DNA of 37,576 bases. Origin: Natronohydrobacter sp. Its GTDB lineage: Bacteria > Pseudomonadota > Alphaproteobacteria > Rhodobacterales > Rhodobacteraceae. The translations under genes were made by a program, and so were the position numbers. Below, in pieces: positions 1-37,576 of this stretch. The stretch lies in the NCBI GenBank assembly GCA_007125005.1, contig SLDY01000109.1:1-37576 (forward strand), in the 5' to 3' direction. Positions within the stretch are counted from its first letter, which is position 1; each line of letters starts with the position of its first letter. Under the pieces are notes generated by a model. That model ran no database searches, was not told the origin of the DNA, and was given only the letters and a program-made list of their open reading frames with translations.

Positions 1-101
1 AGCAGGAACAGAAGCACGCTCACTGCCGCGAAAATTCCGATAAACTTGTAGCCTTCGCGATGGATTGGTTTCACCACGGTTGATAGCATGTCCTGAGCCA
101 T
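1..101 (-). CDS. psd: Phosphatidylserine decarboxylase, N-terminal fragment cut by the window edge
   Basis: Only the first 33 codons are in the window. The ATG at 101 is preceded by an AGGGAGA ribosome binding site. The peptide begins [20 protein letters not shown] and continues into a hydrophobic segment ([14 protein letters not shown]). This start, a short KP-(I/M)-H-x-EG stretch followed by a membrane helix, is what I know from the short Psd proteins of Rhodobacterales. Those enzymes decarboxylate phosphatidylserine to phosphatidylethanolamine at the inner membrane. The gene lies 15 bp downstream of tgt on the same strand, so the two may be co-transcribed. The catalytic LGST/GS(S/T) self-cleavage site would lie outside the window, so the call rests on the N-terminus alone. 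Confidence 0.6.
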
Positions 102-116
102 TTCTGTCTCCCTGCT

Positions 117-1241
117 TTATAGCGGTTCGATATCGCCCAAGGCGCGCGTCGCGTGAAAGGCTGCGATATGTGCGCCAAGCCGCCCCCCTGCAATCGCGGC
201 GCGCAACCCGGCCATCAGGCTTTGGTAATAAGCCAGATTATGCCATGTCAGCAACATAGACCCGATGATCTCGTCACTCTTGATCACATGATGCAGATAG
301 GCCCTGCTATAGCTGCGGCAGGCGGGGCAATCGCAGCCCTCTTCCAGCGGGCGCGGGTCATCACGGTGGCGCGCATTGCGCAGGTTGACCGCGCCGCGCG
401 CCGTCCAGCCCTGCCCGGTGCGGCCCGAACGCGAGGGCAAAACGCAGTCGAACATATCGACACCGCGCGCCACAGCGCCCACTATATCATCGGGCTTGCC
501 CACACCCATCAAATAGCGTGGCTTGTCCTCGGGGAGTTGTCCGGGCGCATAGTCAAGAACCCCAAACATCGCCGCCTGTCCCTCACCCACAGCAAGCCCG
601 CCGATGGCATAGCCGTCAAAACCGACTGCACGCAGCTTCTCGGCAGAGGCGGCGCGCAGATCAGGTTCCAACCCGCCTTGCTGGATGCCAAAAAGCGCGT
701 GGCCCGGCCGGTCGCCAAATGCATCACGCGAGCGTTGCGCCCAACGCATCGAAAGCTCCATCGATGCCGCAATCGTCGTGCGATCCGCTGGCAAGGCCGG
801 ACATTCGTCAAAACACATCACGATATCAGAGCCCAGAAGCTTCTGGATCTCCATAGACCGCTCGGGTGTCAGCACATGCTTTGACCCGTCGATATGGCTC
901 GAAAACTGCACGCCCTCTTCGGTCAGCTTGCGCAGAGAGGCCAGTGACATCACCTGAAACCCGCCCGAATCCGTCAGAATGGGCCGATCCCAGTTCATGA
1001 ACTTGTGCAGACCCCCAAGCGCGGCGATCCGCTCGGCAGTCGGGCGCAGCATCAGATGATAGGTATTGCCCAGAAGGATATCCGCCCCGGTCGCGCGTAC
1101 AGACTCGGGCAGCATAGCCTTGACGGTCGCCGCTGTGCCAACAGGCATGAAGGCGGGCGTGCAGATCTCTCCGCGCGGGGTCGAGATCCTGCCAGAGCGG
1201 GCACACCCGTCGCGGGCCGATATGTCAAACTGAAATTTCAT
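117..1241 (-). CDS. tgt: Queuine tRNA-ribosyltransferase (tRNA-guanine transglycosylase)
   Basis: This enzyme exchanges guanine 34 in GUN-anticodon tRNAs for the queuosine precursor preQ1. The protein has 374 residues from the chosen ATG ([12 protein letters not shown]), normal for bacterial Tgt. The frame extends six codons further upstream, but that extension is not family-like. Visible landmarks are the active-site [10 protein letters not shown] (Asp91 as general base), the later [16 protein letters not shown] segment carrying the nucleophilic Asp, and the zinc ligands in [16 protein letters not shown]. It follows the Smr gene on the minus strand, after a 148-bp gap that contains a long hairpin and a recurring intergenic motif. 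psd starts 15 bp downstream. I see no damage to the reading frame. Confidence 0.95.
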
Positions 1242-1284
1242 CCGCGCCCAATGCAACAAATGGCACCCAAAGCCAAGCCTGCAA

Positions 1285-1312
1285 GCTTCATCTTGCCCAA
1301 ATACTCAATAGA
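1285..1312 (-). repeat. Recurring intergenic motif, copy A
   Basis: Read on the minus strand this stretch contains TTGAGTATTTGGGCAAGATG followed by AAGC. Near-identical stretches occur at 18599-18625 and 21350-21377. All three share GAG(T/G)AT-(T-rich)-GCAAG-ATGAA. This copy lies between the Smr gene and tgt, just downstream of a long hairpin on the same strand. From memory, sequences like this are common between genes in Rhodobacterales; their role is unknown to me. Confidence 0.6.
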
Positions 1313-1325
1313 ACACCACAGTCGT

Positions 1326-1384
1326 GCCAAAGCGCGCGGGAACGAGCGGGTGGGTGGGTGGGCGACGTTCCCGCGCGCTTTGGC
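1326..1384. repeat. Perfect 19-bp inverted repeat with a G-quadruplex loop
   Basis: The left arm (1326-1344, GCCAAAGCGCGCGGGAACG) is exactly complementary to the right arm (1366-1384). The 21-nt loop contains GGGTGGGTGGGTGGG at 1348-1362 on the plus strand, a four-tract quadruplex motif with single-T loops. On the minus strand the hairpin begins 5 nt after the Smr stop codon, so it may act as its 3' end. Neither side carries an immediate T tract, so it is not a standard intrinsic terminator. Confidence 0.9.
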
Positions 1385-1389
1385 CCGAT

Positions 1390-1995
1390 TCACCGCCCAC
1401 GCCGCAAATAAACATAATACGCCCCAGCCCCGCCATGCCGGATATGTGCCTCACGGATCTCCAGCACCAGCGGGCCAAGCGGCGCCATGCGCAACCATTG
1501 CGGCACATCCTGCTTCAGCGCCCCCGGCCGGCGCGGGATCGGGCCATCATCTGCGAGGTTCTTGCCCTTGCCTGTAATCACCAGCACCAACCGCAAGCCA
1601 TTGGCATGGGCGCGAAGTATGAACCCGTTGAGCGCTCCATGCGCTTGCGCCAGCGTCATACCATGGAGATCAATCCGCGCCTCCGGCGCCAGCTTGCCAC
1701 GGCTCATGCGCTGAAACTGGCGTTTGTCCATCTGCACCGGCACCCGCGCCAAGGCCTCAGATAGCGGATGCGCAAGATCATGGCCGGGCGGCGGGCCATC
1801 AGGGTTTGGGCGCAGCGCGACCCGTCCGGCTATCGTGGCTTTCCGAAGCGGCGCGGAGGGCATGCTTTCCGGTTCGGGTTTTGGGGCGGGGGCAAGAGTG
1901 GGGGCGTGGCTGGATTTCAAAGGCCGCGCGGTTTTCACCACGCGGCCCCAGATTTCCCGGTCCTCGGGCGACAGATCGCGCCGCTTGCGGCTCAT
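1390..1995 (-). CDS. Smr-domain protein (small MutS-related, DNA-binding or nuclease domain)
   Basis: The 201-residue protein has a charged, proline-rich N-terminal half (residues 1-100) and a C-terminal Smr domain (about 105-200). The domain shows the family signatures IDLHGMTLAQAHGAL (residues 108-122) and ITGKGK (140-145), and ends in a conserved HGGAGAYYVYLRR. Smr domains bind, and sometimes nick, DNA or RNA. The job of the stand-alone form in alphaproteobacteria is not settled, so no process is assigned. The ATG overlaps the TGA of the Tim44-like gene in an ATGA, which indicates translational coupling. A long hairpin follows the stop codon. Confidence 0.9.
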   Translation of the reverse strand: MSRKRRDLSPEDREIWGRVVKTARPLKSSHAPTLAPAPKPEPESMPSAPLRKATIAGRVALRPNPDGPPPGHDLAHPLSEALARVPVQMDKRQFQRMSRGKLAPEARIDLHGMTLAQAHGALNGFILRAHANGLRLVLVITGKGKNLADDGPIPRRPGALKQDVPQWLRMAPLGPLVLEIREAHIRHGGAGAYYVYLRRGR

Positions 1996-2660
1996 TCGCC
2001 CGTGGCCACCAACTTCCAGTTCGGGCTATCCGAGGACATGTCGCGCCCAAAGGTCCACACATCTTTCTGACGCTTGATCTCGTTTGGATCACCCTCAACC
2101 ACCTCGTCGGTATCGGCTTTGCGCACAACCGATGTCAGTTCGCCCACGAATTTCACAGTGATCTCGCCTTCGCGGCTCTCTTCGTCAAACACGACGTCGA
2201 CAATGCTCAACTCGCGCAGGCCGACAAAAGTGGCATCAACCCGCAGCCCTTCGCGCTCACGCAACTGCACGACCTCATCAAAGCTGTTGAACACGTCGCG
2301 CGACAGGAATGGCAGGATAGAATCGAGATCCGATGATTCAAATGCCATCAGGATCATTTCGTAGGCCCCGCGCGCACCTTGCAGGAATTCATCAACGCTG
2401 AAATCGGGATCAATTGTCTTCATCCGTGCCAGCGCCTTGGCCATATCCGAGCCTTCGGGCACATGATCGGTAATATCCGTATCCGGGCCGCCTTCGATAA
2501 CCTCGAAGCGCGGCTTGGTGGCCGTATCCGGGCCGCTATCCTGCCGTGGCAGGCTGTTTTGCTCGAATCCGTCCCGGGATCCGAGCACTGCGCGCAGGCG
2601 CAGGATAAGAAAAACGGCAATGCCGGCAAGAATCAGAAGCTGGATCACGGCAGGTTCCAT
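1992..2660 (-). CDS. Tim44/TimA-like membrane-anchored protein
   Basis: The protein has 222 residues from the ATG at 2660, which follows a GAGG ribosome binding site 5 nt away; the frame runs ten codons further up without a matching site. It has one N-terminal membrane helix (about residues 4-22, VIQLLILAGIAVFLILRL), an acidic linker, and a Tim44-like domain from about residue 85 to the end. That domain contains the characteristic GARGAYEMILMAFESSD and closes with a DVWTFGRDM...NWKLVAT strand pair. In alphaproteobacteria this family sits in the inner membrane and resembles the import-motor scaffold of mitochondria. It diverges from fxsA and secB, and its stop overlaps the Smr start. Confidence 0.9.
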   Translation of the reverse strand: MEPAVIQLLILAGIAVFLILRLRAVLGSRDGFEQNSLPRQDSGPDTATKPRFEVIEGGPDTDITDHVPEGSDMAKALARMKTIDPDFSVDEFLQGARGAYEMILMAFESSDLDSILPFLSRDVFNSFDEVVQLREREGLRVDATFVGLRELSIVDVVFDEESREGEITVKFVGELTSVVRKADTDEVVEGDPNEIKRQKDVWTFGRDMSSDSPNWKLVATGE

Positions 2661-2767
2661 TGTTTCCTCGGCCAAGGGTTGGTATGGCAAGTCAGATGCC
2701 TATGTAAGGTGGGATGCGCGGCAAGTCCACCACATGCGACCCGTTGAGCCGCGCGAAAGGCAAAACT

Positions 2768-3214
2768 ATGTGGCTTTTATTGGCTATTCTGGCCGTCCCT
2801 ATCCTTGAAATCGCGCTTTTCGTGCAGTTCGGTGCACAAATTGGCGTGATCGGAACACTTGCCGAGATTTTCCTTACCGCTGCCCTGGGGCTTGTTTTGA
2901 TGCGCCTCGAGCCGCATCGTAGCGCGCATGACCTGCGCGCGGCCCTTGATCGCGACGCGAGCCCGGCAAGCCCGATGGCACATTCCGCGCTGCGCCTGAT
3001 CGCGGCGGTGATGCTCGTGCTTCCGGGTTTCTTTACAGATACGCTCGGGTTTCTGCTTTTGCTGCCGCCGATCCGTATGGCAATCCTCTCACGCCTCTTC
3101 GAGAATATCCGGAAGGCGGCGATACGGGGTGACGCGGTCATAGTGGATGCAGAATATGAAGTGCATCCTGATCTGCATCAGCGGCAGCTGCCGGACAAGG
3201 AAAACCGGGATTGA
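2768..3214 (+). CDS. fxsA: FxsA-family inner-membrane protein
   Basis: The protein has 148 residues, starting at the ATG at 2768 (MWLLLAILAVPILEIALF), which is preceded by GAAAGG. The frame extends 18 codons upstream, but that part is basic and not family-like. FxsA proteins are small cytoplasmic-membrane proteins with an N-terminal pair of helices and a later hairpin. Here the segments are about residues 2-20, 25-43 and 75-97 (LRLIAAVMLVLPGFFTDTLGFLLLLPP), with the typical PG-F-x-TD turn. The family name comes from suppression of phage exclusion in E. coli; the cellular role is otherwise unknown. It lies just upstream of secB on the same strand. Confidence 0.88.
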   Translation: MWLLLAILAVPILEIALFVQFGAQIGVIGTLAEIFLTAALGLVLMRLEPHRSAHDLRAALDRDASPASPMAHSALRLIAAVMLVLPGFFTDTLGFLLLLPPIRMAILSRLFENIRKAAIRGDAVIVDAEYEVHPDLHQRQLPDKENRD

Positions 3215-3283
3215 GCGCAGGCGGGCAGGGTGGTAAACCCCTCGCCAGCACATCATGACCCAAATTAACTCAAGGAGCTTACA

Positions 3284-3805
3284 ATGACGGAATCACAGCC
3301 TCAGGGTGGTGCCGCCCCGAATGCGGCCACGCCCCCGAAAGTAAACATGCGTATCCTCGCACAATACATGCGCGATTTGTCGTTCGAGAATGTCGCGGCT
3401 CAAAAAAAACTGCAGGGCAGCAATGTTCAGCCGGATATTCAGGTTCAGGTCAGCCTTGACGCCAACAAGCGCGAAGCTGAGAACCAGTTCGAGGTTGGCA
3501 CCAAGTTCAAGATCACGTCGAAGAACAAAGCCGATGACGAAACGCTGTTCATTATCGAGCTTGATTATGTCGGGCTTTTCCTGATTGAGGGCGTCCCGCA
3601 GGAGCAAATGCATCCCTTCCTGCTCATCGAGTGCCCACGCATGATTTTCCCGTTTGCGCGCCGCATCATCTCGGATGTCACACGCGATGGCGGCTACCCA
3701 CCGCTCAATCTCGATACGGTCGATTTCCTCGCGCTCTACAAGCAGGAATTGCAGCGTCAAGCATCGCTGAAAGCTCAGCAGGCCGACGCGCCGGTTGCGA
3801 ACTGA
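3284..3805 (+). CDS. secB: Protein-export chaperone SecB
   Basis: SecB is a tetrameric cytosolic chaperone that keeps preproteins unfolded and hands them to SecA. The protein has 173 residues, typical for alphaproteobacteria. It starts at an ATG preceded by AAGGAG with 7-nt spacing. The core (about residues 20-160) shows the family pattern LAQYMRDLSFENVAAQK near residue 25, an IELDYVGLF strand, and the strongly conserved LLIECPRMIFPFARRIISDVTRDGGYPPL. The tail is alanine- and glutamine-rich. A T-tailed hairpin follows directly and the gene converges with dnaQ. Its place beside the maf-dnaQ operon is conserved in this group. Confidence 0.96.
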   Translation: MTESQPQGGAAPNAATPPKVNMRILAQYMRDLSFENVAAQKKLQGSNVQPDIQVQVSLDANKREAENQFEVGTKFKITSKNKADDETLFIIELDYVGLFLIEGVPQEQMHPFLLIECPRMIFPFARRIISDVTRDGGYPPLNLDTVDFLALYKQELQRQASLKAQQADAPVAN

Positions 3806-3827
3806 GCCTCCGCACGAGCTATCAGAA

Positions 3828-3854
3828 CCTCCGGCTCCGCGCCGGGGGTTTTTT
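3828..3854 (+). terminator. Intrinsic terminator after secB
   Basis: CCTCCGGC (3828-3835) pairs with GCCGGGGG (3841-3848) over 8 bp with one G-U pair and a 5-nt loop. Six T residues follow (3849-3854). It lies 22 bp after the secB stop, right at the end of the converging dnaQ gene. Confidence 0.85.
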
Positions 3855-4549
3855 CATGCGCCGCGGTATTTTCGCCAGATCGTATTTTCGCCAAGGCTTG
3901 CGACAAAAGCCGCATGGGCGGCGCGTTCCGCCTCGGTCAGCTTTGGCGGCAAGGGTATCTCGCGGCGCGGAAGGGGCGCATCCTGCCCAGCGCGCGCGCC
4001 TTGGCCCAGCGGAACCGTCGAGAGCGCAAAATCGGGCTGCTGGCCGCCCAGAAGCTCCAGATAAACCTCTGCGAGGATTTCGCTGTCGAGCAATGCGCCG
4101 TGTTTGGTGCGCGCTGAGTTATCGATGGCAAAGCGCCGACACAGCGCATCGAGCGACGCCGGAGAGCCGGGAAATTTCTTGCGCGCGAGCGTCAGCGTAT
4201 CGAAGGCGCGCTCGAAAGGCAGAACTGGGCGACGCACCCATTCCAACTCTGCATTGATGAATTTCATGTCAAAGGTCGCATTATGGATCACAAGCCGCGC
4301 GTCGCCCAGAAATTCCAGAAACGCATCCACGATCTCGGCAAAAACCGGCTTATCTCGAAGGAATTCATCACCGAGCCCATGCACTTCGAAAGCTTCTTTC
4401 GGCATGTCGCGTTCGGGGTTGATATATTGATGAAATGTCCGCCCGGTTGGCATCAGGTTGACAAGCTCCACCATACCGATCTCGACGATCCGGTGGCCCT
4501 CTGCGGGCTCGAAACCTGTGGTTTCAGTGTCCAGCACCAGTTCACGCAT
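3854..4549 (-). CDS. dnaQ: DNA polymerase III epsilon subunit (3'-5' proofreading exonuclease)
   Basis: The 231-residue protein carries all exonuclease motifs of the DEDDh type. Exo I is [10 protein letters not shown] (Asp7, Glu9); Exo II is [11 protein letters not shown] around residue 95; Exo III is HGALLDSEI, where His and Asp complete the metal site. The C-terminal tail after about residue 180 is the expected flexible linker to the alpha subunit. It is the last gene of the maf-aroE-coaE-dnaQ operon, and its ATG overlaps the coaE stop by 8 bp. Placing proofreading exonuclease in an operon that starts inside the origin region is typical for alphaproteobacteria. Confidence 0.96.
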
Positions 4550-5126
4550 GTGAATCCCTCAATCGACTGACCAAATCCTGCACGGCCTGACGGGTACTGT
4601 CCATATCCAGCGTCTCGATCACGAAATCTGCGCGAGCGCGTTTCTCTGCATCCGGCATCTGGCGGGCAAGGATCGTTTCTAATTGCGCAGGGCTCATGCC
4701 CTCGCGCGACAGCACACGCGCGCGCTGCACATCTGGCGGGGCGGTAACAACAAGCACGCCATCGACATCTGCCCCCACCTCGAACAGAAGCGGGATATCC
4801 AGAACGACAAGCGGTACATCGGCAGCATTGATAAACTCTTCCCGATCCGCCGCAACAAGCGGATGCACAACCGCCTCAAGCCGAGCAAGTGCACTGCTGT
4901 CCTGCGCGATCCATCGCTTTAGCGCTGCACGGTCCACCCCCGTTGTGGTCACCGCCTCGGGGCAGATTTGGCGCACTGCTTCTACAGCTGCACCACCCTG
5001 CGCGTAGAGCCTGTGAACAGCAGCGTCTGCATCCCAGACCGGTACACCCATCTCGCGGAAGAACCCTGACGTTGTGCTCTTGCCCATCCCGATCGAGCCT
5101 GTCAGGCCCAGACGATAGGGGCTCAT
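4542..5126 (-). CDS. coaE: Dephospho-CoA kinase
   Basis: This enzyme performs the last step of coenzyme A synthesis, phosphorylating the 3'-hydroxyl of dephospho-CoA with ATP. The protein has 194 residues with the P-loop GSIGMGKST at residues 10-18. The next signature, [16 protein letters not shown], holds the substrate-binding Asp pair. The lid region ([32 protein letters not shown]) is intact. Its start overlaps the aroE stop by 4 bp and its end overlaps dnaQ by 8 bp, so it is an internal operon gene. Confidence 0.96.
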
Positions 5127-5947
5127 TGCGCCAGCACCGCACGGCGCAGAGTATCCGTGATTTCGGGGCGCTGACCAAACCAGCGCTCGAAGCCCGGCAC
5201 GGCCTGATGCAACAGCATCCCAAGGCCATCAACCACTCGACATCCCTGTACTTTCGCATCCCGCAAGAGCTGTGTTTCAAGCGGTGTATAGACGATATCG
5301 GTCACAACAGTTTCAGCTCGCAGCGCATGTGCGGGAAAATCAAGTGTTGGCTGGCCTTCCATTCCAAGAGATGTGGTGTTGACCACCAGTCCGACATTGG
5401 AAAGCGCATCGGCGTAACTTTCCCAATCAAGCACGCGGATCGGGCCGCCAAGCATGCGCGCCAGATCATCGGCACGCGCCCTTGTGCGGTTGGCCAAAAA
5501 GATTTCCGGTGCGCCAGCTTGCGTAAGTGCGACCAAGACCGCACGCGCGGCCCCGCCGGCACCTAGCACGAGCGCAGGGCCAGCATCGGGTTGCCAATCT
5601 GGCGCACCATCGAGCAGGTTCTGCATAAAACCATAAGCATCTGTATTATCGGCAAGAATACGGCCAGCGCGGAAGGTCAACGTATTTGCTGCACCGATTT
5701 GACGCGCTGTCTCACTCGCTTCATCAGCGAGGGCGAGCGCAGCTTCCTTATGTGGGATCGTCACATTCGCACCAACGAACCCCATTGCAGGCATCGCACG
5801 CAACACGCGCTCCAGATCCTCTGCCTCCACATGAAGCGGAACGTAATGGCCGCGCAGCCCGTAATATTTCAACCATGTGCCATGCAGGATCGGCGAGCGG
5901 CTATGACCAACTGGGCAGCCAATAACACCGGCGAGGGGTATTTTCAT
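5123..5947 (-). CDS. aroE: Shikimate 5-dehydrogenase
   Basis: AroE reduces 3-dehydroshikimate to shikimate with NADPH in aromatic amino acid synthesis. The 274-residue protein shows the shikimate-binding GHSRSPILH near residue 14, the catalytic Lys in [11 protein letters not shown], the catalytic Asp in NTDAYGF, and the nucleotide-binding [12 protein letters not shown] followed by [10 protein letters not shown], the Arg-containing loop that selects NADPH. It overlaps maf upstream and coaE downstream by 4 bp each (ATGA-type junctions). There is no quinate-utilisation context, so the biosynthetic role is preferred over a YdiB-type role. Confidence 0.96.
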
Positions 5948-6537
5948 CCGTCGATTTCTCCGCGTAAAGCGAGATAGTTCAAAAGCTCCAGCAGCGGCAG
6001 GCCGAGGATGGTGAAATAATCCCCTTGGATCTGCGCAAACAGCCGCACGCCTTCTTCCTCAAGCTTGTAGCCACCCACGGACTCGCCAATTCCAGGCCAG
6101 TTGCGGGAGAGATAGTCCTCCAGATAGCTGTCGGAAAAGCTGCGCATCGTCAAGCGCGCGACCCCGACATGACGCCAGAGTGGCTGGGCATCAAGATAAA
6201 GAACGGCGGCAGAAAGAAGCTGATGCGTTGCCCCGCGCAGGCTTTGCAAATCTGCGCGTGCATTTTCCAATGTGACGGGTTTTTCAAATACCCTCCCTTT
6301 ATAGGCAAGCACCTGATCGCAGCCCAACACAAGCTGCCCCGGATTACGCGCAGAGACCTTCCGGGCCTTCGCTTCGGCCAAGGCATCAGCGATGTCGCGC
6401 GGCGGCGCTTCCTCCGCCAGCAGGGCATCACGGATCGCGGCCTCATCAACTCGGGCAGGCTCGGTCTCTGGCGATAGTCCCGCATTGACAAGCATCTGCC
6501 GCCGGATCGCGGAACTGGAGGCGAGGATCAGAGCCAT
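5944..6537 (-). CDS. maf: Maf-family nucleotide pyrophosphatase
   Basis: Maf proteins hydrolyse non-canonical or modified nucleoside triphosphates. The 197-residue protein starts MALILASSSAIRRQML, the N-terminal phosphate-binding signature. It carries the conserved ARKVSARNPGQLVLGCDQVL block with the catalytic Asp, and the C-terminal GGYKLEEEGVRLFAQIQGDYFTILGLPL. The GCDQV form is closer to the YceF branch (7-methyl-GTP) than to the TTP-specific branch, but substrate is not proven. It is the first gene of the maf-aroE-coaE-dnaQ operon. Its start codon touches a perfect DnaA box, and its leader lies inside the oriC candidate. Confidence 0.93.
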   Translation of the reverse strand: MALILASSSAIRRQMLVNAGLSPETEPARVDEAAIRDALLAEEAPPRDIADALAEAKARKVSARNPGQLVLGCDQVLAYKGRVFEKPVTLENARADLQSLRGATHQLLSAAVLYLDAQPLWRHVGVARLTMRSFSDSYLEDYLSRNWPGIGESVGGYKLEEEGVRLFAQIQGDYFTILGLPLLELLNYLALRGEIDG

Positions 6538-6545
6538 GTGGATAA
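6537..6545 (-). promoter_or_regulatory. Perfect DnaA box at the maf start codon
   Basis: The minus strand reads TTATCCACA, the exact DnaA-box consensus. Its final A is the first base of the maf ATG, so the box fills the space where a ribosome binding site would normally lie. It is the best match among seven good boxes in the neighbouring gap. Confidence 0.85.
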
Positions 6546-6916
6546 ACCTGTGTTAAAGCACGAGAAGAAACAGACCGAAAAACAGGGAAAAACCGGCGCA
6601 TTGCTCTGTGCTGCCATGCCGGGGGTTGTTGCGCAAGCTTCCGCGCCGCTTCATCCACATGTGGGTTTCTTTCAGTGCCAGTTGTGCAAAACTATGAATT
6701 CACAGATTCACAGGAGCGTGATTCATGTTTTGTTCGAAATTAACTAGCTGATTTAAATATATTTTTTTGCACGTTCAGAAACCATTTTCAACATCATGCT
6801 TATGGATAACTCTGTGTATCAATAGCTTATCCCCATATCCACAGGGCTTACATCATCATCATTTCCTTTCTTCTTTCCTTTATTTAAATAAAGGCAGTGA
6901 TGACTAAGAGGTTCGC
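6538..6916. other. oriC: Candidate chromosomal replication origin (oriC), no gene
   Basis: This 379-bp gap between maf and hemJ has no credible gene. It adjoins the perfect DnaA box at 6537-6545 and has six sites one base from TTATNCACA: 6651-6659 (+), 6683-6691 (-), 6801-6809 (-), 6813-6821 (-), 6827-6835 (+) and 6835-6843 (+). Two weaker sites (6696-6704, 6704-6712) form a tandem with 8-bp phase, like the 6827/6835 pair. Bases 6721-6770 are very AT-rich and could be the unwinding element. The position between maf-aroE-coaE-dnaQ and hemJ-rho-mnmE-mnmG-parAB matches the origin location known from Caulobacter and relatives, although hemE and the RP001-type gene are missing here. Confidence 0.78.
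6877..6894. repeat. Perfect 18-bp palindrome upstream of hemJ
   Basis: CCTTTATTTAAATAAAGG is identical on both strands. It ends 22 bp before the hemJ start codon, at the right end of the oriC candidate. It could be an operator for hemJ or a protein site of the origin; the sequence alone does not decide. Confidence 0.85.
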
Positions 6917-7354
6917 ATGCTGGGTGAATTCTATCTCTGGATCAAAGCCGTGCATATCATGGCAGTGATCAGTTGGATGGCAGGTTTGTTCTATCTGCCC
7001 CGGCTATTTGTCTATCATGTCGAACGCGCTGAAGGGGCAGGGATGCTTGCTGTGTTCGAGACGATGGAAGAGAAACTTCTGCGTGTCATCATGAACCCTG
7101 CAATGATTGTGGCTTGGGTGACGGGGTTGATGATGGTTTCTATTCCGGGTGTGATTGCCTGGGATGCGATCTGGCCGTGGAGCAAGTTGGTAGGGCTGAT
7201 CGGGATGACCTGGTTTCATATCTGGTGTGCGCGGCGGCGGCGCATCTTCACTGAAGGCGGCAATAGCCTAAGCGGGCGCAATTACCGGATGATGAATGAA
7301 GTGCCCACAGTGCTGATGGTCGTGATTGTAGTGTCAGTGATCGTGAAATTCTGA
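6917..7354 (+). CDS. hemJ: HemJ-type protoporphyrinogen IX oxidase
   Basis: HemJ oxidises protoporphyrinogen IX to protoporphyrin IX in heme synthesis and, where present, bacteriochlorophyll synthesis. The 145-residue membrane protein fits the family closely. It has four helices, a conserved His in YLWIKAVHIMAVISWMAGLFYLPRLFVYH near residue 13, and the C-terminal NEVPTVLMVVIVVSVIVKF with the invariant E-x-P-T. The ATG is preceded by AAGAGG. It is the first gene rightward of the oriC candidate and precedes rho by 125 bp, as in many alphaproteobacteria. Confidence 0.93.
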   Translation: MLGEFYLWIKAVHIMAVISWMAGLFYLPRLFVYHVERAEGAGMLAVFETMEEKLLRVIMNPAMIVAWVTGLMMVSIPGVIAWDAIWPWSKLVGLIGMTWFHIWCARRRRIFTEGGNSLSGRNYRMMNEVPTVLMVVIVVSVIVKF

Positions 7355-7479
7355 GCCCGGATTGACTTTGATAGCCCAGTAGCGTAGGTGCTCATCAGCG
7401 CCACCGTCCGGTGATGCGCATTTCACTTGATATATCCGCTCGAAAACTCGCCCCAGATGCGGGTAAACAGGATTTTCCC

Positions 7480-8781
7480 ATGTCCGACACGCTGATTGAA
7501 GACCGTCCCGAGACTATCGAGACGCTGAATCTCGCCGATCTCAAAGCCAATAGCCCCGCGGAATTGCTCGCGATGGCTGAAGAACTGGAGATCGAGAATG
7601 CGCCCTCGATGCGCAAAGGCGAGATGATGTTCTCCATCCTGAAGGAACGCGCCGAGGAAGGCTGGACGATTTCGGGAGAGGGCGTGCTCGAAGTGCTGCA
7701 GGACGGGTTTGGCTTTCTGCGTGCGCCAGAGGCAAACTACCTGCCGGGGCCGGATGATATCTATGTTTCACCAGATATAATTCGTCAGTATTCGCTGCGC
7801 ACGGGCGATACGATCGAAGGCGTGATCCAGGCGCCAGCGGAGAATGAGCGCTATTTTGCGATCACTAAGGTGACTCAGATTAATTTCGACGATCCGGAAC
7901 GTGCTCGGCATAAGGTGCATTTTGATAACCTGACACCGCTTTACCCGGATGAACGTCTGTGGATGGAAACCAATGATCCGGCCACAAAGGATCGCTCGGC
8001 GCGTATCATAGATATCGTGGCACCATTGGGTAAGGGACAGCGCGCGCTGATCGTGGCACCGCCACGGACTGGTAAGACAGTCCTTCTGCAGAATATCGCA
8101 CATAGTATCGAGAAGAATCATCCCGAATGCTATCTGATTGTGCTTCTGATCGACGAGCGGCCGGAAGAGGTGACGGATATGCAGCGTTCGGTGAAAGGTG
8201 AGGTGATTGCCTCTACCTTTGACGAACCAGCGACACGGCATGTTGCGGTTTCCGAAATGGTAATCGAGAAGGCGAAACGATTGGTCGAGCATAAACGCGA
8301 TGTGGTGATCCTGCTCGACTCGATCACGCGACTGGGGCGGGCATTCAATACAGTTGTGCCAAGCTCCGGGAAGGTGCTGACGGGGGGTGTGGATGCGAAT
8401 GCACTGCAACGGCCCAAACGCTTTTTTGGCGCGGCGCGCAATATTGAAGAAGGCGGCTCGCTCACGATCATCGCAACTGCCCTGATCGACACGGGCTCGC
8501 GTATGGACGAAGTTATCTTCGAAGAATTCAAAGGCACAGGGAACTCGGAAATCGTCCTTGATCGCAAGATCTCTGACAAACGCGTCTTCCCTGCGATTGA
8601 TATTCTGAAATCCGGAACGCGCAAGGAAGACCTGCTGATCGATAAAGCTGATCTGCAGAAGACCTTTGTTCTGCGGCGTATCCTCAACCCAATGGGCACG
8701 ACGGATGCAATCGAGTTCCTGATTTCAAAACTGAAGCAGACAAAGACCAACAGCGATTTCTTCGACTCGATGAATGCCTGA
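7480..8781 (+). CDS. rho: Transcription termination factor Rho
   Basis: Rho is a hexameric RNA helicase that ends transcription at untranslated RNA. The chosen ATG at 7480 ([18 protein letters not shown]) gives 433 residues. The frame is open for 23 more codons upstream, but this start has an AGGA site and fits the family. The RNA-binding domain includes GFGFLR and [16 protein letters not shown]. The ATPase has the Walker A motif APPRTGKT, Walker [15 protein letters not shown], and the Q-loop/R-loop region [26 protein letters not shown]. The mnmE start follows the stop after one base. Confidence 0.96.
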
Positions 8782-8782
8782 T

Positions 8783-10069
8783 ATGGATACGATTTTCGCG
8801 CTGGCCTCGGCCCGTGGGAAATCGGGAGTCGCTGTATTTCGCATATCCGGGCCAGAGGCATTTGATGTTGCTGAGCAGATGGTTGGCGCCCTGCCGCCTC
8901 TGCGCAGGGCCTCTCTGCGGTTTATTCGCAGTGCCGATGGAGAGCGCCTTGATAGCGGATTGGTGGTGAGGTTTGCTGCGGGTGCGAGCTTTACCGGCGA
9001 AGATGTGGTCGAGTTTACGGTCCATGGCAGTTTAGCGACAGTCGCGGCAGTCGAGACGTGTTTGGCCAGCGACCATGGTCTGCGACTGGCGGAACCAGGT
9101 GAGTTCACGCGCCGTGCGCTTGAAAATGGCGTGATGGATCTGACGCAGGTGGAGGGCCTGGGAGATCTGCTGGAGGCAGAGACGGAGAGCCAGCGGAAGC
9201 AGGCTTTACGCGTATTGGATGGCGCGATCGGCAAGCTCGTCTCAGGCTGGCGGGAACATCTGATCAAGGCGGCGGCGCTGGTTGAAGTCTCAATCGATTT
9301 TGTCGAGGAAGATGTCGGTAATTTCGATGATCAGATTCTGGATGAACTGGTGCTTGTCCTGGCAGAACTGAACCGAGAGATCGCAGGGCAGAGCGTTCGT
9401 GAGCGCGTGCAGACCGGGTTCGAGATAGCGTTGGTAGGTTCTGTAAACGCAGGTAAATCTACTTTGCTGAACGCACTTGCAGGGCGCGAAGCGGCGATCA
9501 CTTCCGAAATAGCCGGGACAACCCGTGATGTGATTGAATTACGAATGGATATTGCAGGATTCGCGGTAACTCTTCTTGATACAGCGGGATTGCGCGAGAC
9601 GGATGAGGTTATCGAGAGCATAGGAATTGAGCGCGGGCAGAAGCGCGCCATAGAGGCGGATATACGGATTATATTGTGTGATAATCCAGATACGCCACCA
9701 CCTGTAGAGCCGCGGCAAGGTGATATAGTGTTGTTCAGCAAGGCGGATCTGTATCCGCAACATATCGGTGGGGTATCCGGTGTCACAGGTGAGGGGATCG
9801 ATCGGCTGCTGGATGAGATCACACGAGAGCTGACGCAGCGCTTGCCGAAAGACGGGGTGACTGTGCGCAGACGGCACTTGCAGGCGATGGAGCGCGCATC
9901 GGGGTCTATTCAGGGAGCGATTGAAAAACTTCGCGTATCAGATTATATCCCGGAACTCGTGGCGGCGGATATACGGCATGCGATGCTGGCGCTCGATTCG
10001 CTGATAGGGAAGGTCGATGTAGAGGATCTCCTGGGCGATATCTTCGCGTCTTTTTGCATCGGAAAGTAG
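8783..10069 (+). CDS. mnmE: tRNA U34 modification GTPase MnmE
   Basis: With MnmG this protein makes the 5-carboxymethylaminomethyl group on wobble U34 of certain tRNAs. The start chosen is the ATG at 8783 ([18 protein letters not shown]), one base after the rho stop; another ATG lies three codons earlier, inside rho. The 428-residue protein has the N-terminal folate-binding domain, a G domain with the P-loop [17 protein letters not shown] and DTAGLRE, and the essential C-terminal FCIGK. The usual NKxD motif reads FSKADLY here, so the Asn is replaced by Ser. It precedes its partner mnmG. Confidence 0.95.
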
Positions 10070-10071
10070 GA

Positions 10072-11943
10072 GTGTTTCACGTGAAACATTACGACGTGAT
10101 CATCGTAGGTGGGGGTCATGCTGGCGTAGAGGCAGCATTGGCTTCTGCACGGATGGGGGCGCAGACTGCGCTCGTCACTTTCCGCGAGCAGGATCTTGGA
10201 ACCATGTCTTGCAATCCCGCCATCGGGGGATTGGGCAAGGGGCATCTTGTTCGCGAGATAGACGCGCTTGACGGGCTGATGGGGCGTGCTGGTGATTTCG
10301 CGGCAATTCAATATCGCCTTCTGAACAGATCCAAAGGTCCGGCGGTGCAGGGCCCGCGCGTTCAGGCTGATCGAAAACGCTTCCGGGCGTTCGTTGCAAA
10401 GGAAGTTCTTGCAGCGAAGGGCTTGGATGTCATCACGGCTGAGGTGACCGCGCTATCTTGGAAAGGCGAGGCCGTCACAGGTGTTGTGATTAACGGTGAT
10501 ACCACAATCCATGCCCGCGCGGTTGTCTTGACTACGGGCACGTTTTTGGGCGGCAAGATCTTTATCGGGGATGTCAGCTATCCCGCTGGTCGTATGGGGG
10601 ATGCGGCCTCCAGCATACTTGCAGAGCAACTCCGGGGGCTTGATCTGCCTATTGGTCGTCTCAAGACAGGCACACCGCCGAGATTGGATGGCAAGACGAT
10701 CAATTGGGATGGTCTGGAAGAGCAACCGGGCGATGATTCACCAGAGTTTCTGTCGTTCCTTACCAAAGGGGTAGCGGCAAAACAGATTGCCTGTGCGATC
10801 ACGCATACGAATCCAAGAACGCATGAAATTGTACGCGAAAACCTGTCGCGTTCTGCCATGTATGGCGGCCAGATCGAGGGCGTTGGTCCGCGGTATTGCC
10901 CGTCGATCGAAGACAAGATCACCCGCTTTGCAGAGAAAGACTCCCACCAGATATTTCTGGAACCCGAAAGCCTTGATGATTCAACGATATATCCGAATGG
11001 GATATCTACATCACTTCCCGCAGAAGTTCAGACAGAATATGTGCGCACCATCCGCGGGCTGGAGAATGTTGAGATACTTCAGCCAGGGTATGCGATTGAA
11101 TATGACTACATTGATCCGCGTGCGCTACAGAGCAGTTTGCGGTTGAAGGACGTGGAAGGGCTTTATCTGGCCGGCCAGATAAACGGAACTACAGGATATG
11201 AAGAAGCGGGCGCACAAGGGATTGTGGCCGGCCTGAATGCCGCGCTTTTCGCGCAAGGCAGCGAGGCGGTAAGCTTTAGCCGAACCACATCATATATCGG
11301 TGTAATGATCGATGACCTTATTCTGCGCGGTGTTGCAGAACCATATCGAATGTTTACCTCCCGTGCTGAATATCGATTGACGTTACGCGCTGACAATGCC
11401 GATCAGCGCCTGACCCATCTTGGTGCTACGCTCGGCTGCGTGTCTGAAGAGCGCCGCGTGGCCTTTGAGCGAAAGTTGGAACGCCTGGAGCGCGCGCGCC
11501 GCGGTTTGAAGGCTTTGTCATTCACGCCACGCATGCTCAATCATGCCGGGCATAAAGTAAGCGAAGATGGAATGCGGCGAGATGGGTTGATGCTGCTTGG
11601 TTTGCCCGGTTTCGGGTTTGATGATCTCGAGGCGCTTGCACCAGAAGTCAGCAAGATTGATCCAGAGACACGCGCACAGATCGCCAAGGAAACCGTGTAT
11701 CACGCCTATCTGGAGCGTCAGGACGCCCAGATCCGAGCATTGCAGGCGGATGAGGATCGGCGCTTCCCGGCAGGGTTTGATTTCTCTGATATCAATGGAT
11801 TGTCGCATGAGTTGGCGACCAAGCTCACCAAAGCCCGGCCGGAAACGCTGGGCCAGGCGGGGCGGATAGATGGAATGACACCTGCAGCGCTCGTGCTGTT
11901 GCTCTCTCGGTTGCAGCAACACAAGGCGCGAGCATCTGCATGA
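10072..11943 (+). CDS. mnmG: tRNA U34 modification FAD enzyme MnmG (GidA)
   Basis: MnmG is the FAD-binding partner of MnmE. The start is the GTG at 10072, two bases after the mnmE stop, giving [17 protein letters not shown]; the frame extends six codons into mnmE. The 623-residue protein has the dinucleotide motif [11 protein letters not shown], the [13 protein letters not shown] signature with its catalytic Cys, and the second conserved Cys in [15 protein letters not shown]-like context ([15 protein letters not shown]). The C-terminal helical domain is present ([12 protein letters not shown]). The start codon overlaps a perfect parS site, and the stop overlaps the rsmG start in an ATGA. Confidence 0.96.
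10073..10088. promoter_or_regulatory. parS: parS centromere site 1
   Basis: TGTTTCACGTGAAACA is a perfect 16-bp palindrome identical to the bacterial parS consensus bound by ParB. It overlaps the GTG start of mnmG and encodes its first residues (FHVKH). It lies about 3.2 kb from the oriC candidate and 3.3 kb from parB. Confidence 0.95.
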
Positions 11944-12557
11944 GCGATCTTGCTATCTGTGGGATCGATGTTTCACGTGAAACATTGGACAGTTTGCGAG
12001 CCTACGCCGCATTGCTGAAAAAGTGGAATGCCCGCATAAATCTTGTAGCGCCTTCCACATTGTCGGATGTTTGGTCGCGACATATAATCGACTCGGCGCA
12101 ATTGTTTTCACATGCTCCGCCCAGTACACGGCGCTGGGTGGATCTTGGCTCTGGAGGGGGTTTGCCAGCGATTGTATGTGCAATTCTGGCCAAAGAGTTG
12201 CTCCCAGCGTGCCGTTTCACCCTTATAGAAAGCGACAAGCGAAAGTCCGCATTCTTACTCACGGCGGCGCAGACGCTTGATCTTGATCTCACTCTTCTGG
12301 CAGAGCGTGCAGAGATGGTGCCTCCGCAAGGTGCCGATGTCGTTACGGCGCGCGCGCTTGCGCCCCTTTCGCAGCTCCTTTCACTAGTGCAGCGGCATCT
12401 TTCAGTGACAGGTGTCGCAATCCTCCCAAAAGGCAAGAATCATGCGACAGAGCTTGCGGATGCGCGAAGGGAATGGCAATTTGAGCAGGTTGCCATTGAA
12501 AGCTTGACCGATCACCTGGCAAAAATACTTATCCTGAAGGAAATCTTGCGTGTCTGA
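11940..12557 (+). CDS. rsmG: 16S rRNA (guanine527-N7)-methyltransferase
   Basis: RsmG (GidB) methylates G527 of 16S rRNA using S-adenosylmethionine. The 205-residue protein has the typical N-terminal [27 protein letters not shown] and the SAM-binding [14 protein letters not shown] at about residues 66-79. Later motifs are [12 protein letters not shown] and [10 protein letters not shown]. The ATG overlaps the mnmG stop by 4 bp and the end overlaps the parA start by 8 bp. The segment encoding DVSRETL is a second parS site. Confidence 0.96.
11969..11984. promoter_or_regulatory. parS: parS centromere site 2
   Basis: A second perfect copy of TGTTTCACGTGAAACA lies inside the 5' end of rsmG, 1,896 bp from the first. 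It is read in another frame than the first copy (encoding VSRET), so the identity is at DNA level and not a shared protein motif. Confidence 0.95.
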
Positions 12558-13362
12558 TAGAAGCCAACCTCGGATCATTGCGATTGCGAATCAGAAAGGT
12601 GGTGTCGGAAAGACCACCACAGCCATTAATCTTGCCGCGGCGCTGGCCGAGAAGGGCAAGCGCACACTTCTGATCGATCTCGATCCCCAAGGCAACGCGT
12701 CAACAGGGCTTGGCATCGATATCGCCGCGCGACGCCACACAACCTATGATCTTCTCTTTGGCGAAGTGCCACCGTCGGAAGTCGTCATGACAACGGATTT
12801 TGATTATCTGTGGATCATTGCCGCTACGACTGATCTGTCCTCCGCCGATATCGAGTTGATGTCGCGCGTGCGCCGCAGCTATCTTTTGCAGGATGCATTG
12901 CGGCAGCAAGAGATCAGGATGCGCGCTTTCGATTACATCCTGATTGACTGCCCGCCATCGCTGAACCTGCTAACAGTTAACGCAATGGTTGCCGCACAAT
13001 CTGTTTTAGTGCCTTTGCAGGCAGAGTTCTTTGCGCTGGAAGGGCTTTCTCAGCTTATGCTTACCGTTCGGGAATTGCGGGAAACTGCAAATCCCAATCT
13101 CCGAATCGAAGGCATACTTCTCACAATGTATGATCGGCGCAATAACCTCGCTCAACAAGTTGAGGACGATGCGCGCAGCACCTTGGGTGACCTTGTTTTC
13201 AACACGATGATCCCACGAAATGTCCGGTTGAGCGAGGCGCCCTCCTTTGCTGTGCCTGTTCTTGCCTATGATACCGCGTCCAAGGGGGCGATTGCCTATC
13301 GGGATTTGGCGCAGGAGCTGCTTGCCAAACACGCAAGCACAGTCACAGAAGGAGTGCTTTGA
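12550..13362 (+). CDS. parA: Chromosome-partitioning ATPase ParA
   Basis: ParA is the Walker-type ATPase that moves ParB-parS complexes, and with them the origins, before division. The 270-residue protein starts at a GTG inside the end of rsmG. The deviant Walker A motif is KGGVGKTTT at about residues 17-25; further motifs are LLIDLDPQGNASTGLG and the DYILIDCPPSLNLLTVNA block. It lacks the N-terminal DNA-binding domain of plasmid ParA/SopA proteins, so it is the chromosomal type. Its stop overlaps the parB start (TGATG). Two parS sites lie just upstream in mnmG and rsmG. Confidence 0.96.
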   Translation: MSDRSQPRIIAIANQKGGVGKTTTAINLAAALAEKGKRTLLIDLDPQGNASTGLGIDIAARRHTTYDLLFGEVPPSEVVMTTDFDYLWIIAATTDLSSADIELMSRVRRSYLLQDALRQQEIRMRAFDYILIDCPPSLNLLTVNAMVAAQSVLVPLQAEFFALEGLSQLMLTVRELRETANPNLRIEGILLTMYDRRNNLAQQVEDDARSTLGDLVFNTMIPRNVRLSEAPSFAVPVLAYDTASKGAIAYRDLAQELLAKHASTVTEGVL

Positions 13363-14246
13363 TGACCGATCGCAAGCCCGAGCGCCGTGGTTTGGGGCGT
13401 GGTCTCTCAGCGCTGATGGCAGAAGTTGCCGCGCCCGCAGCAGAGGCAGGTGCCCCAGAGCGGGCGCGTGATCAACGGCTGCCGGTGGAAAAACTTATCC
13501 CGAACCCGGATCAGCCCCGACGTCATTTCGATGACACCGCTCTGGCCGAGTTGGCGAACTCCATCCGCGAAAAAGGTGTGATACAGCCTCTGATCGTTCG
13601 TCCCAAGGGCGATACCTTCGAGATCGTTGCGGGCGAGCGCCGCTGGCGTGCCGCGCAGCGTGCGCAAGTGCATGATGTGCCTGTCATCATCCGTGACTTC
13701 TCGGATACCGAGGTTCTCGAGATTGCGATTATCGAGAATATCCAGCGCGCAGATCTGAACCCTGTTGAAGAAGCCATGGGATATCGTGCGCTGATAGAGC
13801 GTTTTGGGCATACACAGGAGCAGCTTTCACAAGCGATGGGTAAAAGCCGCTCACATATAGCCAATCTGATGCGGTTGCTCTCGCTTCCCGAAGAGGTGCT
13901 TGCGATGCTGCGAGAGGGCAAGCTGAGTGCAGGCCATGCGCGCGCTCTTATCACCTCTGATGATCCATCAATGCTGGCGCGGAAGGTGGTTCTTGAAGGC
14001 TTGTCTGTCCGGCAGACCGAGAGCCTGTTAAAGACAGCGCCTTCTAATAAAAGCAACAAGAAAACAACGGGTTACACGAAAGATGCTGATACAAGAGCGT
14101 TGGAAAACGATCTTTCTGCAACGCTTGGGATGCCAGTGGATCTGGATTACGCCGGCGGCGGCAAGGGCAAGGTGACGATCAGTTTCAGCACTATGGAGCA
14201 GCTGGACAGACTCTGCGGTATTCTTGGCACGCCGGTCAGGACATAA
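13362..14246 (+). CDS. parB: Chromosome-partitioning protein ParB
   Basis: ParB is a CTP-dependent clamp that loads at parS and spreads. The ATG at 13362 shares one base with the parA stop and has GAAGGAG upstream; a TTG one codon earlier is unlikely. The 294-residue protein starts with a basic RRGLGRGLSALM tail that binds ParA. It carries the CTP-binding GERRWRAAQRAQ and the ENIQRADLNPVEEA motif, a helix-turn-helix (HTQEQLSQAMGKSRSHIANLMRL region), and a C-terminal dimerisation segment. The gene end overlaps the converging hemW end by 11 bp. Confidence 0.96.
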   Translation: MTDRKPERRGLGRGLSALMAEVAAPAAEAGAPERARDQRLPVEKLIPNPDQPRRHFDDTALAELANSIREKGVIQPLIVRPKGDTFEIVAGERRWRAAQRAQVHDVPVIIRDFSDTEVLEIAIIENIQRADLNPVEEAMGYRALIERFGHTQEQLSQAMGKSRSHIANLMRLLSLPEEVLAMLREGKLSAGHARALITSDDPSMLARKVVLEGLSVRQTESLLKTAPSNKSNKKTTGYTKDADTRALENDLSATLGMPVDLDYAGGGKGKVTISFSTMEQLDRLCGILGTPVRT

Positions 14247-15390
14247 GCGCCCGTAAAATCGCGTTCAGCACAGGGCGCCCTTTATCTGTTGCTCTTAGTC
14301 GCTCTTGTGAGAGAGAGACGAGCCCTTGCTCGGTCAGGTCAGTTATCACCCCTTTCGGGAGCGGTGCCTGTGCCAGCGCAGCGTAGCGCGCCAGATCAAC
14401 GCCTTCATGCAATCGCAGGCTCATCATCAGATACTCAAGCGCTTGTTCATCTGCTGGTATCTCTTCACGTTGGGCCTCGCCATGGCCAAGCGTCTCGACT
14501 TGCCTCAACCAGTGATCGGGGAGTAACGGTGTCTGGGTCGCATAGCGTTTATCGTTGAGCGTCAGGCGCCCATGTGCCCCCGGACCAATGCCCGCATAAT
14601 CGCCATAACGCCAATAGATCAGATTATGACGTGATTCCGAACCAACGCGTGCATGGTTCGAGATCTCGTATCCCGGCATGTCGAATTTATCACAAATATC
14701 CTGTGTTATCAGATACATATCTGCAGATATTTCATCATCGGGCAGGCCTTTCAGCCCGCCTGCTGCATGTCGCGCACCAAAAGCCGTGCCTTGCTCGATG
14801 GTGAGTTGATAAAGTGACATGTGGTCCACGGCCATGGAAAGCGCTTCGTGCAATTCTTGGGCCCACTCCTGAGGTGTCTGAAATTGCCGCGCATAAATCA
14901 GATCAAAGCTCACCCGTTCAAAATGATCGCGCGCAATGTCATAGGCGCGCCGGGCCTCGGCTGCAGAATGCAATCGGCCAAGGCGTTTGAGATCTGTGTC
15001 GTTAAGCGCCTGAATACCCATCGAAATCCGGTTGATTCCTGCATCGGAAAATCCGGCAAACCGTCCTGCCTCTACCGAGCTTGGATTGGCCTCCAGAGTG
15101 ACTTCGAAATCATTGGCGACAGGCCAGGATTTGCTTATGCGCTCCAGCAGCAACGCGACCAGATCCGGCTTCATCAGTGATGGTGTTCCACCGCCAAAAA
15201 AGACAGTATTCAGCAGACGCCCCTCGGTCTCGGCGCTTATCCGGTCAATCTCTGAAAGATAGGTGCGCGCCCAGATGTCTTGATCAATCCGAGCGCTTAC
15301 ATGCGAGTTGAAATCGCAATACGGGCATTTTGACTCGCAGAAGGGCCAATGGATATAAAGCCCGAAGCCGCCATGTTGCCAATCCTGCAT
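14236..15390 (-). CDS. hemW: Radical SAM heme chaperone HemW
   Basis: HemW is a HemN-like radical SAM protein that binds heme and is thought to deliver it to respiratory enzymes; it is often mislabelled coproporphyrinogen oxidase. From the ATG at 15390 (MQDWQHGGFGLYIHWPF) the protein has 384 residues with the cluster motif C18-x3-C22-x2-C25. HNLIYWRYGDYAGIGPGAHGR is intact. The frame is open back to a GTG at 15465, just after the rdgB stop; I prefer the shorter form because the family starts close to the iron-sulfur motif, but the ribosome binding site there is weak. It converges with parB. Confidence 0.9.
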   Translation of the reverse strand: MQDWQHGGFGLYIHWPFCESKCPYCDFNSHVSARIDQDIWARTYLSEIDRISAETEGRLLNTVFFGGGTPSLMKPDLVALLLERISKSWPVANDFEVTLEANPSSVEAGRFAGFSDAGINRISMGIQALNDTDLKRLGRLHSAAEARRAYDIARDHFERVSFDLIYARQFQTPQEWAQELHEALSMAVDHMSLYQLTIEQGTAFGARHAAGGLKGLPDDEISADMYLITQDICDKFDMPGYEISNHARVGSESRHNLIYWRYGDYAGIGPGAHGRLTLNDKRYATQTPLLPDHWLRQVETLGHGEAQREEIPADEQALEYLMMSLRLHEGVDLARYAALAQAPLPKGVITDLTEQGLVSLSQERLRATDKGRPVLNAILRALMS

Positions 15391-15466
15391 TCTTAACTTT
15401 TCAGAGCTTGCTGTAACCGCCCTGCCGCCAGCATTGCGGTTCTGAAAAACTTGGCGCGCCACCACA

Positions 15467-16075
15467 TCACGAGAAACAAGCCTGCATCATTGCCTTAATA
15501 GCCGCGCCGCGATGGGAGCGCGCGTTTTTCTCTTTGGCCGTCATCTCGGCAAATGTGCGACTCTCGCCCTTTGGCTGAAACATGGGATCATAGCCATGCC
15601 CATCTGCGCCACGGCGTGGCCAGACAAGCGTGCCTTCGGCATGGCCTTCGAACACTTCCTCATGGCCGTCAGGCCATGCGAGAACCAGAGTGCAGCAAAA
15701 GCGTGCTTCCCACGGCTCTGGCGCATCTGCCTCCATCAGCTTTGCGTGGGTCTTTTCCATCGCCATAACAAAATCGCGGCCCTGCGGTGTTTCAGCCCAA
15801 TCTGCGGTATAGACACCCGGTGCGCCATCAAGCGCTTTGACCTGCAGCCCGGAATCGTCTGCCAGCGCCACAAGTCCGGTCGCCCTTGCTGCGGCGTGAG
15901 CCTTGATCCTTGCATTGCCTATGAAGCTGTCTTCGGTCTCTTCTGGCTCGGGCAAATCATGGGCTTTCGCAGACGTTACAGTAATCCCCAAAGGCGACAT
16001 GATCTGCTCGAACTCCTCGAGCTTGCCAGCATTATGCGTGGCGACAAGCAAGGTGGTGCTATCGAACTGCCTCAT
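15467..16075 (-). CDS. rdgB: XTP/dITP pyrophosphatase (Ham1/RdgB family)
   Basis: This housecleaning enzyme hydrolyses deaminated purine triphosphates (ITP, XTP and deoxy forms) to monophosphates. The 202-residue protein starts [22 protein letters not shown] with the phosphate-binding THNAGK. It contains [25 protein letters not shown] with the catalytic Asp pair, and the C-terminal HGYDPMFQP and [10 protein letters not shown]. Its start overlaps the rph stop by 4 bp, so rph-rdgB-hemW form an operon. Confidence 0.96.
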
Positions 16076-16785
16076 GCGATGGCGGCTTTCTGCGCCATGA
16101 TCAATTCCGCCACGCCGGTTTCTGCAAGATTGAGGAGCTGGTCCATTTGCGCGCGAGAAAAGGTGGCACCTTCTGCGCTCATTTGCACTTCGACCAGCCG
16201 CCCGGAACCCAGCATGATGAAATTGCCATCTACACCGGCTGTAGAGTCCTCGGCATAATCGAGATCAAGCACTGGCTGGCCTGCGTAGATCCCACAGGAG
16301 ACCGCCGCCAGATGATCGGTGATTGGATCGGAAATTACATCACCCGCTTTCAGCAATTTGTTGACTGCCAGCCGCAAAGCCACCCAACCGCCGGTAATGG
16401 CCGCGCAGCGCGTGCCACCATCGGCCTGAATTACATCGCAATCGATCGTGATCTGCCGTTCACCCAGCGCAGAGCGGTCAATGCAAGCGCGCAAGCTGCG
16501 CCCGATAAGGCGTTGAATCTCGACTGTGCGCCCCTGCTGCTTGCCCGAAGCCGCTTCGCGCTTCATCCGCGTATTGGTAGCGCGTGGCAGCATTCCGTAT
16601 TCTGCAGTTACCCAGCCAAGCCCGGTATTGCGCAGAAAGGGCGGCGTGCGATCTTCCAGCGAGGCTGTGCAAAGCACTTTGGTGTCGCCCATCGCGATCA
16701 TGCAGGAGCCCTCGGCATGTTTCGTGACATGCGGCTCGATTGAAATTTCGCGGATCATATCTAGTTGTCTACCAGAAGGACGCAT
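16072..16785 (-). CDS. rph: Ribonuclease PH
   Basis: RNase PH is a phosphate-dependent exonuclease that trims tRNA 3' ends. The 237-residue length is normal. Landmarks are [18 protein letters not shown], the phosphate-binding arginines in [33 protein letters not shown], and the catalytic-site [18 protein letters not shown]. It diverges from hrcA across 137 bp and heads rph-rdgB-hemW. Confidence 0.97.
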
Positions 16786-16853
16786 GGGATTTCCTCGTTT
16801 GGGTCAGTTGCCTCGATACAGGGCAGGGCAGGACGGATGCAAGCCTGATTGCC

Positions 16854-16877
16854 CTTGAAACCTTCTCGGTTTTCAAG
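16854..16877. repeat. Imperfect inverted repeat in the hrcA leader
   Basis: CTTGAAACC (16854-16862) pairs with GGTTTTCAAG (16868-16877), with one bulged T and a 5-nt loop. The left arm also matches CTTGAA, the -35 core of alphaproteobacterial RpoH heat-shock promoters, but no clear -10 follows. It lies about 45 bp upstream of hrcA. Confidence 0.4.
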
Positions 16878-16922
16878 TGCTCTTGGTTTGGCACGATGCC
16901 AGACGAGTTGCTGGAGTGGAAA

Positions 16923-18002
16923 ATGCGCAAGGTCCCGAACGCTGAGGAATTGATGGCAGAAATGAATGACCGCTCGCGGGAGGTGTTCCGGCGCGTGGTA
17001 GAGGGATATCTGCAATCGGGCCAGCCTGTAGGCTCTCGAAGCCTGACCCGCGACATGAGCGAGAGAGTATCGGCGGCAACTGTCCGTAATGTGATGCAGG
17101 ATCTCGAATATCTCGGGCTTCTTGAAGCGCCGCATGTCTCGGCGGGGCGGTTGCCGACAAATCTTGGATTGCGCCTGTTTGTCGATTCCATCCTCGAGGT
17201 TTCGCCACTGGATGCGCAGGATCGAGAAAAGCTCGATTCGACGCTTGGCAGTAACGAACGGGATGTAAATTCGCTCTTATCACAGCTTGGGGGGGCCTTG
17301 AGCGGTATCACGCATGGTGCCTCACTGGTGCTTTCTCCCAGGCATGAGGCTGAGATACGGCATATCGAATTCGTTTCGCTCTCGCCGGAGCGTGCGCTTG
17401 TGGTACTGGTTTTTTCTGACGGCCATGTCGAGAATCGTCTTTTCACGCCACCGCGTGGCATGACCCCATCGGCAATGCGCGAGGCGGCGAATTATCTCAA
17501 CTCGATGATCGAAGGCGCGACTGTTCCGCAGCTTCTGGCGCGATTTCGGGCCGAGATCGCACGCGACCGACGTGAGATCGATGCGCTGGCGGCATTGCTG
17601 GTCGAACAGGGTCTCGCCGTCTGGGAGCAGGAGGGCGAGCCTGAGGCCCGGTTGATCGTCCGGGGGCGGGCGAATTTGCTTGACGAGGGCGCACCGGCTG
17701 AGGATATCGAGCGCATTCGAATCCTCTTTGACGATCTGGAGCGCAAGCGCGATATAACCGAGTTTCTGGAACTGACCGAACAGGGCGAAGGGGTACGGAT
17801 CTTTATCGGGGCGGAGAACCGTCTTTTCTCGCTGACGGGTTCAACTCTGGTGGTTTCTCCTTATATGAACGCGGAGCGGAAGATCATTGGTGCGGTGGGC
17901 GTGATCGGGCCAACGCGGCTGAATTACGGGAAGATCGTACCGATTGTGGATTATACTGCGCAGCTTGTCGGGCGGATATTGTCGGACCGGCGCGCCGAGT
18001 GA
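16923..18002 (+). CDS. hrcA: Heat-inducible transcription repressor HrcA
   Basis: HrcA represses groESL and sometimes dnaK operons by binding CIRCE elements. The frame opens at 16740, inside rph. The chosen ATG at 16923 (MRKVPNAEELMAEMNDRSREVF) has GGAG upstream and gives 359 residues, normal for the family. The N-terminal winged helix holds GQPVGSRSLTRDMSERVSAATVRNVMQDLEYLGLL and HVSAGRLPTNLGLRLFVD. The GAF-like dimerisation domain follows, ending with GAVGVIGPTRLNYGKIVPIVDYTA. It is 18 bp from grpE. No CIRCE element is visible upstream. Confidence 0.94.
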   Translation: MRKVPNAEELMAEMNDRSREVFRRVVEGYLQSGQPVGSRSLTRDMSERVSAATVRNVMQDLEYLGLLEAPHVSAGRLPTNLGLRLFVDSILEVSPLDAQDREKLDSTLGSNERDVNSLLSQLGGALSGITHGASLVLSPRHEAEIRHIEFVSLSPERALVVLVFSDGHVENRLFTPPRGMTPSAMREAANYLNSMIEGATVPQLLARFRAEIARDRREIDALAALLVEQGLAVWEQEGEPEARLIVRGRANLLDEGAPAEDIERIRILFDDLERKRDITEFLELTEQGEGVRIFIGAENRLFSLTGSTLVVSPYMNAERKIIGAVGVIGPTRLNYGKIVPIVDYTAQLVGRILSDRRAE

Positions 18003-18020
18003 AGAAAGAAGGTAGAGCAT

Positions 18021-18602
18021 ATGGCCGAAGCAAAGCCGAACCTGCAACTGGATCCTGAAACCCAGGATATTGAGACCGCAGCGCCAGAATCGGGAATGGA
18101 CGGGCAGGAAGACCCGCTTGCCGCATTCGAGGCGGAAATTGCCGGTCTGATTGCCGAACGCGACGAGATGCGCGACCGGATGATGCGGGCGCTCGCCGAT
18201 GCCGAGAACAGCCGCAAGCGCGCCGAGAAGGATCGCCGCGATGCGCAGCTTTATGGTGGTGCACGGATCGCGCGCGACATGTTGCCTGTCTATGACAATT
18301 TGTCCCGCGCACTTGCAGCGGCCACTGAGGAAACCCGGACGGCTGCAGCCGGTCTGGTCGAGGGTGTGGAGCTGACCTTGCGTGAGTTGACCAATATTCT
18401 GGTCAAGCACGGTGTGGAGCGGATTTCACCTGTCGAGGGCGATATGTTTGACCCGCATCTGCATCAGGCAATGTTCGAGGCTCCGGTTCCGGGCACGCGC
18501 GCGGGGCAGATCATTCAGGTGATGGCCGAAGGATTCATGCTGCATGACCAGCTTCTGCGCCCTGCCCAGGTTGGGGTTTCCTCGACGCCTGCGGGGAATT
18601 GA
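18021..18602 (+). CDS. grpE: Nucleotide-exchange factor GrpE
   Basis: GrpE releases ADP from DnaK. The 193-residue protein has an acidic N-terminus, a long coiled coil (about residues 38-85, including AEIAGLIAERDEMRDRMMRALADAENSRKR), the four-helix region (ARDMLPVYDNLSRAL) and the C-terminal beta domain (FDPHLHQAMFEAPVP, VMAEGFMLHDQLLRPAQVGVS). It lies just after hrcA. The stop codon overlaps copy B of the recurring intergenic motif. Confidence 0.96.
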   Translation: MAEAKPNLQLDPETQDIETAAPESGMDGQEDPLAAFEAEIAGLIAERDEMRDRMMRALADAENSRKRAEKDRRDAQLYGGARIARDMLPVYDNLSRALAAATEETRTAAAGLVEGVELTLRELTNILVKHGVERISPVEGDMFDPHLHQAMFEAPVPGTRAGQIIQVMAEGFMLHDQLLRPAQVGVSSTPAGN

Positions 18603-18625
18603 GTATTTTTGGCAAGATGAAGATC
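18599..18625 (+). repeat. Recurring intergenic motif, copy B
   Basis: GAGTATTTTTGGCAAGATGA (18601-18620), followed by AGAT, fills the whole 21-bp gap between the converging grpE and mutS genes and overlaps the grpE stop. It matches copies at 1285-1312 (minus) and 21350-21377. Unlike those two, no hairpin precedes it. Confidence 0.6.
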
Positions 18626-21242
18626 AGGGTTTGCTGAGCGCCTTTAGCTCATAGAGCAGATCGAGAGCCTCGCGGGGTGTCAGCTCATCGGGGTTCATTG
18701 CCCTGAGCCTGTCTAGCGCGGGGTTGGGGTCTGGTTTGGGGGCCTGAGGCTTGGCAACTGAAAAAAGCGGCAGATCATCGATCAGTGCCTTGGATGATGC
18801 ACCGCTTTCACCCTGTTCAAGTGCGTTGAGGACTTCGCGCGCACGCGCAATCACAGGCTCGGGCAGACCCGCGAGCCGTGCGACCTGCACGCCGTAGCTG
18901 CGATCGGCCGCCCCGCGGCGGACCTCGTGCAGGAAGATCACCTCGCCTTCCCATTCCTTGACACTGACCGTTGCATTCTCAACTCCGGCAAGCCGCCCTG
19001 CGAGCGCAGTCATTTCATGATAATGCGTGGCAAAAAGTGCGCGGGCACGGTTGACATCATGCAGATGTTCCAGCGTGGCCCAAGCGATTGAAAGTCCGTC
19101 ATATGTGGCCGTGCCACGCCCGATCTCATCGAGGATCACAAGCGCGCGGTCATCGGCCTGATTGAGGATTGCGGCGGTTTCCACCATCTCGACCATGAAG
19201 GTCGAGCGTCCGCGGGCAAGATCGTCGGAGGCCCCCACACGGCTGAAAACCTGACTGACCAGTCCGATATGGGCTGTGCGTGCGGGCACATATGCGCCGA
19301 TCTGGGCAAGGATCGCAATCAGTGCATTCTGCCGCAAGAAGGTGGACTTGCCCGCCATATTCGGCCCTGTCAGCAGCCAGATCTTTGCGCTTTCTTCAGC
19401 GGAGAGATCGCAATCATTGGCGATGAAGGGTGCGCCCGCGCGCTTGAGGGCGGCCTCGACCACGGGATGCCTTCCGCCCTCGATATGGAAAGCCCGCGAG
19501 GTATCGAGCTGCGGTGCACACCAGTCTTGTGCTTGCGCGATATCGGCCAGCGCGGCGGCAAGATCAATCTCGGCCAGCGCACGGGCGGTCTGGGTGAGGG
19601 CGGCTGCATCGCTGAGGATCGCCGCGCGCAAGGCTTCGAACAGGTGTTTCTCGATTTCCAGCGCGCGGGCACCGGCATTGAGGATGCGGGTTTCCATCTC
19701 TGACAGGTCTGGTGTCGTGAAGCGCACCTGATTGGCTGTGGTCTGGCGGTGGATATAGCGATCCGCGCGGGCATGCATCTTCTCGGCATGGGTGGCCGTG
19801 ACCTCGATGAAATAACCCAGCACATTGTTATGCTTGATCTTAAGGGATGCAATTCCGGTATCCTGTGCATACTCCGCCTGCATGGTTGCGATCACCGCGC
19901 GCCCTTCGTCGCGCAGTTTGCGCGCCTCGTCGAGATCGCTGTCATGGCCCGGCGCGATGAAGCCACCATCGCGGGTGAGAATCGGAGGCTCGGCGATGAG
20001 AGCCTCGTCAAGTTCGTGAAGAAGTGTGTCATGGCCAACCAGCGCTTGGCTGGCCTCTTGCAGGAGGGGCGGCAGTTCTTCGGGGGCAAGCTGCGCGGCG
20101 ATGTCTCGCGCGGCTGAAAGCCCGTTTCGGATCGCGGCCATATCGCGCGGGCCTGCACGCTCGAGGGCGAGGCGGGATAGCGCACGATCGAGATCGGGGA
20201 CTTCTTTCAGTGCTGCGCGCAGCTCAGTGCGCAGGCGCGGGGCGTTGCGCAGGAAGCTGACGGAGGCTTGTCGGGCAAGGATCGTTTCAAGCCTGCGTGA
20301 GGGCGAGGACAGGCGGCGCTCAAGCAAGCGCGCACCAGCGGCGGTGACTGTGCGGTCTATTGTCTGAAGCAGCGAAGCCTCACGTGCGCCGTTCAGTGAT
20401 TGCGTGAGTTCGAGATTTCGCCGCGTGGCGGCGTCGATCTGGACGAGTTCTTCAGCACTGTCGCGTTGTGGGGCCTGCAAAAGCGGCAGCTTGCCGCGCT
20501 GCGTTAGGTCCAGATAATCCACCAGCGCCCCCAGCGCTGCATGCTCGGCGCGGGAGAACTGGCCGAATCCGTCGAGCGATTTCACCTTGTAGAGCGTGCA
20601 AAGCCGCGCCTCGGCAGCCTGACTGTCGAAACTCGCGGGCGCAAGGCCGGTGAGCGCGGCACCCATATCTTCGGCAACCGGGCGGATCTCTTCGGCTTTT
20701 GGGTCGCTCACCAGCAGCTCGCGCGGCGCAAGCCGGGCAAGCTCGGGGCCAAGCCGCTGGCGTGGGCAGGGCATCACACGGATCTGGCCGGTAGATATAT
20801 CCACCCAGGCCAGCGCGGCGTCGCTGCGCAGCTCGGCGAAAGCGGCAAGGAAATTATGCCGTCGGGCTTCCAGAAGCGAGTCTTCTGTCAGTGTGCCCGG
20901 GGTGACAAGGCGGACCACATCGCGCCGGACCACGGATTTGGAGCCGCGCTTCTTCGCCTCCTCCGGGCTCTCCATCTGCTCGGCAATCGCCACGCGAAAA
21001 CCCTTGCGGATCAGCGTCAGCAGATAGCCTTCGGCGGCATGGTGGGGCACGCCACACATGGGGATATCTTCGCCCAGATGCTGCCCGCGTTTGGTCAGCG
21101 CAATGTCGAGCGCGGCCGCTGCAGCCACGGCATCGTCGAAGAACAGCTCGTAGAAATCGCCCATGCGGTAGAAGAGCAGCGCATCGGGGTGCTGGGACTT
21201 CACCTCGAGATACTGGGCCATCATGGGGGTGATGGTGCTCAC
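18624..21242 (-). CDS. mutS: DNA mismatch repair protein MutS
   Basis: MutS recognises mismatches and starts repair with MutL. The frame is open from 21368, but the true start is taken as the GTG at 21242 ([15 protein letters not shown]) because AAGGA lies 9 nt upstream and the longer N-terminus is arginine-rich and unlike the family. That gives 872 residues, the normal size. The mismatch-reading F-x-E lies in [13 protein letters not shown]. The ATPase has the Walker [10 protein letters not shown], the signature [18 protein letters not shown], and Walker [23 protein letters not shown]. It converges with grpE and diverges from the malic enzyme. Confidence 0.96.
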
Positions 21243-21304
21243 TTGCGCGTCCTTCGGAACTGTTTGGTCTGTTGAGTGGTAACGAAAGGCGCGGGCGGGG
21301 AAAA

Positions 21305-21322
21305 GGGGGCGCTCGCGCCCCC
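21305..21322 (-). terminator. GC-rich hairpin between mutS and the malic enzyme gene
   Basis: GGGGGC (21305-21310) pairs with GCCCCC (21317-21322). On the minus strand the hairpin is followed by CTTTTC, so it is terminator-like in the direction of mutS, 60 bp before the mutS start. It could be an attenuator or a stop for antisense reading. Copy C of the recurring motif begins 28 bp beyond it. Confidence 0.5.
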
Positions 21323-21349
21323 TCTTTCGGCTACGCCTCAATTCACCCC

Positions 21350-21377
21350 CTGAGGATATTTGGAGCAAGGATGAAAA
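21350..21377 (+). repeat. Recurring intergenic motif, copy C
   Basis: TGAGGATATTTGGAGCAAGG followed by ATGAAAAC resembles the other two copies, with G for T and one inserted base. It lies about 100 bp upstream of the malic enzyme start and downstream of a GC-rich hairpin, the same order as at copy A. Confidence 0.55.
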
Positions 21378-21476
21378 CCGATGTTTGCGGTAACATCCCG
21401 CCGCTGTGATCGGTTTTGTTGTGATGTGCGAATACGAGGGTTATGAAACGCGACAGTCAGAGGGGGAGCCTGCGGC

Positions 21477-23732
21477 ATGTCGCGAAACAAATTCACCAAA
21501 GAGGAGGCGCTGGCCTATCACCATCTGCCCGAGCCGGGCAAGTTGGAGGTCGTCGCCTCGAAGCATATGGCGACGCAAGCGGATCTCTCGCTGGCCTACA
21601 GTCCGGGTGTCGCGGTACCTGTGCAGGCTATCGCGGATGATCCGCAAGCGGCTTATGACTATACCACCAAGGGTAATATGGTGGCGGTGGTCTCTAACGG
21701 GACAGCGATTCTGGGCATGGGCAACCTCGGTGCGCTGGCTTCAAAGCCGGTGATGGAAGGCAAGGCGGTGCTTTTCAAGCGCTTTGCGGATGTGAATGCC
21801 ATCGATATCCTGCTCGATACCGAAGATCCCGATGAGATCATTCAGGCGGTCAGACTGATGGGGCCGACCTTTGGCGGTGTCAATCTGGAAGATATCAAGG
21901 CGCCCGAATGCTTTATCATCGAGAGCCGGCTGAAGGAGCTGATGGATATACCCGTCTTTCATGACGACCAGCACGGCACGGCAGTGATTTGTGCTGCGGG
22001 GCTGATCAATGCCCTGAAGCTCTCAGGCAAGAAGCTGGAAGAGTGCCGGATCGTTCTGAATGGGGCCGGAGCGGCGGGAATCGCCTGTCTGGAGCTGATA
22101 AAATCCATGGGAGCACAGCAGGATAATTGCATCATGTGCGACACCAAGGGCGTGATCTATCAGGGCCGCACCGAAGGCATGAACCAGTGGAAATCTGCCC
22201 ATGCCGCGCGCACTGATGCGCGCACGCTGGAAGAAGCGATGGTGGGTGCAGATGTGTTTCTGGGTGTTTCGGCCAAGGGCGCGGTGACGTCGGCGATGGT
22301 GGCCAGCATGGCTGATAATCCGGTGATCTTCGCGATGGCCAATCCCGATCCCGAGATCACACCGGAAGAAGCACAGGCCGTGCGCGCTGATGCGATTGTG
22401 GCGACAGGGCGCAGTGATTATCCAAATCAGGTAAACAATGTGCTCGGTTTCCCTTATCTGTTTCGTGGAGCGTTGGATATCAATGCCCGCGCCATCAATG
22501 ATGAGATGAAGATCGCCTGTGCGCGGGCCTTGGCGGAACTGGCGCGCGAGGATGTGCCTGATGAGGTCGGGATGGCTTACGGGCGCAAGCTCTCCTTTGG
22601 CCGCGATTATATCATCCCGACGCCCTTTGATCCGCGCCTGATCCATACAATTCCACCTGCGGTCGCCAAGGCGGGGATGGATACGGGTGTTGCAAGGCGG
22701 CCTATCGTTGACATGGAGGGGTATATCCAATCGCTGAAGGCGCGTATGGATCCGACCGCGAGCATCTTGCAATCGATCCATGCCCGCGCGCGGCAGAAAC
22801 AATCGCGCATGATCTTTGCCGAGGGCGATGACGAGCGGGTGTTGCGCGCTGCAGTTGCCTATCAGCGCGGCGGCTATGGGCAAGCGCTGGTGGTGGGGCG
22901 CGAGGATGATGTGCGCGCGAAACTGGAGGCGGCTGGTCTGGGCGATGCCGTGCGTGAAATCACAGTGGTGAATGCTGGCAACACGCGGCATCTCGAGAGC
23001 TACAAGGCGTTTCTTTATAGCCGGCTTCAACGCAAGGGGCATGATCAGAAGGACGTGCACAGACTTGCTGCGCGCAACCGGCATGTGTTCGGGGCGTTGA
23101 TGCTGGCGCATGGGCATGGCGATGCCTTGGTGACAGGCGCGACGCGCAAATCGGCGCATGTGCTGGGTCTGGTCAATCATGTGTTTGATGCGCGGGCCAA
23201 GGATGGCGTAGCGGGTGTGACAGCGCTCTTGCACAAGGGCCGGATCGTGTTGCTGGCCGATACGCTGGTGCATGAATGGCCCGATGAGCACGATCTGGCC
23301 GATATCGCCACCCGCGCCGCCTCGGTCGCGCGGCATCTGGGTCTGGAACCGCGCGTGGCGTTCGTGAGTTTCTCGACTTTCGGCTACCCTGTTTCGGAGC
23401 GCGCTGAAAAGATGCACCTCGCCCCGCGTGTGCTCGACAAACGGGGAGTGGATTTCGAGTATGAGGGCGAGATGACTGTGGATGTCGCCCTGAACAGTGC
23501 TGCGGCGGCGCATTATCCCTTTTCGCGGCTGAACGGGCCAGCGAATATCCTTGTCGTGCCGGCACGCCATTCTTCCTCGATCTCGGTGAAGCTGATGCAG
23601 GAAATGGCAGGCGCGACCGTGATCGGGCCGATCCTCGCGGGTGTTCCGAAACCCATCCAGATCTGCTCGACAGGCTCGACAGCGAATGACATTATAAATA
23701 TGGCCGTGATGGCGGCCTGCGAGATTGTCTGA
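21477..23732 (+). CDS. maeB: NADP-type malic enzyme fused to a phosphotransacetylase-like domain
   Basis: Malic enzyme converts malate to pyruvate and CO2 with NADPH formation. The 751-residue protein is the long proteobacterial MaeB form. Residues up to about 430 hold the malic domain and nucleotide-binding domain, with YSPGVAVPV, KGNMVAVVSNGTAILGMGNLG, IKAPECFIIE, FHDDQHGTAVI and GAGAAGIACLEL. The remainder (from about 440, RMIFAEGDDERVLRAA to GVPKPIQICSTGSTANDIINMAV) resembles phosphotransacetylase; in characterised family members this half is regulatory and not catalytic. The ATG follows GGGAG. A sugar-kinase gene starts 11 bp downstream. Confidence 0.95.
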   Translation: MSRNKFTKEEALAYHHLPEPGKLEVVASKHMATQADLSLAYSPGVAVPVQAIADDPQAAYDYTTKGNMVAVVSNGTAILGMGNLGALASKPVMEGKAVLFKRFADVNAIDILLDTEDPDEIIQAVRLMGPTFGGVNLEDIKAPECFIIESRLKELMDIPVFHDDQHGTAVICAAGLINALKLSGKKLEECRIVLNGAGAAGIACLELIKSMGAQQDNCIMCDTKGVIYQGRTEGMNQWKSAHAARTDARTLEEAMVGADVFLGVSAKGAVTSAMVASMADNPVIFAMANPDPEITPEEAQAVRADAIVATGRSDYPNQVNNVLGFPYLFRGALDINARAINDEMKIACARALAELAREDVPDEVGMAYGRKLSFGRDYIIPTPFDPRLIHTIPPAVAKAGMDTGVARRPIVDMEGYIQSLKARMDPTASILQSIHARARQKQSRMIFAEGDDERVLRAAVAYQRGGYGQALVVGREDDVRAKLEAAGLGDAVREITVVNAGNTRHLESYKAFLYSRLQRKGHDQKDVHRLAARNRHVFGALMLAHGHGDALVTGATRKSAHVLGLVNHVFDARAKDGVAGVTALLHKGRIVLLADTLVHEWPDEHDLADIATRAASVARHLGLEPRVAFVSFSTFGYPVSERAEKMHLAPRVLDKRGVDFEYEGEMTVDVALNSAAAAHYPFSRLNGPANILVVPARHSSSISVKLMQEMAGATVIGPILAGVPKPIQICSTGSTANDIINMAVMAACEIV

Positions 23733-23743
23733 AGGGGGCGCGG

Positions 23744-24622
23744 GTGACGGTCTGGTGTTTCGGATCGATCAATATCGATCATTTCTACCGGCTTGGCCAT
23801 TTGCCCGCTCCTGGTGAGACACTCGCGGCTGACAGTTACCGGATAGAGCTGGGCGGTAAGGGGGCCAATCAATCGGTCGCGGCTGCGCTGGCCGGGGCAG
23901 AGGTACGCCATATCGGGGCCGTGGGCGCAGATGGCAGCGCGGCGCTGGCGCGGATGGAAGGATTTGGCATCGCATGTTCGGCTGTCCAGCGGCTGGAAGG
24001 GCCAACCGGCCATGCCGTTATCATGGTTGATCGGGCGGGCGAGAATGCGATTGTCATTCATCCCGGCGCTAATCGTGAGTTGGCGGTTAACCCTGCGCTG
24101 CAGGCACTTTCAGAGGCAGATCTGGGCGATATCTTGCTGCTGCAGAACGAAACAGCGCATCAGGCCGCACTGGCCGAGGCGGCGATGGGGCAGGGGATGG
24201 AGGTGATCTATTCTGCGGCGCCTTTCGATGTAGAGGCGGTGCGCGCCGTGATGCCTTTCGTGAATGTTCTGGTCGTGAACGCCGTTGAGGCTGCACAGTT
24301 GCAAGAGGCGCTGGGCCTCGAACTGGAGGAGTTGCCGGTTGAATCCGTTGTGGTGACACGCGGGGGTGACGGCGCGAGCTGGCTTGCAGGCGGCACACCC
24401 GAGATACATGTATCCGCGCTGCCCACGAAGGTGGTGGACACAACTGGCGCAGGCGATTGCTTCACCGGCGTTCTGGCTGCCGCGCTTGCGGAGGGGCAAG
24501 ACCCGGAATCGGCGATGCGCTTTGCGGCGGCTGCGGCAGCGATCCAAGTCTCGCGACCCGGCACGTCTGCGGCGATGCCGCGCCGCGACGAGATTGAGGC
24601 CTTACTTGGCGAAAGCGGCTGA
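23744..24622 (+). CDS. PfkB-family carbohydrate kinase (ribokinase-like)
   Basis: The 292-residue protein starts at a GTG 11 bp after maeB. It has both PfkB signatures: the N-terminal GGKGANQSVAAALAGAEVRHIG around residues 38-58, and the C-terminal VVDTTGAGDCFTGVLAAAL, whose GAGD forms the anion hole and whose Asp is the catalytic base. FGSINIDHFYRLGHLPAPGET fits the sugar-binding start of ribokinases. The sugar cannot be read from sequence; ribose or a nucleoside-derived sugar is the default guess. No sugar transporter or deoC/deoB genes adjoin. Its last 21 bp overlap the converging msrA. Confidence 0.88.
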   Translation: MTVWCFGSINIDHFYRLGHLPAPGETLAADSYRIELGGKGANQSVAAALAGAEVRHIGAVGADGSAALARMEGFGIACSAVQRLEGPTGHAVIMVDRAGENAIVIHPGANRELAVNPALQALSEADLGDILLLQNETAHQAALAEAAMGQGMEVIYSAAPFDVEAVRAVMPFVNVLVVNAVEAAQLQEALGLELEELPVESVVVTRGGDGASWLAGGTPEIHVSALPTKVVDTTGAGDCFTGVLAAALAEGQDPESAMRFAAAAAAIQVSRPGTSAAMPRRDEIEALLGESG

Positions 24623-25228
24623 CTCGCCCCAGAGCGCGCGTATGCGCTGGTCGCGCCCGCAAGCCTGACGATATTGCTGGTAGGCCACGCGGCGTTCCAC
24701 CCAGCCGAAGCGTGTGAGCGTGCGTTCGGTGGAATTGGCGTAATTCTGATGGAACTCGTCAGCCTCGTAGAAGGTCATTGCTTCGCGCACAGGTGTCACG
24801 ATACTTTGGCCCAGCTCGGCTTCTGCAGCGGCGATGGCAGCGCGGGCCTGTTCCATCTGCGCGGGCGTGGCGAAAATGGCCGTTGTGTAATGCGGGCCAC
24901 GGTCGCAGAACTGCCCGCCCGCATCCAGCACATCGACCGAGCGCAGGAAGAGATGCAGGATATGATCATAGCTGATGACTGCCGGATCGAAATGTATCTC
25001 GGCGACCTCCAGATGATCGGTGCGCCCGCGCGCGACATCCTCATAGATCGGATTGGGCGTTGTGCCGCCGGAGAAACCGACGCGCACATCAGTCACGCCC
25101 TGCACGCGGCGAAAATCGGATTCGACGCACCAGAAGCAGCCACCGGCGACAATCGCGGTCTGCGATGACTGAGCGTGGAGCGGCAACGCAAGCAACGCGA
25201 ACAATAGCGCAGTGAGATGGCGGAGCAT
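24602..25228 (-). CDS. msrA: Secreted peptide-methionine (S)-S-oxide reductase
   Basis: MsrA reduces the S-epimer of methionine sulfoxide. From the ATG at 25228 the protein has 208 residues and begins MLRHLTALLFALLALPLHAQ, a clear signal peptide, so it should act in the periplasm. The frame extends ten codons upstream with a charged sequence. The active-site GGCFWCVESDFRRVQGV carries the catalytic Cys; VGFSGGTTPNPIYEDV and HFDPAVISYDHILHLFLRSVD are also family blocks. It converges with the sugar kinase (21-bp overlap) and lies 72 bp downstream of the exporter gene on the same strand. A role in repairing oxidised envelope proteins is inferred. Confidence 0.93.
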   Translation of the reverse strand: MLRHLTALLFALLALPLHAQSSQTAIVAGGCFWCVESDFRRVQGVTDVRVGFSGGTTPNPIYEDVARGRTDHLEVAEIHFDPAVISYDHILHLFLRSVDVLDAGGQFCDRGPHYTTAIFATPAQMEQARAAIAAAEAELGQSIVTPVREAMTFYEADEFHQNYANSTERTLTRFGWVERRVAYQQYRQACGRDQRIRALWGESAAFAK

Positions 25229-25300
25229 GTTAACCCTTTCTGATCTTTTGCGAGACATGGCGCGGATTACGGATTTGCGCAGTCACAATGTGGTGAGTGG

Positions 25301-26311
25301 TTAAACCATCCCCAGAACAGAAAGGGCAATCATGGCAAGCCCGAGCAGCACGAGTGTTTCGATTATCACAATGGCGAGGTGCCCACCGCCCACGGCTGTC
25401 AGTGCCTTGAGCGAGGTTTTTACACCAAGCGCGGCGATGGCTGTGATCAGGCAAGCGCGCGAGATCATATCCACCTGCGCAACAAGCCCTGCAGGCAGGG
25501 TGATCACGCTGCCAAGGGCGACGAGCGCCAGAAACAGCACCATGAACCACGGCAGCAGCGGGATTTTTCCTTCGCCCTTGCCGGCGCCAGAAAGCCGCAG
25601 CACCAGAACGATGACGACCAGCACCACAGGCAACATGGCCACGCGGAAAAGCTTGGTGATGGTTGCGATCTCGCCCGCGCTGTCTGAGACAGAAAAGCCC
25701 GCTCCGACCACCTGCGCAACATCATGGATAGTGGCACCGATCAGAAATCCCTGCTGCCACTCGGAAAAGCCGAGTGTCTGAAAGAGCAGCGGATAGGCCA
25801 CCATGGCGATGGTCGAGAGCGCCGTGACCGCCATGACTGTAAAGAGCGTGTTCCGCTCCAGCTTGTCATTATGCGGGATCACGGCAGCAATCGCGAGCGC
25901 GGCAGAGGCCCCGCAAATGGCGACAGCGCCCCCGGTCAGCAGTGCAAAACGCCATTGGCGGCGAAAGAGTGGGGCGGTGATAAAGCCCGTTGCGATAGTC
26001 AGGGCGATAAGCCCTGCCAGAAGCCCGGCGCCACCCAGCCCGATTTCAGCAATATCATCGAGTGCGATGCGGATGCCCAGAAGCCCCACGCCCAGGCGCA
26101 GAACGAATTTCGCGGCAAACTCGATGCCTGCGCGGCAGGGGCCATCTTCGTGCAGGAAATTGAACGCCATACCCAGAAGCAGCGCGAACAGCATCACTGG
26201 CGCGCCGTAATGCATACCCAGAAAGGCCGACGCAGCCGCGATAGTGGCGGCGAGCATCAATCCCGGCCAGAGCGGGGCGGCGAAGGCGCGAATGGCGTTC
26301 AGATCTGGCAT
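25301..26311 (-). CDS. suyZ: YeiH/SuyZ-family putative sulfate or sulfite exporter
   Basis: The 336-residue protein begins at the ATG at 26311 (MPDLNAIRAFAAPLWPGLML) after an AGAGGG site; twelve more upstream codons are open but lack support. It has about ten membrane helices and the family blocks GVGLLGIRIALDDI, LTGGAVAICGASAALAIAAVIP and GATIHDVAQVVGAGFSVSD. This family (former UPF0324, PF03601) was linked to sulfur-oxyanion export through suyZ of Paracoccus pantotrophus. Lying directly downstream of suyA-suyB, it most likely exports sulfite or sulfate released from sulfolactate. A terminator separates it from suyB, so its expression may partly be uncoupled. The ion exported is inferred. 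Confidence 0.83.
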   Translation of the reverse strand: MPDLNAIRAFAAPLWPGLMLAATIAAASAFLGMHYGAPVMLFALLLGMAFNFLHEDGPCRAGIEFAAKFVLRLGVGLLGIRIALDDIAEIGLGGAGLLAGLIALTIATGFITAPLFRRQWRFALLTGGAVAICGASAALAIAAVIPHNDKLERNTLFTVMAVTALSTIAMVAYPLLFQTLGFSEWQQGFLIGATIHDVAQVVGAGFSVSDSAGEIATITKLFRVAMLPVVLVVIVLVLRLSGAGKGEGKIPLLPWFMVLFLALVALGSVITLPAGLVAQVDMISRACLITAIAALGVKTSLKALTAVGGGHLAIVIIETLVLLGLAMIALSVLGMV

Positions 26312-26333
26312 GTTGCCCTCTGGAAAGCATAAC

Positions 26334-26361
26334 AAAAGGGCGGGCATGGTGCCCGCCCTTT
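26334..26361 (-). terminator. Intrinsic terminator after suyB
   Basis: AAAGGGCGGGC (26335-26345) and its exact complement (26351-26361) form an 11-bp stem with a 5-nt loop. Read on the minus strand it is followed by TTTT-G. It lies 17 bp after the suyB stop and before the exporter gene, so the exporter depends on read-through or on its own promoter. Confidence 0.85.
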
Positions 26362-26378
26362 ATCCGTAGCGGCGAGGA

Positions 26379-27560
26379 TCAGGCCGAACGGTAGAGCTTG
26401 GTCATCGAGAACTCGCGGTGGCCCAGTGCCTCGGCGGCGGTGAAGCGGCCATTCGCAGTGCGCTTGATCATCTCGATCAGCGCGTCTCCGGCCTGATCGA
26501 TGGTCATGTCACGACGCAGAACGCCGGTCACATCCACATCAATATGCTCGGACATAGTGCGCAGGGTGCGCGGGTTGCCTGAGATCTTGATCACCGGAAC
26601 GATCGGGTTGCCAACCACATTGCCCTGGCCCGTGGGGAAAGTGTGGATGACATAGCCAGCGGCAGCCATCAGGGTCACACATTCGGCAGCGGCTGAAGAG
26701 GTGTCCATGAAATAGAGGCCCCGGCCTTTCGCGGGCGCTTCAGCGGGTTCCAGCACGTCGATATAGGTCGATGTGCGACCGATCTTTTCAAGATTGCCCA
26801 GCGCCTTTTCCTCGATCGTTGTCAGGCCACCGAGGATATTGCCTTTGGTGGGCTGGCTGTCGGAAAGGTCATTGGTCTTGTGCGCCTCGATCACGTCATC
26901 GGTGTAAGCCTGCCATGTCTTGCGGAATTTCGCGGCGGCTTCGGGGTTGGCGGCGCGCTTTTCGCAGATATGCTCGGCCCCGGTGATCTCGGAGGTCTCG
27001 CCGAACACACCATAAAGGCCGTGCGGCAGCAGCTTGTCATACATGTTGCCCACAGTCGGGCAGGAGGACAGACCCGTTGTCGTGTCGGACTCGCCGCATT
27101 TGGTCGAGACCCAGAGATCGGTCAGCGGGCAGTCCTCTTTCTGCAACTCGGTCGCCCAATGCACGAATTCCTTGGCCTTCCAGCTTGCCTTGCGGATGGT
27201 CTCGAAATCGCCATTCTGCTCGATCCAGAACCCCTCGACCGGCTTGCCCGTTGCCGCGATGCCATCAACAACGATCTTGGTCCATTCCGGCTCGATTCCG
27301 ATCACGATCACGGCGGCCACATTGGGGTTCGCGCCGGTGCCGATGATCGTGCGGAAATGCAGGTCCAGATCCTCGCCAAACTGCAGACGCCCGTAAGCGT
27401 GCGGTATGGCCATCGTGCCTTTTACGTTATTGGCCACGGCCTCGCAGGCCGCGTTCGAGATGTCATCAACCGGCAGGATAAGCACATGGTTGCGCACGCC
27501 GACGCGGCCATTCTCGCGGCGCCATGCCTTGACGGTTTCTTGCGTGAAATCAAAAGCCAT
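26379..27560 (-). CDS. suyB: (2R)-3-sulfolactate sulfo-lyase, large subunit (UxaA family)
   Basis: SuyAB cleaves (R)-3-sulfolactate to pyruvate and sulfite. The 393-residue protein belongs to the UxaA (altronate dehydratase) family in its large-subunit form. It matches SuyB as I remember it: [98 protein letters not shown], and [21 protein letters not shown]. Cys residues in the KCGESD and SCPTVGN segments are candidate metal ligands. suyA lies 13 bp upstream, separated as in known suyAB pairs. An altronate or galactarate dehydratase is less likely because there are no uronate genes and an exporter of the SuyZ type follows. Confidence 0.85.
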
Positions 27561-27573
27561 CAGTCTCGCCCCC

Positions 27574-27870
27574 TTACCAGCGCTTGGTTTTCAGATTGTG
27601 GGTGTGGACATGGCCGCCAGTTTCGGCGCTGCCCACCATCTTGCCGATATCTTCGCCATATTTGATGACGGTATCGCCCTCTTTCAGTTCTTTCAGCGCG
27701 ACTTTGTGGCCAATGGGAATATCGGCCTTCGCTGTAAGGCGGAAATCGGAATTGTCTTCGGTGCAGACGCAGAGCATGTCAGTGCCTGCTGTCAGCCCCT
27801 CAACCACGACGACACCGACATTGTCGGCCTTGTCATGGACAAGCAGTTGCGGATGGGTATTCGCGATCAT
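27574..27870 (-). CDS. suyA: (2R)-3-sulfolactate sulfo-lyase, small subunit (SAF domain)
   Basis: The 98-residue protein is a single SAF domain, the small partner of the SuyAB lyase. It begins [20 protein letters not shown] after an AGGGAGAAG site, contains [28 protein letters not shown], and ends [14 protein letters not shown]. The closing HVHTHN-type cluster is the conserved histidine signature of UxaA N-terminal modules and is likely catalytic or metal-binding. The dehydrogenase stop lies 21 bp upstream. Separate small and large subunits, as here, are the usual state for SuyAB, whereas many altronate dehydratases are fused. Confidence 0.85.
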
Positions 27871-27891
27871 GGTGCTTCTTCTCCCTAGGGT

Positions 27892-28893
27892 TCAAGTGTC
27901 AGTGCCACGGGCAAGGCCCGTCAGCGTGTCGTGAAGTTCTTGCGAAATCTCGATGCGGTCTTTGCGGCCTTCGCGTTCTTTGAGGCGCCGCGCACCGGGC
28001 AGGCGCGCACCCTCCTGTGCCTCGATCGCCTGAAACATCGCCTCTGCGCGCGCCGTGAAGCCCGGTGCGAAGCGGGCTGGATCAAGCACAAGAATGAAAT
28101 GCGCGAGATCGGGCGGCGGCCCCTTGTCATCGAAAAGCGAGCTGGCCTGATAGGCGTAATTCGCACCTGCAAGCCCGGCGGTCAGCAACTCCACCATCAG
28201 AGCAAGCGCCGCGCCCTTGGCCCCGCCCGAAGGAACCATCGTGCCCGCCATCGCGGCATTCGCATCGGTGGTTGGGTTGCCCTGCGCATCGAGCGCCCAG
28301 CCCTCGGGGATGGGATTGCCTGCCTTCTGCGCAAGCATGATCTTGCCGCGCGCAACATGGCTCAGGGAAAGGTCGATCAGCAACGGATCGCCCTCTTCGC
28401 GCGGGGCGGCAAAGGCGATAGGGTTGGTGCCATAGAGTGCGCGGTTTCCACCCCAGGGGGCCATGGCAGCGGGCGCATTGGCAAGTGCGAGTGCGATAAG
28501 ACCTTCGCGGGCAAAAGGCTCTACCGCCTGCCCGGCGACGCCGAAATGATGCGAATGCGTGACCGACACGACAGCGACGCCCAGATCGCGCACCACGTCG
28601 CGCACTGCTTTCGCGCCCATCTCGATGGCGGCGAAAGCAAGCCCGAATCCGGCATCGACGCGGATCACGGCACCATCGCGCGTAAGCTTCGGCGTAGCAT
28701 CGGCACGGACTTTGCCGGCGCGCATCTGCGCGGCGTAGAAGGCAACGCGTGCCAGCCCATGCGAAGGCAGCCCCTCCTGCTCGGCCATAACCAGTGCGCG
28801 GGCAGCAGGCGCGGCGAGGTCCGCGGGCATCCCGGCCTTGCCGAACACCTCGGTAACAAGCGCGATTGCGTCCTGAGTGGCGAGGCTGGGCAT
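27892..28893 (-). CDS. comC: Ldh/MDH2-family 2-hydroxyacid dehydrogenase, probable (R)-sulfolactate dehydrogenase (ComC-like)
   Basis: The 333-residue protein is of the malate/L-lactate dehydrogenase family unrelated to classical LDH. It uses NAD(P) with a distinctive fold; the landmarks here are QEGLPSHGLARVAFYAAQMRAG, VSVTHSHHFGVAGQAVEPFA with the active-site His, APWGGNRALYGTNPIAFAAP, and PSGGAKGAALALMVELLTAGLAG. ComC, in this family, interconverts sulfopyruvate and (R)-sulfolactate. The direct placement before suyAB makes sulfopyruvate/sulfolactate the best substrate guess; malate, ureidoglycolate or other 2-hydroxyacids remain possible. It is the first gene of the module and has a strong predicted promoter with a palindromic operator. 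Confidence 0.75.
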   Translation of the reverse strand: MPSLATQDAIALVTEVFGKAGMPADLAAPAARALVMAEQEGLPSHGLARVAFYAAQMRAGKVRADATPKLTRDGAVIRVDAGFGLAFAAIEMGAKAVRDVVRDLGVAVVSVTHSHHFGVAGQAVEPFAREGLIALALANAPAAMAPWGGNRALYGTNPIAFAAPREEGDPLLIDLSLSHVARGKIMLAQKAGNPIPEGWALDAQGNPTTDANAAMAGTMVPSGGAKGAALALMVELLTAGLAGANYAYQASSLFDDKGPPPDLAHFILVLDPARFAPGFTARAEAMFQAIEAQEGARLPGARRLKEREGRKDRIEISQELHDTLTGLARGTDT

Positions 28894-28921
28894 GGCGATC
28901 CTTGCGGTTGGTGAAATCTGA

Positions 28922-28935
28922 AAACTATATAGTTT
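28922..28935. promoter_or_regulatory. Palindromic operator candidate overlapping the suy promoter -10
   Basis: AAACTATATAGTTT is a perfect 14-bp palindrome that covers the predicted -10 box. This is a standard position for a repressor. No regulator gene is next to the operon; the IclR gene at 32551-33357 heads another operon, so the protein that binds here is unknown. Confidence 0.6.
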
Positions 28936-28955
28936 ATATATTTCCTCTATGTCAA
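28926..28955 (-). promoter_or_regulatory. Sigma-70 type promoter of the ComC-SuyAB operon
   Basis: On the minus strand a consensus -35 TTGACA (28955-28950) is followed after 18 bp by TATATA (28931-28926). It is the strongest promoter-like pair I see in the accessory region and points at the dehydrogenase start 33 bp further on. Confidence 0.6.
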
Positions 28956-28985
28956 TGCGATTCCCGCGATGCGTGGCCCGATTTT

Positions 28986-29795
28986 TCAGCTTTCAGGGAG
29001 GATCAGGATCTCGGCGGTCACGCAGATCGCGTTCTGGCCTGTTGCGAGTTGGTCAAGCTCGGAGCGCCCGTCAAACCCCACGGAGGCCACGCGCAACTGT
29101 GTATCGTTGGCAGTGACATGGCCTTCCACGATCAGGATTTCGGTGCCATAACTTTCAATCGCCGGGGCGCTTTCAAAGATGGTGCCGACAAGGCTCCCGA
29201 TCCCCTCGATCCGGGCTTTCTGCAAATCCTTGGTGATCCCCTGCAAGGCCGCGCCGATCTCCTGATTCGGGCGCAATGTGACAAGCAGTGCATTGGGCGT
29301 GCATTGCCCTGTCGCCTGCGGGCGGAAGAGAGTGAAGAACGTCTCGCGATCCTCCCGCGCCACCAGCCCTGCGCCACGCAGCCCCCAACCCTGCACCTCG
29401 ACATCTTGCGCGATAATGCAGTCATCGCACAGCAGATGCCCCATCCCCAGAGGCTCCCATCGCGAATGCGAATGGATGAAGCCGCGCTCCTCGCGCAGCC
29501 CGTAATGCGCGCCGCCATGGGTGATCAGGCCCTCGGGCAGGGTATGCGTGGCACTATACCACGCGGCATGGCCATGCTCGGAGGCAGGTGCAGGCATGAC
29601 ATAGACAAGCGGCGCAAGGCTCACGCCGTCTAGGCGCAGATAGCCGAACTCGAACCCTTCAGCGCCCAGCGCCTCGGCCACGGCTTGGGTGAGCGGCTGG
29701 CCCGCGCGTAAGGCAAGGCGCAGGGGCACGGCCTCGCAAGGGACGACATCTTCGCGCGCGGGCGCAGGCGGGCCGGAATGGGTGATGCGCCGCAT
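28986..29795 (-). CDS. Tandem PPC (DUF296)-domain protein, function unknown
   Basis: The 269-residue protein appears to contain two PPC domains. The first (about residues 20-150) has the histidine pattern of the family: FIHSHSRWEPLGMGHLLCDDCII, in which an H-x-H and a G-x-GHL would bind metal. The second (about 165-269) has the RPNQEIGAALQGI and GIGSLVGTIF blocks but reads GFDGRSELDQLATGQN where the histidines should be, so it has probably lost the metal site. Single PPC domains occur in bacterial proteins of unsettled function and in plant AT-hook proteins. It starts 3 bp after the acyl-CoA ligase stop and is the last gene of the IclR operon. I assign no reaction. Confidence 0.7.
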   Translation of the reverse strand: MRRITHSGPPAPAREDVVPCEAVPLRLALRAGQPLTQAVAEALGAEGFEFGYLRLDGVSLAPLVYVMPAPASEHGHAAWYSATHTLPEGLITHGGAHYGLREERGFIHSHSRWEPLGMGHLLCDDCIIAQDVEVQGWGLRGAGLVAREDRETFFTLFRPQATGQCTPNALLVTLRPNQEIGAALQGITKDLQKARIEGIGSLVGTIFESAPAIESYGTEILIVEGHVTANDTQLRVASVGFDGRSELDQLATGQNAICVTAEILILPES

Positions 29796-29798
29796 CGC

Positions 29799-31388
29799 CT
29801 AACCCGCCTTCGCGGGTAATTCGCCACGCGCCTCAAGCTCCTCGCGGATCATCTTCTTGGTGATCTTGCCATAGGCCGATTTCGGCAGCGCCTCCCAAAG
29901 CACTACATGGCGCGGCATCTTGTAGCGCGCGAGTTTTGGCTCCAGCCATTCGAGCACCGATTTGCCCTCGATCTGTGCACCCGGCGCGGGCACGCAAACC
30001 GCCATCCCGATCTCGCCCCAGACCGGATCGGGAACGCCCAGCACAGCGACCTCGGAAAGGTTGGGATGTTCGAGCAGTTTCTCCTCGATCTCGCGCGGAT
30101 AGATATTGGAGCCGCCCGAGATATACATATCCGATGCGCGCCCGGTCAGATAGACGAAGCCCTGCGCATCCATGTGGCCCAGATCGCCGGTCAGGAACCA
30201 GCCATTGCGGAAACTCTTGGCATTGGCCTCGGGGTTATTGAAATAGCCTGCAAAGACCGCAGGCCCGATCACGGCGATCTCGCCCGTCTCGCCCAGGCTG
30301 ACTTCCTCGCCTTTATCGTTCTGGATCTGCACCTGCATCCCCGTGCGCGCAAAGCCGCAAGAGCCGATGCGCATCTTGTCATCCGCGATATGGTGATGCG
30401 CGGGCGGCAGGACGGTAATATTGCCCGTCACTTCGCCCAGCCCGAAATACTGGACCAGCACCGGGCCGAGCTTTTCGAGCGCGCGGATCTGGTCGGCGCG
30501 ATACATGGGCGCACCGGCATAGATCACATAGCGCAGGCTGGAATGGTCATGCGCATCGACGCTCGGGTGCTCCACCAGCAGTTTCACGATGGTCGGCACA
30601 GTGAACATATTGGTCACGCGGTGGCGCGCGACCAGTTCCCACACCTCGGCCGGATCGAATTTCTCGCCTGCGGGCAGGATTGTCGTGACGCCATGCGCGG
30701 CCTGCGCAAGTTGGTGGATCCCTGCGCCATGCGAGAGCGGCGCGACGACAAGCGAGGCATCCCCCGGCCCGGTGCCGGGCATCAGATCGCAGAGATGGTT
30801 GGTGATGACAAAGGCCAGTTGCCCATGGGTGAGCACAGCCGCCTTGGGCTTGCCAGTGGTGCCGGAGGTGAAGAAGAACCACGCCGGATCATCGCGCTGC
30901 ACTTCAACAGGCTCGGGCACCGCGCCCCTATGCTGCGCGACCAACGCTTCATATTCCGGCCCAATCAGGATCGTGGCATCGACATGCGGCGCGCAGGCGC
31001 TTGCGTGCTCGGCGAAGCGTTCGCCGCAAAGCAGGAAGCGTGCGCCGGAGGACTCGGCCAGATAGGCCAGATCTGCGGGCGAGAGGCGGAAATTCGCAGG
31101 AACCCAGACCGCGCCTGCGCGCCAGCAGGCGAACATCGCCTCGAACATCTGGTTGCAGTTGGATGACTGCACCAGAACCCGGTCACCTTTCTGCACGCCA
31201 TAATCCTGCAGCAGAGCTCGCGCGAGTGCGCATGCGCGCACTTCCAATTCGGCCCAACTCCATTGCGCATCGCCCCAGATCAGCCCCGGCGCCTCTCCCA
31301 GCCGCCGCGCGCTCTCGGTCAGCATATGCGCGAGATTCATCACCCGCGTTGAACAGGGCGTCATGCCTTGCGACAGATCCACTCTCAT
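29799..31388 (-). CDS. Acyl-CoA ligase (AMP-forming, class I adenylate-forming enzyme)
   Basis: The 529-residue enzyme would activate a carboxylic acid to its CoA thioester using ATP. The chosen ATG at 31388 overlaps the thiolase stop in an ATGA and has GGAG upstream; a far longer open frame upstream lies inside the thiolase gene and is rejected. Motifs in order are FFTSGTTGKPKAAVLTH (phosphate loop), YFGLGEVTGN, TGDLGHMDAQGFVYLTGRASDMYISGG with its hinge, and the catalytic Lys in KSAYGKITKK. These place it among medium/long-chain or aromatic acid ligases; the acid cannot be named. It lies between thiolase and PPC genes in one coupled operon. Confidence 0.9.
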   Translation of the reverse strand: MRVDLSQGMTPCSTRVMNLAHMLTESARRLGEAPGLIWGDAQWSWAELEVRACALARALLQDYGVQKGDRVLVQSSNCNQMFEAMFACWRAGAVWVPANFRLSPADLAYLAESSGARFLLCGERFAEHASACAPHVDATILIGPEYEALVAQHRGAVPEPVEVQRDDPAWFFFTSGTTGKPKAAVLTHGQLAFVITNHLCDLMPGTGPGDASLVVAPLSHGAGIHQLAQAAHGVTTILPAGEKFDPAEVWELVARHRVTNMFTVPTIVKLLVEHPSVDAHDHSSLRYVIYAGAPMYRADQIRALEKLGPVLVQYFGLGEVTGNITVLPPAHHHIADDKMRIGSCGFARTGMQVQIQNDKGEEVSLGETGEIAVIGPAVFAGYFNNPEANAKSFRNGWFLTGDLGHMDAQGFVYLTGRASDMYISGGSNIYPREIEEKLLEHPNLSEVAVLGVPDPVWGEIGMAVCVPAPGAQIEGKSVLEWLEPKLARYKMPRHVVLWEALPKSAYGKITKKMIREELEARGELPAKAG

Positions 31389-32554
31389 TTCACCCGCTCC
31401 AGAATCGAGACGTAATTTGCCACTGCAGCACCCCCCATATTGAACACGCCCGCGAGTTTGGCATCGGGGATCTGCATCTCGCCTGCCTCTGCCATAAGCT
31501 GCATTGCGGCCATGACATGCATTGACACCCCGGTTGCCCCAATCGGATGCCCCTTGGATTTGAGCCCGCCGGATGGGTTGACCGGCAGGCGGCCATCCTT
31601 GCGCGTAATGCCCTCGCGGATCACGCGATGGCCTTCGCCGGGCTTTGCCAGCCCCATCGCCTCGTATTCCAGCATCTCGGCGATGGTGAAACAATCATGC
31701 GTCTCGACAAGGCTCAGATCATCAAGGCTGAGCCCGGATTGCTCCAGCGCCTTGGCCCATGCCATGCGCGCGCCCCGAAACTCCAGCACATTGCGGCGCG
31801 ATAGTGCCATGATGTCATTGGCCTGCACGCGGGCGCGAAAGCCGATGGCGCGCGGGGCATTGGCGGCGGTCTCAGGATCGGCGAGCACCAGCACCGCCGC
31901 GCCGTCAGAGACCAGCGAACAATCGGTGCGCCGCAACGGGCCGGCCACGCGGGGGTTTTTCTCGGAAACCGTGTTGCAGAACTCCAGCCCGAAATCCTTG
32001 CGCATATGGGCGTAGGGGTTGCCCATGCCATTGGCATGGTTCTTGGCTGCGATCATCGCCAGCTCTTCCGAGCGGTCTCCATATTGCTGGAAATAGCTCT
32101 GCGCGATCTTGCCGAACAGCCCCGCAAAACCGCCCTCCACATCGGCTTCCTCATTGCGGTAGCAAGCCGTCAGCAGAATATCGCCCACCTCTGCCGTGGG
32201 CGTGGCGGTCATCTTCTCCGCGCCCACGACCAGCGCGATGCGCCCACGCCCTGCAGCGATGAAATCGAGCGCGCCATGCAGCGCCGCAGAGCCTGTGGCG
32301 CAGGCATTCTCGAAACGCGTGGCAGGCGTATGTGCGAAACGCGCATCGCCCATCGCCACGAGTGCGGCCTGAAAATCCTGTTTCGAGAAGCCATTGTTGA
32401 ACACGCCCACGAAAATGCCATCCACATCCTCGGCCCCGATCTGCGCGTGCTCCAGCGCCTCTGCCGCAGCTTGCGCCATCAGGTTTTCGGTGTCGGGCTG
32501 GTCGGATTTGCCAAAGACCGTATGGCCCCAGCCGATGATCTGTGCGTCACTCAT
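31385..32554 (-). CDS. SCP2-type thiolase (acetyl-CoA acyltransferase family)
   Basis: The 389-residue protein begins at the ATG at 32554, preceded by AAAGGAG and overlapping the IclR stop in an ATGA. It has the nucleophilic Cys in TRFENACATGSAAL (near residue 85), HDCFTIAEMLEYEAMG, and GGLKSKGHPIGATG with the catalytic His. The last conserved segment reads GVFNMGGAAVANYV and lacks the second Cys of classical thiolases; this is typical of the SCP2/sterol-carrier branch. Such enzymes either cleave 3-ketoacyl-CoA or act as condensing or acyl-transfer enzymes. Neighbouring acyl-CoA ligase and short-chain dehydrogenase genes favour cleavage of an activated acid. Confidence 0.85.
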   Translation of the reverse strand: MSDAQIIGWGHTVFGKSDQPDTENLMAQAAAEALEHAQIGAEDVDGIFVGVFNNGFSKQDFQAALVAMGDARFAHTPATRFENACATGSAALHGALDFIAAGRGRIALVVGAEKMTATPTAEVGDILLTACYRNEEADVEGGFAGLFGKIAQSYFQQYGDRSEELAMIAAKNHANGMGNPYAHMRKDFGLEFCNTVSEKNPRVAGPLRRTDCSLVSDGAAVLVLADPETAANAPRAIGFRARVQANDIMALSRRNVLEFRGARMAWAKALEQSGLSLDDLSLVETHDCFTIAEMLEYEAMGLAKPGEGHRVIREGITRKDGRLPVNPSGGLKSKGHPIGATGVSMHVMAAMQLMAEAGEMQIPDAKLAGVFNMGGAAVANYVSILERVK

Positions 32555-33357
32555 GTCTGTCTCTCCTTTTGGCGGCGGCTGAGCCTTGCCTCGACCACGC
32601 GGGCAGCCGCCCGCAATTTCTGCGCCAGTTCTGTACGGCGCGGTTCCTTCATGCGGCTTTCGACAGCGGCCAGCGACAGAGCGCCGACCAGTTGCCCGTC
32701 TGGCCCCTGCAGCGCGATCCCGAGGCCCCATGAATCCTCGAAGATCAGGCCGGGGTTGAGCGCGATGCCGCTCTCACGAGTCTCGGCCACATGGGCACGC
32801 AAAAGCTCGGGCGGCAGGCGGGGATATTGCGCGAGAAGCTCAGGCGTGTTGGCAGCGATTATCGCCTCGACCTCCGCATCGGGCAGCGCGGCGAGCATCG
32901 CCAGCGAGCCAGCGCCCACGCCCAGCGGATGATGCCCGCCGGGCATGAGCGCATAGGTGCGGATCGGATGTGCGCCATCTTCGCGATGCAGACAGACCGA
33001 ATGCAGCCCACGCCGCACTGACAGAAACGCAGCATCACCGGTTTCGCGCGCAAGGCTCTGGATCAGTTCCATTGCTTGCCGCAATAGCCCGTGGCGCCCC
33101 TGCGCGAGCAATCCCAGCACATAGGCCTCCTCGCCCAGATGATAGGTGCGGCTCTGCGCGTCCTGCTCGACCAGCCCTGCACGAATCAGTGCCAGAACCA
33201 GACGCCGGACCGTGGCCTTGTTAAGCTCCGAGACACTCACCAGCCCCGAAAGCGAAATCCCCGCCGCCGAATGCCGACCGATCAGCGCCAGCAACGCCAG
33301 CGCGCGATCCACGCTTTGCGCACCACCGAGGTTTGGATCTGGCGATTCTTGTTTCAT
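32551..33357 (-). CDS. IclR-family transcriptional regulator
   Basis: The 268-residue protein starts at the ATG at 33357 (MKQESPDPNLGGAQSVDRAL); the frame opens five codons earlier at a TTG. The N-terminal winged helix (about residues 14-75) reads SVDRALALLALIGRHSAAGISLSGLVSVSELNKATVRRLVLALIRAGLVE. The C-terminal GAF-like effector domain shows PLGVGAGSLAMLAALPD and SWGLGIALQGPDGQLVGALSLAA. It diverges from the TRAP binding-protein gene across about 180 bp and is itself the first gene of the operon with thiolase, ligase and PPC genes. It therefore likely controls both directions in response to the transported acid or its CoA ester. Confidence 0.92.
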   Translation of the reverse strand: MKQESPDPNLGGAQSVDRALALLALIGRHSAAGISLSGLVSVSELNKATVRRLVLALIRAGLVEQDAQSRTYHLGEEAYVLGLLAQGRHGLLRQAMELIQSLARETGDAAFLSVRRGLHSVCLHREDGAHPIRTYALMPGGHHPLGVGAGSLAMLAALPDAEVEAIIAANTPELLAQYPRLPPELLRAHVAETRESGIALNPGLIFEDSWGLGIALQGPDGQLVGALSLAAVESRMKEPRRTELAQKLRAAARVVEARLSRRQKERQT

Positions 33358-33431
33358 ATTATGGACCAGCAAAAATTGATAAGCCTACGAAAATGGCCCC
33401 GGATTCTGGAGCATACTGATTTTTTATCACG

Positions 33432-33459
33432 CATGTTGCAAGTTTTTCTTGCAATCATG
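33432..33459. promoter_or_regulatory. Inverted repeat between the IclR and TRAP genes, operator candidate
   Basis: TTGCAAG (33436-33442) and CTTGCAA (33448-33454) flank a TTTTT spacer. CATG on each side (33432-33435 and 33456-33459) extends the symmetry with one unpaired T. Its size and place in the divergent region suit an IclR-type binding site. Confidence 0.5.
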
Positions 33460-33540
33460 AAATTATGAGGTCCACTATCTGAACAATATCGAAAGCGGCC
33501 GGAAAATTCAGGTCGCGATTTGTGGAGGAGGAAAGAGATC

Positions 33541-34545
33541 ATGACTTTTGCACGGCTTACGGGCACGGCCCTTGCAGCGGCACTCGCAACAACCCTTAGC
33601 CTTGGTGCAGCAAGCGCAGAGACACTGCGCCTGTCGCATAACACGGGTGAGAACTCGACATGGCATATCGGCTCGGAGCGGTTCGCGGAGCTGGTGGCGG
33701 AGCGTACGGATGGCGCATTCGGTGTGCGTGTTTTCCCCAATGCGCAGCTATCCGGTGGCGACCAGATGCGGCAGGCCGAAATGGTTGGGCGCGGTGCGCT
33801 TGATCTGGTGGTGACATCGGCGATCAACGTGACCCCGCTGGTGCCGGAAATGGCCGTGTTCTCGCTGCCCTATCTCTTCTCCAGCTATGAGCAGGTCGAT
33901 GCCGCGACCCAGGGCGCACCGGGCGAGATGATGGCCGACATCCTGCTGGAGCGCGGTATTGTCGTGCTGGCATGGGGTGAAAACGGCTTCCGCGAAGTCA
34001 CCAACAATATCCGCCCGATTCGCACGCCGGAGGATATGCGCGGGCTGAACATGCGCGTTGCTGGCCCGATGTACATTGATGTGATGAATGCACTGGGCGC
34101 CAATCCGCAGCAGATGCAGTGGGTCGAGACCATCTCTGCATTGCAGCAGGGTGTTGTCGATGGGCAAGAAAACCCGATCGGCGCAGTGATAGTGCCGCTG
34201 CAAGTCTATGAAGTGCAGAAATACATGACCACATGGCACTATTCCTATGACCCGATCTTCCTTGGCATCTCTCAGGCGAAATGGGAAAGCCTTGATGCAG
34301 AAACCCAGGAGATCATGCGTGAGGCTGCACAGGAGGCCATGGCTTTCCAGCGCGAGATCACACGCGAGGGCACGGCCAATGGCATCGAATACCTGCGTTC
34401 GCAGGGCATGGAAGTGCATGAGGCCACAGAGGAAGAAATCGCGGCCTTCCGTGAAGCAACACAGCCTGCGTTTGATATGTGGGCCGAGCGCGTCGGCGAA
34501 GAGATCGTGAACGCCTTCCTCGCCGCGACCGCCGAGGTCAACTGA
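33541..34545 (+). CDS. TRAP transporter substrate-binding protein (DctP family)
   Basis: TRAP transporters import organic acids with the sodium gradient; this is the periplasmic binding component. The 334-residue precursor begins at the ATG at 33541, after a strong GGAGGAGGAAAG site, with a signal peptide (MTFARLTGTALAAALATTL through ASA, residues 1-25). The mature start ETLRLSHNTGENSTWHIGSERFAEL, ALDLVVTSAINVTPLVPEMAVFSLPYLF and DMRGLNMRVAGPMYIDVMNALGANP are family blocks; the Arg in NMRVAGP is the residue that holds the substrate carboxylate. A hairpin separates it from the membrane-subunit genes. Substrate unknown; a small carboxylate or sulfonated acid is plausible. Confidence 0.93.
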   Translation: MTFARLTGTALAAALATTLSLGAASAETLRLSHNTGENSTWHIGSERFAELVAERTDGAFGVRVFPNAQLSGGDQMRQAEMVGRGALDLVVTSAINVTPLVPEMAVFSLPYLFSSYEQVDAATQGAPGEMMADILLERGIVVLAWGENGFREVTNNIRPIRTPEDMRGLNMRVAGPMYIDVMNALGANPQQMQWVETISALQQGVVDGQENPIGAVIVPLQVYEVQKYMTTWHYSYDPIFLGISQAKWESLDAETQEIMREAAQEAMAFQREITREGTANGIEYLRSQGMEVHEATEEEIAAFREATQPAFDMWAERVGEEIVNAFLAATAEVN

Positions 34546-34559
34546 TCTCTCACCTTATC

Positions 34560-34594
34560 GCCCGCGCGTCCCTTGCGATGCGCGGGCCTTTTCT
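34560..34594 (+). terminator. Hairpin with T-rich tail between TRAP subunit genes
   Basis: GCCCGCGC (34560-34567) pairs with GCGCGGGC (34580-34587), extended inward by G-U and T-A pairs, and is followed by CTTTTCTC. It sits 15 bp after the binding-protein stop. A partial terminator here would give more binding protein than membrane subunits, as often found in TRAP operons. Confidence 0.65.
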
Positions 34595-34611
34595 CATTCC
34601 GGGGCGGGCCG

Positions 34612-35106
34612 ATGATCCGACTGATCCTGCGCGATTTCGAGAAGATCGTCTGCGCCTTTCTCTTCCTGAGCATGACCGCGCTGGGCTTTGCCAATGTCGT
34701 GGTCCGCTACGGCACGAATATGTCTTTCGCGGCCTCGGAAGAGCTTCTGATCAACGGGTTTTTGCTGCTCACGGTGTTTGGTGCCGCTGTAGCCGCGCGG
34801 CGCGGGGAGCATCTGGCAGTGACGATGGTGCATGAATTACTGCCGCGCGCACTCTGGATGCCGGTCTTTTTGCTCTCTGTCGTGCTGTCGGTGGGTCTTC
34901 TGGCGCTATCGGCTTGGTTTTCATGGGATGCGATGATGAATATTCGCCGTGTCGGCATGCGCTCTTACGCGCTGGGCATTCCGGCATGGTATTATCAGGC
35001 CGCACTTCCCTTTGGCTTCGGGCTGGTAATTCTGCGGTACTTGCAGCACGCGTGGGAAGTCGGGCGCGGGTATCGCAGTGCGGGCGGAGGCGCGCGCCAT
35101 GTTTGA
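34612..35106 (+). CDS. TRAP transporter small membrane subunit (DctQ family)
   Basis: The 164-residue protein starts at the ATG at 34612 (MIRLILRDFEKIVCAFLFLS); a frame extension of 13 codons lies in the hairpin tail. Four membrane helices are visible, roughly at residues 11-30, 45-62, 80-103 and 122-143, with the family pattern TALGFANVVVRYGTNMSFAASEELLINGF (Arg and Glu-Glu conserved) and RRGEHLAVTMV. It fits DctQ, which pairs with the large subunit. Its stop overlaps the next start by 8 bp. Confidence 0.92.
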   Translation: MIRLILRDFEKIVCAFLFLSMTALGFANVVVRYGTNMSFAASEELLINGFLLLTVFGAAVAARRGEHLAVTMVHELLPRALWMPVFLLSVVLSVGLLALSAWFSWDAMMNIRRVGMRSYALGIPAWYYQAALPFGFGLVILRYLQHAWEVGRGYRSAGGGARHV

Positions 35107-36433
35107 GATGCTGGGCATCACATCTGCGGGCACGCAGATGATCATCCTGTTTTTTCTGCTGATGGCGCTGCGCGTGCCCGTAGCGTTCTCGCTGGGGCTC
35201 TCTGCCATCTATGCAATGTGGAAGATCGGCTTCGGGCTGGAACTGGCGGGCGATCTGATCGTGACCGGCATCACGCGCTTCTCGCTTCTGGCGATCCCCT
35301 TCTTTATTTTAGCGGGCGTGCTGATGGGCAGCCTTGGCATTGCCGAGCGCATGATCCGCTTCTTCCGTGTGCTGGTCGGGGGGTTGCCGGGTGGCATGGG
35401 GGTCGTGGGCACAGTTGTGTGCCTGTTCTGGGGCGCGGTCAGCGGTTCTGGCCCGGCTTCCGTGGCGGCCATCGGGCCGATGATCATCAAGGGCATGGAG
35501 GATGACGGCTATGACCGCGCTTTTGCGGCAGGGCTGGTGGTAACGGGTGCGGCCTTCTCCATCGTGATCCCGCCCTCGATCGGGCTCGTGATTTATGGCG
35601 TGATTGCCGAGACCTCGATTTCGCGGCTCTTTATCGCCGCGATCATTCCGGGCGTGTTCATGGCGCTGACCATGATAGCAGTGCTGCCTTTTGCGCGCCG
35701 CAAGACAGCGCCTGTGACAAGCCCCAACCTGATGGCGTTGAGCCCTGACCCCTATTCGGGGCTGCCACGCGGGCAAGCACTGTGGAGGTCGTTTCGCGAA
35801 AGTTTCTGGGGGCTTATGACCCCTGTCGTGATCCTCGGCGGCATCTATTCGGGCATCTTCACCCCGACCGAGGCCGCGATTGTTGCCACGGTCTATGCGC
35901 TGGGCGTGGGCGCGCTGGCCTATCGCACGCTGACCTTCGCACGCCTCTACGACTCGCTGGGCGTTGCGGCGGCATCCTCTGCGGTGGTCATGCTCATCGT
36001 GGCCTATGCGAGCCTGTTTGGTTGGGTCGTCACTGTCGATGATCTGGTGCGGACCTATTCCGGCGCGCTGCTTGGCATGAGCGAGCAGGCCTGGGTGATC
36101 CTGTTGGTGATCATGCTGATCCTTCTGATCGCGGGCATGTTCATGGATCCGGTGACAGTGATGTTCATCGCGCTGCCGATCTTCCTGCCGGTGGTGCGCA
36201 GCCTTGGCTGGGATCCGGTCTGGTTCGGGGTGGTGGTGATGGTCAATCTTGCCATCGGGCTGATCACGCCGCCCGTGGGGATCAATCTTTACGTTGCCGC
36301 CAATGTGACAAAGCTGAGCATCGAGCGCGTCGCGCGCGGGACGATGCCGTTTCTGCTGGCCGCGCTGGTTGGGATTACTGTTGTCGCGGCAGTTCCGCAG
36401 ATGTCGCAGGTTCTGGTTGATCTGCTGCGCTAG
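35099..36433 (+). CDS. TRAP transporter large membrane subunit (DctM family)
   Basis: The 444-residue protein starts at the ATG at 35099 inside the end of the small subunit gene; an alternative start lies seven codons upstream. It has about twelve membrane helices. Conserved DctM blocks are RFSLLAIPFFILAGVLMGSLGIAERMIRF, CLFWGAVSGSGPASVAAIGPMIIKGME, FSIVIPPSIGLVIYGVIAETSISRLF, GIYSGIFTPTEAAIVATVYAL and MVNLAIGLITPPVGINLYVAANV. It completes a full transporter together with the two genes upstream. The dehydrogenase gene follows after 15 bp and probably shares the transcript. Confidence 0.95.
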   Translation: MFEMLGITSAGTQMIILFFLLMALRVPVAFSLGLSAIYAMWKIGFGLELAGDLIVTGITRFSLLAIPFFILAGVLMGSLGIAERMIRFFRVLVGGLPGGMGVVGTVVCLFWGAVSGSGPASVAAIGPMIIKGMEDDGYDRAFAAGLVVTGAAFSIVIPPSIGLVIYGVIAETSISRLFIAAIIPGVFMALTMIAVLPFARRKTAPVTSPNLMALSPDPYSGLPRGQALWRSFRESFWGLMTPVVILGGIYSGIFTPTEAAIVATVYALGVGALAYRTLTFARLYDSLGVAAASSAVVMLIVAYASLFGWVVTVDDLVRTYSGALLGMSEQAWVILLVIMLILLIAGMFMDPVTVMFIALPIFLPVVRSLGWDPVWFGVVVMVNLAIGLITPPVGINLYVAANVTKLSIERVARGTMPFLLAALVGITVVAAVPQMSQVLVDLLR

Positions 36434-36448
36434 GGAAGGACTGAAAGT

Positions 36449-37204
36449 ATGAAGACCGCTATCGTTACAGGCGCCGCGCGCGGCATCGGGTTGGCCACGA
36501 CAAAGGCCCTGCTGGCCCTGGGCTGGCGCGTGGCCATGATTGATCGCGACGCGCCCGAGTTACTGCGCGCTGCCGAAGGGCTGGAAAATGCGCGTGCGAT
36601 CATCTGCGATGTCTCGATCCCCGAGCAGGTGGATGCGATGGTGGCGGAAGTTACCGCGCATTTCGGGCGCGTGGATGCGTTGGTCAACAATGCCGCTGTC
36701 GGCATTTTCAGCATGATGCATGAAACGGATTTTGCACTTTGGCGCGAGGTGATGGCGACCAATCTCGATGGCGTGTTCCTGACCAGTCAAGCGGTGATTC
36801 CCCATCTGAAGGAATCCCGCGGCGCGATTGTGAATATAGCGTCGATTTCTGGCCTGCGCGCGAGCACGTTGCGCGTGGCCTATGGCACCTCGAAGGCCGC
36901 CGTCATCCATCTGACCCGCCAGCAAGCGGCGGAACTGGGCCATTGGGGCGTGCGTGCCAATTGCGTGGCTCCCGGCCCGGTCGATACCAAGATGGCGCTG
37001 GCTGTGCATACGCCCGAGATCCGCGCGGCCTATCACGAGACAATCCCGCTCAACCGTTATGGGCTGGAGGCCGAAATCGCGTCGGCCATCGTGTTTCTGT
37101 GTTCGGAGCAGGCGAGCTACATCACCGGGCAGGTGATCGCGGCGGATGGCGGTTTCGATGCGGCGGGCGTGGGGCTCCCGGCCCTGCGCGAGGCGCTGGG
37201 CTAG
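36449..37204 (+). CDS. Short-chain dehydrogenase/reductase (SDR)
   Basis: The 251-residue protein is a classical SDR. The cofactor motif is VTGAARGIGLA (residues 6-16), with an Asp at the end of strand 2 (AMIDRD), which favours NAD(H). The NNAAVG segment, the catalytic Ser in NIASISGL and Y-x3-K in AYGTSKAAVIHLT are intact, and the C-terminal ADGGF is present. It resembles 3-oxoacyl reductases and sugar or hydroxyacid dehydrogenases; the substrate is not readable. Being 15 bp from the TRAP genes, it likely oxidises the imported compound or an intermediate of the ligase/thiolase route. Confidence 0.9.
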   Translation: MKTAIVTGAARGIGLATTKALLALGWRVAMIDRDAPELLRAAEGLENARAIICDVSIPEQVDAMVAEVTAHFGRVDALVNNAAVGIFSMMHETDFALWREVMATNLDGVFLTSQAVIPHLKESRGAIVNIASISGLRASTLRVAYGTSKAAVIHLTRQQAAELGHWGVRANCVAPGPVDTKMALAVHTPEIRAAYHETIPLNRYGLEAEIASAIVFLCSEQASYITGQVIAADGGFDAAGVGLPALREALG

Positions 37205-37232
37205 GGCGCGGCACCCTTGCCGATTCAGATGA

Positions 37233-37247
37233 GAACATATATAGAAC
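37233..37247. promoter_or_regulatory. SOS box (LexA site, alphaproteobacterial type) upstream of dnaE2
   Basis: GAAC-ATATATA-GAAC matches the direct-repeat LexA box known for alphaproteobacteria (GTTC-N7-GTTC on the other strand). It lies 26 bp before the dnaE2 ATG, with TATAT-rich sequence that may include the -10 box. Confidence 0.85.
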
Positions 37248-37273
37248 ATATATCGATTCTCGTCTGAAATCCC

Positions 37274-37576
37274 ATGCCGCAAACATCTGTTTCTGGTTAC
37301 GCAGAGCTTTGCGTGACCTCGAATTTCACTTTCCTGCGCGGGGCCTCGCATCCCGAGGAACTGGTCGCACGCGCGGTCGAACTGGGCTTGCGCGCCATAG
37401 CGATCACGGATCAGAATTCGCTGGCCGGGGTGGTGCGCGCGCATGTGGCGCTGCGCGAGCTTGCCCGCGCGCGCGCCGAGGCGCTGGAGATCCGTTCACA
37501 TCGCCAGATCGACACCTCCAGCCGCCAGACTGACACCGGCGCTGCGCTGCCCATTACACAAGGCCCCTTGCCCCGG
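37274..37576 (+). CDS. dnaE2: Error-prone DNA polymerase DnaE2 (ImuC), N-terminal part cut by the window edge
   Basis: The frame from the ATG at 37274 is open to the edge (101 codons). The peptide [20 protein letters not shown], then [20 protein letters not shown] and [14 protein letters not shown], is the start of the PHP domain of DnaE2-type polymerases. These perform damage-induced mutagenic synthesis together with ImuA and ImuB. The SOS box upstream supports the call over the replicative DnaE. After residue 60 there is a charged, variable linker ([19 protein letters not shown]), usual in this subfamily. imuA and imuB do not precede it; the neighbour is the dehydrogenase gene, so dnaE2 has its own promoter. 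Confidence 0.9.

What the first reader, a model, noticed from the sequence alone, without database searches (positions are those of the whole stretch)
1326..1384. Perfect 19-bp inverted repeat whose loop is a (G3T)3G3 quadruplex motif
Both arms match without a mismatch, and the loop holds four G3 tracts joined by single T residues (1348-1362), the type expected to form the most stable parallel quadruplexes. In a cruciform the two loops could form a quadruplex and a C-rich i-motif. No T tract follows on either strand, so it is not an ordinary terminator. It sits just after the Smr gene, whose product is a structure-specific nucleic-acid-binding family.
Basis: seen in the sequence. Interest (0 to 1): 0.68.

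Follow-up and report, generated by a model that had tools for sequence, protein, structure and literature searches.

The report
Gene-end hairpin with quadruplex-motif loop
Just after a gene's stop codon lies a strong DNA/RNA hairpin whose loop can form a four-stranded G-structure on one strand; it belongs to an apparently undescribed class of gene-end hairpins in one bacterial family (Rhodobacteraceae), almost always facing the same way relative to both the gene and the direction of chromosome copying.

Summary
In detail: a perfect 19-bp inverted repeat (1326-1344/1366-1384) encloses (G3T)3G3, far beyond chance. It is not a one-off.

In Rhodobacteraceae, 46 of 52 (G3N)(G3T)2G3-type motifs sit in loops of strong hairpins (random sites 5/986), with arms mostly unrelated between genomes. 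Elsewhere in Alphaproteobacteria the motif is almost absent (5 hits in about 380 genomes, none in a hairpin). At the smr-tgt gap of relatives the hairpin recurs with compensatory arm changes.

Two orientation rules emerged. (1) The element lies directly after a stop codon with the C-rich loop in that gene's mRNA (39 of 64; G-rich sense 5 of 64). (2) In three genomes with dif located, all 75 elements agree within contig blocks, and beside dif the G-rich strand is the leading-strand template. The window's copy obeys both. This is the orientation in which (G3T)n is stable in E. coli (PMC10530614).

Best reading: a 3'-end/intercistronic mRNA hairpin with a C-rich loop, whose opposite strand is quadruplex-prone and tolerated only on the safe side of replication and transcription. 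There is no U tract and no RAYT transposase. Function and quadruplex formation are inferred, not shown. A link to the Smr protein is not supported.

The parts
1326..1344 (+). left arm of the 19-bp perfect inverted repeat
1345..1365 (+). 21-nt loop (C-rich in smr sense, G-rich on + strand)
1348..1362 (+). (G3T)3G3 quadruplex motif; reads CCCACCCACCCACCC in smr mRNA
1366..1384 (+). right arm of the inverted repeat
1390..1995 (-). smr gene, upstream of the element; its stop codon ends 5 nt before the hairpin; leading strand by local skew
117..1259 (-). tgt gene downstream of the element, same direction

Best explanation
The element is a gene-end hairpin that acts mainly in the mRNA of the gene just upstream (here smr). 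A GC-rich stem starting a few nucleotides after the stop codon presents a loop of four C3 tracts. It most likely defines or protects the 3' end, or separates the stability and expression of smr and tgt, by stopping 3'-to-5' exonucleases and/or giving a C-rich landing site to a factor such as Rho or another RNA-binding protein. The same DNA carries a very stable quadruplex motif on the template strand, which is a liability. Such elements therefore persist only where the G-rich strand is both the leading-strand replication template and the transcription template. Shown by computation: the hairpin, the compensatory changes, the position after stop codons, the C-rich sense and the replication polarity. 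Inferred: quadruplex formation in cells, the liability as cause of the polarity, and the RNA function.
For: Hairpin-loop enrichment 46/52 against 5/986 random sites. Compensatory changes at the smr-tgt gap: 12 of 19 pairs, 0/500 shuffles, loop core invariant. Stop codon of a C-sense gene within 50 nt in 39/64, of a G-sense gene in 5/64, random 24/670; stems that begin at or include the stop codon. Polarity: 75 of 75 elements uniform within blocks in three genomes, the one switch brackets dif and the GC-skew switch; sampled genes of G053 are 147 leading and 150 lagging, and short-loop hairpins are unpolarised, 16 and 18; third-position skew corrected for gene direction agrees family-wide. The window's smr is leading by local skew. 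E. coli deletion data for (G3T)8 in both orientations (PMC10530614).
Against: No transcript data. The smr-tgt gap in several relatives lacks the element, and at betB-betA only the 4 genera that the motif search had picked carry it, none of 30 others, so it is dispensable at a given site. In 25 of 64 elements no C-sense gene end was called within 50 nt, partly from missed small genes. Two high-copy genomes break the polarity: G007 none, G068 weak. The family-wide loop was fixed by the search pattern.
Confidence: 0.5

Rival explanations
1. DNA-level device: the quadruplex in the template strand, held by the hairpin stem, is itself the functional part. It acts as a polar roadblock that stops RNA polymerase leaving the gene (a terminator without U tract), arranged so that leading-strand genes are insulated.
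For: 79 of 88 subfamily copies keep four G3 tracts while the spacers vary among T, C and A; spacers of one or two bases, as in very stable parallel quadruplexes (established knowledge); G-rich strand consistently the template of the adjacent gene; double polarity.
Against: Conserved C3 tracts in an RNA loop would look the same. The orientation is the one in which quadruplexes are least expected to form (PMC10530614). The element also sits between closely spaced co-directional genes such as betB-betA, where a strong roadblock would be harmful.
Confidence: 0.2
2. Selfish or passively spreading repeat of the REP/MITE kind that inserts next to gene ends, where it does no harm; the hairpin serves its own movement and the polarity reflects insertion during replication.
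For: Copy number from 0 to at least 117 within one genus; sporadic presence at orthologous sites; inner stem and loop shared within a genome with different outer arms.
Against: No RAYT/Y1 transposase in the carriers G000, G007 and G009. Arms of most elements are not homologous. Compensatory changes maintained at one site across species. The sense rule after stop codons is not expected from insertion alone.
Confidence: 0.15
3. Ordinary gene-end stem-loop (U-less terminator or mRNA stabiliser) with a G/C-tract loop of no importance.
For: Gene-end position and strong stem; ordinary short-loop hairpins occur after stop codons in the same genome.
Against: The loop recurs across genera with unrelated arms. 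Ordinary hairpins show no strand preference, 16 leading and 18 lagging. In bacteria at large terminator spacers vary more than arms (PMC13155455), the reverse of this.
Confidence: 0.1

Closest known systems
Intrinsic terminators, including U-less I-shaped stem-loops (known from mycobacteria; from memory)
   Same: GC-rich stem directly after a stop codon, often between convergent genes
   Different: No U tract; 15-24 nt loop with conserved tracts instead of a short loop; strict replication polarity
REP/BIME and MITE intergenic palindromes
   Same: Dispersed, intergenic, palindromic, copy number varies between species
   Different: No RAYT partner; loop conserved and arms free, whereas REP units are recognised by conserved stems (from memory)
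GGGAATC quadruplex repeats of Xanthomonas (PMC4692102)
   Same: Quadruplex motifs in intergenic regions, on average 28 nt from the next 5' ORF
   Different: Those are tandem heptamers without hairpin arms, with nearly equal use of both orientations
Intrastrand triplex motifs (TMECO) of E. coli (PMC4666352)
   Same: Dispersed intergenic structured repeats with a G-rich part
   Different: Triplex design; no promoter or terminator activity was found for them
Quadruplex upstream of Paracoccus nasT (PMC5123632)
   Same: Quadruplex motif in the same bacterial family; ligand effect on transcription shown
   Different: Promoter region; sequence GGGAGCGGGACGGGGGCCGGG; no hairpin mentioned in the text
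KOPS, chromosome-orienting G-rich octamers read by FtsK (from memory)
   Same: Polar with respect to replication, switching at dif
   Different: Opposite polarity (here C-rich reads toward dif), rare, hairpin-bound, at gene ends

Membership tests
Intrinsic (Rho-independent) terminator | GC-rich stem-loop at a gene end | tested here: met
Intrinsic (Rho-independent) terminator | U tract after the stem | tested here: not met
   window: GGCACGAC in smr sense, GGCCCGAT on the other strand; most family elements lack one
Intrinsic (Rho-independent) terminator | transcripts end there | not testable with these tools
   no 3'-end data
REP element mobilised by RAYT | Y1 transposase (PF01797) in the genome | tested here: not met
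   0 matches in G000, G007 and G009
MITE | terminal repeats with target duplications and a parent transposon | not tested
   -
Known RNA family (Rfam) | match to a covariance model | tested here: not met
   no match at the elements
KOPS-like polar motif | polarity switches at dif | tested here: met
   G053 C2: orientation switch between 241 and 450 kb, dif at 333 kb
KOPS-like polar motif | G-rich strand reads toward dif on the leading strand | tested here: not met
   G-rich strand is minus left of dif in G053, G100 and G245
G-quadruplex | four runs of at least three G with short spacers | tested here: met
   window 1348-1362; 79 of 88 subfamily copies
G-quadruplex | folds in K+ | not testable with these tools
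   needs CD or NMR

The most novel reading that the evidence does not exclude
A natural, lineage-specific class of quadruplex-loop hairpins in which the template-strand quadruplex is itself used as a polar 3'-end signal for leading-strand genes, so that transcription ends are read in the frame of replication direction.
Probability: 0.2. Interest if true: 0.82.

Novelty: new variant of a known kind. Interest (0 to 1): 0.66.

Why it matters
Whether quadruplex motifs matter in bacterial cells is debated. Here an evolutionary record of dozens of sites shows a (G3T)n motif that is retained and yet confined to one strand with respect to both transcription and replication, the same asymmetry measured for (G3T)n on E. 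coli plasmids. That makes a question about quadruplexes in living cells directly testable with ready-made natural constructs. It may also reveal a new kind of mRNA-end signal in a major marine and soda-lake bacterial family.

Tried and rejected
RAYT/REP mobilisation: no Y1 transposase. Rfam families: none at the elements. A tRNA or tmRNA upstream at sites without a called gene: none. A functional link to Smr: the upstream genes are diverse and most smr loci lack the element. Simple flanking GC skew as a measure of polarity is confounded by gene direction, so it was replaced by dif positions and third-position skew per gene. The window looked at first like an exception to the polarity because its overall skew is positive on +; gene by gene the skew switches near 6.5-7.4 kb, between maf and rho, so smr is leading. 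betB-betA looked like a conserved site; in 30 further genera it is not. MAFFT alignment of all smr-locus elements was poor because one entry was given in the wrong orientation, so only six in-register sequences were used for pair counts. Paper searches found no description of this class; subscription papers and preprints are not covered.

Full report
What is there. The window (contig C17 of a Rhodobacteraceae genome of the Roseinatronobacter/Natronohydrobacter/Roseibaca group, judging by the organisms of the nearest smr relatives) has a perfect 19-bp inverted repeat at 1326-1384 around (G3T)3G3. It starts 5 nt after the smr stop codon and lies between smr and tgt, both on the minus strand. Chance is excluded: 30 simulated windows gave no arm of 18 bp or more and no such 15-mer.

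It belongs to a class. The exact motif occurs six times in the same genome and mostly in hairpin loops. In a set drawn from one genome per genus of the family, with extra places from motif-rich genomes, 46 of 52 (G3N)(G3T)2G3 or (G3T)2(G3N)G3 occurrences lie in a strong hairpin loop, against 5 of 986 random positions and 0 of 643 other G-rich sites. The arms are different nearly everywhere. Outside the family, about 380 alphaproteobacterial genomes gave 5 hits and none in a hairpin loop.

A dispersed subfamily. The genome also has a two-hairpin element (GCC...GGC hairpin, then AGCGCCC...G-tract loop...GGGCGCTTTT). It shows strong covariation and copy numbers from 0 to at least 117 in 37 congeneric genomes (counts are lower bounds because candidates are capped). 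It lies mostly between convergent genes. The window element scores only weakly with this model (26.8 bits), so it is a relative in design rather than a copy.

Conservation at the smr-tgt gap. Ten relatives' loci carry a hairpin with the C-rich loop in smr sense; others have none or an unrelated hairpin. In six in-register sequences 12 of 19 pairs show changes on both sides (0 of 500 shuffles reach this), while the 15-nt loop core is identical. Pairing is thus maintained, either by selection or by template-switch correction of the palindrome.

Rule one, the gene. In 64 family elements the stop codon of a gene whose mRNA has the C-rich loop lies within 50 nt of the core in 39 cases, and of a G-rich-sense gene in 5; a random position gives 24 of 670. 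Stems often begin at the stop codon or include its bases. Downstream genes are mostly convergent or follow in the same direction, often within about 110 nt. Upstream genes are diverse.

Rule two, the fork. In G100, G053 and G245 the elements within each contig block all have one orientation (36, 24 and 15 elements). The only switch, on G053 contig C2 between 241 and 450 kb, brackets the dif-like site at 333 kb and the GC-skew switch at 340-380 kb. Left of dif the G-rich strand is the minus strand in all three genomes, that is, the leading-strand template. Gene direction does not explain this: sampled genes of G053 are 147 leading and 150 lagging, and ordinary short-loop gene-end hairpins are 16 and 18. 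Third-position skew per gene gives the same polarity family-wide and for the own genome's subfamily, none for G007 and a weak one for G068. In the window, genes left of about 6.5 kb lead on the minus strand and genes right of about 7.4 kb mostly on the plus strand. The switch lies between maf and rho-mnmE-mnmG with parAB beyond, an origin-type neighbourhood. smr is therefore most likely leading and the element obeys the rule.

Interpretation. Both rules put the G-rich strand where quadruplexes do least harm. In E. coli, (G3T)8 deletes 5- to 174-fold more often when the G-rich strand is the lagging template, and deletions rise in the R-loop orientation, with the G-rich strand displaced (PMC10530614). 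The simplest account is that the useful part is the mRNA hairpin with its C-rich loop after the stop codon, and that the quadruplex on the other strand is the price that limits where it may sit. That the G3 tracts persist in 79 of 88 subfamily copies while spacers vary keeps open that the quadruplex itself is used. A C-rich loop could serve Rho, another RNA-binding protein, or simply 3'-end protection; no data here decide.

Limits. The family-wide loop was fixed by the search pattern. Gene calls are by a simple hexamer score. Contig order is unknown, and dif was located by consensus match. G007 and G068 are unexplained exceptions to rule two. Literature search covered open papers only.

Noticed in passing
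window 1286-1306 (+) and 18601-18618 (-); also L201, L204, L206, L209, L210, L212, L392 and smr gaps of relatives: A second conserved intergenic motif, TTCATCTTGCC-(A)-AAATACTC, recurs in the smr-tgt gaps and elsewhere; in L392 and L376 it forms the loop of another GC-rich gene-end hairpin, so a second conserved-loop hairpin class may exist.
   Followed up: partly
window 6538-7410: Gap between maf (-) and rho (+), followed by mnmE, mnmG, parA and parB, with a switch of coding-strand skew: the chromosomal replication origin probably lies in or near it.
   Followed up: partly
L056, L062, L063 (smr-tgt gap): Some relatives carry a different palindrome, GTAGGGTGCGTGCTNAGCACGCACC(C/T)TAC, at the same place, as if gene-end hairpins of different families replace one another.
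   Followed up: no
G000:C51, C62, C128 contig ends (L003, L004, L016): Several contigs of the assembly break inside copies of the quadruplex hairpin, so copy numbers from short-read assemblies are probably underestimates.
   Followed up: no
G007 (L220-L239) and G068 (L265-L291, L337-L341): Two genomes with the highest copy numbers have lost or weakened the replication polarity of the element.
   Followed up: partly
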